Positions 1-43,676 of a stretch of DNA of 43,676 bases are shown here, piece after piece. Made by a program: the position numbers and the translations under genes. The stretch spans positions 1-43,676 of the forward strand of contig CAJQHR010000057.1 of the NCBI GenBank assembly GCA_905478225.1, read 5' to 3'. Within the stretch, counting starts at the first letter, position 1; each line of letters starts with the position of its first letter. The notes beneath the pieces are model-generated. The model saw only the letters and a program-made list of their open reading frames with translations, ran no database searches and was not told the origin of the DNA. The stretch comes from an uncultured Crocinitomix sp. (lineage in GTDB: Bacteria; Bacteroidota; Bacteroidia; Flavobacteriales_D; Crocinitomicaceae).

Positions 1-1
1 T

Positions 2-370
2 CATATTGGTCATGGTGCAATTTTTCATGGGGGAACGATTGGAGAAAATTGTTTAATCGGAATGAACAGCGTTATCATGGATGATGTTGTTATTGAGGAT
101 GAATGTATCATTGGGGCTTTGTGTTTTGTTCCGGCTAAAATGAGTATCCCAAAACGGAGTTTAGTGGCTGGCAATCCAGCAAAAATCATCAAACAAGTCT
201 CAGATGAAATGCTAAAATGGAAGTCATTAGGCACTGCACTGTATCAAGCATTACCCGGTGAATGTAAATCAACCTTAAAAGAGGTAGCGCCTTTACGCGA
301 AGTTGAAGCAAATCGTCCTTCGCAAGAATCTATGTATTCAACATGGGAAGCTATTAAATCGAAAAAATAG
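2..370 (+). CDS. paaY: PaaY-like gamma-carbonic-anhydrase/hexapeptide-repeat protein, 3' part only
   Basis: Only the C-terminal ~122 residues are in the window; the frame is open to the left edge, so the start lies upstream. The visible part carries left-handed beta-helix hexapeptide turns (IGHGAIFHGG, IGENCLIGMNSVIMDDVVI, GNPAKIIK) with the His-x2-His...His-Gly pattern of trimeric metal-binding gamma-class carbonic anhydrase-like proteins. After the helix the sequence continues with WKSLGTALYQ and an EVAPLREVE segment. That C-terminal extension is what I remember from E. coli PaaY (WKKQGTHEYQ, QVEPLREIE) and not from CaiE-less generic family members. PaaY is a thioesterase-like helper of phenylacetate degradation, acting on dead-end CoA intermediates in the cytoplasm. 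Whether other paa genes lie upstream cannot be seen. The family is certain; the paaY assignment is likely. Confidence 0.8.
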   Translation, partial: HIGHGAIFHGGTIGENCLIGMNSVIMDDVVIEDECIIGALCFVPAKMSIPKRSLVAGNPAKIIKQVSDEMLKWKSLGTALYQALPGECKSTLKEVAPLREVEANRPSQESMYSTWEAIKSKK

Positions 371-628
371 TTTTTTTCGATTTACAATTATCAATTTGCA
401 ACTATCAATGTGCAATGAATAATTTTCAATTTTTTGCATCTAAACGTTCGACAAAAGCTTATGGCGGCGCATCTAACCTCTCATATCTTCGAAGAATTCC
501 AACCTTTCACGTGCCAAATACGTTATTTAAGTAGTTTTGTACCTCAATTGGATAAATCATTGAAAACTATGATGAATAGCATTGATGGATTGCGGAATAA
601 GTTCTAATTTTATAGAAAATACTTTTAT
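371..628. other. Intergenic region with low-complexity CAATTATCAA-type repeats and a possible small ORF
   Basis: The first ~65 bases after the PaaY stop are a degenerate run of CAAT-containing words (TTATCAATTTGCAACTATCA, then AATTTTCAATTTTTTG). They are followed by a degenerate CTTCGACAAGCTCA-like motif at about 447-461 (GTTCGACAAAAGCTTA). A 48-codon ATG frame runs 461-607 (MAAHLTSHIFEEF...), with no family I recognise and no clear start signal. An overlapping frame without a start codon reads AYGGASNLSYLRRIPTFHVP, ending at 526, and may be a decayed fragment. The right half probably holds the promoter of the gene at 629. Similar composite spacers follow the genes ending at 4499 and 27855. 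Confidence 0.5.
532..539 (+). promoter_or_regulatory. Possible -7 promoter box (TAGTTTTG) for the choice-of-anchor B gene
   Basis: TAGTTTTG followed by TACC fits the Bacteroidota -7 consensus TAnnTTTG and lies about 90 bases before the ATG at 629. The best -33 candidate (TTTC at 505-508) is too far away by a few bases, so this is a weak call. Confidence 0.3.
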
Positions 629-2986
629 ATGCGCATTTTTGCTTCAATCATACTATTTTTAGTCACCTTTTCGGGGTTTAGTCAATTGAATATGACTGAA
701 TTGGGATCTTTAGACATTCCAGAAGTTCATGAAACAGGTTTGAACGATATTTGGGGATATACAGATGAGTTTGGAAACGAATACGCATTGGTAGGTGCAG
801 AGGATGGTGTTTCAGTTGTAGATGTAAGCGATCCAACTAGTCCAGTTGAGGTAACTTGGATTCCAGGCTTAAATTCCATTTGGCGCGATTTAAAAACACG
901 AGGTGATTATGCCTATGTAACAACGGAAGCCCTGCAAGGATTAATGATTATTGATTTATCAGGTTTGCCTGGCGATACGGATTTACCCGTAACTATTTAT
1001 AATGGACCGGATGATGATCTTTGGGAATCTGCGCACAACCTTTATCAAGACGACGGTTACGTTTATATTTTTGGCGCAGGCCGAGGAAACGGCGGAGTTA
1101 TTATTTTGGATGTCGATACCGACCCAATGAATCCTGAAGAAGTGGGTGTTTTTGATCCTTGGTATGTGCATGACGGATATGTAAAGAATGATACGGGCTA
1201 TTTCGCGCATATTTATGAAGGAATTTTTAGCGTGGTTGATTTGACTGACAAAACAAGTCCTGTCATGCTAGGTACTGCTATTACACCTACTAATTTTGCT
1301 CACAACATTTGGGCGTCTGAAGATGGTGATTTTGTGTTTACTACAGATGAGGTAGCAGATGGTTATATTGGCTCTTTTGATGTCTCTGATCCTGCTGCGA
1401 TTAAATCGTTAGATAAAATTCAATCCTCACCAGGGAATGATATTGTGCCGCATAACTCGCATGTTCTTGGAAATTATTTATACACCTCGTATTATACGGA
1501 TGGCATTGTCATTCATGATATAACTAATCCGCATAATATGATTGAGGTTGCTAATTTCGACACTTCGCCCTTATCGTCCCCAACGACAGATGGCTGTTGG
1601 GGTGTCTATCCATTTTTTGCGTCTGGAAATATTGTTGCCAGCGATCGACAAGAAGGGTTGTTGATTTATTCAGTTGCGGAACATCAAGGAAGTTATTTGG
1701 AAGGGAATATTACAGAATTAGGAATAGGAACGGCATTAAACAATGTAGATGTTACGATTGATGGCACGGCGATTAATGACGCTTCAAATGTATTAGGTGA
1801 TTATGCAACGGGCGTTGAATGGGAGGGCGTTACAGATGTGACCTATTTTAAAGTGTTGTATTTTCCGCAAACTATTTCAATTGATTTTGAAAACGGAACG
1901 GTGATTGAGCAAGACGTGATTTTGGAAAAAATTCCAGAATTTTCGATTAGTGTTCAAGTATTAGACGCTACAACCTTTGCTCCAATTGAAGATGCTAGTG
2001 TTTTGTTAGAACATACGTATATTGATCATGAAGGCGTGACTAGTGCGGATGGTGAAGTAGAGATTCCGCTTTATTATCAAGATAATTATCAGTTTTACGC
2101 AGGGAAGTGGGGTTATGAAACTGTTTGTTTTATGGACACCATGATTACAGACGAAACTACAGAGATAATCGTATACATTGATCAAGGTATTTCAGATGAT
2201 TTTACATTTGACTTTGGCTGGTCTGCTACTGGTACTGCCGCTCGTGGACATTGGGAACGTGAAATTCCAGTGGGTGTTGAAGGTGGAGATGGATCTTTTC
2301 AAAATCCACCAAACGACATTGGTTTTGATTGTGGTAAATATGCTTTCATGACTGGGAATGGAACAACTGTTTCTAATTCAGAAGAAGTGAATGATGGTGA
2401 AGTACTTTTATTATCTCCAGTGTTTGACCTGACCGATATTGCTGATCCTTATGTCAATTATTCCGCCTGGTTCTTTTGCAAGTATGGTGCCGACCCTGAT
2501 GATACATTAGAAGTTTACCTTTTAAACGGGTTGGGAGATATTATTCTAATTGATCAACATTATAATGGAGGATTGCCTATGAGTCAATGGAATCCGGTAT
2601 CAATTCAAGTTAATCCGCTCATTACAAAAACGGCAAACATGCAAATGTTATTGATTTTAAGTGATTATGTTGAAACAGAAAATGTGACGGAAGGTGGACT
2701 TGATAATTTTTCAGTAACCGATTTTTCCATTGTCTCAATTGAAGAAAACGAGGCCGCTGCATCAAGCCCAATTTCAATTTATCCTAATCCATTCAACAAC
2801 ACTGTTCACATTGATGGAATAGAGGATGGATGGCTTACTGTTTTGGATCTAACGGGTCGACAAGTAACTAAAATGCAAATCGAATCCACAATTACTTTAC
2901 CAGAAATGGAACGTGGAACATATTTTTTCGTAATTTCAGATGCGATTGGAAACAAATTGGATGTTTTCACACAAGTCAAGAATTAA
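629..2986 (+). CDS. Secreted choice-of-anchor B (LVIVD-repeat) protein with T9SS sorting tail
   Basis: The 785-residue product begins with a signal peptide (residues 1-18, MRIFASIILFLVTFSGFSQ). Residues ~20-350 form the choice-of-anchor B region, a beta-propeller-like run of LVIVD-type units (for example VGAEDGVSVVDVSDPTSPVE, GLMIIDLSG, GIVIHDITNP). Two carboxypeptidase-regulatory-like beta-sandwich segments follow (~350-520). A MAM/jelly-roll-like domain comes next (~525-700, DDFTFDFGWSATGTAARGHWE). The last ~75 residues are a type A T9SS tail (SIYPNPFNNTVHI ... ERGTYFFVI). The protein is therefore predicted to cross the outer membrane by T9SS and be displayed or released. The ligand is unknown. 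It is followed after 14 bases by a lipoprotein and a membrane protein on the same strand, so it may head a three-gene operon. Confidence 0.88.
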   Translation: MRIFASIILFLVTFSGFSQLNMTELGSLDIPEVHETGLNDIWGYTDEFGNEYALVGAEDGVSVVDVSDPTSPVEVTWIPGLNSIWRDLKTRGDYAYVTTEALQGLMIIDLSGLPGDTDLPVTIYNGPDDDLWESAHNLYQDDGYVYIFGAGRGNGGVIILDVDTDPMNPEEVGVFDPWYVHDGYVKNDTGYFAHIYEGIFSVVDLTDKTSPVMLGTAITPTNFAHNIWASEDGDFVFTTDEVADGYIGSFDVSDPAAIKSLDKIQSSPGNDIVPHNSHVLGNYLYTSYYTDGIVIHDITNPHNMIEVANFDTSPLSSPTTDGCWGVYPFFASGNIVASDRQEGLLIYSVAEHQGSYLEGNITELGIGTALNNVDVTIDGTAINDASNVLGDYATGVEWEGVTDVTYFKVLYFPQTISIDFENGTVIEQDVILEKIPEFSISVQVLDATTFAPIEDASVLLEHTYIDHEGVTSADGEVEIPLYYQDNYQFYAGKWGYETVCFMDTMITDETTEIIVYIDQGISDDFTFDFGWSATGTAARGHWEREIPVGVEGGDGSFQNPPNDIGFDCGKYAFMTGNGTTVSNSEEVNDGEVLLLSPVFDLTDIADPYVNYSAWFFCKYGADPDDTLEVYLLNGLGDIILIDQHYNGGLPMSQWNPVSIQVNPLITKTANMQMLLILSDYVETENVTEGGLDNFSVTDFSIVSIEENEAAASSPISIYPNPFNNTVHIDGIEDGWLTVLDLTGRQVTKMQIESTITLPEMERGTYFFVISDAIGNKLDVFTQVKN

Positions 2987-3000
2987 TTAGAACCGAAGAA

Positions 3001-3564
3001 ATGAAGTATTTTTGCAGCCTGCTGATCGCAGCCTTAATGCTGTCTTGTAGCGAAGACGTAGAAACTACTGGTCCCGACAATCCTTATGAACTATCAGATA
3101 CTATTGCAGATGGAATCATTGAATATGATTTGAATGAAGATCGTTTAAGTTCTGTTGATTTTAGCAATGAACTCTCGCTAATCCAGCAGCATGTCTATGA
3201 TCAAATCAATGTCCTTTTTCTGTCTGGTCCTGCTACTGTAAAGCAAAATTATGATAATGCCACCTTTGATATCAGCTTAAAAGCTAAGGATGTGGAAAAT
3301 ATGGAGGATTATGAAGGAGGAAAACCCTTCCGTCTAGCTATTTTAAATTTGATTCAGTTTTATAAGCATGAATTAGCTAATGGCTTTGCGAAAATTTTGC
3401 CTTTATTAGAAAAAGGCGCCGAGGATCGATCGAGAGATGAGGAATATAAAGTGATTGATTATGACGAGCAATTCGCTGTAAAAGAAGCGGAGTTGTTCAA
3501 TGCTATTGCTGCAGAGCAGGATAAGTTTGCGCTTGCTAATAATTTCAAAACCCAAGAGTTATGA
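3001..3564 (+). CDS. Hypothetical lipoprotein
   Basis: The 187-residue product has a lipoprotein signal (MKYFCSLLIAALMLSC, lipid Cys at residue 16). The mature part is acidic and mostly helical with many Glu and Asp residues, and I recognise no domain. It starts 14 bases after the choice-of-anchor B gene. Its TGA stop overlaps the ATG of the next gene (ATGA), so it is almost certainly co-translated with the PqiA-like membrane protein. This suggests a membrane-associated partner role, which is inference from position only. Confidence 0.7.
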   Translation: MKYFCSLLIAALMLSCSEDVETTGPDNPYELSDTIADGIIEYDLNEDRLSSVDFSNELSLIQQHVYDQINVLFLSGPATVKQNYDNATFDISLKAKDVENMEDYEGGKPFRLAILNLIQFYKHELANGFAKILPLLEKGAEDRSRDEEYKVIDYDEQFAVKEAELFNAIAAEQDKFALANNFKTQEL

Positions 3565-4499
3565 AAAAATTTAAATACCTGATTGTCTCTACCGTTGTTC
3601 TAGTTGTTGGGGTTATATTTTTGTCGATTTTCATTAAGGGTAAACTTAACGACTATAAGGATAAGCAGACGCATATTTCGGAGCAATTGAATTTTGAGGA
3701 ACGTTTGTTGAATGGATGGGAGTGGGTGCCTTTGACCAATGTCGGGGATGAAATGGTGAAAACATGGCAGGAGTTAGAGGTGAAGGCAAAGGCAGATTAT
3801 AATGGGGCTTTGTTTTATGGCTTATTACTTTTGGTCTTTGTAGCGATATATGGATTGTCAAATGTGATCGTTTATAAAGGGGCTGAGGTGAATTATAGGG
3901 CCTATGGCTTTGTTTCCATCTTTGCTTCGCTTTCTTTCCTTTATTTAGGACTATCTGCACCTTTATTAGAAATAATGGCTTATAGCGAAGATTTAACCTT
4001 TGAAGTGCCTGTTTCTGATTATACCGGCGTAGATATTCTAGGATTTGATATGAGAATCTTTGATATTGAGCGCACGGTAGATGGGCGAACATACTACTTC
4101 TATCAAAACAAGTCTATTCTTCAGCTTATCTCCATTCTCTATACGGGCGGTAATTTCTTAGTGGCTCTTATTTTGATCGGCTTTAGTATTGTCTTTCCGG
4201 CCTTTAAATTGTTTTTGTCGCTTCGCATCCTTGCAGCACCGCATAAAAAACGAAGTTTAAAGAGGTACCGCGTTATACGATCATTAGGAAAATGGAGTAT
4301 GGCAGATGTTTTTGTCTCGGCAATTTTCTTAGCCATTTTTGCTTTTTCTAATATGGAGGTTGGAATAGATACGGGGGCTTCAACCTTGGCAGGGACCTAT
4401 TTCTTCATGCTTTTTGTTACCATTTCTATTTCTTCTGGTGCCTATTTGAAAAAAGCCATGAAGCAAGCACAGGATGTGGCAGAGTGGACGTTGGAGTAA
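3561..4499 (+). CDS. PqiA-like (paraquat-inducible protein A family) integral membrane protein
   Basis: The 312-residue product has about six membrane segments (near residues 7-25, 82-102, 115-137, 195-225, 248-268, 280-298). The second half carries the features of a PqiA domain as I remember it: a QLISILYTGGNFLVALILIG stretch, then FPAFKLFLSL, a cytoplasmic basic loop, LGKWSMADVFVSAIFLAIF, and GTYFFMLFVTISI. In E. coli PqiA works with the MCE protein PqiB in envelope lipid transport. No MCE protein is encoded here, and the partner is instead the lipoprotein upstream (4-base ATGA overlap). The N-terminal third (residues 1-100) is not part of the usual domain. The function in this organism is unknown. 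Confidence 0.65.
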   Translation: MKKFKYLIVSTVVLVVGVIFLSIFIKGKLNDYKDKQTHISEQLNFEERLLNGWEWVPLTNVGDEMVKTWQELEVKAKADYNGALFYGLLLLVFVAIYGLSNVIVYKGAEVNYRAYGFVSIFASLSFLYLGLSAPLLEIMAYSEDLTFEVPVSDYTGVDILGFDMRIFDIERTVDGRTYYFYQNKSILQLISILYTGGNFLVALILIGFSIVFPAFKLFLSLRILAAPHKKRSLKRYRVIRSLGKWSMADVFVSAIFLAIFAFSNMEVGIDTGASTLAGTYFFMLFVTISISSGAYLKKAMKQAQDVAEWTLE

Positions 4500-4611
4500 T
4501 TAATTTTAAATGAGTAATTTCAATGTTCAATGTGTGATTTTAAATGCGTTGCCTTGATTGCTGCATTGAGCTTGTCGAAATGTTGTCGAAGGGTCCAATT
4601 ATAAGAATTGG
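4500..4611. repeat. Composite spacer: TTCAATGTTCAA-type words plus GAGCTTGTCGAA / TTGTCGAAGGGTCC motif
   Basis: This 112-base spacer lies between convergent genes. It has degenerate TTTCAATGTTCAATGTGTGA words and then, at about 4566-4597, two copies of a TTGTCGAA core (TTGAGCTTGTCGAA and TGTTGTCGAAGGGTCC). The core reverse-complements to the CCCTTCGACAAGCTCA motif that is scattered in many bacterial genomes. Similar spacers lie at 371-470 and 27856-28000. Confidence 0.5.
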
Positions 4612-6930
4612 CTATTCACGCGAGTTCGGAAAATTTACCGTTGCATTACTCGAAGGGTAGTAGTTCGTTTCAAAAATTGTGGTTAAACCTTCTTTAATTG
4701 TGATGGTAAAGTGAGAAAGCCCTTTTTGCTTGCAAAGTTTTCGGATTAATTTTTTTGGTGTCATTAAGTAAAATTCTTGCGGCTTCAAGGGGTTAAGCGT
4801 TGTTTTTGATTCGTAAATGGTCGCAGTCATGCCTTTCATATTTTCAGCCGAAACTATTAGATTGACCTCTGTAGTTTTTAGCCGATCGCTGACCAGTGTT
4901 GCAACAAGATTATTGCCATCCATTTCGCATGAGGCTATAATTGGTTTGTAATGGTCTTGAACTTCTGAATAAGCTTCTTTTTCGTTTCCATAATAATCAA
5001 TGACGCTCCATGATGGTCCAGGCCAGCAGTCGTTAAGTTGCCAGAACAGTGTGCCCATGCAATGCGGCGTTTGAATGCGGTGCTGCCTAATTGCATAGCC
5101 ATATGCATGTGCTTGCACCAATTGCGTTAGTTCAACCCATTCTTCAAAATCAACTTCCTCATATGCGTATTTGATTACGTTCTTCTGAATAATTCCATTG
5201 CCGATATAGCTTTTTTGGCGATTTTTCATGACTTCAGAAACCAAGTTTAGGTCGGCCTCTTTAATTACGTTGGCTAAAGTAGCATAGTTAGGAAAGGATT
5301 GATAGCCGTATTCTGCGATAAAGCGTCCTACATTTTTGGCAAAGTTCTCAATTGGTTCTTTGCCGTGCCAAACGCCCCAATAATGCATGGACGAATGGTT
5401 GAAATTCTCAGGTTTCCCCCAATTGCTTAACGGAGAAGTGGGCACATAATCAATGTTCGGGCTCAATTTTTCTAAGGTTTGCGGAATCAATTCATGAAAA
5501 ATGCTCGTGTATGTATTCCAAATTTCGGTTTCGTCCTCCTTAGAATAACCGTACTGCTTTTGCCAGCCCCAATTTTCCCAAGCGACTTCAATTTCATTAT
5601 TCCCACACCATAAGGCAATGCAAGGGTGGTTGCGCAGACGTTTTACATTGTATTCTACCTCCGCGGTAATATTGTCAATAAAAGACGGATCATTGGGATA
5701 CATGGAGTTGGCGAACATAAAATCTTGCCAAACTAATATGCCATGTTCATCACAAAGGTCATAGAAGTAATCACTTTCATAGATTCCGCCTCCCCAAACT
5801 CGAATCATATTGATATTAGCATCCACAGCTTGTTGAATCAGTTTTTCATAACGCGCAGAATCTACTCTCGGCAGGAATAAGTCTTGCGGAATATAGTTAG
5901 CTCCCTTGGCGTAAAATGGTTTGCCGTTTACTTTAAAGTAGAAGGAAGTGCCTATTGAATCGGGTCCATTAACCAGCTCTATTTCTCGAAAAGCAGCCTT
6001 TAAGTTTCCCTTTGCTAATAGTGTGAAGGCAGTCGAGATCATAAAATCACCTTCCCATTTCCATTGATTCCCATAATCTTTTGGATTCCAGTATGCAAAG
6101 GTGTTTAGTTGAACTGATTGTTTAATTAAGTTTGTCCCTTTAGTCAGTTGAATTTTGTAGTTTTTATCTACGATTCTTAAGTCATAACTTCCCGCTTGAT
6201 CGAGATCATACTCGATTTCAAAATCAAAATCAATCTGCCATTCATTACTTGAAACTTTTGCTGTGGTGTATGTAATGTCATTCACTTTTAAAGTATTCCA
6301 AGTTTTCAAGTAAACGGGGCGCCAAATTCCTGACGTGACAAAACGAGGCCCCCAATCCCAACCAAAATGATAGGCTGCTTTCCGTGTATAGGGAGACACT
6401 TTTAAATAAACCGTTTCGTTAGCTGCGGGCAATTCGTAAGGACTATTCTCTACATTTTTCTTATTCAGATTTAAGGGGGAGTGAAATATGACTGTTAATT
6501 CGTTGTTCCCTAGGTTTAAGTGTGGTTTCAATTCTACTGTCCATTCACGAAACATATTATCTGTGACTAGAATTTCTATGCCATTGAGTATAATAGTGGT
6601 GTAGGTATCTAATCCTTCAAAAACCAATTCTACATGTGCTTGTTGCAGCAATTTTTCATCCGCAATAATTGTTGTGCTATATTCCCAGTCTTCAAACTCA
6701 ATCCATCTTTGCGTAATTTCGTTATTCCCTTCATAAGGGTCTTTGATTATTCCATTATCGAATAAATCCAAATGCACAACGCCAGGAACAGTCGCCGGAT
6801 TCCATTGATCAGCGGTCACATTTTTAAATCTCCAACCTGTATCTAGCGGGATAATATTCTCACTGTATCCAGTTGAACTAAATACTACGTTGAATAGAGC
6901 TAAGAGTAGTAAAGGGTGAAATTTAAACAT
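4612..6930 (-). CDS. Beta-mannosidase, glycoside hydrolase family 2
   Basis: The 772-residue product has an N-terminal signal peptide (~residues 1-23), so it acts in the periplasm or outside. The order is a GH2 sugar-binding domain (PLDTGWRFKN...WIEFEDWEYS, residues ~28-190), an immunoglobulin-like sandwich (~195-310) and a TIM barrel (~325-640) with IRVWGGGIYESDYFYDLCDE. The acid/base Glu is E446 in WCGNNEIEVAW and the nucleophile is E540 in AEYGYQSFP. A second Trp-rich stretch (TLFWQLNDCWPGPSWS) is typical of beta-mannosidases. At 772 residues it is slightly shorter than common relatives (~800-880), mostly in the C-terminal beta domains. It would remove beta-linked mannose, such as the core Man-beta-1,4-GlcNAc of N-glycans, and fits the hexosaminidase and glycosylasparaginase genes nearby, though it is in a separate transcription unit. 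Confidence 0.92.
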   Translation of the reverse strand: MFKFHPLLLLALFNVVFSSTGYSENIIPLDTGWRFKNVTADQWNPATVPGVVHLDLFDNGIIKDPYEGNNEITQRWIEFEDWEYSTTIIADEKLLQQAHVELVFEGLDTYTTIILNGIEILVTDNMFREWTVELKPHLNLGNNELTVIFHSPLNLNKKNVENSPYELPAANETVYLKVSPYTRKAAYHFGWDWGPRFVTSGIWRPVYLKTWNTLKVNDITYTTAKVSSNEWQIDFDFEIEYDLDQAGSYDLRIVDKNYKIQLTKGTNLIKQSVQLNTFAYWNPKDYGNQWKWEGDFMISTAFTLLAKGNLKAAFREIELVNGPDSIGTSFYFKVNGKPFYAKGANYIPQDLFLPRVDSARYEKLIQQAVDANINMIRVWGGGIYESDYFYDLCDEHGILVWQDFMFANSMYPNDPSFIDNITAEVEYNVKRLRNHPCIALWCGNNEIEVAWENWGWQKQYGYSKEDETEIWNTYTSIFHELIPQTLEKLSPNIDYVPTSPLSNWGKPENFNHSSMHYWGVWHGKEPIENFAKNVGRFIAEYGYQSFPNYATLANVIKEADLNLVSEVMKNRQKSYIGNGIIQKNVIKYAYEEVDFEEWVELTQLVQAHAYGYAIRQHRIQTPHCMGTLFWQLNDCWPGPSWSVIDYYGNEKEAYSEVQDHYKPIIASCEMDGNNLVATLVSDRLKTTEVNLIVSAENMKGMTATIYESKTTLNPLKPQEFYLMTPKKLIRKLCKQKGLSHFTITIKEGLTTIFETNYYPSSNATVNFPNSRE

Positions 6931-7033
6931 TGATCTAAGTTACGTTTTTTTAATTGGATAGGGCGAGCTATGGAATACAATTTTTATTATTAGAATGGGT
7001 TACTTTTAAAGTAATTTGACATATATTTATAAT

Positions 7034-7660
7034 ATGCGCATTAACCTCACTATTTTATCTATTCTTTTGACATTCATTGGTTTGTCGCAGTCCAACGAAA
7101 TTGGGGTCATTCCATTTAAAGTTGAGAAAAATGCTGAATCGCTCAATAATCATTTTGAGCCTAAATTTCTCATAGGGCTTTATTACCAGCATTCATTCGA
7201 GCGATTTCATTGGCTTGTAGCGGCTGAATATGGTGAAAATAGCATTGATGATCGCTGCAATTCTTGTGCTGACCATCATTATGGAACCGAAATTCTTGAA
7301 GAATTAAACTTCCATCTAGGGTTTGGAAAACAGTGGTACATTCCTATTAGATCAGGTTATTTTCAGCCTGCATTGCGACTAAAAGCAACTGGTATGGCAA
7401 CATATTACTTAATTCGATACGAGGGCGGCTTCTCTGGTGCTGGTGGTTCTAGTAATCGACGTCATTATTTTATTGGCGGCGCTTTTGAAACGGGATGAGC
7501 TTATTATCATTCCTCAAATTTTGTTTTTAGGTTGGATTATTCATTTAGAATAGGCGCTGCATGGAGCAAAAAAGTATATCCATTTCTTAATGATTCTTTC
7601 ATAAGAAGAAATTGGGGCGGAATAGTTGCGCCTCAATTGAGCATTGGCTATTGCTTTTAA
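7034..7660 (+). pseudogene. Small outer-membrane beta-barrel protein interrupted by an in-frame TGA
   Basis: The frame starts best at ATG 7034, giving the signal peptide MRINLTILSILLTFIGLSQS; a TTG six codons earlier is unnecessary. It runs to a TGA at 7496-7498 (155 residues). The same frame then stays open for 53 further codons (AYYHSSNFVFRLDYSFRIGA...) to a TAA at 7658-7660, ending in APQLSIGYCF. That ending aligns with the LPSFRIGYQF end of the neighbour at 7679, with which it also shares EIGVIPFKVEK and a CNSCADH/CTNCLET cysteine pair. TGA is used as a normal stop elsewhere in the window (for example 3562-3564 and 27281-27283), so recoding is unlikely. The interrupted protein would lose its last barrel strands and the terminal aromatic residue needed for BAM insertion. 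Function is unknown. Confidence 0.75.
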
Positions 7661-7678
7661 TAATTGCCATTTTAAACT

Positions 7679-8302
7679 TTGAAAATTAAGATAACAATTC
7701 TTCTCATGCTACTGAATTTTAAGGGGTTTTCTCAATCTAATGAGGTTGGGATAATTCCATTTAAAATTGAGAAAACGAGCGAAACATTTCAGGAATCATT
7801 TGAAAGGAAGTTTACTGTTGGTGTCTATTACAATCGATATTTTGAAAAATTCCATTGGTCTACTGAGTTCATTATTGGCAAGAATAAGATTAATGACTTT
7901 TGCACAAACTGTCTTGAAACCTCGGTTGGAGATCGGGTTTATCGTGAATTGAGCTTAGCTTCAGGGGTTGGTTTGCGAATACACGGAGAAAAGCATAGTG
8001 GTCTTACCGGTAACATTAGGTTATTGTTTTACGGCGCCATGACGTCTTATTCAGGTACTTTTATAAACGGGCAAATGGCCTGGTATTTTGATGTTGATAA
8101 TCGATATTATTTATTAGGTGGTCAATTGCAGTATGACCTCTCATACATATTTAAAGAAGGTTTATTGGTTGGAATAGATGCGGCATTCAAGCTGACTAAA
8201 ACCAAACCGCGGATAGGAGACTTCCTTTCTTTATCGTCATATATTCCGCCCTCAGTTTATATGGTCACCTTACCAAGTTTTAGGATTGGTTATCAGTTTT
8301 AG
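7679..8302 (+). CDS. Small outer-membrane beta-barrel-like protein, paralogue of the interrupted neighbour
   Basis: The 207-residue product has a TTG start at 7679. This is the only standard start that preserves a full signal peptide (MKIKITILLMLLNFKGFSQS); the next ATG at 7706 would cut into it, and a stop lies two codons upstream. The mature protein alternates aromatic and polar residues and ends in FRIGYQF, the terminal-Phe signature of outer-membrane barrels. It contains a CTNC motif (residues ~79-82) that is also present in its paralogue. The gene follows its broken copy after 18 bases and ends 4 bases inside the convergent cutC. Function is unknown; tandem duplication with decay of the first copy is the simplest reading. 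Confidence 0.65.
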   Translation: MKIKITILLMLLNFKGFSQSNEVGIIPFKIEKTSETFQESFERKFTVGVYYNRYFEKFHWSTEFIIGKNKINDFCTNCLETSVGDRVYRELSLASGVGLRIHGEKHSGLTGNIRLLFYGAMTSYSGTFINGQMAWYFDVDNRYYLLGGQLQYDLSYIFKEGLLVGIDAAFKLTKTKPRIGDFLSLSSYIPPSVYMVTLPSFRIGYQF

Positions 8303-8997
8303 AGAATGATATTTGCGATTGTGCTAATCTTCTCTTCGTCAACAATATACTTCGGTCCCATATCCAATTCAAGCTTTTCATCTGCCAACTTTTTAGCTGT
8401 AAAATGAAGCGCATCAACGCCTGATTCCCCAATCTGAAGCACATTTCCCGCATTTATGCCGGCACCCGCCATAACTTCAATTCGGCCGTTTGCAGTATTG
8501 ATTAGTTTTTTGATGTTTTCTAATCCGCTAAGTGCATTTGGCGCCGAACCTGAGGTCAAAATTCTATCAAATCCTAAATTGATAAGATCCTCCAGCGCTT
8601 TGGGAGGATTCGGACAAAGATCAATAGCGCGGTGAAAGGTGGTGCCTAGTTTTAATTCTAGGGCTGTTTCCATTAAAAATATATTGGCTTTAATATTTAC
8701 GTCATTTAAGCCGTTTAGCACGCCAAACACAACTCCATGCGCTCCAACACTACTTGCTGCTCTTATATCGCGTTCCATGAGCTCTAATTCAGCTTCATTG
8801 TAATTGAATCCGCCAGCGCTTGGGCGAATCATTACAAAAACTTCCGTGCTTGTGTTTTTTACGCATGCTTCAATCATTCCAAGGCTTGGCGTTAATCCGC
8901 CTTCGCTTAAAGCAGCGCACAATTCAACCCGTTTTGCACCATGCTTTGAGGCGACTAGGGCGCCTTGAACCGAATCTATGCAAACTTCAACCTCCAT
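8299..8997 (-). CDS. cutC: CutC family TIM-barrel protein
   Basis: The 232-residue protein matches CutC across its whole length: MEVEVCIDSVQGALVASKHG, GAKRVELCAALSEGGLTPS, FVMIRPSAGGFNY, TFHRAIDLCPNP, RILTSGSAPNALSG and AGAGINAGNV. It has no signal peptide and is cytoplasmic. The family was named for copper tolerance in E. coli, but that role has been questioned and no reaction is firmly known to me. Here its ATG overlaps the stop of the GH20 hexosaminidase by one base, and the operon also carries glycosylasparaginase, so a role in handling amino sugars or glycan products is more in line with context than copper homeostasis (inference). Confidence 0.9.
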   Translation of the reverse strand: MEVEVCIDSVQGALVASKHGAKRVELCAALSEGGLTPSLGMIEACVKNTSTEVFVMIRPSAGGFNYNEAELELMERDIRAASSVGAHGVVFGVLNGLNDVNIKANIFLMETALELKLGTTFHRAIDLCPNPPKALEDLINLGFDRILTSGSAPNALSGLENIKKLINTANGRIEVMAGAGINAGNVLQIGESGVDALHFTAKKLADEKLELDMGPKYIVDEEKISTIANIIL

Positions 8998-11294
8998 TAT
9001 TCAATCATAATTTCATCAATAAATAACCAGGCTTCTTGACCTGCAGCCTCATGCCCGTCAGGAACTTTGCCGACATTTGTGGCTTGAAAGCGGATGTAGC
9101 GTGCTTTCGGAATATCCTTTCGACCGTAATGTGTATTACTGTACATATACTTAATGTGTTTTTTATTGGAAAGGTCATTCTCTTCATTCACCATTTTGCT
9201 CAATTGATTCCAAAGCTCTCTATCTTCAGAAATTTGTACCGAGATTTCTTTTGGAAAGAAAATCCATGAATTAGCGTATTGATAGAAGTTCGCGCCTACC
9301 GACATTATTGGCTTTAATTCACCCAAATCTATCGTCACATCTATGTTTTTACCCCAGAAACCTTGCCAGTTCCCGTCTCTAAAGTCGATTGAGCCTAATT
9401 TTCCATCTACCAAATTCTTTTCTGCGTTGCCTGTATACCATTCATTCCATTCGTTGGTATAGCTAACCTCTTTGTTCAATCCTTGATGGAAAACGAATGA
9501 TTGCACAATAGGTTCGCCATAAGCTTCTTCGTTTTTATAGGCTTGAACCTCCAAAGCGTCCGTCACTTCTAGCTTAAATGGTTCAATATACCCGAGCCAA
9601 GCCTTGTTAGATTCACTTTTCCATCTATATTTCACTTCTAGGTCAGCTAAGTTTTTCTCCAGTGTGATTAAAACAACAGAGTCGCTAAATTCTTGTCCAA
9701 TACTTGCCCCAATCGTCTCTAAACCGTAATCAATTCCCATTTCTTCTAAAACAGGGTAATGGCGCTTTAGTCTTCTATAAAAATCGTCAAAATCACGATT
9801 CTTAGGATAGGACCAAAGCACCTCTGCTAAGCCTATCATTCTTGGGAAAACCTTTGAATCCAAATTGGCTTCGTCAGGTACATGTTCTGTCCACATATTG
9901 CACTCACCACCAATAATAAAATGATGATATTCTGCATCCAAATCAGTCGGGATAGGATCAAATGAACAGATTTTTTCTAAATCAATGGAAGCCAACCCAT
10001 AATCTAAATAACAATGACTTGTGGGCGACATGACTACTTCATGTTTCGTTTCAGCAGCTTGTTTACCACCTTCCATTCCGCGCCAACTTTGTACGGCAGC
10101 AGTGGGAGAGAGGCCTCCTTCTAAAATCTCATCCCATCCAATCAACTTTCGACCATTTTTATTCAAAAATCTTTCTATTCGTTGAATAAAGTACGATTGT
10201 AATTCATGTTCATCTGCTAAGCCTTCGTCATGCATCCGTTTTTGACATTTACTGCAGTGTTCCCATCTAAATTTAGGAGCTTCATCTCCGCCAATATGGA
10301 TGTATTCAGAAGGAAAAATTTCCATGACTTCTGTTAAAACATCTTCAAGGAAAATGAAAGTAGAATCATTACCTGCACAATAAATCTCTATAAATACGCC
10401 CCAATCGTTTACAACCTCTATAGGGCCGCCATTACAAGAAAATTGAGGATAAGCCGCTAAAGCAGCTTGGGAATGACCGGGTAATTCAATTTCAGGGATT
10501 ACAGTAATATCCCTCGCTGTGGCATATTCAACGATATATTTTAATTCGTCTTTGGTATAAAATCCGCCATATTTATTACCGTTGGTATCTAACCGCCATG
10601 CGCTTATTTCGTTTAACAACGGATATTTCTCAATGGGCATTCTCCATCCCTGATCCTCAGTTAAATGGAGGTGGAGGACATTCATTTTATAGTACTCCAT
10701 GGCGTCTAAATATTTTAGAATAACCTCCATTTCAAAATAATGACGACAAACGTCTAATAACAAGCCACGGTGCTCAAAAGTAGGGTAGTCCGTTATTTTA
10801 ACTGCAGGCAGATAGTAAGCGAAATCATCTTCTGATACCCCAATTGTTTCTGAGCGAAATTGAAGTAAGGTTCGTATTCCACGTCTAATACCAAGTTTTG
10901 TTTTAGCGGTTAATGTGACCTTTGTACTCGTTATTTCTAATTCATAAGCTTCTGGACTATCGCTTGTAGATTTAAAGTCATCTGAAAGAATTAAGTTGCA
11001 AGTTTTTGTTCCTTGTTCCTTAATTATAGGTTCGGATGAATTAGTGCAAGTATCAATTAATGAAATCATTAGCTTGCAAGCTTCGTTCGATAATTCTTCG
11101 GGGTAAAAGAAGTTGACTGCGGCATCCATTTTAAAAACTCCTTCTCCTTTTTCTAGTGATTGAGGAAATGGAATAAGGGGAATAGAGTCTACATCAACCG
11201 CATTAAACACGGCATCATCCTTTAAATTATTTGAGTTACAACTAATAAGGAAAGAAGCGAATATTACACTTAAAACAAAGAGATACTTTACCAT
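8997..11294 (-). CDS. Beta-N-acetylhexosaminidase, GH20, lipoprotein
   Basis: The 765-residue product has a lipoprotein signal (LFVLSVIFASFLISC, lipid Cys at residue 19). Residues ~35-170 form the GH20b domain (IPLIPFPQSLEKGEGVFKM). The GH20 barrel follows at ~175-530 (FEHRGLLLDVCRHYFEMEVI, HLHLTEDQGWRMPIEKYP). The catalytic pair is D337-E338 in HIGGDEAP and is used for substrate-assisted cleavage of terminal GlcNAc or GalNAc. The C-terminal ~200 residues contain a beta-sandwich and an F5/8 type C-like region (VTIDLGELKPIMSVGANFYQ ... KEISVQISEDRELW) that probably binds glycan. The start overlaps the glycosylasparaginase stop by 7 bases and the stop overlaps cutC by 1. It belongs to the N-glycan breakdown operon. 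Confidence 0.94.
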   Translation of the reverse strand: MVKYLFVLSVIFASFLISCNSNNLKDDAVFNAVDVDSIPLIPFPQSLEKGEGVFKMDAAVNFFYPEELSNEACKLMISLIDTCTNSSEPIIKEQGTKTCNLILSDDFKSTSDSPEAYELEITSTKVTLTAKTKLGIRRGIRTLLQFRSETIGVSEDDFAYYLPAVKITDYPTFEHRGLLLDVCRHYFEMEVILKYLDAMEYYKMNVLHLHLTEDQGWRMPIEKYPLLNEISAWRLDTNGNKYGGFYTKDELKYIVEYATARDITVIPEIELPGHSQAALAAYPQFSCNGGPIEVVNDWGVFIEIYCAGNDSTFIFLEDVLTEVMEIFPSEYIHIGGDEAPKFRWEHCSKCQKRMHDEGLADEHELQSYFIQRIERFLNKNGRKLIGWDEILEGGLSPTAAVQSWRGMEGGKQAAETKHEVVMSPTSHCYLDYGLASIDLEKICSFDPIPTDLDAEYHHFIIGGECNMWTEHVPDEANLDSKVFPRMIGLAEVLWSYPKNRDFDDFYRRLKRHYPVLEEMGIDYGLETIGASIGQEFSDSVVLITLEKNLADLEVKYRWKSESNKAWLGYIEPFKLEVTDALEVQAYKNEEAYGEPIVQSFVFHQGLNKEVSYTNEWNEWYTGNAEKNLVDGKLGSIDFRDGNWQGFWGKNIDVTIDLGELKPIMSVGANFYQYANSWIFFPKEISVQISEDRELWNQLSKMVNEENDLSNKKHIKYMYSNTHYGRKDIPKARYIRFQATNVGKVPDGHEAAGQEAWLFIDEIMIE

Positions 11295-12286
11295 TCTAAT
11301 TCATATTGAGCATCAACCATATCCTCAAAATCATTGTGTTTTACAGCAATATTAAACCCGGCATAAACGCTATGACAACCATATTCACCATTTTTATTTA
11401 ACGCAATAAAGCCTACTTGCATATTTGTGAGATCCTTATGTTTGCTCATGATTCGCGCTACAGCTTCTTCACAAGCCTCCTGTGGCGTTTTTCCATGTCG
11501 CATAAGTTCAACAACAATAGCGCTGCCAGCTGTTCTGATTACAGCTTCACCAACGCCTGTAGCGACTGCCGCTCCAACTTCATTATCAAGGAATAAACCT
11601 GCTGCAATAATTGGTGAATCACCTACTCGGCCGTGTAATTTATACGCCATTCCGCTCGTCGTGCAAGCTCCGGATAGATTTCCACTCTCATCTATGGCAA
11701 TCATTCCAATCGTGTCGTGATTTTCACTATTGATTTGTGGCTCATATTCGGAGTCCTTCAACCAGTTTTCCCACGCCTGTTTGGACTTTTCGGTCAATAA
11801 ATTCGTTTTTTCAAAGCCTTTTTCCAATGCAAAGTTGAGTGCGCCAACACCGGCTAATAGCACATGTGGTGTGTCTTCCATCACTTTACGAGCAACGGAA
11901 ATAGGATTTTCGATATATTGCAAAAATGCAACTGCACCGCAATTGCTGTTATGATCAATAATGCAGGCGTCTAGCGTTACGTTTCCGTCTCTATCAGGTA
12001 ATCCGCCTAAACCAACACTTTGGTTTGTCGGGTCCGATTCTGTTACCCGAACACCTTGCTCAACTGCATCTAAAGCCGAACCACCTTGGCTCAATACTTC
12101 CCAGGCGGCTTTGTTGGCATCCAAGCCATGGTTCCACGTGGACAATACAATCGGTTTAATAGCAGCAACCGGTGGAATTAAAATTTCTTCTAAATCTTCA
12201 CCTTTTTCTGAAGCGCAGGCTGTTTGGGTTATGAGTGCCGCGCTTCCAATTGCGCCGATTTTGATAAATTCTCTTCTTGATTTCAT
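11288..12286 (-). CDS. N4-(beta-N-acetylglucosaminyl)-L-asparaginase (glycosylasparaginase)
   Basis: The 332-residue product is an N-terminal nucleophile hydrolase. The autocatalytic cleavage site and new N-terminal Thr is T192 in NHDTIGMIAID, and the following SGACTTSGMAYKLHGRVGDS and GVGEAVIRTAGS form the substrate pocket as in the Elizabethkingia enzyme. The N-terminus is a twin-arginine signal (SRREFIKIGAIGSAALITQT), followed by Cys in a lipobox-like context, so folded export by Tat and possible lipidation are predicted. It cleaves the GlcNAc-Asn bond left after peptide and glycan trimming. It overlaps the hexosaminidase start by 7 bases and lies 52 bases after a truncated histidine kinase. 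Confidence 0.94.
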   Translation of the reverse strand: MKSRREFIKIGAIGSAALITQTACASEKGEDLEEILIPPVAAIKPIVLSTWNHGLDANKAAWEVLSQGGSALDAVEQGVRVTESDPTNQSVGLGGLPDRDGNVTLDACIIDHNSNCGAVAFLQYIENPISVARKVMEDTPHVLLAGVGALNFALEKGFEKTNLLTEKSKQAWENWLKDSEYEPQINSENHDTIGMIAIDESGNLSGACTTSGMAYKLHGRVGDSPIIAAGLFLDNEVGAAVATGVGEAVIRTAGSAIVVELMRHGKTPQEACEEAVARIMSKHKDLTNMQVGFIALNKNGEYGCHSVYAGFNIAVKHNDFEDMVDAQYELEW

Positions 12287-12338
12287 AGTAGACCTTAATT
12301 ATAAAAATAATAAGCTTGACTCAAATTAATCAGCAAAT

Positions 12339-13220
12339 TCAAGTTCGAATTTTCAACTTAACATTATTCAGATTTTCCTGCTGATAAAGCTTTTGATGGA
12401 TGGAGGACATCACTAAAACACGGTTAATTGCCTCTTGAAAATGTTCACGCGATTCTGGTGAGTGTAATTCGTTTTTTTGTAAGCGCAACAAGCTGACGAT
12501 AATTTGAAGATTGTTTTTTACGCGGTGATGTATTTCTTTAATCAATGCAATGTTTTCACTATTCTGTTTTTCTATAATTTGGTTTTGAGTGACCAATGAA
12601 GCATTTACAAGTTTGATTTGTTTGTCATTATATTCCTGAAAATGAATAAATTGGTACATAAGGTACGCCAAAATAAATAGGCTTAAAATAATCTCAAGAT
12701 AAGCTCCTGTCAATTGCAGGTTACTTGATTCTTGGATAACATTGATGTGGATGTTGTGTCTAAAATAAAGAAAGTAGCCAATACCAATTGCGTTAAAGAT
12801 TAAAATGGCTAAGCCCAACTTTCTATGACCTCCGAGATATACCACAAATGTGCAGACGATTATCCAAATAAAATCGACGTAATGTGTGGCTCCGAGAATA
12901 AAAGAGCAGGAGGATAGTGAAATTAATGAACCTACAATTCCGTATATCGCAAAAACTGTTTTCGGCTTTCGATAAAGCCGAAGATGGATTAACATTAGCA
13001 TAGAAATGCTTAATGCTGCGACATAGCCCATTAATGAGCTAAATTCGTCATTGAAGAATGTGACAATTAGTGTTATAAAAGTAAACATGAAGAACACAGT
13101 AATGCGTGTTGCCATCTTAATAAGCATGCCTTCTCTATACTCTTCTAGGGGGAGACTCAATTCATAATTGCTGTTATATGTAATGTCTTGCTTGTCCAGG
13201 TTGGGATAATTTGGGTGCAA
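12339..13220 (-). CDS. Truncated sensor histidine kinase (membrane sensor plus dimerisation/His box, no ATPase domain)
   Basis: The 293-residue product has about six membrane helices between residues ~35 and 190 and a short coiled coil (~195-225). A HisKA_2-type phospho-acceptor box follows, with the His at H231 in EIHHRVKNNLQIIVSLLRLQ. The conserved HQKLYQQENLNNV segment appears next, after which the protein stops (VKLKIRT). Family members continue for ~130 residues with the HATPase_c domain (N, G1 and G2 boxes). Only 52 bases separate the stop from the next gene, and none of the three frames there encodes ATPase motifs, so the domain has been deleted and not merely shifted out of frame. As it stands the protein cannot autophosphorylate. 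It lies 18 bases downstream of AMP nucleosidase. Probably a pseudogene, although a dimerising sensor cannot be excluded. Confidence 0.8.
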   Translation of the reverse strand: MHPNYPNLDKQDITYNSNYELSLPLEEYREGMLIKMATRITVFFMFTFITLIVTFFNDEFSSLMGYVAALSISMLMLIHLRLYRKPKTVFAIYGIVGSLISLSSCSFILGATHYVDFIWIIVCTFVVYLGGHRKLGLAILIFNAIGIGYFLYFRHNIHINVIQESSNLQLTGAYLEIILSLFILAYLMYQFIHFQEYNDKQIKLVNASLVTQNQIIEKQNSENIALIKEIHHRVKNNLQIIVSLLRLQKNELHSPESREHFQEAINRVLVMSSIHQKLYQQENLNNVKLKIRT

Positions 13221-13238
13221 TTAAAAAAACAATAGTAT

Positions 13239-14024
13239 TTATTCTTCTGAATACGGAAACCTGAGATGTTTAACAGCAGTTCCGTTGTTCTTGATTTCTT
13301 CCAAAGATTTTATTCCAATTTCAATGTGTTCGTTCACATAGTTCTTTGAAACACTTTCGTCGCTGCGGCTGGTTTTTACACCTTCAGCTATCATAGGTTG
13401 GTCTGAGACGAGTAATAGTGCACCGGTAGGAATTTTATTTGAAAAACCAGTAATAAAAAGGGTTGCGGTTTCCATGTCAATAGCCATGGCACGTGTTTTT
13501 CGTAAATAGTCTTTAAATTCTTGATCGTGTTCCCAAACCCGCCTATTGGTTGTATAAACTGTACCAGTCCAATAATCACGTTTAAAATCGCGAATGGCAG
13601 CAGAGACTGCTCTTTGCAATGTAAATGCGGGCAGTGCAGGTATTTCTGGTGGAAAATAGTCATTTGATGTTCCTTCTCCACGAATTGCTGCAATGGGTAA
13701 TATCAAATCACCAATTTCCGTTTTTCGCTTTAAACCGCCACATTTCCCTAAAAACAAACATGCCTTTGGAGATATTGCACTCAATAAGTCCATTATGGTT
13801 GCTGCATTAGCGCTTCCCATGCTAAAGTTAATAAATGTGATTCCATTAGCTGTGGCGTTTGGCATTGCTTTGTCTTGCCCATTAATTGGCACTGAATACA
13901 TGTCAGCAAAAATCTCAAGATATTTATTGAAATTCGTGAGCAAAATGTATTCGCCAAAATCTTCCAAGGCAGTGCCGGTATAACGTGTGAGCCAATCTCT
14001 GACTATTTCTTCTTTTGTGTTCAC
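13239..14024 (-). CDS. amn: AMP nucleosidase
   Basis: The 261-residue product is a nucleoside phosphorylase-fold protein of the short Bacteroidota AMP nucleosidase type, which lacks the extra N-terminal domain of the E. coli enzyme. Visible landmarks are INFSMGSANAATIMDLL, FLGKCGGLKRKTEIGDLILP, RGEGTSNDYFPPEIPALP, the AIDMETATLF segment that contacts ribose, and LLLVSDQPM. The reaction is AMP + H2O to adenine + ribose 5-phosphate, which regulates the adenylate pool in the cytoplasm. The truncated histidine kinase follows after 18 bases. A terminator of the upstream lipoprotein gene lies at 14038-14076, so amn probably has its own promoter there or depends on readthrough. Confidence 0.9.
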   Translation of the reverse strand: MNTKEEIVRDWLTRYTGTALEDFGEYILLTNFNKYLEIFADMYSVPINGQDKAMPNATANGITFINFSMGSANAATIMDLLSAISPKACLFLGKCGGLKRKTEIGDLILPIAAIRGEGTSNDYFPPEIPALPAFTLQRAVSAAIRDFKRDYWTGTVYTTNRRVWEHDQEFKDYLRKTRAMAIDMETATLFITGFSNKIPTGALLLVSDQPMIAEGVKTSRSDESVSKNYVNEHIEIGIKSLEEIKNNGTAVKHLRFPYSEE

Positions 14025-14037
14025 TGTAAATTAAAGT

Positions 14038-14076
14038 AAAAAAACATCTCGACAACACAGGTTAAAGAGATGTTTT
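14038..14076 (-). terminator. Rho-independent terminator of the Cys-rich lipoprotein gene
   Basis: Read on the minus strand, AAAACATCTC pairs with GAGATGTTTT (10-bp stem, 16-base loop), and the 3' arm runs directly into a T tract (seven T in all). It lies 22 bases after the stop of the gene at 14098-14475 and just before the amn start at 14024. Confidence 0.75.
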
Positions 14077-14097
14077 AGGTTCATATATAAAAGTCTC

Positions 14098-14475
14098 TTA
14101 TTCTGCTGCGTCGCAGGCTGTATCGGTAGATTCGTTGTGCATTTTTGTGCATTTCCCTGGGTCACAGTTGGCCATGTTCGCTTTACATTCGTCCGTGCAA
14201 CCCTCTGTTTCGGTACAACCGAATTTTTCGCAACTTTCCTTTTGACATACTTCGTAACTACTGCACTTTTTATTACAATCAGCGAGGTTACAATTTGTTG
14301 AATCACAATCCGTCTTGTCACATTGAGTCATGTCGCAACTTTTTTGATCGGAATTATCGGCTAATGAATCGATTACTTCAACCGTGTCATCTCCAGCATT
14401 GTCTGCAACATCACCTCCGCAAGAAATTAATAGAAAAGAGAAAGTAAAAGTTAATAAATAGATAAAACGTTTCAT
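14098..14475 (-). CDS. Cysteine-rich lipoprotein
   Basis: The 125-residue product has a lipoprotein signal (YLLTFTFSFLLISC, lipid Cys at residue 19). After an acidic linker come 14 more cysteines in ~75 residues. The first five are spaced exactly Cys-x4-Cys (SCDMTQCDKTDCDSTNC...) and the later ones Cys-x3-6-Cys, with Asp, Asn and Lys between them. The even spacing and charge resemble metal-binding or disulfide-ladder peptides more than any catalytic domain. I do not recognise the family. A surface metal-scavenging or structural role is a guess. It is a single-gene transcript, closed by the terminator at 14038-14076. Confidence 0.65.
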   Translation of the reverse strand: MKRFIYLLTFTFSFLLISCGGDVADNAGDDTVEVIDSLADNSDQKSCDMTQCDKTDCDSTNCNLADCNKKCSSYEVCQKESCEKFGCTETEGCTDECKANMANCDPGKCTKMHNESTDTACDAAE

Positions 14476-14736
14476 TTTAGAAATTTAAAATTGATTTTTC
14501 CTAAAGCTAAGAAAATTTATTACAAATGATACAGGAGATACCCTTTGAAATCATTTAAAAGATGAATAATTGTGCGGTAGATGGTTAATCCAATTTTAAA
14601 AAGAATCGATTTAAATTTAGGTTTGCAAAATGGATGATAAATTGCTTATTAATGATTGTTCTTAGTTGCCAACGAGTTACACATTTCCTTGTCAATTTAG
14701 CAAGGTAAGGTTGTCGACTCTGTCGTTATACATGCG

Positions 14737-15783
14737 CTAATTATCCAATTCACCTTTTGCCGAAAGCAGAATGGCTAAGTTTTTAGTCGATTCAAATTGA
14801 CCTAGCAGAATCACAAGAATAACTGTGATAATTACGCTCAAAACCATACCTGTAATTCCCCAAATTGTTCCCCAAAAAACTAAGGCTAAAATAACAACAA
14901 GTGAGCTTACATTGAGGGAGTTACCTAATAGTCTTGGCTCAACAATATTTCCATTAATGACCTGGATTGTGCCCACACCAACCAAAATTACGAGCGCCCA
15001 TATAGGATCAGAGAATTGTAAAACAGCCATGGCTGCAGGGAAAAGTGTGCCCACTAAAGCTCCAATTGTAGGGATGAAATTCAATAAGAAAAGTAAAAAC
15101 GCCCAAAAAACTGGAGCGTCCAGCCCTACAAGACTAAAAATGAAATAGCTTAAAATTCCATTGGTTAGACTTAAAAGGGTCTTTAGCGTAATGTACTTAC
15201 TGATTGATTTATCAATTTGTGTCAAGGTTGCTGAAATTTCATGTTGCCGCTCTTTTGTAGGAGAAATTGACAAAATTTTTGCGCCAAATGCTGATTCTTC
15301 CAATAACAAAAAAAGCAAGTACAAAACAATCATAAAAATATTGCCAAGAAATGACGAAAGGGCATTGACTAACCTCTCCATAGTTGCATTGAGATCAATA
15401 CTATTAACGCCAACGTTGTCGTTCCACATTTGCTGAATATCAAATCCAAATTGATCGTTAATTTTAGCGTTCAATATGATGAGATTATCTTCATATTTGG
15501 TCATGTTTTCCGTCTTTTGCAACTCAGTAATATTATTTATGAGCAAATTCACAATAAAGGCAAGGGCAATATAGAGCAGACCTACTGCAATCAAATTCAA
15601 CAGCCAACGCGGCATTTTTGGTCCAATGAATGGAATTTTTTGAATCATCAGGCGTAAGTCCTTCACCAAAAACCAAATTAAGCAGGCCAAAACTAGCGGA
15701 ATGAAGAGGTGTTTACCAATGATCAAAATAAATACAACACTGATCAATAGAATAAAAAGGTATGTCGTTCGGCTCAAGCTCAT
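14737..15783 (-). CDS. AI-2E family (PerM/YdiK-like) transporter
   Basis: The 348-residue product has eight or so membrane helices in the AI-2E/UPF0118 arrangement: two N-terminal helices, one at ~63-85, a long soluble loop (~90-140, KTENMTKYEDNLIILNAKIN), then a helical bundle. Family motifs include LFLLNFIPTIGALVGTLFPA and GTIQVINGNIVEPRLLGNSL. Members are putative exporters or antiporters; the name comes from one report on autoinducer-2 export and the substrate here is unknown. The start lies two bases after the recQ stop, so it is in an operon with recQ. Confidence 0.85.
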   Translation of the reverse strand: MSLSRTTYLFILLISVVFILIIGKHLFIPLVLACLIWFLVKDLRLMIQKIPFIGPKMPRWLLNLIAVGLLYIALAFIVNLLINNITELQKTENMTKYEDNLIILNAKINDQFGFDIQQMWNDNVGVNSIDLNATMERLVNALSSFLGNIFMIVLYLLFLLLEESAFGAKILSISPTKERQHEISATLTQIDKSISKYITLKTLLSLTNGILSYFIFSLVGLDAPVFWAFLLFLLNFIPTIGALVGTLFPAAMAVLQFSDPIWALVILVGVGTIQVINGNIVEPRLLGNSLNVSSLVVILALVFWGTIWGITGMVLSVIITVILVILLGQFESTKNLAILLSAKGELDN

Positions 15784-15785
15784 AA

Positions 15786-17891
15786 CTAATGGTATTTTGA
15801 TAAGATGGTAAGGGCAAGGGCAATTTTATGGAAATCAACGTCTCCTTTTAATTGATCATAAATGGGACGTAGTTGATTTGTGTTTCTTTGTGCTTTTCTG
15901 GCTTGTTTCACCTGGTTAACCTCAAATTCTGTCACATAACGATTCAAATCAATTGGTCGATCATCCTCATATAATTTGCAGAGGTGGCCATAAATGGTAG
16001 TGGGACTTAAATTTCTTTCTTGCGCCATTTCTTCGACACTTAAGCCGTCTTGATAAAGAGTGAAGGTTTCATCAATAGTAGATTTTTTGCTCTTTTTATT
16101 AGGAGAGCGGTTTTCATCCACCAATTTTAGAATCATCCCACCAAAACGATCTAGTTTCACCTTACCCATACCTTGAATTTCAAGCAGTTCAAATTCGTTT
16201 TTAGGTTTTCGAGAAGCAATTTCGGTTAACGTGGCATCATGAAAAATGACATAAGCCGGAACCTTATTTTGTTGCGCTACTCCTTTACGATAGCTTTTTA
16301 AGGCATCTAGCAGGGCATCATCAGGATTGGATGCTGCAACTTTCTTGGTATTTTTAGCTTTTTCGGATTTCTTCGCTATAGTGGGTTTGGACAATTGAAA
16401 TGGTTTACTCGTCCGGAGTATTTCGTCTCCTGCCTGGGTTACCTTTAATTTTAAATAATCATCATAAGCAATTTCGATTAATCCCAAATTAATCATTTGA
16501 TTCATGAAGTGCTGCCAATCCACAAAACTATGAGCCTTGCCAACCCCATAGGTTTTTAATTTATGATATCCATGATCAAACAAATCCATTGTTTTTGCGC
16601 CTCGTAAAATATTAATGAGCAAGTTCACTCCAATCTGTTGGTTCGTTCGCATAATCGCCGATAAGGCCATCTGTGCAATCGTTTTGCCGTCAATAAACTC
16701 TGGCGGATTTTTACAAACGTCACAGTTGTTGCACGGTTCCTCATTAAACTCACCAAAATAGGAGAGGAGTATATTTCTCCGGCAAGAAGTAGCCTCCGCA
16801 TAGTTTAAAATGCGTCGAATTTTTTCTTGATAGGTTTCCTTAAATTCAGAGTCTTTTACAAAGTCGTTCAGTAAAACTACATCTCTATAATTATAATAAA
16901 GAACAGTGTCACTTGGCAAGCCATCACGTCCTGCACGACCAATTTCTTGATAATAACCTTCTATGTTTTTCGGCAAATTATTGTGAATAACCCAACGCAC
17001 GTTCGATTTGTCAATCCCCATTCCAAAGGCAATGGTTGCACAAATTATGGTGTAATTATCATTAATAAAACCATCTTGCACTGCTTCGCGGTTGCTACTA
17101 TCCATTCCTGCATGGTAGTGTCTCGCGTTAAATCCGTTAGAATTTAAGAAAGAACTCCATTTTTCGCATTCTTTTCGGGAAAGGCAATAGATTATGCCGG
17201 CTTCATCTTGACGTGCATGTAAAAAATTAATAATTTCTTTTTCTTTTTGCTTTTTTGGAACCTGAGAACGCACGGCCAAGTTCAAATTTTCCCGGTTGAA
17301 TGAAGAAAGAAATAATTGCGGATTAACTAAATCTAATTGTGTTGATATGTCTTTCCGTGTAATTTTATCCGCAGTTGCGGTTAAGGCCATAAATGGCATA
17401 TTGCGATAATGTGATCGCAAGGCTTTAATTTGTCCGTACTCTGGTCTAAAATCATGTCCCCACATGGAAACGCAGTGCGCTTCGTCAACGGCAATAAACG
17501 AAACGGGAATGTTCTTTAACCAACTTTCAAACGCGTGCACGAGTGTTTCGGGCGATAGATAAAGGAGTTTAATTTTGTTCTCTAGGCAATCGTCAATTAT
17601 GAGGCGTTTATCAAAATCTGATTGGGAGCTGTTAAAATATGCTGCTTGAACGCCGCTTGCTTTTAAGGCTTCTACCTGATCGCGCATGAGAGAGATGAGC
17701 GGTGAAATTACCAGTGTAACATTTTTAAAAATTAGTGCTGGAATTTGAAAACAAACAGATTTCCCGCCGCCGGTGGGCATAATTACTACTGAATCTTGAC
17801 CACTTAGTGTGTGTTCAATAACTTCTAACTGTTTCGGTCTGAATTCATCATAACCGTATATTTCTTTTAGTATTTGTTTTGGCTGTTGCAC
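15786..17891 (-). CDS. recQ: ATP-dependent DNA helicase RecQ (full domain set with C-terminal HTH)
   Basis: The 701-residue product has Walker A MPTGGGKSVCFQIP, the DEAH box AVDEAHCVSMWGHDF, motif III LTATA, and motifs V-VI TIAFGMGIDKSNVRWVIH and QEIGRAGRDG. Then comes the RecQ zinc-binding domain (CRRNILLSYF...CNNCDVC) and winged helix (~410-500), followed by an HRDC domain (~525-595, ALKSYRKGVAQQNKVPAYVI). The last ~100 residues form a helix-turn-helix of the HTH_40 type (LSVEEMAQERNLSPTTIYGH). It unwinds DNA 3'-5' in recombination and fork repair. A second RecQ without HRDC lies at 28002-29918. Confidence 0.95.
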   Translation of the reverse strand: MQQPKQILKEIYGYDEFRPKQLEVIEHTLSGQDSVVIMPTGGGKSVCFQIPALIFKNVTLVISPLISLMRDQVEALKASGVQAAYFNSSQSDFDKRLIIDDCLENKIKLLYLSPETLVHAFESWLKNIPVSFIAVDEAHCVSMWGHDFRPEYGQIKALRSHYRNMPFMALTATADKITRKDISTQLDLVNPQLFLSSFNRENLNLAVRSQVPKKQKEKEIINFLHARQDEAGIIYCLSRKECEKWSSFLNSNGFNARHYHAGMDSSNREAVQDGFINDNYTIICATIAFGMGIDKSNVRWVIHNNLPKNIEGYYQEIGRAGRDGLPSDTVLYYNYRDVVLLNDFVKDSEFKETYQEKIRRILNYAEATSCRRNILLSYFGEFNEEPCNNCDVCKNPPEFIDGKTIAQMALSAIMRTNQQIGVNLLINILRGAKTMDLFDHGYHKLKTYGVGKAHSFVDWQHFMNQMINLGLIEIAYDDYLKLKVTQAGDEILRTSKPFQLSKPTIAKKSEKAKNTKKVAASNPDDALLDALKSYRKGVAQQNKVPAYVIFHDATLTEIASRKPKNEFELLEIQGMGKVKLDRFGGMILKLVDENRSPNKKSKKSTIDETFTLYQDGLSVEEMAQERNLSPTTIYGHLCKLYEDDRPIDLNRYVTEFEVNQVKQARKAQRNTNQLRPIYDQLKGDVDFHKIALALTILSKYH

Positions 17892-17963
17892 TTAAAACAA
17901 AGTTAAAAGAAAAGCGGTAAGTCAAACTTACTGCTTTCATATTATTCGTGAAGAATTTTATTT

Positions 17964-18170
17964 TTACTGCTCAAAAATCTTTTGGACTTTGCTGTTTTTA
18001 GAGTCGCTCCCGTGCAACAAATAATCACCGGTGGCATTTCCGCTTAGGTCAATCGTAAATTGTGTTTGATTTGAAGTAGGAGAGACCGTATTTTGGTAAA
18101 CAAATTTCCCCATGGCATCATGTACTTGAGGATATTGCAAGCACTGCCAAGCAGCTGCACAAGTTAATTT
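17964..18170 (-). pseudogene. Orphaned T9SS type A sorting tail (gene remnant)
   Basis: The 369-base gap between recQ and trkH is not empty. On the minus strand a stop-free stretch ends at the TAA at 17964-17966 and reads QYPQVHDAMGKFVYQNTV, then TQFTIDLSGNATGDYLLHGS and KVQKIFEQ. This is the strand pattern of a T9SS C-terminal sorting domain: a v.d..Gk.v motif, then tidls..a.G.Y.l, then a basic end. There is no start codon and a stop lies about 11 codons before the recognisable part, so only the tail of a once larger secreted protein is left. The rest of the gap (17892-17963 and 18171-18260) shows nothing I can name. Confidence 0.7.
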
Positions 18171-18260
18171 TTATGGAATTAATTTTGTTCAAATTTAAGC
18201 AAATTCAAGGTATGATGTGGTTAAAAATAAAAGCTAACTTGTTAACCTAAACAGATGCAT

Positions 18261-19730
18261 TTAGTTTCTGCGCCAATAATACGGCGTAAAGAGAAGGGCA
18301 ACTGTGAAAAGTTCTAAACGGCCAAATAGCATGAGGAAAGATAAAAGCCATTTACCAGCTGGACTTATAGAAGAAAAAGTTTCGTCTGGACCAATATCCG
18401 AAATTCCTGGCCCGACATTTCCTAAACATGTTGCTACGGAGGAAACGGCAACTTCAAAGTTGGGAACACCTATTCCAGTCATGATAACAGAGCCGAGCAC
18501 AAAAACAAACAAATAAAGAAAGATGAATGCCAATAGGTTATAGATAATGTGACTTGGCACCACTTGTTTATTTAAATAAACAGGGATAATGGCACTTGGA
18601 TGCAAACGTTTTTTAAACTCTAAAAATCCGTTCTTCATTAAAACTACAATACGCACAATTTTTATTCCCCCTGATGTTGACCCTGCTGAAGCTCCTGAAA
18701 ACAGTAATAGAAAGAAAATAAATGTAGCTAAAGAACCCCAAGTGGTATAATCTGCTGAGGCATATCCAGTGGTTGTAATGGTACTAACTACTTGGAATAT
18801 AGTAAGGCGCAAAGCGTGTAATACTCCGTGTCCGGTATGCGAATAAACAATAGGGGTTAGTATTAGCACGAGCAATAATATAGCGCCGATATACCATTTG
18901 AACTCGTCATTTTTCCAGAAGCGCGAAAATTTTCCTTTAAACCCAAAATACAGTAAGGTGAAATTTGTTCCGGCCAGAAACATAAAAATCACAATAACAG
19001 TTTCAATTAATGGAGAATTAAAGGCAGCAATACTGTTTTGTCTGGTGGAAAAACCACCAGTTGAATTAGTAGTTATTGCGTGGTTAATGGAATCGAAAAA
19101 ACCCATACCACTGAACATGAGGGCAGTGGTTTGAATAAGGGTCAGAAATAAATAAATTACCCATAGGCGTTTCGCAGTTTCTTTAATTCTTGGGTGAATT
19201 TTATCTTTAGTAGGACCAGGGGCTTCTGCCACAAAGAGTTCCATTCCACCAATTCCTAAAAGGGGTAAAATAGCAATGGTGAGTACAATAATACCCATAC
19301 CGCCAATCCATTGGGTCATACTCCGCCAGAATAGGATGCCGTGTGGCATTTCTTCAATGTTATCTAAAATCGTTGCTCCTGTTGTGGAGAGTCCAGACAT
19401 TGTTTCAAAGAAGGCACTAGAAATTGTAGGAATGCTGCCACTTAATAAGTAAGGTAATGTTCCGAAAACGGCCATAGAAACCCAGCCAGCGGTAACAATT
19501 AAATAACCGTCTCGTTTTTTAATTTCAGCATCTTTACTTTTACGGGTGAAAATTTTAAGTAATCCACCACAAAAAAGAGTAATTCCCGAACTCAATAAAA
19601 TTGGGTAAAAGTCGTTTTCGCCATAATAAGTTGAAAAGGCGAGGGGAGGAAGCATTAATATCCCCATAATGAGTAATAAGCTCCCAATTACATTCAGCGT
19701 TACACTTCCGTTGATGAGTTGCTTCGACAT
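18261..19730 (-). CDS. trkH: Trk-type potassium uptake protein TrkH
   Basis: The 489-residue membrane protein has the four pore-loop repeats of the SKT superfamily. The filters are at STTGATIL, TNSTGGFSTRQ, TITTTGYASAD and ATCLGNVGPG, each with a central Gly. The gating-loop region SGASAGSTSGGIKIVRIVVL is also present. It forms the K+ pathway across the inner membrane as a dimer. The start follows the trkA stop immediately, so both are co-transcribed with trkA first. Length and motifs match intact family members. Confidence 0.95.
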   Translation of the reverse strand: MSKQLINGSVTLNVIGSLLLIMGILMLPPLAFSTYYGENDFYPILLSSGITLFCGGLLKIFTRKSKDAEIKKRDGYLIVTAGWVSMAVFGTLPYLLSGSIPTISSAFFETMSGLSTTGATILDNIEEMPHGILFWRSMTQWIGGMGIIVLTIAILPLLGIGGMELFVAEAPGPTKDKIHPRIKETAKRLWVIYLFLTLIQTTALMFSGMGFFDSINHAITTNSTGGFSTRQNSIAAFNSPLIETVIVIFMFLAGTNFTLLYFGFKGKFSRFWKNDEFKWYIGAILLLVLILTPIVYSHTGHGVLHALRLTIFQVVSTITTTGYASADYTTWGSLATFIFFLLLFSGASAGSTSGGIKIVRIVVLMKNGFLEFKKRLHPSAIIPVYLNKQVVPSHIIYNLLAFIFLYLFVFVLGSVIMTGIGVPNFEVAVSSVATCLGNVGPGISDIGPDETFSSISPAGKWLLSFLMLFGRLELFTVALLFTPYYWRRN

Positions 19731-21071
19731 TTATTGGAAAAACTTTTCAATCTTGTGAATAGATTCTGTCAAAGAAAATACAACAGCCATATCTCCAGCT
19801 TTTAGTTGGAAGGAACCAAAGGGGATAAAACCGACATCATCTCTAACCACACCTGAAATATTGGCTGTTCTTGGAAAGTGCAAACGGTTAATCGGTTTTT
19901 TTGTAACTTTTGAATTGGGTTTTACGATAAACTCAATTATCTCGGCATCTACGCCGTGTAAATTAGCAATTGCCGAAACATTTCCTTTGCGGACATATTT
20001 AAATATATTCCCCGCAGCAATAATTTTCTTATTAATTAAGGTATCAATACCTATGTTTTGCGATAAGTGGATGTAATCGATATTTTCAACTCGTGCAATG
20101 GTCTTTCTAACATTATGATTCGTAGCAACTAAAGACGACATAATATTCGATTCAGAATCTGCCGTAACAGCAATAAAAGCATCCATGTCGGCTAATCCTT
20201 CAGATTCCAATGCAGAAACGTTTCTCCCATCAATATTTAAAACGAGTGTTTCTTTTAATTGCCCTGCCAATTCCTCACAACGTTCGCGGTTTTTTTCAAC
20301 CAAAGTCACATTATAGTCATGTTCTAGCATACTGGCGGTTTCATATCCAATACTACTTCCTCCCAGAATCATAATATTCCTAATCTCAAAACATTCTTGA
20401 CCGCAGAACTCAATGATATTGTCAATTGAGTCAGGATTAGAGATGAAATAGATAATATCATGCGATCGAATGATCGTTTGAGCATTTACAATAATCGTTT
20501 CGTCTTTTCGGTGCAATGCAATTGGCTTAAACGATAAATCAGGGTTCAAATAAGCACTGTCTTGAATTGAAACATCAACCAATTCAGATTTTTCGTCAAT
20601 TGAAATTCCAAATACGGTTAATTTCCCGCCTTCAAATTCATGATCATCTGTAAAAACTGAGCGCTTTATGAGTCGAATAATTTCTTCCGAAGCTAATTGT
20701 ACGGGTGCAATCAACTCATCAATGCCTAACGAATGCAGAAGTTCTGCATTGGCAGGTTCTTTCAGTTCAAGGTTATTAATTCGTGCAATGGTTCTTTTAG
20801 CGCCGAATTTTTTAGCGAGGATAGAAACCAATAAATTCGTTTCTTCAGATGATGTAACGGCAATTAATAAATCGCATGAATCCACTTTAGCCTCTTTGAG
20901 GATAGAGATTGACTTGGCGTCACCATGAATCGTAAAAATATCGAGATTAGATTGAATATGACTCAACCGTTCTTGGCTTTGATCAATCAAGTAAATGTCT
21001 TGGTGCTCGCTAGCCATCATTTTTGCGAGATGAAATCCAACGGCGCCAGCACCTGTAATGATAATTTTCAT
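19731..21071 (-). CDS. trkA: Trk system potassium uptake regulatory protein TrkA
   Basis: The 446-residue cytoplasmic protein has two RCK modules, each a Rossmann NAD-binding half plus a TrkA_C half. The first begins MKIIITGAGAVGFHLAKMMA with the acidic residue in DIYLIDQSQERL. The second begins NIMILGGSSIGYETASMLEH with NVTLVEKNRERC. TrkA_C-type segments occur at ~140-225 and ~370-446 (SKVTKKPINRLHFPRTANIS). It binds nucleotide and gates TrkH, which is encoded directly downstream. Confidence 0.95.
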   Translation of the reverse strand: MKIIITGAGAVGFHLAKMMASEHQDIYLIDQSQERLSHIQSNLDIFTIHGDAKSISILKEAKVDSCDLLIAVTSSEETNLLVSILAKKFGAKRTIARINNLELKEPANAELLHSLGIDELIAPVQLASEEIIRLIKRSVFTDDHEFEGGKLTVFGISIDEKSELVDVSIQDSAYLNPDLSFKPIALHRKDETIIVNAQTIIRSHDIIYFISNPDSIDNIIEFCGQECFEIRNIMILGGSSIGYETASMLEHDYNVTLVEKNRERCEELAGQLKETLVLNIDGRNVSALESEGLADMDAFIAVTADSESNIMSSLVATNHNVRKTIARVENIDYIHLSQNIGIDTLINKKIIAAGNIFKYVRKGNVSAIANLHGVDAEIIEFIVKPNSKVTKKPINRLHFPRTANISGVVRDDVGFIPFGSFQLKAGDMAVVFSLTESIHKIEKFFQ

Positions 21072-21093
21072 TTTATAACATCAATATAAAGGA

Positions 21094-21101
21094 CAAATAT
21101 A
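21094..21101 (-). promoter_or_regulatory. Candidate -7 box upstream of trkA
   Basis: On the minus strand TATATTTG fits the Bacteroidota -7 consensus TAnnTTTG exactly and sits 22 bases before the trkA start. No good -33 element stands out (TTAAGT at 21117-21122 is the nearest), so only half of the promoter is supported. Confidence 0.45.
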
Positions 21102-21202
21102 GGTAATGAATGGAGTACTTAACCGATTGTTGAATGAAATTTTTGAGCTGGTCTTTGTGAATAAGAGAGTTTAGCTAAAATGAGGTTGACGATCAAGTTC
21201 CT

Positions 21203-21595
21203 TTAATCCAGCACTCCCAAACTATCCAACTCTTCTAAAGAAACAGTTGGCGGTAAAATTCCAGCGTCTAATTTATAAATCATATAATTCCCTGTGATGA
21301 GCGCTTTTTCTTTTGAACTAAATCCTGAATTACCTTGTACGGCTGGTATGTGGGGTTGATTGATGAGAAGGGCTTCACCGTTCATGATTTTATAACCCCA
21401 ATCGTTTTTGCCTTTTTCAAAGGTCACAGCCGTGTATGGTGAGTCAGAAGAGGTGTCGAAGCAAAATGTTGAGCTGTCCACTGGGTTTTCGACTATTAAT
21501 TCATCCGTTTCTGAACTTGTGTTGTTGCTGACTTCATTTGTATCGCAAGCCAATAGAATTAGCCCAAATCCAAACAGCATAATTAGTGATTTCAT
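21203..21595 (-). CDS. DUF4907-like lipoprotein
   Basis: The 130-residue product has a lipoprotein signal (MKSLIMLFGFGLILLAC, lipid Cys at residue 17). The mature C-terminal ~80 residues (WGYKIMNGEALLINQPHIPA, then GNSGFSSKEKALITGNYMI and GILPPTVSLEELDSLGV) resemble the small Bacteroidota family annotated DUF4907, as far as I recall its QP.IPa..G..gF pattern and P.v...eL end. The ATG overlaps the stop of the upstream kelch gene by one base (TAATG), so it is the third gene of a kelch-kelch-DUF4907 operon. Function is unknown. Confidence 0.65.
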   Translation of the reverse strand: MKSLIMLFGFGLILLACDTNEVSNNTSSETDELIVENPVDSSTFCFDTSSDSPYTAVTFEKGKNDWGYKIMNGEALLINQPHIPAVQGNSGFSSKEKALITGNYMIYKLDAGILPPTVSLEELDSLGVLD

Positions 21596-22806
21596 TAACG
21601 TACAATAATTTGTTGAACGCCAAATGAATCAGTTCCGCTTGCCAATGAAATAAAGTAATTACCAGCAGGTAAATCATTTACTAGATTCACCGTCATTTGA
21701 TTTGCCGAGCTGTTGATAATTTGAAATGAGTTTGAAACATCTGTTCCGGCGGTATTATAAATCTGCAGGGTGCTAATGTCAATATTCCCTTCGCTTGAAA
21801 TGATGAATTCAGAACTTACAGGATTTGGATAGATATTCAATTGTAACGGTTGTCCTAATTCTTCCATAGATAATACCCGATCGTATTCGTAAAAATCATC
21901 ATGATATGTTCCGTCATAGCCCAGTCCAACAAAAATACGATTGCTAACGGCGATCGCAGAAGCTTGAACTCTCGCTCCGCCCATATAATCTGCTCTTTGA
22001 GTCCAAACGTTACCGAAGTAGTTGTACTCCCAAACGTCGTCTCTATATTCAAAGTCATTATCCTCTCCAAGCATTATAAATGCCGAGGGGAAAACACCAC
22101 AACCCACAGCGCCAATTCTCGGAGTGCCTGGGAAATCAGATTTTTGTGTCCATTCGTCGGTAGAGGGATTATATTGCCAAAAATCATCCATGTAACCTTT
22201 ATTCCCACGGCCAGTTCCAATATAGCCTTGACCGCCCATTGCAAATCCAACTGCTTCCTTTCTGTGGTCACCTTCAAAGTCATTTAATTCTGTCCAAGAA
22301 TTTGATTCAGGATTATAGCTGTAAAAATCATCTTTTAATCCGCCTTCGTCCTGCCCTGTCCCTACATAAGCGATATCTCCAATGGAGAAAGCAATTGCTC
22401 CAGTTCTGGCAGAACCTTCAAAATCTGCCATTTGGGTCCAAACTTCTGTCTCAGGGTCGTATCGCCATAAATCTTTGAGCAAGGCAGATGAGCCTGCTCC
22501 TAAACCAATAAACCCATAACCGCCTGCACTAAAACCAACAGCAGAACCTCTTTCTAATCCTGAGCCCCCGTCACCGCCTAATGCAGTTTCCGCGTCCCAA
22601 TCATCTTGCTCCAAATCGTAGGAATACATTTTGCGCTTAAAATCTGTCAGGTCAACACCGCTTAGCACAAATGCTTCTCCATTTAATTCAAAACTTGCGC
22701 ATGCCGCTCTCGGAGGACCATTCACAGAATCGCGTTTAATCCAAAAATCTTGCCCATAACTTGTTGTGAGGACAATTGTTGCTGCTAATAATACTGCTAA
22801 TTTCAT
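21595..22806 (-). CDS. Secreted kelch-repeat protein with T9SS tail (copy 2)
   Basis: The 403-residue product has a signal peptide (~residues 1-18). About six kelch-type repeats follow, each with the pattern aR.gAvgF...gYiGlG......DlW.Y.P.td.WtqkadF.G (for example YRYDPETEVWTQ-type units and DDFWQYNPSTDEWTQKSDFP). These should form a beta-propeller of about residues 25-310. The end (~320-403) is a T9SS type A tail (LNIYPNPVSSEFIIS ... LPAGNYFISL). Its ATG overlaps the upstream kelch gene's stop by 4 bases (ATGA). It is a paralogue of that gene. It is probably displayed on the cell surface; the ligand is unknown. Confidence 0.88.
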   Translation of the reverse strand: MKLAVLLAATIVLTTSYGQDFWIKRDSVNGPPRAACASFELNGEAFVLSGVDLTDFKRKMYSYDLEQDDWDAETALGGDGGSGLERGSAVGFSAGGYGFIGLGAGSSALLKDLWRYDPETEVWTQMADFEGSARTGAIAFSIGDIAYVGTGQDEGGLKDDFYSYNPESNSWTELNDFEGDHRKEAVGFAMGGQGYIGTGRGNKGYMDDFWQYNPSTDEWTQKSDFPGTPRIGAVGCGVFPSAFIMLGEDNDFEYRDDVWEYNYFGNVWTQRADYMGGARVQASAIAVSNRIFVGLGYDGTYHDDFYEYDRVLSMEELGQPLQLNIYPNPVSSEFIISSEGNIDISTLQIYNTAGTDVSNSFQIINSSANQMTVNLVNDLPAGNYFISLASGTDSFGVQQIIVR

Positions 22807-24026
22807 CTTAACGCAATTTTTTTAGTTCCTACAAATTGTTCGTTCTTATTGAAAAGTGCTAATTGATAAAGGCCGTTAACCAAACCGTCACGACTGATTG
22901 TGAATTGTGAGTTATTGAAAAAATCTTTTTTAACAACTTGGCCTTGCATGTTTATTACCCAGTATTCCCCCTGGTTTAATTTCTCAGGGAGTCTTACTGT
23001 AGCTTGATCTTTTACAGGGTTCGGGAAAACATCAAATTCCATGCTTGTTTCATCCGATAATGAGAGAGGCCCTAATGGCGCGTATTCGTAAAACGATTGT
23101 TTTTTACCAGAAATCTCTTTACCTAAACCAGCATAGCCCTTGTCTCCGATCGAAAAAGCAATTGCGTTATTACGTCCACCACCCGGAAAAGGAGCTCTTA
23201 ATGTCCATGCTTCTGTATAATAATTATAATCCCAAAGTTCGTCTTTTAGGCCACCGTCTGATCCGAAAACAACAAACCCTTTAATACCTATAGAGAATGA
23301 ACTAGCGCGTGCCCTTTCAGTTCCTGGGAAATCGTCCTTGGTTTCCCATGTATTCGTTGCAGGATCATATTCGTGTATATCCTTTCGATAAACATCTTGG
23401 TCAGTTCCCATTCCAACATATGCTTTATCTTCTACTACAAAACTAATGAGTTGGTAACGGTCACCTCCTGGAAATGGCGTGCGTTCGGTCCATTCGTCTG
23501 TCTCCGGATTATACTCCCATACTTCATTAATGTATGCGTTTGAACCAATTTTGCCACAAGCAACATATCCTTTATCTAAAGCTGCAAAAGAAGTCGCTTG
23601 ATAGATGCCGGTATCTCCGCCGCCAGGATAGTCAGCAATTGAAGACCATGAATTGCCCAATGGATCATATTCCCAAAAATCTTTCAGCTTTTCACCTAAA
23701 TCTCCATCATCTAATGTAAAACCTGTTCCTATATATCCCTTACTTCCGACTGCAAAACCAACAGCGTTTCGTCGTTCGGATGCTGGCATTGATGCTTTTT
23801 GCGTCCATATGTCTGAGAGTGGGTCATATTGCCAAAGATCATTATGTGTTATTTCTGCCGTATCAACACCACAGCCAACATAGCCAAATTCTCCAATTGA
23901 AAAAGCAACTGCCTTTTCGCGTTTTAATCCATCAAAAGAGGCCTTTTTGTCCCAAATGTTTTCATCTTGTGACCATCCTGAAATAAGGAATAGGATTAGT
24001 GTGGCCGTTATTACAACTTTATACAT
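22803..24026 (-). CDS. Secreted kelch-repeat protein with T9SS tail (copy 1)
   Basis: The 407-residue product has a signal peptide (residues 1-19, MYKVVITATLILFLISGWS). Six kelch repeats follow with the same consensus as the downstream copy (REKAVAFSIGEFGYVGCGVD ... NDLWQYDPLSDIWTQKASMP). The T9SS tail begins at ~325 (MEFDVFPNPVKDQATVRLPE) and ends VGTKKIALR. The repeats predict a beta-propeller with conserved Trp and Gly-Gly positions. It is the first gene of the kelch-kelch-DUF4907 operon, with ATGA overlap into the second. There is no catalytic motif, so binding or scaffold roles are more likely than an enzyme. Confidence 0.88.
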   Translation of the reverse strand: MYKVVITATLILFLISGWSQDENIWDKKASFDGLKREKAVAFSIGEFGYVGCGVDTAEITHNDLWQYDPLSDIWTQKASMPASERRNAVGFAVGSKGYIGTGFTLDDGDLGEKLKDFWEYDPLGNSWSSIADYPGGGDTGIYQATSFAALDKGYVACGKIGSNAYINEVWEYNPETDEWTERTPFPGGDRYQLISFVVEDKAYVGMGTDQDVYRKDIHEYDPATNTWETKDDFPGTERARASSFSIGIKGFVVFGSDGGLKDELWDYNYYTEAWTLRAPFPGGGRNNAIAFSIGDKGYAGLGKEISGKKQSFYEYAPLGPLSLSDETSMEFDVFPNPVKDQATVRLPEKLNQGEYWVINMQGQVVKKDFFNNSQFTISRDGLVNGLYQLALFNKNEQFVGTKKIALR

Positions 24027-24298
24027 AAAATTTAATTTTAATTCGAGCTGATTGCGAATTCGTTCGTTCCTAATATTAATGCACGTTTAACAGACCATTA
24101 TGGTTGTTTTATTCAAGAGTTAATTTTTTAAGAAAGAATCGAAGGTAAATATAAGAATATAGAAATCTTTTCTGAGCAACTGGGAACTAATTTGTTAACG
24201 AAGGGTTGTGATAAATGTCGAAATGATTCAATATTTTGCCCTTAATCTATTAGGTTTCCTATGACGAATCATTATCTTTAGGCGAAAAAAACTCCCAC
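24027..24298. promoter_or_regulatory. Divergent intergenic region between the kelch operon and pepD
   Basis: This 272-base AT-rich region should contain both promoters. On the plus strand TATCTTTA at 24273-24280 lies 18 bases before the pepD ATG and fits a -7 box. On the minus strand TATATTTA (plus 24146-24153) is a weaker candidate for the kelch operon with a ~120-base leader. A GAACGAACGAATTCG-rich stretch near 24053-24069 contains a short direct repeat. No RNA gene is visible. Confidence 0.4.
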
Positions 24299-25759
24299 AT
24301 GCACACAAGAGATCTTGAACCAAAAATAATCTGGAATCATTTTGAAGACATCAATGCTGTACCTCGTCCTTCTAAGCACGAAGAACGAATCATTCAGTTT
24401 ATGCTTGATTTCGGTAATAATTTAGGATTAGAGACGTTGCGTGATACGATTGGCAATGTGATTATTAAAAAACCGGCGAGCAAAGGATACGAGAATAAAA
24501 AAACGGTGATCCTGCAGTCGCATATTGACATGGTTCACCAAAAAAATTCGGCTACAATTTTTGACTTTGATAAAGAAGGAATTCGATCTGTTATAGATGG
24601 TGAATGGGTGAAAGCGGAGGGAACTACATTAGGTGCGGATAATGGAATGGGAGTTGCAGCAGCAATGTCACTTTTATCATCAACCACTATTAATCATCCG
24701 GCGCTAGAAGCACTTTTTACAATTGACGAAGAAACCGGAATGACTGGGGCAAAGGAATTGGATGGTTCCAAATTAACTGGCGAAATTCTCTTTAATTTAG
24801 ATACCGAAGATGATGATGAATTTTCGGTAGGTTGCGCTGGCGGTATTGATACCAATACGATTTATACCTATACAGAAGAGGATGTACCTTCAACTTACGT
24901 AGCATTTTCAATTGAAATTAAAGGCTTGAAAGGCGGTCATTCAGGAATGGATATTCACTTAGGGCGAGGAAATTCAAACTTATGGATGAATCGGATCATA
25001 TACCACTTGTCTACAATGGCAGATGTTCGCATTTGTGAATTGGAGGGTGGCAGTTTACGGAATGCAATTCCAAGAGAAAGTGTTGGCACATTAGCCTGCC
25101 CCGTCAATGCAATTGATGATTTGAAGTCAGCATTTAACAAAATTTCTGAAATTATTCTTAGCGAGTTTTCAAAAACCGAGCTAAATGCTTCTATTGAGTT
25201 TAAGCCATCAACAGCTTCACCTGCAAAAATGATTAGTTTGGCGGATCAAAAAAAGGCGATTGCAACAATCTATACCACACCAAATGGAGTATGGGCTATG
25301 AGCGAGAAAATTGAAGGGTTGGTTGAAACTTCTTCTTCTTTGGCCAAAGTTATATTTAAAAATGGAGCGTTTCGAACAAAATCACTTCAGCGCAGTATGA
25401 TTGAGTCGGGTAAGCACGACATTGCGAATGCTTTAAAATTGACCTATGAATTATTGGGAGCAAAAGTAAAGCAGTGTGGCGATTATCCGGGTTGGGCTCC
25501 AAATCCTGATTCGCCTATCTTACAAATACTAAAAGCGAAATACATTCAGTTATTTAATGATTCCCCAAAAATTGCAGCCTGTCATGCTGGTTTAGAATGT
25601 GGTATTTTGAGTAAACATTTACCGAATTGTGATATGATTTCTTTTGGCCCTACCATTCGAAACCCCCATTCTCCTGATGAAAAAGTGAATATTAGGTCTG
25701 TTCAAAAATTTTGGTCGTTTTTAGTAGAGGTCTTAAAAGAGATTCCTTCTAAAAACTAG
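24299..25759 (+). CDS. pepD: Aminoacyl-histidine dipeptidase (PepD, M20 family)
   Basis: The 486-residue cytoplasmic metallopeptidase begins LEPKIIWNHFEDINAVPRPS, as PepD proteins do. Zinc ligands are seen at QSHIDMVHQ (His), GADNGMGVAA (bridging Asp), IDEETGMTGAKEL (catalytic Glu plus ligand), LDTEDDDEFSVGCAGG (Asp) and near the end GPTIRNPHSPDE (His). The lid domain spans ~200-390 with KGGHSGMDIHLGRGN. It cleaves Xaa-His and other dipeptides. It ends two bases before a TTG-started lipoprotein gene, so it may head the four-gene operon running to 27855. Confidence 0.95.
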   Translation: MHTRDLEPKIIWNHFEDINAVPRPSKHEERIIQFMLDFGNNLGLETLRDTIGNVIIKKPASKGYENKKTVILQSHIDMVHQKNSATIFDFDKEGIRSVIDGEWVKAEGTTLGADNGMGVAAAMSLLSSTTINHPALEALFTIDEETGMTGAKELDGSKLTGEILFNLDTEDDDEFSVGCAGGIDTNTIYTYTEEDVPSTYVAFSIEIKGLKGGHSGMDIHLGRGNSNLWMNRIIYHLSTMADVRICELEGGSLRNAIPRESVGTLACPVNAIDDLKSAFNKISEIILSEFSKTELNASIEFKPSTASPAKMISLADQKKAIATIYTTPNGVWAMSEKIEGLVETSSSLAKVIFKNGAFRTKSLQRSMIESGKHDIANALKLTYELLGAKVKQCGDYPGWAPNPDSPILQILKAKYIQLFNDSPKIAACHAGLECGILSKHLPNCDMISFGPTIRNPHSPDEKVNIRSVQKFWSFLVEVLKEIPSKN

Positions 25760-25761
25760 TT

Positions 25762-26904
25762 TTGAAATCCATTTCTTTCATTTTTAGCGTTCTATTTATC
25801 TTAACAGGCTGTTCGAATGAGTATGCTCATGAGGATGATGTATGCGCTTGCTATCGCAAATCAATGTCGGTGGAGGGATTTGATTTTGATGAAACCCTGC
25901 TTTATTTGGAAACTGGATTTATTGAAATTGGGATAATCGGCGGTTCAACAGGTCAAGATTATTTGAATGAAATGATTGATTTTGTGCAAACGGAGGAGAA
26001 AGAAGCAGCGAATTTTACTGATGAATTTATAATGTATCTGAAAAGTTTAGATGACGCTGAAGTCGATTTTTTGTGTTTTATTGAAGAATTTGAGAATCGT
26101 GATAATTCGAAATTGAAAAATTATAGAAATGCTTTTACTTCAAATCCAAAGACAAGACAGCAAAATATTGAAAAAATTGTCAATTCCACGCAATCTTTAG
26201 TTGGAGCAGAAGGATTCAAGCATCCATATTATAAAGCCTTTTATTTCAAGTATTATTATGAAATGACTGGGATTAAAGAAACATATTTTGATTATTCCTT
26301 ATTGCCCTTAAAGAATGAAGTGCCAATAAACGCACCAAGTAACGATAGAGAAAGAGATGTTCTTGACATAGTTGCTGACGCTGCTGACGCGCTTACAGTT
26401 AATGGTGATGCAATTCAAATAGGCGAATTATATGCTTTGGTATTAAATTTTTACCAAGCTAATTTAAATGGAAATGATAATGACGCAGAAGCACCATTTT
26501 ATGTAAAGATCGACAGTCTTATTTGTTTGGAGAAGATCGCTGAACTTGAAATTAATCTAACAAAAGATTCGACTGATCGTATGGCAAAAAGTGACTTAAA
26601 AAAATGGCAAACTAAATTTGATCTTGTCAGACGGTTTGAGAGTGGTTTTTGCATGGAGATTAGCACAAGTGCTCATATTAAACTAAAAAATGACGGTGGA
26701 ACAACTTATGGTATGTATATTGAAATTCTGAATATCATCAAGAGAGTTGTGAACGAGTTAAGAGTGGAGAAGTGCGAGGAAATGGGGTGGCCAGATTATT
26801 TTGAATTGGATGATAAGAATGTAGATGATCAGGAATATATTAAAATGCTTCGTATTTTAGTTCCAGAAAGAATTATAGAATCCAGAATTGAACGTGATAA
26901 ATAG
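25762..26904 (+). CDS. Lipoprotein with an ExbD/TolR-like C-terminal domain
   Basis: The 380-residue product begins at a TTG, giving a lipoprotein signal (FIFSVLFILTGC, lipid Cys at residue 17). Residues ~25-190 are helical with no family I know. From ~196 the sequence follows the periplasmic part of the long ExbD variant of Flavobacteriales as I remember it: RERDVLDIVADAADALTVNG, then GELYALVLNFYQANLNGND, the cysteine-containing DSLICLEKIAELE, KNDGGTTYGMYIEILN, VNELRVEKCEEMGWPDYF and RILVPERIIES. True ExbD has an N-terminal membrane helix with an essential Asp that couples to ExbB; here a lipid anchor and an extra domain replace it. No exbB or tonB lies nearby. It is followed by a lipoprotein and a barrel protein with overlapping frames. 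The ExbD relationship rests on memory of the family and needs a profile search. Confidence 0.6.
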   Translation: MKSISFIFSVLFILTGCSNEYAHEDDVCACYRKSMSVEGFDFDETLLYLETGFIEIGIIGGSTGQDYLNEMIDFVQTEEKEAANFTDEFIMYLKSLDDAEVDFLCFIEEFENRDNSKLKNYRNAFTSNPKTRQQNIEKIVNSTQSLVGAEGFKHPYYKAFYFKYYYEMTGIKETYFDYSLLPLKNEVPINAPSNDRERDVLDIVADAADALTVNGDAIQIGELYALVLNFYQANLNGNDNDAEAPFYVKIDSLICLEKIAELEINLTKDSTDRMAKSDLKKWQTKFDLVRRFESGFCMEISTSAHIKLKNDGGTTYGMYIEILNIIKRVVNELRVEKCEEMGWPDYFELDDKNVDDQEYIKMLRILVPERIIESRIERDK

Positions 26905-27283
26905 ATATTCCTCATATACGCGTATTGCCTTAATACTAATCTTACTCAGTGCCTGCAATCCGGGTAATTTAACACACGAGCGATTCATTCAAAATAACAC
27001 CGGAGAGGATACTATAATCGTTATTAATCCTGATTTTGATGACGCTGTTGATACAATTATTCCTGGCGTTATAGCATTAATATATTCTTTTGAAATATTA
27101 GACACGAAGCAAGAGTTTGAGCCTTGCAAATGGATTGGCGATACATTAATCGTTAAAAATTTGGATGGTGACCTACTCACGCGGTCGGTAAAAGAAGAAG
27201 ATTTTTGGACCTATGCCATTCAAGGGGAATTTGAGCGCGTTCAACGTTGCACTTTTGTGGTAATTTCTACCGATTTTGAATGA
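26888..27283 (+). CDS. Hypothetical lipoprotein
   Basis: The 131-residue product starts at TTG 26888 or GTG 26894, both inside the end of the previous gene. The signal has a lipobox (RIALILILLSAC, lipid Cys at residue 23 from the TTG). The mature part is beta-rich and acidic and I recognise no domain. Its TGA overlaps the ATG of the following barrel gene (ATGA), so the three genes 25762-27855 are translationally coupled. A role together with the ExbD-like lipoprotein and the barrel protein is inferred from position only. Confidence 0.65.
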   Translation: MNVINRYSSYTRIALILILLSACNPGNLTHERFIQNNTGEDTIIVINPDFDDAVDTIIPGVIALIYSFEILDTKQEFEPCKWIGDTLIVKNLDGDLLTRSVKEEDFWTYAIQGEFERVQRCTFVVISTDFE

Positions 27284-27855
27284 GGAAACTCTGCTTCATA
27301 TTGTTTTTTATAGCTCCATTTGTTGGGCGCACTCAATTTACTGTTGGTATTAAAATAGGCGGCTTAGCCTTTCATCAACAAGAAGTAAATCCGAATTATT
27401 ACAGCTGGAGTATTGACAAAAAAGGGCGTTGGGTCGGATATTTAGGTGTTTCACTCACGGCCGGTTATCAATTTAACCGTTATTTGGGTGTAAAAGTGAT
27501 TCAAACTATAATGCCATACGACTGCGCCGGTAAATTTGCTGGAATTACGCATTTAGGCATTGATTTACATGACCGAATTGTGGGTTTTAAGAATGAAAAA
27601 CACCGCTTTAGTGCAACATTCGGTCCCATGTTCTATTACCGCAAAAATTGGAATGAGGTTCCAACATATTATATAGATGAAGGGTTTATGAAAACGGCCA
27701 AGAATAAAGCCTGGGAACGCAAATTCATTTGGTACGGCGGTCAAATTCAATATGACTATTATTACAACGAAAAACAAGCGGTTTCAACTAATTTTTTACC
27801 CGGTTTCCCTTATATATATACGTTTATGACGGGGGTGCAGACGGAAGTGGAGTAA
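27280..27855 (+). CDS. Putative outer-membrane beta-barrel protein
   Basis: The 191-residue product has a signal peptide (~residues 1-18, LCFILFFIAPFVGRTQ). It has alternating aromatic strands such as FTVGIKIGGLAFHQQ, GYLGVSLTAGYQFNRYLGVK, HRFSATFGPMFYYRKNW and GGQIQYDYYYNEKQ. It looks like an eight-stranded barrel of the porin-family/OmpA-like size class, although it ends in QTEVE and not in an aromatic residue. The ATG overlaps the preceding lipoprotein stop by 4 bases. Function is unknown. Confidence 0.6.
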   Translation: MRKLCFILFFIAPFVGRTQFTVGIKIGGLAFHQQEVNPNYYSWSIDKKGRWVGYLGVSLTAGYQFNRYLGVKVIQTIMPYDCAGKFAGITHLGIDLHDRIVGFKNEKHRFSATFGPMFYYRKNWNEVPTYYIDEGFMKTAKNKAWERKFIWYGGQIQYDYYYNEKQAVSTNFLPGFPYIYTFMTGVQTEVE

Positions 27856-28001
27856 AATTTCAATTTTCAAATTGTACATCCCAAATAGGAAATCTCAATT
27901 TCCAAAATTCAAATTCCAATTTTAAAATACTAAACGACTTAAGACCCTTCGACTAGCTAATAAGGACGAGATACTCTCGACTAGTTATAATTGATTAGCT
28001 A
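27856..28001. repeat. Composite spacer: TTTCAATTTTCAAATT-type words plus GACCCTTCGACTAGCT motif
   Basis: This 146-base spacer lies between convergent genes. It consists of imperfect copies of a (T)CAATTT(T)C word (AATTTCAATTTTCAAATTG, CTCAATTTCCAAAATTCAAA), followed by GACCCTTCGACTAGCTAATA at ~27939-27958 and a second CTCGACTAGTTATAA. It shares both parts with the spacers at 371-470 and 4500-4611. No terminator hairpin with a T-run is evident. Confidence 0.5.
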
Positions 28002-29918
28002 CTAATTAATTACAAACGTTTTGCCCATTGGTCCAATTTGAATTTCATCATGATCTGCAAGCCAACGCAGGTTTTCAATAATAATAGCTCTTGAATGATT
28101 GGGTAGTGCAGAAATCAACTCGCTAATTATAATTTTGTCATGATCATCTATTAAATCAATAGCCGCTTTCTTAATGATTTTCCGCAAATTTTTTGCCTCG
28201 CTTTTATCAAATAAACAGCTGCTGCATTTACCGCAGGATTCTGTTTCTGTTTCTGTTTCTCCAAAGTATTGAAGCAACAGCTCACTCTTACACCTATCTG
28301 AGGTAAGGAAATGAATCATGGCTTCCAATTTGTTTTCGGCAATCTTTTTACGATCCAAGTAAAATTTTGGAGAAATTGATAGGTTGTTGTCGGCTAATCG
28401 CTCTGTGACATAGGTAACAAATGGGAGATCGGATTTTGGAATATAATCTACCAATTCAAGTTGCACCATATATTCCAGCTTTGCTCTTATTTCAGCTATA
28501 GTTAATCCTGTTTTACTTGAAATTTTAAATTCGTTGATTCGGACATATTCATCAAAAATCCCCATCTCAGTGCGCAGTATAAATTGGAGGAGTTTATTTA
28601 ATGTTTTGTCTTTAACTTGGTAACTATACAAATCCTTATTGTTTGCTAAAACTTTCAACTGACTCGGCTGCTTATAATTATCACTTAGCTTAATGAATTC
28701 GCAGAGTTCAAGAAATTTTAAGGAGTTGTAGACTACCAATATATTAAAGTCATATTTGTCTGCAAATTGAGCAATATTTATCGGGAATCGTTCTTCTAAG
28801 CCCGAACCAATTGCTAACTGCAGGTGACTTCCTAAAGCATTGTAAATGCGTTTAATGGTTTCAATTGGAGGATATTTTAATGCAACGTTTTCCTTCAGCT
28901 TTTGAATGTCATCTGGTTCATAAAACAATTGGGCTGTTGCAGCTTTTCCATCTCTCCCAGCTCGACCAGCTTCTTGAAAATAAGCCTCAATACTTGCGGG
29001 GATGTCATGATGGAGTACAAAACGCACATCTGCTTTGTCAATCCCCATTCCAAAAGCATTTGTAGCCACCATTATTTTAGTTTCACCTTTGGTCCAGCTC
29101 TTTTGTTTGTTGAGGCGCTCTTCATAGTCTAATCCTGCGTGGTAATAGTCAACGGAAAAATTCTGGTCATTTAATTTTATGAACAGTTCTTTTACTTTTC
29201 GCCGAGTCGAACAATATATAATTCCAGAATCGCTGATTGAGTTTAATCTACCTAATGCGGTAATTATTCGGTTGTATTTGTTATTGGTGCCAAAGGTATT
29301 GTAGACTAAATTTTTGCGCTCGAATGATTTTTGAATGACATTCAATTCCTTAAACTCCAGTTTTTCTTGAATGTCAATCACGACATCAGGCGTTGCTGTT
29401 GCTGTTAATGCCAGAATAGGGACATTGGGTTGCAGTTTTCGAATATCAGTAATTGAAAGATAACTAGGTCTAAAATCATATCCCCATTGCGATATGCAGT
29501 GCGCCTCATCTACCGCAATTAAATTGATCTTCATTTTTGCAAATCGAACTTGAAATAAGCGGGTTTTTAATCTTTCAGGAGAGACGTATAAAAATTTTAT
29601 GGGTCCATAAATAGCATTGTCAAGCGTGATGTCAATTTGTTTTTTTGACATGCTAGAATTAATGGCTACTGCATTTATTCCTCTTGATTTTAAGTTGGTC
29701 ACTTGGTCTTCCATTAATGCAATGAGCGGCGAAATCACCAAGCAAACACCGTCTTTCATCATCCCTGGGACCTGATAACATAGAGATTTACCCCCGCCCG
29801 TAGGAAGCAAGGCAAGACAATCCTTTCCTTCTAGAGACGCGTTTATTATTTCCAGTTGTTTAGCCCTGAAAGCATCAAAATTCCAATAGGCTTTTAATAT
29901 TTCTTGAGGAGTTTGCAC
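28002..29918 (-). CDS. RecQ-family ATP-dependent DNA helicase (short form without HRDC)
   Basis: The 638-residue product has Walker A LPTGGGKSLCYQVPG, DEAH box AVDEAHCISQWGYDFRPSY, LTATATPDV, and motifs V-VI NAFGMGIDKADVRFVLHHDI and FQEAGRAGRDG. A zinc-binding segment follows much later (CKSELLLQYF...CGKCSSC, ~residues 560-590), after a winged-helix region. There is no HRDC or HTH extension, and the end GPMGKTFVIN is typical of the shorter Bacteroidota RecQ paralogue. It shares about the same helicase core as the gene at 15786-17891 but differs in its C-terminal half, so the two are probably old paralogues with distinct roles. Confidence 0.92.
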   Translation of the reverse strand: MQTPQEILKAYWNFDAFRAKQLEIINASLEGKDCLALLPTGGGKSLCYQVPGMMKDGVCLVISPLIALMEDQVTNLKSRGINAVAINSSMSKKQIDITLDNAIYGPIKFLYVSPERLKTRLFQVRFAKMKINLIAVDEAHCISQWGYDFRPSYLSITDIRKLQPNVPILALTATATPDVVIDIQEKLEFKELNVIQKSFERKNLVYNTFGTNNKYNRIITALGRLNSISDSGIIYCSTRRKVKELFIKLNDQNFSVDYYHAGLDYEERLNKQKSWTKGETKIMVATNAFGMGIDKADVRFVLHHDIPASIEAYFQEAGRAGRDGKAATAQLFYEPDDIQKLKENVALKYPPIETIKRIYNALGSHLQLAIGSGLEERFPINIAQFADKYDFNILVVYNSLKFLELCEFIKLSDNYKQPSQLKVLANNKDLYSYQVKDKTLNKLLQFILRTEMGIFDEYVRINEFKISSKTGLTIAEIRAKLEYMVQLELVDYIPKSDLPFVTYVTERLADNNLSISPKFYLDRKKIAENKLEAMIHFLTSDRCKSELLLQYFGETETETESCGKCSSCLFDKSEAKNLRKIIKKAAIDLIDDHDKIIISELISALPNHSRAIIIENLRWLADHDEIQIGPMGKTFVIN

Positions 29919-29966
29919 TGCAGTTGAAAGTTCTGAATGATATGTTCGTCAATTAAAGTGTAAAGA

Positions 29967-29974
29967 CGAAAATA
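29967..29974 (-). promoter_or_regulatory. Candidate -7 box of the short recQ paralogue
   Basis: On the minus strand TATTTTCG lies 48 bases before the ATG and resembles the TAnnTT(T/C)G box seen before ilvE and the DPP-IV gene. No matching -33 element is clear. Confidence 0.3.
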
Positions 29975-30015
29975 GATAAAGTAATCTGCTTTGTGGATAA
30001 AACGTGTTTTAATTC

Positions 30016-30046
30016 TTGACAAAACAATATTAAATAACTATCTTCG
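30016..30046 (+). promoter_or_regulatory. Promoter of the branched-chain aminotransferase gene
   Basis: TTGACA (30016-30021) and TATCTTCG (30039-30046) are separated by 17 bases and fit the Bacteroidota housekeeping pattern (TTG ... TAnnTTTG). The box ends 23 bases before the ATG at 30070. This is the best promoter match I found in the window. Confidence 0.7.
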
Positions 30047-30069
30047 CGCAGCATTAAAATTGGACAATT

Positions 30070-31140
30070 ATGGCTACAGATACTGTAAATATTAAGATTA
30101 CGAAAGTTGAAGAGTCAAGAATCAATACTGTTGATTTTAATAACTTACCATTCGGGAAGTTTTTTTCAGATCATATGTTTGAAATGGATTTTGCAGATGG
30201 AAAATGGCAGACTCCTACGATTGTACCATTCGCAAATTTAAGTTTACATCCTGCTACCTCGGCTATTCATTACGGACAATCCATTTTTGAAGGCTTAAAG
30301 GCCCAAAAGGGTGAAAACGGTGAAGTATTGATTTTTAGACCAGATATGAATGCTAAAAGATTCAATCAATCTGCTTTAAGAATGTCCATGGAACCGATTC
30401 CTGAAGAGTTGTTTTTAGAGGGCTTAAAAGCTTTATTAGATTTAGATAGAGATTGGGTCTCAGCGAAAGAAGGTCAATCATTATACATTCGTCCGTTCAT
30501 GTTTGCAACTGATGATTACGTTGGTATTCGTCCATCAGAAAAGTATAAGTTTGTAATTATCACCTCTCCAGTTGGAGCTTATTATTCTGAGCCAGTTCCA
30601 GTAAAAATTGAAACATATTATACGCGTGCAGCTCAAGGTGGAGTTGGGAAAGCAAAAGCTGCGGGAAATTATGCTGCTTCATTGTATCCAGCAAAATTGG
30701 CTGCAGAAGAAGGGTATCGTCAATTAATTTGGACGGATGCTAAAACGCATGAGTATATTGAAGAGGCCGGAACAATGAATGTTGTTTTCGTAATTAACGA
30801 TACCGTGATCACACCATCTGAGGAGAATGATACCATTTTGCAAGGAATTACCAAAAAAAGTGTGCTTCAAATTGCGAGAGAATGGGGTTATACAGTAGAA
30901 GAACGAAAGATTACGGTAGCTGAAATTATTGAAGCTTTAAAAGCAGGCACTGTTCAAGATGCATTTGGCGCTGGCACTGCCGCTACAATTGCACACATTA
31001 GCTTGATTGGTTTTGAAGGGGTGAATTACGATTTACCTCCTGTTGAAACAAGAGTGCTTTCTAATCGCATAAAAAATCATATTACGGACTATAAAAAAGG
31101 ACGTGTTGAAGACAAGTACAATTGGTTAATGAGAGTTTAA
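30070..31140 (+). CDS. ilvE: Branched-chain amino acid aminotransferase
   Basis: The 356-residue cytoplasmic PLP enzyme of fold type IV belongs to the longer (eukaryote-like, BCAT class II) form. The PLP lysine is K196 in KAKAAGNYAASLYPAKLA. Other landmarks are HYGQSIFEGLKAQKGENGEV near the N-terminus, LYIRPFMFATDDYVGI, the YIEEAGTMNVVFVI segment, and AFGAGTAATIAHI, which binds the cofactor phosphate. It interconverts leucine, isoleucine and valine with their 2-oxo acids, using glutamate/2-oxoglutarate. It has its own promoter at 30016-30046 and is followed by a terminator hairpin at 31163-31198. Confidence 0.95.
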   Translation: MATDTVNIKITKVEESRINTVDFNNLPFGKFFSDHMFEMDFADGKWQTPTIVPFANLSLHPATSAIHYGQSIFEGLKAQKGENGEVLIFRPDMNAKRFNQSALRMSMEPIPEELFLEGLKALLDLDRDWVSAKEGQSLYIRPFMFATDDYVGIRPSEKYKFVIITSPVGAYYSEPVPVKIETYYTRAAQGGVGKAKAAGNYAASLYPAKLAAEEGYRQLIWTDAKTHEYIEEAGTMNVVFVINDTVITPSEENDTILQGITKKSVLQIAREWGYTVEERKITVAEIIEALKAGTVQDAFGAGTAATIAHISLIGFEGVNYDLPPVETRVLSNRIKNHITDYKKGRVEDKYNWLMRV

Positions 31141-31162
31141 TCAAAATAGTAGTATAGAATAT

Positions 31163-31198
31163 AAAAAAGGTTTGGCGATAATTGTCAGGCCTTTTTTT
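31163..31198 (+). terminator. Rho-independent terminator between ilvE and aroE
   Basis: AAAAAAGGTTTGGC pairs with GTCAGGCCTTTTTT (14-bp stem with three G-T pairs, loop GATAATT) and runs into seven T. It lies 22 bases after the ilvE stop. The aroE ATG is only 11 bases after the T-run, so any aroE message from ilvE must read through it. Confidence 0.8.
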
Positions 31199-31208
31199 AT
31201 CGGATAAA

Positions 31209-31946
31209 ATGAATAATAAGACAAAAAAATATGGTTTAATCGGTAAAAGTTTGGCGCATTCTTTTTCTAAAGGTTATTTCACTCAAAAGTTTGCGGATGA
31301 TCGTATTGATGCCATTTATGAGAATATCTCTCTATCAAAAATTGAAGCTGTAAGGCCTGTTTTATTAGAAGACTATGCCGGTTGTAACGTGACCATTCCG
31401 TATAAAGAGGCTATTATTCCATTTATAGATGAATTGCATGGCGCCGCCGAAATTATTCAAGCGGTCAACACCATTGAGTTCAAAAATGGCAAAACGATTG
31501 GGCATAATACGGATGTATTTGGCTTTAAGCAAATGATTAAACCTTTTTTAAAATCACATAACGAACGAGCTATGATTATTGGGACAGGTGGTGCAGCTAA
31601 GGCGGTAACTTATGTGTTGGAGGAATTGGGTGTTAATGTCATTCACATCTCACGAAATCCGAAAGGAACACATGAATTTGCATATGATGATATCAACGAA
31701 AACATGATTAAATTCAACGGCATTATTGTCAATACAACTCCAATTGGTATGTTTCCAAATGTGGATGAAGAGGTGGCAATTCCGTATTCGTTTTTGAATG
31801 AAAAACATTTAGCGATAGATTTAATCTATAATCCCGAGGAAACATTATTTTTGAAAAATGCCAAGACTCAAGGGGCTTGGGTGCTTAATGGGTTAACCAT
31901 GCTGCATCAACAAGCTGAAAAGGCTTGGCAAATTTGGAATAAATAA
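31209..31946 (+). CDS. aroE: Shikimate dehydrogenase
   Basis: The 245-residue protein starts best at ATG 31209 (MNNKTKKYGLIGKSLAHSFS). A TTG 27 bases upstream lies inside the terminator hairpin and is not the start. The shikimate-binding Ser pair is in SLAHSFSKGYF, the catalytic Lys in NVTIPYKEAI (Lys of the NVTxPxK motif), the Asp in HNTDVFGF, and the NADP-binding loop in IIGTGGAAKAV. The C-terminal GLTMLHQQAEKAWQIW helix is conserved. It reduces 3-dehydroshikimate to shikimate in aromatic amino acid synthesis. A lipoprotein gene follows after 11 bases. Confidence 0.95.
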   Translation: MNNKTKKYGLIGKSLAHSFSKGYFTQKFADDRIDAIYENISLSKIEAVRPVLLEDYAGCNVTIPYKEAIIPFIDELHGAAEIIQAVNTIEFKNGKTIGHNTDVFGFKQMIKPFLKSHNERAMIIGTGGAAKAVTYVLEELGVNVIHISRNPKGTHEFAYDDINENMIKFNGIIVNTTPIGMFPNVDEEVAIPYSFLNEKHLAIDLIYNPEETLFLKNAKTQGAWVLNGLTMLHQQAEKAWQIWNK

Positions 31947-31957
31947 AAATTCGAATC

Positions 31958-32539
31958 ATGAAAAAATTACTTTTGATAGCAATTGTAGGTTTGTTTCTTG
32001 CCGCTTGTGGCGGTGAACGAAGAGAGAACTTTACAACTTTAGATGATGATGGAAATATTATCATTTCAGAAGAGTCAACCACGATTTTAGAGGGAATTCA
32101 AGCGGATTATGACAATTGCAAAGCAGCAGAATCAGAAGAACGCGAATGTAATCGCTTCACTGCTGAGGCATTGTGCCGTTTTTATCAAATAGAAGACTTT
32201 AAAAAAGGGGAGGAGTATGTGACTTATCGTGAGATAAAGGATGTCGTAACGAAAAATACAGGTTCTTGGCAGCCTATTGGTATTGCAACAAATCAGGAAG
32301 ATTTGGATAAAGCACAGGAGAATGCAAATAATACGAAGGCGACAATTGCTTTTGACCCAACAAAAACAAATCATGTTGCCATTATTTTGCCTGGCAGTAC
32401 CACAAAGTCGAACCAATGGGGAATGGATGTTCCGAATTCTGCGAGTTTCTTTGTCCACAAGTCCGAATCTTATGTTAACAAAGGGTTGAGTTATTCATTT
32501 TCTAAACCTAAAGGCATTATTCTCTATACCAAAAAATAG
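31958..32539 (+). CDS. Lipoprotein with a papain-like (NlpC/P60-type) fold, putative
   Basis: The 193-residue product has a lipoprotein signal (LLLIAIVGLFLAAC, lipid Cys at residue 17). The mature part has a pattern I associate with papain-like cell-wall amidases. A candidate nucleophile is C64 in ERECNRFTAEALCRFY, followed by LDKAQENANN (residues ~116-125) and then a His in NHVAIILPG (H139). The end is WGMDVPNSASFFVH and KGLSYSFSKPKGIILY. The order Cys-His and the AQ..AN and HVAI.LPG words support a peptidase/amidase, but the match is distant and catalysis is not certain. It is 11 bases downstream of aroE, and its stop lies right at the presumed miaA start. Confidence 0.5.
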   Translation: MKKLLLIAIVGLFLAACGGERRENFTTLDDDGNIIISEESTTILEGIQADYDNCKAAESEERECNRFTAEALCRFYQIEDFKKGEEYVTYREIKDVVTKNTGSWQPIGIATNQEDLDKAQENANNTKATIAFDPTKTNHVAIILPGSTTKSNQWGMDVPNSASFFVHKSESYVNKGLSYSFSKPKGIILYTKK

Positions 32540-32540
32540 T

Positions 32541-33470
32541 ATCAGCACTTCTCCACATAATTTAGTTGTAATACTTGGCCCAACAGCGAGTGGTAAAACA
32601 ACTTTGGCCTGTCAGTTAGCACTAGACCATGATGGCGAGATTATTAGTGCTGATTCACGCCAAGTTTATAAAGAAATGGATATTGGAACGGGGAAAGACT
32701 TGGATGAATATATCCTGAACAATCAAGAAATTCCTTACCATTTAATTGATATTAAGGCACCAGGTTACAAGTACAATATTGCAGAGTTTCAGCAGGATTT
32801 CATTGAAGCTGTTAATCTGATTCAAAGTCGCAATAAGTTGCCTATTCTGTGCGGCGGTAGCGGACTTTATATTGAAACGGCTTTACGCGGAAATTCATTT
32901 CTAGGAATCCCGACGGATGAAGCACTGTGGAGTCGATTAAAAGCTGTGTCAGATGCTAAACTTGAAGCCGAATATCAAATTATAGATGCGGGTATACAAT
33001 CTAAATTAAATGCTTTAACCAAGGCCAGAAGAATTAGAGCGATTGAGATCTCCAATTATTTAAAAGCCAACCCCAATTGGAAACCAACCGTTTTGCCAAA
33101 CCTAAATCCACTTATAATTGGCGTTGAAATTGACCGGGATTTAAGGCGTGAGAAGATTACTCGGCGCTTAAGCGAGCGGCTCAATAATGGTATGGTTGAA
33201 GAAGTAGAGGCACTGCTTAAAAACGGCCTGTCACATTCCGATTTAGCCTATTACGGACTCGAATACAAATGGATTGGTAAATATTTGGAAGGTGAAATAT
33301 CCAAACGGGTTTTATTTGAAGGTTTGAACACAGCTATTCATCAGTTCGCCAAACGGCAAATGACTTGGTTCCGGCGTATGGAAAAAAATGACTATCTCAT
33401 TCATTGGATAGATTCCAAAACCCCGCTGGATGAAAAATTGAGGCAAATTGACGCCTTACTGAACGACTAA
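32541..33470 (+). CDS. miaA: tRNA dimethylallyltransferase MiaA, with non-canonical start
   Basis: MiaA adds the isopentenyl group to A37 of tRNAs that read UNN codons. The protein contains the P-loop VVILGPTASGKTTLACQLAL, then ISADSRQVYKEMDIGTGKDL, ILCGGSGLYIETALRG and the tRNA-binding C-terminal helices (KWIGKYLEGEISKRVLFEGL). The first ATG/GTG/TTG of the frame is the TTG at 32604, which falls after the P-loop Lys and cannot be the true start. Between the upstream in-frame TGA (32487-32489) and the P-loop there is no ATG, GTG or TTG. The ATC at 32541, one base after the TAG of the previous gene, would give 309 residues, a normal MiaA length, and is used here as the tentative start. ATA at 32526 or ATT at 32493 are alternatives. 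The stop overlaps the convergent barrel gene by 4 bases. Confidence 0.85.
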   Translation: MSTSPHNLVVILGPTASGKTTLACQLALDHDGEIISADSRQVYKEMDIGTGKDLDEYILNNQEIPYHLIDIKAPGYKYNIAEFQQDFIEAVNLIQSRNKLPILCGGSGLYIETALRGNSFLGIPTDEALWSRLKAVSDAKLEAEYQIIDAGIQSKLNALTKARRIRAIEISNYLKANPNWKPTVLPNLNPLIIGVEIDRDLRREKITRRLSERLNNGMVEEVEALLKNGLSHSDLAYYGLEYKWIGKYLEGEISKRVLFEGLNTAIHQFAKRQMTWFRRMEKNDYLIHWIDSKTPLDEKLRQIDALLND

Positions 33471-34003
33471 TCTTTTTTTAGCTTTTTCTTATCTCCAAAA
33501 GTGTAGTGCAAGGATAGTCCGATTTGATGTTCGAAATGCATTGTTTTATAAAAAGACGGTGAGTAAACAAAAGATGGACGATAATCTAAGGTTAATACGA
33601 GAGGAATATTTTTATGATTGAAGTCATATTCTAACCCGATAGTTGGTCCTACAGTAAAATTGTGATGATATAATTTTGCATCATTTTCTTTTAGCACCGA
33701 GAAATCATATTTTGCCCCCGCACCTAAATACCAATTTAAACCGCTCTTTATATTCCAAACATGCTGATAATAAATAGAAGTGCTTAATCTTTTATATTCA
33801 AATAAATCGAACCCGTTTTGCCGATAACCAAGCCCAAGTTGTATACGATTATTATCGTTTAAACCGAGTTGATATGAAAAAGAGTTGTTGAATCGCCCTC
33901 CTCTAAAGCTTGATTGCAGTCCGATTCCATTTTTATGTACTTGGGCATTGCCATTATATGAATAGCATAAGAGAGCAGCTGCAATAACCATGATTTTTTT
34001 CAT
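33467..34003 (-). CDS. Small outer-membrane beta-barrel protein
   Basis: The 178-residue product has a signal peptide (residues 1-21, IMVIAAALLCYSYNGNAQ). The mature protein is a run of amphipathic strands (NSFSYQLGLNDNNRIQLGLG, SIYYQHVWNIKSGLNWYLGA, VGPTIGLEYDF, IGLSHYTF-like end HYTFGDKK). It is related to the next gene on the minus strand (34166-34660), sharing the HVWNI..G.NWYLG.GA motif and the order of strands, so the two are tandem paralogues. Function is unknown. Basic residues follow the last Phe, which is unusual for BAM substrates. Confidence 0.7.
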   Translation of the reverse strand: MKKIMVIAAALLCYSYNGNAQVHKNGIGLQSSFRGGRFNNSFSYQLGLNDNNRIQLGLGYRQNGFDLFEYKRLSTSIYYQHVWNIKSGLNWYLGAGAKYDFSVLKENDAKLYHHNFTVGPTIGLEYDFNHKNIPLVLTLDYRPSFVYSPSFYKTMHFEHQIGLSLHYTFGDKKKLKKD

Positions 34004-34103
34004 AATACTTGTTTGAGTTTTAAGTAAGACAGGTTATGTTACAGGTCTACTACAGCCAGACTTGATATAAAGGGTTCAATTATGTTTTTTTAACTTTTAG
34101 GAT

Positions 34104-34140
34104 AAAAAAAGAGGCGCGAACATATTATGTCAACGCCTCT
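34104..34140 (-). terminator. Rho-independent terminator between the two barrel genes
   Basis: On the minus strand AGAGGCG pairs with CGCCTCT around a loop that itself holds ACAT/ATGT, followed by a seven-T tract (plus strand A tract 34104-34110). It lies 26 bases after the stop of the gene at 34166 and ends its transcript. Confidence 0.75.
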
Positions 34141-34165
34141 ATAATGTTAATGTTTCTTTTAGCTA

Positions 34166-34660
34166 TTAGAATGTATATTTCAATGAAATTGCCGCACCGT
34201 ATCCAAATCCCGAAGCATTCCCAAAGCCCCACATAGGTCGTGAATCAAGCCCCAATAAAAGCGGTGCGCCTAATTCTTGGAAATCATATTCAATTCCAAC
34301 TTGACCGCCAATCCCGAGGGTTATTCCACTTGGCTCACTACCACTACTATCGTTCCAGAAACCAATACGGGCGCCAGGTCCTAAATACCAATTAAATCCA
34401 TCTTCTATATTCCAAACCCAATGATAGATGCCTGCTAAAACGAAATGTCTTTTTTTACTTCCAATGGTATTCAATGACCGAAAACCTAAATCTAATTCTA
34501 AACGGTTAACGTCACCAAAGCCATGCTGATACGATATTTCACCTCCAGCTCCATTGTTTCCTAATCCTCCTCTAAACCCAATTGCGTGAGGGTTGACTTG
34601 GGCTTGTCCTGAATACGTAAAGCCTATTATTAGAGTACAAATAAGTGCTACCTTTTTCAT
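34166..34660 (-). CDS. Small outer-membrane beta-barrel protein, paralogue of 33467-34003
   Basis: The 164-residue product starts at ATG 34660 (MKKVALICTLIIGFTYSGQA, a clean signal peptide); a TTG six codons upstream is in frame but unnecessary. Amphipathic strands include GGLGNNGAGGEISYQHGFGD, NRLELDLGFRS, HWVWNIEDGFNWYLGPGARI and the terminal AISLKYTF, which ends in Phe as outer-membrane barrels do. A terminator at 34104-34140 separates it from its paralogue, so the two are independently transcribed or tuned. Function is unknown. Confidence 0.72.
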   Translation of the reverse strand: MKKVALICTLIIGFTYSGQAQVNPHAIGFRGGLGNNGAGGEISYQHGFGDVNRLELDLGFRSLNTIGSKKRHFVLAGIYHWVWNIEDGFNWYLGPGARIGFWNDSSGSEPSGITLGIGGQVGIEYDFQELGAPLLLGLDSRPMWGFGNASGFGYGAAISLKYTF

Positions 34661-34745
34661 CTTTAATTTTTTATTCAAATATAGTTATGCCATTAATAAC
34701 TAGACAAGTTTACAGATGAAAAAATGATTTTTTTCGATTAAAGTA

Positions 34746-36842
34746 TTACTTTATCACAATGCGCTCAATGCTTCTACCTTCCTCTGTAACTAATTCCACA
34801 AAGTAAGTGCCAGCGGCATTTTCAGTCAAATCAAGTTGAATTGTATTCGAATTTGAAACAATTGATGGCATGGCTATTCGACCACTTAAATCATAGATTG
34901 TCACTTCAAATGTATTTGTGTTTTCAACTAAAATCGTGAATTCACCGTTAGAAGGGTTAGGGTAGATCTCAATTCCAAATTCGTATTCTTGAATAGATAA
35001 TTGTGAGTTAACTGCCATATTTTCTTCAACGTGTACACAACCGTTTCCATCTGTAATTGTAACTTCATATGTTCCTGCGTCTAATCCAGTGACGTCTTGA
35101 TCGGCACTTGTAAAACCACCTGGTCCATCCCAATCATACGAAAAACTCGGGGTACCGCCAATTACAGTAATATTAATTGCACCGTCGCTCCCCAAAATTT
35201 CATCAGTTGTTGAGTACAACGCATCCAATTCAGAGGGTTGCCCAATGCTCACATAAATATTGTCTTCGCAACCTGCATCATCAATCACCAATACTGCATA
35301 GTCTCCAGCATCTAGGCCTGTGAAAAGACCAGAAGCTTCAGGACCGTCTCCAATATCATAAGTGAATGGTCCATCTCCACCAGTAACTGATACCTCAACT
35401 TCACCAGATGCTTCACCAAAACAAAGTGCGTCGCTTGGGTCGCTACTAATTGATCCTTCGCAATCTTCACCACCAGCGTCCATTCCGTCATTTGTTGTGG
35501 CATCTCCACAAGCACCTGGTGCTAAAAAAGTACTAGCTCCTAAGCCCCATGACACGCCAAATCTTCCGTAATAATCAAAGGCGTCATTGTCATCTGTTCC
35601 ATCTCCGCCGCCGCAAGCAGCTGCTCCGCCATATAACTGACCAATTATTCTTCCATCTTGATCAAACAAAGGTGATCCTGATGATCCAGGTTCTGTAACA
35701 CCTTGATCCCAATCATCAATCCACCAAACCTGAGCGCCTCCTGTTGCATCATGGTAAGGATCGTTGTCTTCTCTGCATATTTTCTTTAAATCTCCAATTG
35801 GATGATGAATTCCTGTTGCTTCTGTTACCGTTTCATCATCTGAATTGTCCCAGCCTGCATAAAAAACTTCCCATTCTTCAGCTTCATCATCAGTCATGTT
35901 ATCAATTTCTAATAAAGCGAAATCTGATCCACCCGAGTTTGCTAATACCGTTGCTCCATTTGCCGTTTGATCGTAAGGTGATCCGGGGTCAGTGCTGCCT
36001 GCAACTGTGGCACAAGATTCGGTTCCTATTGGGCTGTCCCAATTAAATCTAAAAGACCAGTTGGCGGTTGAACCACCTAGACAGTGATTTGCGGTTAAAA
36101 ATAAAAAGCGACCATTTTCACAGGTATTATTAACTAACGATCCAGTACAGATCCCGTTCCCGCTTACTACAATCATTGCGACAGATCGTATTTGATCGGC
36201 CCAATCATCTCCCAAGGGACAATTCACATCTATATTACAATTACCAGAATCGTTTAATCCTTTTTCAAGTTTTTTTTGAATGCGATCTAAACTTCGGTAA
36301 CCATGAATTACATTTGAAATTGTAAAGCTACCTTCTCCCATAACCGCTGTTGGTTCAAAATATTCTACAATAATAGATTCTCCATGAATTAATTCAGTTC
36401 CTAATTCACGCTCCATGCGATTGTTTTTCGACGTATAAGCTCCTATTTTATTAGAACGCTCAAAATCATAGAAATAAATTGTAGCTCCTTCAGGCAAATA
36501 AAAATCGGATAGTAATAGATTAATGGTTTGTGCATTGGGACATTCAATTAACGTGCGCCAAATACGACCTTCATCAACCGGGGTCCAAGCTCCTGCATTT
36601 TCTAAGGAGATATTGGCGTCATACTTATAGCCAAATCGCCAAGGTTGGTCTTTGCGCACATCATTTAGTGCGTCTTCTGCATCAATTGCATCCTGATCAT
36701 AAGCCTCCATTATTATGGCATCAGGTAAAGGAATATCATTGAGTTCAGCTGACCAACCGTAACATTTTAAATTTTTTTCTGTTTGCGCCATTAATTGTCC
36801 ACAAAAAGGGAGCATTACCAGCAAGAGGTATATTTTTTTCAT
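34746..36842 (-). CDS. Secreted Lys-C-like serine protease with SprB-type repeats and T9SS tail
   Basis: The start is taken at ATG 36842, giving the signal peptide MKKIYLLLVMLPFCGQLMAQ and 698 residues; an in-frame start 18 codons upstream would bury it. An N-terminal propeptide-like domain (to ~190) precedes a trypsin-fold domain with His H253 in LTANHCLGG, Asp in GGSDFALLEI and Ser S388 in TEPGSSGSPLFD. The many Cys residues and this Ser motif resemble lysyl endopeptidases. Two SprB-like repeats follow (SDALCFGEASGEVEVSVTGG...; DGAINITVIGGTPSFSYDWD...). The T9SS tail begins FGIEIYPNPSNGEF and ends SIERIVIK. It is predicted to be exported and processed at the surface, feeding peptides to the DPP-IV and PepD enzymes of this window. 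Confidence 0.88.
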   Translation of the reverse strand: MKKIYLLLVMLPFCGQLMAQTEKNLKCYGWSAELNDIPLPDAIIMEAYDQDAIDAEDALNDVRKDQPWRFGYKYDANISLENAGAWTPVDEGRIWRTLIECPNAQTINLLLSDFYLPEGATIYFYDFERSNKIGAYTSKNNRMERELGTELIHGESIIVEYFEPTAVMGEGSFTISNVIHGYRSLDRIQKKLEKGLNDSGNCNIDVNCPLGDDWADQIRSVAMIVVSGNGICTGSLVNNTCENGRFLFLTANHCLGGSTANWSFRFNWDSPIGTESCATVAGSTDPGSPYDQTANGATVLANSGGSDFALLEIDNMTDDEAEEWEVFYAGWDNSDDETVTEATGIHHPIGDLKKICREDNDPYHDATGGAQVWWIDDWDQGVTEPGSSGSPLFDQDGRIIGQLYGGAAACGGGDGTDDNDAFDYYGRFGVSWGLGASTFLAPGACGDATTNDGMDAGGEDCEGSISSDPSDALCFGEASGEVEVSVTGGDGPFTYDIGDGPEASGLFTGLDAGDYAVLVIDDAGCEDNIYVSIGQPSELDALYSTTDEILGSDGAINITVIGGTPSFSYDWDGPGGFTSADQDVTGLDAGTYEVTITDGNGCVHVEENMAVNSQLSIQEYEFGIEIYPNPSNGEFTILVENTNTFEVTIYDLSGRIAMPSIVSNSNTIQLDLTENAAGTYFVELVTEEGRSIERIVIK

Positions 36843-36977
36843 GTTAACTATTTTAAGGTGTACTAAAATTAACCGTTTTATTCTGAATACAGGCATTTTT
36901 TAACACGTTAAATTCGTCAATTCCATAATTCCTAAATCCATTTTATTGGTTAAATTATATGCACAGAAGCGATAGAA

Positions 36978-37009
36978 TTGAAGGAGTGGCAGAATTTTTG
37001 ATATCTTCG
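36978..37009 (+). promoter_or_regulatory. Promoter of the DPP-IV gene
   Basis: TTGAAG (36978-36983) and TATCTTCG (37002-37009) are 18 bases apart and the latter ends 24 bases before the ATG at 37034. The -7 box is identical to that before ilvE (30039-30046), at almost the same distance from the start codon. Confidence 0.65.
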
Positions 37010-37033
37010 TATCGAAAACGTTAAACTCTTGAA

Positions 37034-39211
37034 ATGACAAAATTTTTTGCCCTTCTATTAATAGCATTTATTGCTGTCCCTACTTTAACTTTTGCGCAAA
37101 AGCCAAATAAGCGAGTAAGGGATCGTCCATTAACCAATCAAGAAATTTGGAGCGGTCGGTTCACTCCTGAATATGTCTATGCTGTGCGCTCAATGAATGA
37201 CGGTGAACATTTCTCTGCCCAAGAAGATGAAAAAATCATTAAATATAGCTATGCTGACTTCGATAATGCGATCGGAACTATTTATGATGGAGCAAGCCAT
37301 AGTTTAGAGTTTAGCAACTATTTTTTCAATGCTGATGAAACTAAAATATTGGTCACAACTGAAAGCACTAAAATTTATAGAAGAAGCTTTACCGCTAACT
37401 ATTATGTGGTGGATTTAACGACGAACAAAGCCACTCCATTATTTGAAGATGGACCGCAAATGTTGGCTGATTTCTCGCCTGATGGATCAAAAGTAGCGTT
37501 TGTATTTGAAAACAATATATACATTAAGAATTTGGCAGATAATAGCATTACTCAAGTAACGGATGATGGCAAACAAAATGCGATTATTAATGGATCCTCA
37601 GATTGGGTATATGAAGAAGAATTTTCAGAAACTAAAGCTTTTTATTGGTCACCTCTTGGAACCAAAATAGCATATTTAAAGTTTGATGAGCGTGAGGTTA
37701 CAGACTTCACCATGGATTACTACAGAGGAGGAACTTATCCAACACCATACACCTTTAAATACCCCAAGGCTGGTGAAGACAACTCAAAATTAAGCCTCTT
37801 TGTTTATACATTAGAAGGTGAAAAATCATCAGAAGTAAATATTGGTGACTATGAATATGTTCCAAGAATGACTTGGACAAATGATGACAATAAGTTGATA
37901 TTTTTAGTCATGAATAGACATCAAAATGAATTAAGTTATGTGATGTCTAATATTGATGGAAGTGGCGAAGCCGAAGGTAAAGTGTTTTATACTGATAAAA
38001 GCGATACTTATGTTGAAGTAGATGACAATTTGATTTTTCTTGAAGATGGAGAATCTTTTTTAAGAACAAGCGAAAAAAGTGGTTATAGACATATCTATCA
38101 AGTTGGATTTGACGGAACTGAAAAGGCGGTAACATCTGGTGAGTGGGATGTGATCGACTTGAAAGGTGTGAACAATAAAAAAGGAATTGTCTATTACACA
38201 TCTGCCGAAGAAGGTGCTATGTATAAAGCACTTTACTCTATTAAATTAGATGGTAAAAAGAAAACGAAACTGTCATTGCTAAAAGGATATAACGACGCCG
38301 AGTTCAGTAATGGCATGAAGTATTACATGAATTATTATTCCAACGCCAATACCCTTTATTTAATTACGTTACATAACGCGAAAGGAAAAGAATTAACAGT
38401 TTTGAAAAATAACGAGCATTTAATGCAGCGTTTGGGTAAAATCGGGGTCACCAAAAAAGAATTTATTACGATTAAAGGGGCCACTGAAGATCTAAATGCT
38501 TGGATTATCAAACCGAAGGATTTTGATTCAACAAAGCAGTATCCTGTTTATTTTACAATTTACAACGGACCTGGACATAATACGGTAACAGATTCTTGGG
38601 GTGGAAGTAATTATATGTATTACCAATTATTGGCACAAAAGGGCTATATCGTGATTTCTGTTGACACGAGGGGAACAATGTATCGCGGTGCTGCTTTCAA
38701 AAAATCGACTTATTTGCAATTGGGAAAATTGGAAACGGAAGATATGATTGCCGTTGCAAAAAATGTGGGCGCTTGGGATTTTGTAGATAAAAAACGAATT
38801 GGTGTTATGGGTTGGAGTTATGGTGGTTATATGGCATCTTTATGTATGACCAAAGGTGCAGATGTGTTTAAAATGGGAATTGCAGTGGCGCCTGTTACAA
38901 ATTGGAGATGGTATGATAATATTTATACGGAACGTTTCATGAGAACACCTCAAGAGAATCCTGATGGGTATGATGATAATTCTCCGGTAAACCATGTGGA
39001 TAAAATGAGAGGAAAGTTCCTTTTAATTCACGGTTCAGGTGATGACAATGTGCATTTACAAAATACTATGGAGCTTGCTGACGCGTTAGTAGAAAAGAAC
39101 AAAGACTTTGAAATGTTCATTTACACGAATAAGAACCACAGCATTTATGGTGGAAAAACACGTGAACATTTGTTCAATAAATTATTGCGCTTTACGGAGG
39201 AAAACTTATAA
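37034..39211 (+). CDS. Dipeptidyl-peptidase IV (S9B family)
   Basis: The 725-residue product has a signal peptide (residues 1-21, FALLLIAFIAVPTLTFAQ). An eight-bladed propeller (~40-470) carries the DPP-IV glutamate motif at 190-197 (DWVYEEEF), which binds the substrate amino terminus. The alpha/beta hydrolase domain has the triad S595 (GWSYGGYMAS), D670 (HGSGDDNVHLQ) and H702 (NKNHSIYGG). It removes Xaa-Pro or Xaa-Ala dipeptides in the periplasm. Length and motifs are intact. A thioredoxin-like lipoprotein follows after 12 bases and a glycosyltransferase 6 bases later, forming a likely operon. Confidence 0.95.
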   Translation: MTKFFALLLIAFIAVPTLTFAQKPNKRVRDRPLTNQEIWSGRFTPEYVYAVRSMNDGEHFSAQEDEKIIKYSYADFDNAIGTIYDGASHSLEFSNYFFNADETKILVTTESTKIYRRSFTANYYVVDLTTNKATPLFEDGPQMLADFSPDGSKVAFVFENNIYIKNLADNSITQVTDDGKQNAIINGSSDWVYEEEFSETKAFYWSPLGTKIAYLKFDEREVTDFTMDYYRGGTYPTPYTFKYPKAGEDNSKLSLFVYTLEGEKSSEVNIGDYEYVPRMTWTNDDNKLIFLVMNRHQNELSYVMSNIDGSGEAEGKVFYTDKSDTYVEVDDNLIFLEDGESFLRTSEKSGYRHIYQVGFDGTEKAVTSGEWDVIDLKGVNNKKGIVYYTSAEEGAMYKALYSIKLDGKKKTKLSLLKGYNDAEFSNGMKYYMNYYSNANTLYLITLHNAKGKELTVLKNNEHLMQRLGKIGVTKKEFITIKGATEDLNAWIIKPKDFDSTKQYPVYFTIYNGPGHNTVTDSWGGSNYMYYQLLAQKGYIVISVDTRGTMYRGAAFKKSTYLQLGKLETEDMIAVAKNVGAWDFVDKKRIGVMGWSYGGYMASLCMTKGADVFKMGIAVAPVTNWRWYDNIYTERFMRTPQENPDGYDDNSPVNHVDKMRGKFLLIHGSGDDNVHLQNTMELADALVEKNKDFEMFIYTNKNHSIYGGKTREHLFNKLLRFTEENL

Positions 39212-39223
39212 TAAGATTGGAAG

Positions 39224-39856
39224 ATGAAGAAGGGGGCATTTAAGTATATAATAATTTTAGGGGTATTTGCATTTGTTACAACAAGTTGCGGCAATGCTGG
39301 TGAGATGGCAGAAGTACCAAGTCCAGTTAAAGAAGAACATGAAGGTAAAGGAAGTGGTTCTGCAACCTTTGAAACGTTTGGCACTGCAGAAGCTCCTGGA
39401 GCGGATAAGCAGACAGAAGAACCAGCTGAGAAAATTACTGTGGAGGGTGACGCCGAGGCCATTGAATGGTTGGATTTTGAAACCGCAATTGACAGAAATA
39501 AAGAAGAGAAAAAGTTCATTTTTATCGATATGTATACCGATTGGTGTTCATGGTGTAAAAAGATGGATGGCAGTACCTTTAAAGACCCGTCCGTGATCAA
39601 CTATATCGATCAAAATTTCTACGCCGTTAAATTAAATCCTGAAACGGAAATTGCCATTGCTTATAAAGAGGTATTGTATGAACAAAAAGTGTTCAACGGA
39701 AAAAAAATGAATGAATTAGCAGTGAATTTGATGGATAGTAAAATTAGCTTTCCGTCATTTGTTATTTTAAATAAACGTGAGGTGAAGCGAGGAGTAATTA
39801 AAGGATATCAAAATAGTAATCAATTGCTTTTAGCATTAAAGCGATATGTTGAATAA
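39224..39856 (+). CDS. Thioredoxin-fold lipoprotein
   Basis: The 210-residue product has a lipoprotein signal (YIIILGVFAFVTTSC, lipid Cys at residue 22). An acidic linker (~25-80) precedes a thioredoxin-like domain of the DUF255/thioredoxin_7 type, with KKFIFIDMYTDWCSWCKKMD containing the redox pair C108-C111, then STFKDPSVINYIDQNFYAVK and the cis-Pro segment SFPSFVILNKR. It is a periplasmic disulfide reductase or isomerase, or a sensor of thiol state. It is in the DPP-IV operon, with gaps of 12 and 6 bases on each side. Confidence 0.85.
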   Translation: MKKGAFKYIIILGVFAFVTTSCGNAGEMAEVPSPVKEEHEGKGSGSATFETFGTAEAPGADKQTEEPAEKITVEGDAEAIEWLDFETAIDRNKEEKKFIFIDMYTDWCSWCKKMDGSTFKDPSVINYIDQNFYAVKLNPETEIAIAYKEVLYEQKVFNGKKMNELAVNLMDSKISFPSFVILNKREVKRGVIKGYQNSNQLLLALKRYVE

Positions 39857-39862
39857 TAATCT

Positions 39863-40579
39863 ATGATCCAAAAGCTTTCAATCCTTATCCCGGTCTATAA
39901 CGAGAAGTCTACCATACACCTGATTTTAGAAAAAGTAAAAGCCGTGCAACTTGAAAACGATATTTCAAAAGAAATTATTATCGTTAACGATTGTTCAACG
40001 GATAATACCGTTGCTGCCGTTGAGAAATTTATTCAAGCCAATCCAGAATTAGATATGAAAATTTTTTCCCAAGAAAAGAATATGGGGAAAGGTGCAGCCA
40101 TTAATCGAGCAATTCAAGAATGTACTGGAGATTATTTAATTGTCCAAGATGCAGATCTTGAGTATGACCCTGAAGAATATAACCTTCTTCTAAGGCCTGT
40201 CTTTATGGATAATGCAGATGTTGTGTATGGTTCTAGGTTTGTTGGACAAAATCCGCACAGGATACTATTTTACTGGCATTCTAAAGGAAATAGATTCTTA
40301 ACTAATTTTTCCAATATGATGACGAATTTAAACCTAACAGATATGGAAACCTGTTATAAGTTAATTCGCACGAGTATTGCTAAAGACATCAAAATTAGAG
40401 AAAATCGTTTTGGAATTGAGCCAGAAATAACCGCGAAACTAGCCAAACGTAAACCAATTAAAATTTACGAAGTTGGAATTTCATATTACGGAAGAACGTA
40501 TGAAGAAGGTAAAAAAATAGGTTGGAAAGATGGCTTTAGAGCCCTTTACTGTATTATTAAATACCGCTTTGTTAATTAG
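39863..40579 (+). CDS. Glycosyltransferase family 2, dolichol-phosphate-mannose-synthase-like
   Basis: The 238-residue cytoplasmic GT-A enzyme begins [20 protein letters not shown]. The nucleotide-binding [12 protein letters not shown] and [13 protein letters not shown] are followed by the metal-binding DxD region [12 protein letters not shown], and [17 protein letters not shown] with [15 protein letters not shown]. This order is typical of dolichyl/polyprenyl-phosphate mannose (or glucose) synthases without membrane helices. It probably makes a polyprenyl-phosphate sugar used by a membrane GT-C transferase. The next downstream sequence is exactly the start of such a gene, now broken (40745-40921). 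Confidence 0.9.
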
Positions 40580-40583
40580 TCTT

Positions 40584-40619
40584 TGGCCAAAAGGGTAGAC
40601 ATAAAAGGTCCAATTTTTT
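40584..40619 (+). terminator. Weak candidate terminator after the GT2 gene
   Basis: TTGGCC and GGTCCAA can pair with one bulged T around an 18-base loop and are followed by TTTTTT. The stem is short and imperfect. Confidence 0.35.
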
Positions 40620-40744
40620 GCGATTATTCTTTAATTTGAAGATTGGTCTCTCTCGATTATCCAAAATGACTTATAAGCGCATTTTTTTATATATTTCAGC
40701 AACCATTTATTTTGCCAAGTGTAATTAGGTTGTAACTCAAAACA

Positions 40745-40921
40745 ATGAAACTATTTTCTCAACGGCATCAATTCGCAATTTTCTTCGTTCTAGCTTACCT
40801 GGCGGTAAATCTGTATTACGGATTGTCGACCCATGTGACATGGGATGACGATTACCCAGTTCGCTACTATAACGCCATCAATGCACATAACAACCGCATT
40901 AACACAATCAAAATCAATTGA
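40745..40921 (+). pseudogene. 5' fragment of a polytopic (GT-C-like) membrane glycosyltransferase gene
   Basis: An ATG at 40745 opens a 58-codon frame: MKLFSQRHQFAIFFVLAYLA, continuing VNLYYGLSTHVTWDDDYPVR and YYNAINAHN before a TGA at 40919-40921. The single N-terminal membrane helix followed by a TWDDD motif in the first periplasmic loop is what I expect for GT-C/GT39-like glycosyltransferases. It follows a GT2 gene that could supply its polyprenyl-phosphate sugar. A full-length member would be 450-600 residues. The remainder is absent, and the sequence passes directly, in another frame, into a channel-domain gene. It is therefore a truncated remnant. Confidence 0.6.
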
Positions 40922-41711
40922 ATTATCAACCTTAAAATTAGAGCAAAAGCAGAAAAAGGTTTTGATTTTAGGCTGGCACAGTGTCGCAGAAATCTTTATT
41001 CGTGAATCAGCTGATTATTTATCGGAAGGAACACAATTTGATATTTTGTTTAATGAACCTAACCAATACTTAAAAGATAAGGTGGCAGAATTAACCGACC
41101 GATATGAAGATTTTACGATCAATTTACAAAACGCAGATCCTCTTAAATTTGAGGCCTTGAAAGAGATTGATCCTTTTAGTTATGACAATGTCATCATCCT
41201 TTCGCAAGAACTGGATGAACAAAGACCTGATAAAATTGATTCAGATACCTTAATTATCCTTTTATGGTTGCGTAAAGGCAAGGAATCAGTAGAAGATGTG
41301 CAGACCAAAATTATCACACAAGTACTCAATTCTGAAAATCAAGAAATTATTACCCAAACAGATGTGGATGATTTTATCATCAGTAACAAATTAATTACAA
41401 TGATTTTGGCACAGTTAAGCGAAGAACCATTGATTAAGTTATTATATGATGATCTTTTCTCTGAAGACGGAAGTGAGATATATGTAAAACCAGCCAATCT
41501 TTATTTCACATCCTTCCCTCAAAAAGTTAGGTTTGCTGATCTAATTGGTATTGCTGGTAAGAGAGAAGAGGTATGTTTAGGAATCAGAAAGGGTGATTTA
41601 AGTAAGGATCCTGATTCAAATTTTGGAGTGAAATTGAACCTTCCAAAAACAGCCGAAGTTGATATAAATGAAGACGATTATTTGGTTGTACTTTCTGAGG
41701 ACGAATTATAG
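40845..41711 (+). CDS. Truncated CASTOR/POLLUX-type ion channel, C-terminal RCK-like region only
   Basis: The open frame encodes 288 residues. From ~residue 35 it reads as the cytoplasmic C-terminal domain of the CASTOR/POLLUX/SYM8 family: KKVLILGWHSVAEIFIRESA, then PFSYDNVIILSQE, KIITQVLNSENQEI, DVDDFIISNKLITMILAQLS, LYDDLFSEDGSEIYVKPA. The membrane helices, selectivity filter and first Rossmann domain that precede this in family members (usually ~600+ residues) are missing. The ATG at 40845 lies inside the out-of-frame glycosyltransferase fragment, so residues 1-~25 (MTITQFATITPSMHITTALT) are probably read-through of alien sequence. Probably a pseudogene; a soluble RCK protein is possible but unlikely. 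Confidence 0.7.
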   Translation: MTITQFATITPSMHITTALTQSKSIELSTLKLEQKQKKVLILGWHSVAEIFIRESADYLSEGTQFDILFNEPNQYLKDKVAELTDRYEDFTINLQNADPLKFEALKEIDPFSYDNVIILSQELDEQRPDKIDSDTLIILLWLRKGKESVEDVQTKIITQVLNSENQEIITQTDVDDFIISNKLITMILAQLSEEPLIKLLYDDLFSEDGSEIYVKPANLYFTSFPQKVRFADLIGIAGKREEVCLGIRKGDLSKDPDSNFGVKLNLPKTAEVDINEDDYLVVLSEDEL

Positions 41712-41774
41712 CAAATAAAAAATGCCTTTTTTCTAAAAAAAAGAGTTCACACTGTAAGTGCAATGGAAAAAAAA

Positions 41775-41789
41775 CGCCTATCTTAGGCG
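41775..41789 (+). promoter_or_regulatory. Inverted repeat overlapping a possible -7 box upstream of citrate synthase
   Basis: CGCCTA-TCT-TAGGCG is a perfect 6-bp palindrome with a 3-base spacer, 36 bases before the gltA ATG. It overlaps TATCTTAG (41779-41786), which resembles a -7 box. It could be an operator or a 5'-leader hairpin. It lacks a following T-run, so it is not a terminator. Confidence 0.4.
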
Positions 41790-41824
41790 GAATAATCAAT
41801 CTTGAAAGAAAAATTACAATAAAA

Positions 41825-43111
41825 ATGAGTGAAATAGCAAAAATAGAATTAGACGGAAAATTTTATGAATTACCAATAATTACGGGGTCTGAGAATGAAA
41901 AAGCCATAGATATTTCTAAGCTTAGAGGTCAATCGGGTTATATTACATTAGATAGGGGATTTAAAAATACCGGTTCTTGTACTAGTGCTATCACTTTTTT
42001 AGATGGTGAAAAAGGAATTTTAAGATACAGAGGTTACCCAATTGAGCAATTAGCTGAAAATGCTTCATTTTTAGAAGTTACATATTTAATTCTTAAAGGT
42101 GAACTACCTAATGCTGAGCAATTGGCATCTTTCGAAGAGAGAATTGATAGCCATACTTTAGTGCATGAGGATATGAAACGTTTCTTTGAGGCGTATCCTG
42201 CTAAAGCACACCCAATGGGAATTTTGGCATCTATGATTTGTTCAATGTCAACATTCTACCCTGAATCGCAAGATCCAAATAGATCAGACGAGGCATTTGA
42301 ACTTTCTATTATCCGGTTAATCGCAAAATTGCCAACGTTAGCGGCAATGGTTTATAAAAATACAGTGCGTCACCCTTTCATGTATCCTAAAAATGATTTA
42401 GGTTATGTTGAAAACTTCATGTATATGACATGGGGAATGCCGACTGAAGATTATCAACCAGATCCAGTTATTGCGGCTGCTTTAAATAAATTATTAATTC
42501 TTCATGCGGATCATGAGCAAAACTGTTCGGCATCCACTGTAAGAATTGTAGGTTCTTCGCAAGCAAATGTATATGCATCCATTTCAGCAGGAATTTCTGC
42601 ATTATGGGGTCCACTTCATGGTGGAGCAAATCAAGCCGTAATTGAAATGCTTGAAATGATTCAAGCTGATGGTGGTGGATTAGATAAATGGATTAATAAA
42701 GCAAAAGATAAAGAAGATCCGTTCCGTTTAATGGGATTCGGACATAGAGTTTATAAAAACTTTGATCCACGTGCGACAATTATCAAAAAAGCATGTGATG
42801 ATATTTTAGAGAAGTTAGGCGTAACTGATCCGACATTAGCAATCGCTAAGCAATTGGAAGAAGTGGCCTTGAATGATGAGTATTTCAAATCAAGAGGACT
42901 TTATCCGAATGTTGATTTCTATTCAGGAATTATCTATAAAGCTATCGGAATTCCAACAGAAATGTTTACTGTAATGTTCGCATTGGGTAGACTGCCGGGT
43001 TGGATTGCACAATGGAAAGAAATGTTAGATAAAGGTGATCCGATTGGAAGACCGAGACAAATTTATACAGGTAAAACCGTGAGAGATTTTGTACCTCTTG
43101 ACAAACGATAA
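41825..43111 (+). CDS. gltA: Citrate synthase
   Basis: The 428-residue cytoplasmic enzyme is the hexameric-type length found in Gram-negatives. Catalytic residues are H265 (GPLHGGANQAVIEM), H307 (GFGHRVYKNFDPRA) and D364 (YPNVDFYSGI), near the H264, H305 and D362 of the E. coli enzyme. The N-terminal small domain (AKIELDGKFYELPIITGSEN) matches type I bacterial citrate synthases. It condenses acetyl-CoA with oxaloacetate at the entry of the TCA cycle. It is a single transcription unit with a strong terminator at 43135-43168. Confidence 0.97.
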   Translation: MSEIAKIELDGKFYELPIITGSENEKAIDISKLRGQSGYITLDRGFKNTGSCTSAITFLDGEKGILRYRGYPIEQLAENASFLEVTYLILKGELPNAEQLASFEERIDSHTLVHEDMKRFFEAYPAKAHPMGILASMICSMSTFYPESQDPNRSDEAFELSIIRLIAKLPTLAAMVYKNTVRHPFMYPKNDLGYVENFMYMTWGMPTEDYQPDPVIAAALNKLLILHADHEQNCSASTVRIVGSSQANVYASISAGISALWGPLHGGANQAVIEMLEMIQADGGGLDKWINKAKDKEDPFRLMGFGHRVYKNFDPRATIIKKACDDILEKLGVTDPTLAIAKQLEEVALNDEYFKSRGLYPNVDFYSGIIYKAIGIPTEMFTVMFALGRLPGWIAQWKEMLDKGDPIGRPRQIYTGKTVRDFVPLDKR

Positions 43112-43134
43112 TTAAGAGATTTTTCTTAAAAGGG

Positions 43135-43168
43135 AAAGCCGCAATTCAATATGAGTTGCGGCTTTTTT
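43135..43168 (+). terminator. Rho-independent terminator of citrate synthase
   Basis: AAAGCCGCAA pairs perfectly with TTGCGGCTTT (10-bp stem, 11-base loop) and is followed by further T, 23 bases after the gltA stop. Confidence 0.85.
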
Positions 43169-43227
43169 ATTTTCCAAAATTTCTCATTCTTTAAAAAAAT
43201 CGTAAATTTAAATAAAACCATACTACT

Positions 43228-43676
43228 ATGACTCTAAAATTTACCTTTTTCACGCTTTTAGCGTTTTCATTTTTAATTAGTGCTTCTATCCAAGCCCAAG
43301 TCACAACTACTTTTGATTACACGGGCGGTATGCAAACCTATACAGTGCCTCCTGGGGTTACTAGTATTCAAATTGACGCCTATGGTGGTCAAGGACAAGA
43401 AGAAACCATTGAAGACTATGATCAATCGCTTGGTGGTTTAGGAGGATTCGCAACAGGTGTGCTAACAGTTACACCTGGAGAAGTGCTAAACATTTATGTT
43501 GGCGGAGCAGGAACTGAAGATGTGGCCGGATATAACGGTGGAGCTTTAGGAGGATTTGGTACACCAAGTACTGGAGATGGTGGTAGAGCTGGAAGTGGCG
43601 GAGGTGCATCTGATGTGCGTCAAGACGGAACTGCTTTAACAGATCGCGTAATTGTTGCCGGCGGCGGTGGCGGTGG
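43228..43676 (+). CDS. Secreted glycine-rich protein, 5' part only
   Basis: An ATG at 43228 opens a frame that runs off the right edge (149 codons visible). The signal peptide (residues ~1-26, ending SASIQAQ) is followed by TTFDYTGGMQTYTVPPGVTS and then IQIDAYGGQGQEE, GGLGGFATGVLTVTPGEVLN, IYVGGAGTEDVAG and GGFGTPSTGDGGRAGSGGGA, ending DRVIVAGGGGGG. This is the glycine-rich domain found at the start of many Bacteroidota surface proteins and also in the extracellular part of ALK-type receptors. Such proteins usually end in a T9SS tail, which would lie outside the window. Function is unknown. Confidence 0.8.
   Translation, partial: MTLKFTFFTLLAFSFLISASIQAQVTTTFDYTGGMQTYTVPPGVTSIQIDAYGGQGQEETIEDYDQSLGGLGGFATGVLTVTPGEVLNIYVGGAGTEDVAGYNGGALGGFGTPSTGDGGRAGSGGGASDVRQDGTALTDRVIVAGGGGG

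Follow-up and report, generated by a model that had tools for sequence, protein, structure and literature searches.

ExbD is part of the proton-driven motor for nutrient uptake and is viewed as working inside the ExbB ring; ExbD2 is an ordinary membrane-anchored ExbD. The likeness between ExbD2 of Xanthomonas campestris and Flavobacterium psychrophilum and the protein described here is that ExbD2 is an additional ExbD, not needed for iron uptake, the difference being that its gene lies in tandem within the tonB-exbB-exbD cluster (from the accessible part of PMC3551730). The TPH-vWA proteins also join part of the ExbD/TolR plan to another periplasmic domain, but in them it is the transpore helix that is predicted to remain, the reverse of the arrangement in our protein, whilst the lipoproteins Pal and PorE are tied to Tol/Ton-like systems but carry an OmpA-like peptidoglycan-binding domain and not an ExbD domain (both comparisons from the available sections of PMC12204202). 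A Fibrobacter paper containing the terms ‘ExbD domains’ and ‘lipoprotein’ was considered as a precedent and set aside, as its accessible portion concerns ordinary TonB/ExbB/ExbD genes (PMC6851124). Within the open literature, a scope which leaves most subscription-journal papers and preprints outside, no description of a helix-less ExbD domain was found.

The window, by which we mean the whole 43,676-nucleotide stretch of DNA analysed, is an entire contig (C57) of a 3.52 Mb genome. On its forward strand an open-reading frame at 25762..26904 (TTG start at 25762, stop codon ending at 26904) encodes a 380-residue lipoprotein, recognised by its ExbD match and lipobox, which combines a helical N-domain with an ExbD periplasmic domain without the membrane helix. 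The signal peptide and lipobox (25762..25812) were located from the sequence and by motif scan, the lipobox reading ...ILTGC with Cys17 encoded at 25810-25812, and lipidation is predicted. The N-domain follows at residues 18-179 (25813..26298), as delimited by profile searches and helical in the models, then the ExbD domain at residues 181-378 (26302..26895), as delimited by alignment to the resident ExbD and by the tree, with a C-terminal PERIIES segment at residues 368-374 (26863..26883). Measured against the long Flavobacteriales variant of ExbD/TolR (PF02472), the periplasmic domain is homologous over ~200 residues, but the transmembrane helix and the SMADIAF motif with its proton-relay Asp are absent, the gene is not beside exbB, and a lipobox and helical N-domain are present instead. 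The window protein is an ExbD-domain protein, not an ExbD.

The C-domain of this lipoprotein is a copy of the ExbD periplasmic half from which the motor helix has gone. Its residues 181-378 and residues 41-238 of the resident long ExbD form an ungapped alignment at 48% identity (67% positives, 178 bits, E 7e-59 in a single comparison), much more than chance would give, the match opening at ‘LP’, immediately C-terminal of the ExbD membrane helix, and the C-end of the alignment coinciding in both proteins. The ExbD helix motif was not found in the lipoprotein, and its hydropathy after residue 30 peaks at 1.12, against 19-residue peaks of 1.93-2.39 in 25 ExbDs. The first-pass annotation, made from the sequence alone, had proposed both that the C-terminal half follows the periplasmic part of the long ExbD and that a lipid-anchored head replaces the proton-coupling helix, and the ungapped alignment over 198 residues and the lipobox at Cys17 without a helix motif bear it out on both counts. 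Differences between the lipoprotein gene and exbD at codon positions 1/2/3 (0.449/0.283/0.616) fit selection on the protein. The same annotation had also pointed to PF02472, and here the outcome was mixed: neither the whole protein nor its C-half matched any Pfam family at E ≤ 10, and NCBIfam also gave none, yet this silence is weak evidence since PF02472 covers only residues 4-86 of the resident long ExbD, which passes the cut-off there.

A PF02472 search of the window genome returned three ExbDs. One, of 136 aa, sits between an ExbB-like gene and a gene that we call TonB-like by layout, the TonB_C search not listing it; the genes for the other two, a long ExbD of 238 aa and a short one of 150 aa, follow an ExbB-like gene and a 157-aa gene on contig C3. 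The genome has eight TonB_C matches, none of them on the contig carrying the long-ExbD operon, and no TonB gene was seen on reading that contig. Among the relatives, four genomes were observed to have a second long ExbD (loci L146:3588-5689, L006:53-2217, L147:3651-5806 and L144:2704-3420): in G004, G006 and G016 it lies near the first, G016 also having a second short ExbD, and in G001 it is on a separate contig, next to the 340-aa and 176-aa genes that accompany it in G004 too.

Motor-less ExbD domains recur in relatives of the window genome. Of 200 family genomes, 96 gave a match to a profile of the C-domain, for the most part plain ExbDs, together with frames of unusual length; from the latter, and from a few hits of wider searches, we assembled a set of 29 exported proteins of 25 genomes that carry a motor-less ExbD, all fully read, which are a sample and not a census. 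The ExbD helix motif is absent from all 29, and their 19-residue hydropathy beyond residue 30 peaks at 1.45. A lipobox was found in 22 of the 29 with a simple pattern at residues 11-26, a count which omits matches at residues 32-33 in G084 and G553 and a candidate in G599 (FNTSC) that misfits the pattern; we read the remaining seven as carrying a signal-like N-end. By our own grouping the set falls into five classes and one further lipoprotein (L038). Class A, the N-domain plus ExbD domain, has 11 members including the window protein (the others being L047, L048, L050, L056, L057, L164, L165, L166, L167 and L169); class B comprises four proteins of 150-173 aa (L105, L109, L110 and L111) that are barely more than a lipid anchor and an ExbD domain; class C has a short head of ~60 residues before a long ExbD domain (eight members); class D is ~350 aa long without a lipobox (L037, L115 and L163); and class E, with two members, has a different head. 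Four candidates were dropped: L053 has an internal stop, the end of L168 is missing, and L059 and L130 are 426-aa proteins with the N-domain. In the class D loci (L037:2175-3221, L115:1984-3042 and L163:1334-2419) the long-ExbD C-half is preceded by a conserved N-half, for which the idea of a second, short-ExbD-like domain found no support.

Class A also occurs under five other family codes of the same taxonomic class (G416, G599, G457, G053 and G553); the profile spans both domains in the first four, whilst its match in G553 (L169) is confined to positions 150-303, the N-domain there having been assigned by reading. Two class A copies from different families, L056:1501-2412 in G084 and L164:2509-3405 in G416, share 76% identity over 298 residues, pointing to a probable, recent transfer between lineages. 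In profile-profile comparison (hhalign), the C-domains of five class A proteins, the window protein excluded, matched 16 long ExbDs with a probability of 99.0 (E 2.2e-18), and classes C and D matched ExbD at 99.1 and 97.7; classes B and E were placed by profile matches, by PF02472 in L110 and by reading. PF02472 itself was over its cut-off in four of 25 members scanned (L050, L056, L110 and L164), L114, L159, L160 and L162 having been left out of that scan. Ten proteins searched against defence and phage libraries gave weak matches only, with no family common to two, no further ExbD rows were confirmed in a search of viral contigs, and a first contig scan with the window protein as query found no relatives.

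A phylogeny against genuine ExbDs, which the first-pass annotation had named as a check, groups the window domain with those of its own genus. In a tree of 49 C-domains its sister group is formed by the first ExbDs from six of eight genus members (support 96/85, on a short branch of 0.041), with the first ExbDs of G005 and G007 falling outside, and the other class A domains are placed elsewhere. A single origin of the class A fusion was rejected: the six domains as one clade had an AU p of 0.00067, and after removal of four long rows, both the five class A domains together (p 1.5e-7) and the window domain with that of G033 (p 0.0009) were also rejected. Several rows have long branches, and the window's fork is unstarred in the smaller tree. 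The trees support a derivation of the window domain from the exbD of its own genus, separately from the other members. Eighteen of the 29 domains, those with their own ExbD in a panel of 44, were compared with that panel: the resident ExbD was the best of 44 for five of them and among the top three for nine, including the window domain, but lay outside the top three for the other nine and ranked 43rd of 44 for G084, so that ‘mimic of the resident ExbD’ is not a general description. In G067 the class C domain shares 41% identity with the ExbD of its own genome and 24-32% with the other class C domains compared. Taken together, the trees, the panel and G067 indicate more than one event in which either a resident exbD was taken up or exbD sequence overwrote the domain.

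The first-pass annotation had also looked to structure prediction as a check, and an ExbD-like fold was seen in the model of a relative. The AF2 model of the window protein was good only in parts of the N-domain and mostly below pLDDT 50 over the ExbD part, where it is uninformative as no other alignment row covered the C-half. For the class A relative L125, which is the same protein as L050, a model built from five rows (mean pLDDT 71.3) has a helical N-domain at 19-175 and a C-domain of strands and helices. The top six PDB matches of this model in Foldseek are five ExbD chains (8p9r twice, 8pek, 8vgc and 8vgd) and TolR (5by4), with probabilities of 0.99-1.00 and E-values of 0.010-0.13, none reaching 0.001; four of the five ExbD chains come from TonB or D-box complexes. 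In VIA-align, seven ExbD/TolR entries lead (Z 7.7 to 5.6) ahead of the next, unrelated entry at 5.3, although according to the tool's notes Z scores up to 7.7 are in a range common without kinship. In Escherichia coli, according to the accessible part of PMC10907165, the periplasmic domains of ExbD dimerise, and ExbD dimers capture the D-box of TonB on an edge strand (residues 130-134). The matches of the L125 model include 8pek, a dimer entry. VIA-align equates residues 197..302 of the model with 61..135 of 8vgc, and from these alignment ends the C-end of the model (296-302, WEIIEKT) would lie opposite the D-box-recruiting strand of E. coli. The window counterpart of WEIIEKT is PERIIES. An ExbD-like tail of the form P-x-x-[IVLF]-x-[ED] is found in 18 of the 29 motor-less proteins (3.3 expected on shuffling), the pattern having been picked after inspection of the sequences; 11 lack it, and for three of the 18 matches (G080_E, G030_D and G057), situated as they are in proline-rich ends, the strand may be a different one.

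The lipoprotein gene stands in a run of forward-strand genes. A 486-aa pepD-type aminoacyl-histidine dipeptidase (24299..25759; TIGR01893, 549.3 bits vs. a cut-off of 343.75) ends 2 bases before its start codon, so the run starts at pepD. Downstream, a 131-aa lipoprotein gene (26888..27283), whose product has no family over cut-off in Pfam or NCBIfam, overlaps the 380-aa lipoprotein gene by 17 bases from its first possible start, and is in turn overlapped through ATGA by an open-reading frame for a 191-aa exported protein (27280..27855), which appears barrel-like from its sequence together with a match to OmpA that is very weak (E 0.033, 13.5 bits vs. a cut-off of 277). These are the two neighbours that the first-pass annotation had named; it had left pepD unmentioned. 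A convergent open-reading frame (28002..29918, reverse strand), the product of which we take from its sequence to be a RecQ-like helicase, closes the run; no exbB is beside the lipoprotein gene, its neighbours being pepD, the two envelope genes and the recQ-like gene. Upstream of pepD, at 21595-24026 on the reverse strand, we observed two adjoining, similar exported proteins of ~400 aa, kelch-like by eye, and a similar pair adjoins pepD in G002 and G005.

Overlap of these genes on one strand would favour the idea, put forward in the first-pass annotation, that the 380-aa lipoprotein, the 131-aa lipoprotein and the barrel-like protein form a single envelope system; sister genomes make it very improbable. 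With the whole window protein as query, 45 of 59 genomes of relatives (the window's own included) gave a match, most of them ExbDs, and G004 and G006 additionally gave matches to the N-domain only. In G001, G002, G004, G005 and G006, too, pepD comes before the small lipoprotein gene or before the gene upstream of it. In G002 and G005 no counterpart of the 380-aa lipoprotein was found between pepD and the small lipoprotein gene, leaving the downstream pair without it; in G004 and G006 its place, in the order pepD, X, 124/131 aa, 191 aa, is taken by a 175-aa lipoprotein consisting of the N-domain; and in G001 there is a ~110-base remnant of the 3′ end (local score 109, best of 200 shuffles 28). 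As this remnant scores 109 with the window lipoprotein gene and 94 with the exbD of the window genome, too close on ~110 bases, we regard it as a relic of the lipoprotein gene chiefly for its position between pepD and the small lipoprotein gene. The barrel gene is present in five of eight other genus genomes searched (the G005 copy having an internal stop, and one of the three genomes without it being only 67% complete), and is followed by the recQ-like gene also in G002, G004, G005 and G006. Relatives of the window lipoprotein with the same architecture sit in other gene neighbourhoods, and no contig other than the window's was seen to have exactly this three-gene layout with the ExbD part included. 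The simplest history would be one full-length insertion in the ancestor of the window genome (G000), G001, G004 and G006, after which the ExbD half was lost in one branch and most of the gene in another. The downstream pair is accordingly no fixed partner. The 380-aa lipoprotein gene, cut back or mostly gone at the site in three sister species, is dispensable there, and its companions in the run are probably mere bystanders.

Our best explanation, to which we give a probability of roughly 0.4, is that the 380-aa lipoprotein is an envelope-anchored protein that binds ExbD's periplasmic partner and is unable to drive the motor; of the roles offered by the first-pass annotation, we thereby favour that of a repurposed ExbD, which may bind ExbD's putative partner. 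The protein would be a lipid-anchored chimera in which a helical exported domain has been joined to the periplasmic domain of the resident ExbD, cut after the proton-conducting helix, and as it is without the helix that sits inside ExbB, it would have no proton drive. The lipid would hold it at a membrane of the envelope, and it would retain the surface by which ExbD pairs with another ExbD and, through strand recruitment, captures the extended peptide of a transducer of the TonB type. With that surface it would compete with, or replace, the motor's ExbD at the partner, tuning or blocking energy coupling; on this inference the drive is all that the motor-less domain has lost, the edge that binds the ligand being retained. 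The CSNEYAHEDD stretch at Cys17 could, we presume, be a surface-export signal, which would place the protein away from ExbD's partners. The ungapped match to the resident ExbD, the dimerisation of ExbD periplasmic domains (PMC10907165, as far as accessible) with the match to 8pek, and the place of the resident ExbD in the top three of 44 for the window domain and eight of the 17 others would also suit a motor-less subunit that enters resident ExbD dimers through its periplasmic domain, as a regulatory or dominant-negative partner and not a binder of the TonB-type transducer. This we find doubtful, as nine of 18 domains do not track their resident ExbD and an outer-membrane lipid anchor would lie far from it. 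It is unlikely, too, that the ExbD part is a passenger, pieces of exbD occasionally fusing to lipoprotein genes and drifting, with the function resting in the N-domain whilst the ExbD part is tolerated or decays: the reading frame of the window domain stays open for 198 residues at an identity of only 48%, with far fewer differences at codon position 2 than at position 3 (0.283 vs. 0.616), and the four class B proteins have no other domain to do the work. What speaks for a passenger is that the N-domain-only orthologue in G004/G006 is still under selection (dN/dS 0.17), that most of the gene has gone in G001, and that three N-domain proteins (L049, L051 and L054) stop directly after the post-helix linker.

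The recurrence of natural ExbD domains without the motor helix, lipid-tied or free in the periplasm, implies that the periplasmic domain is useful in its own right, and such domains offer a handle on ExbD's binding partners and on regulation of the Ton motor by competition; we know of no regulator that acts on the Ton motor in this way. Extending this reading further, Bacteroidota might time and again place a copy of the periplasmic half of the resident ExbD on the head of a lipoprotein or secreted protein, as motor-less mimics that would seize the transducer to switch off, redirect or protect TonB-type coupling, for example against TonB-dependent phages or bacteriocins. We consider this broader proposal quite improbable as it stands; if true, the mimics would add to the Ton motor an accessory level of control with fast turnover.

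The N-domain is by profile searches a family of its own, with an hhalign probability of 0.3 in a control against ExbD. Its profile matches in 30 of 200 family genomes, some weakly, and in 42 of 399 order genomes, with at most eight candidates scored per genome. No fold was assigned to it from the L125 model, the PDB list being filled by the C-domain. It also occurs alone: L126, L127 and L128 carry, at ~5600-6600, N-domain-only lipoproteins which end after an ExbD-like linker (IPKK or MPKK), each with a ~650-aa protein encoded upstream, and in L126 and L128 the gene is preceded by that of a ~130-aa lipoprotein. A second branch of N-domain lipoproteins, of ~200 aa, was observed around 1400-3500 in L058, L063, L064, L065 and L067 with a repeated gene pairing. 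The gene after these lipoproteins encodes what we take to be a relative of the N-end of translation factor IF-2, and in L058, L064 and L065 it is followed by a presumably DUF4268-like gene.
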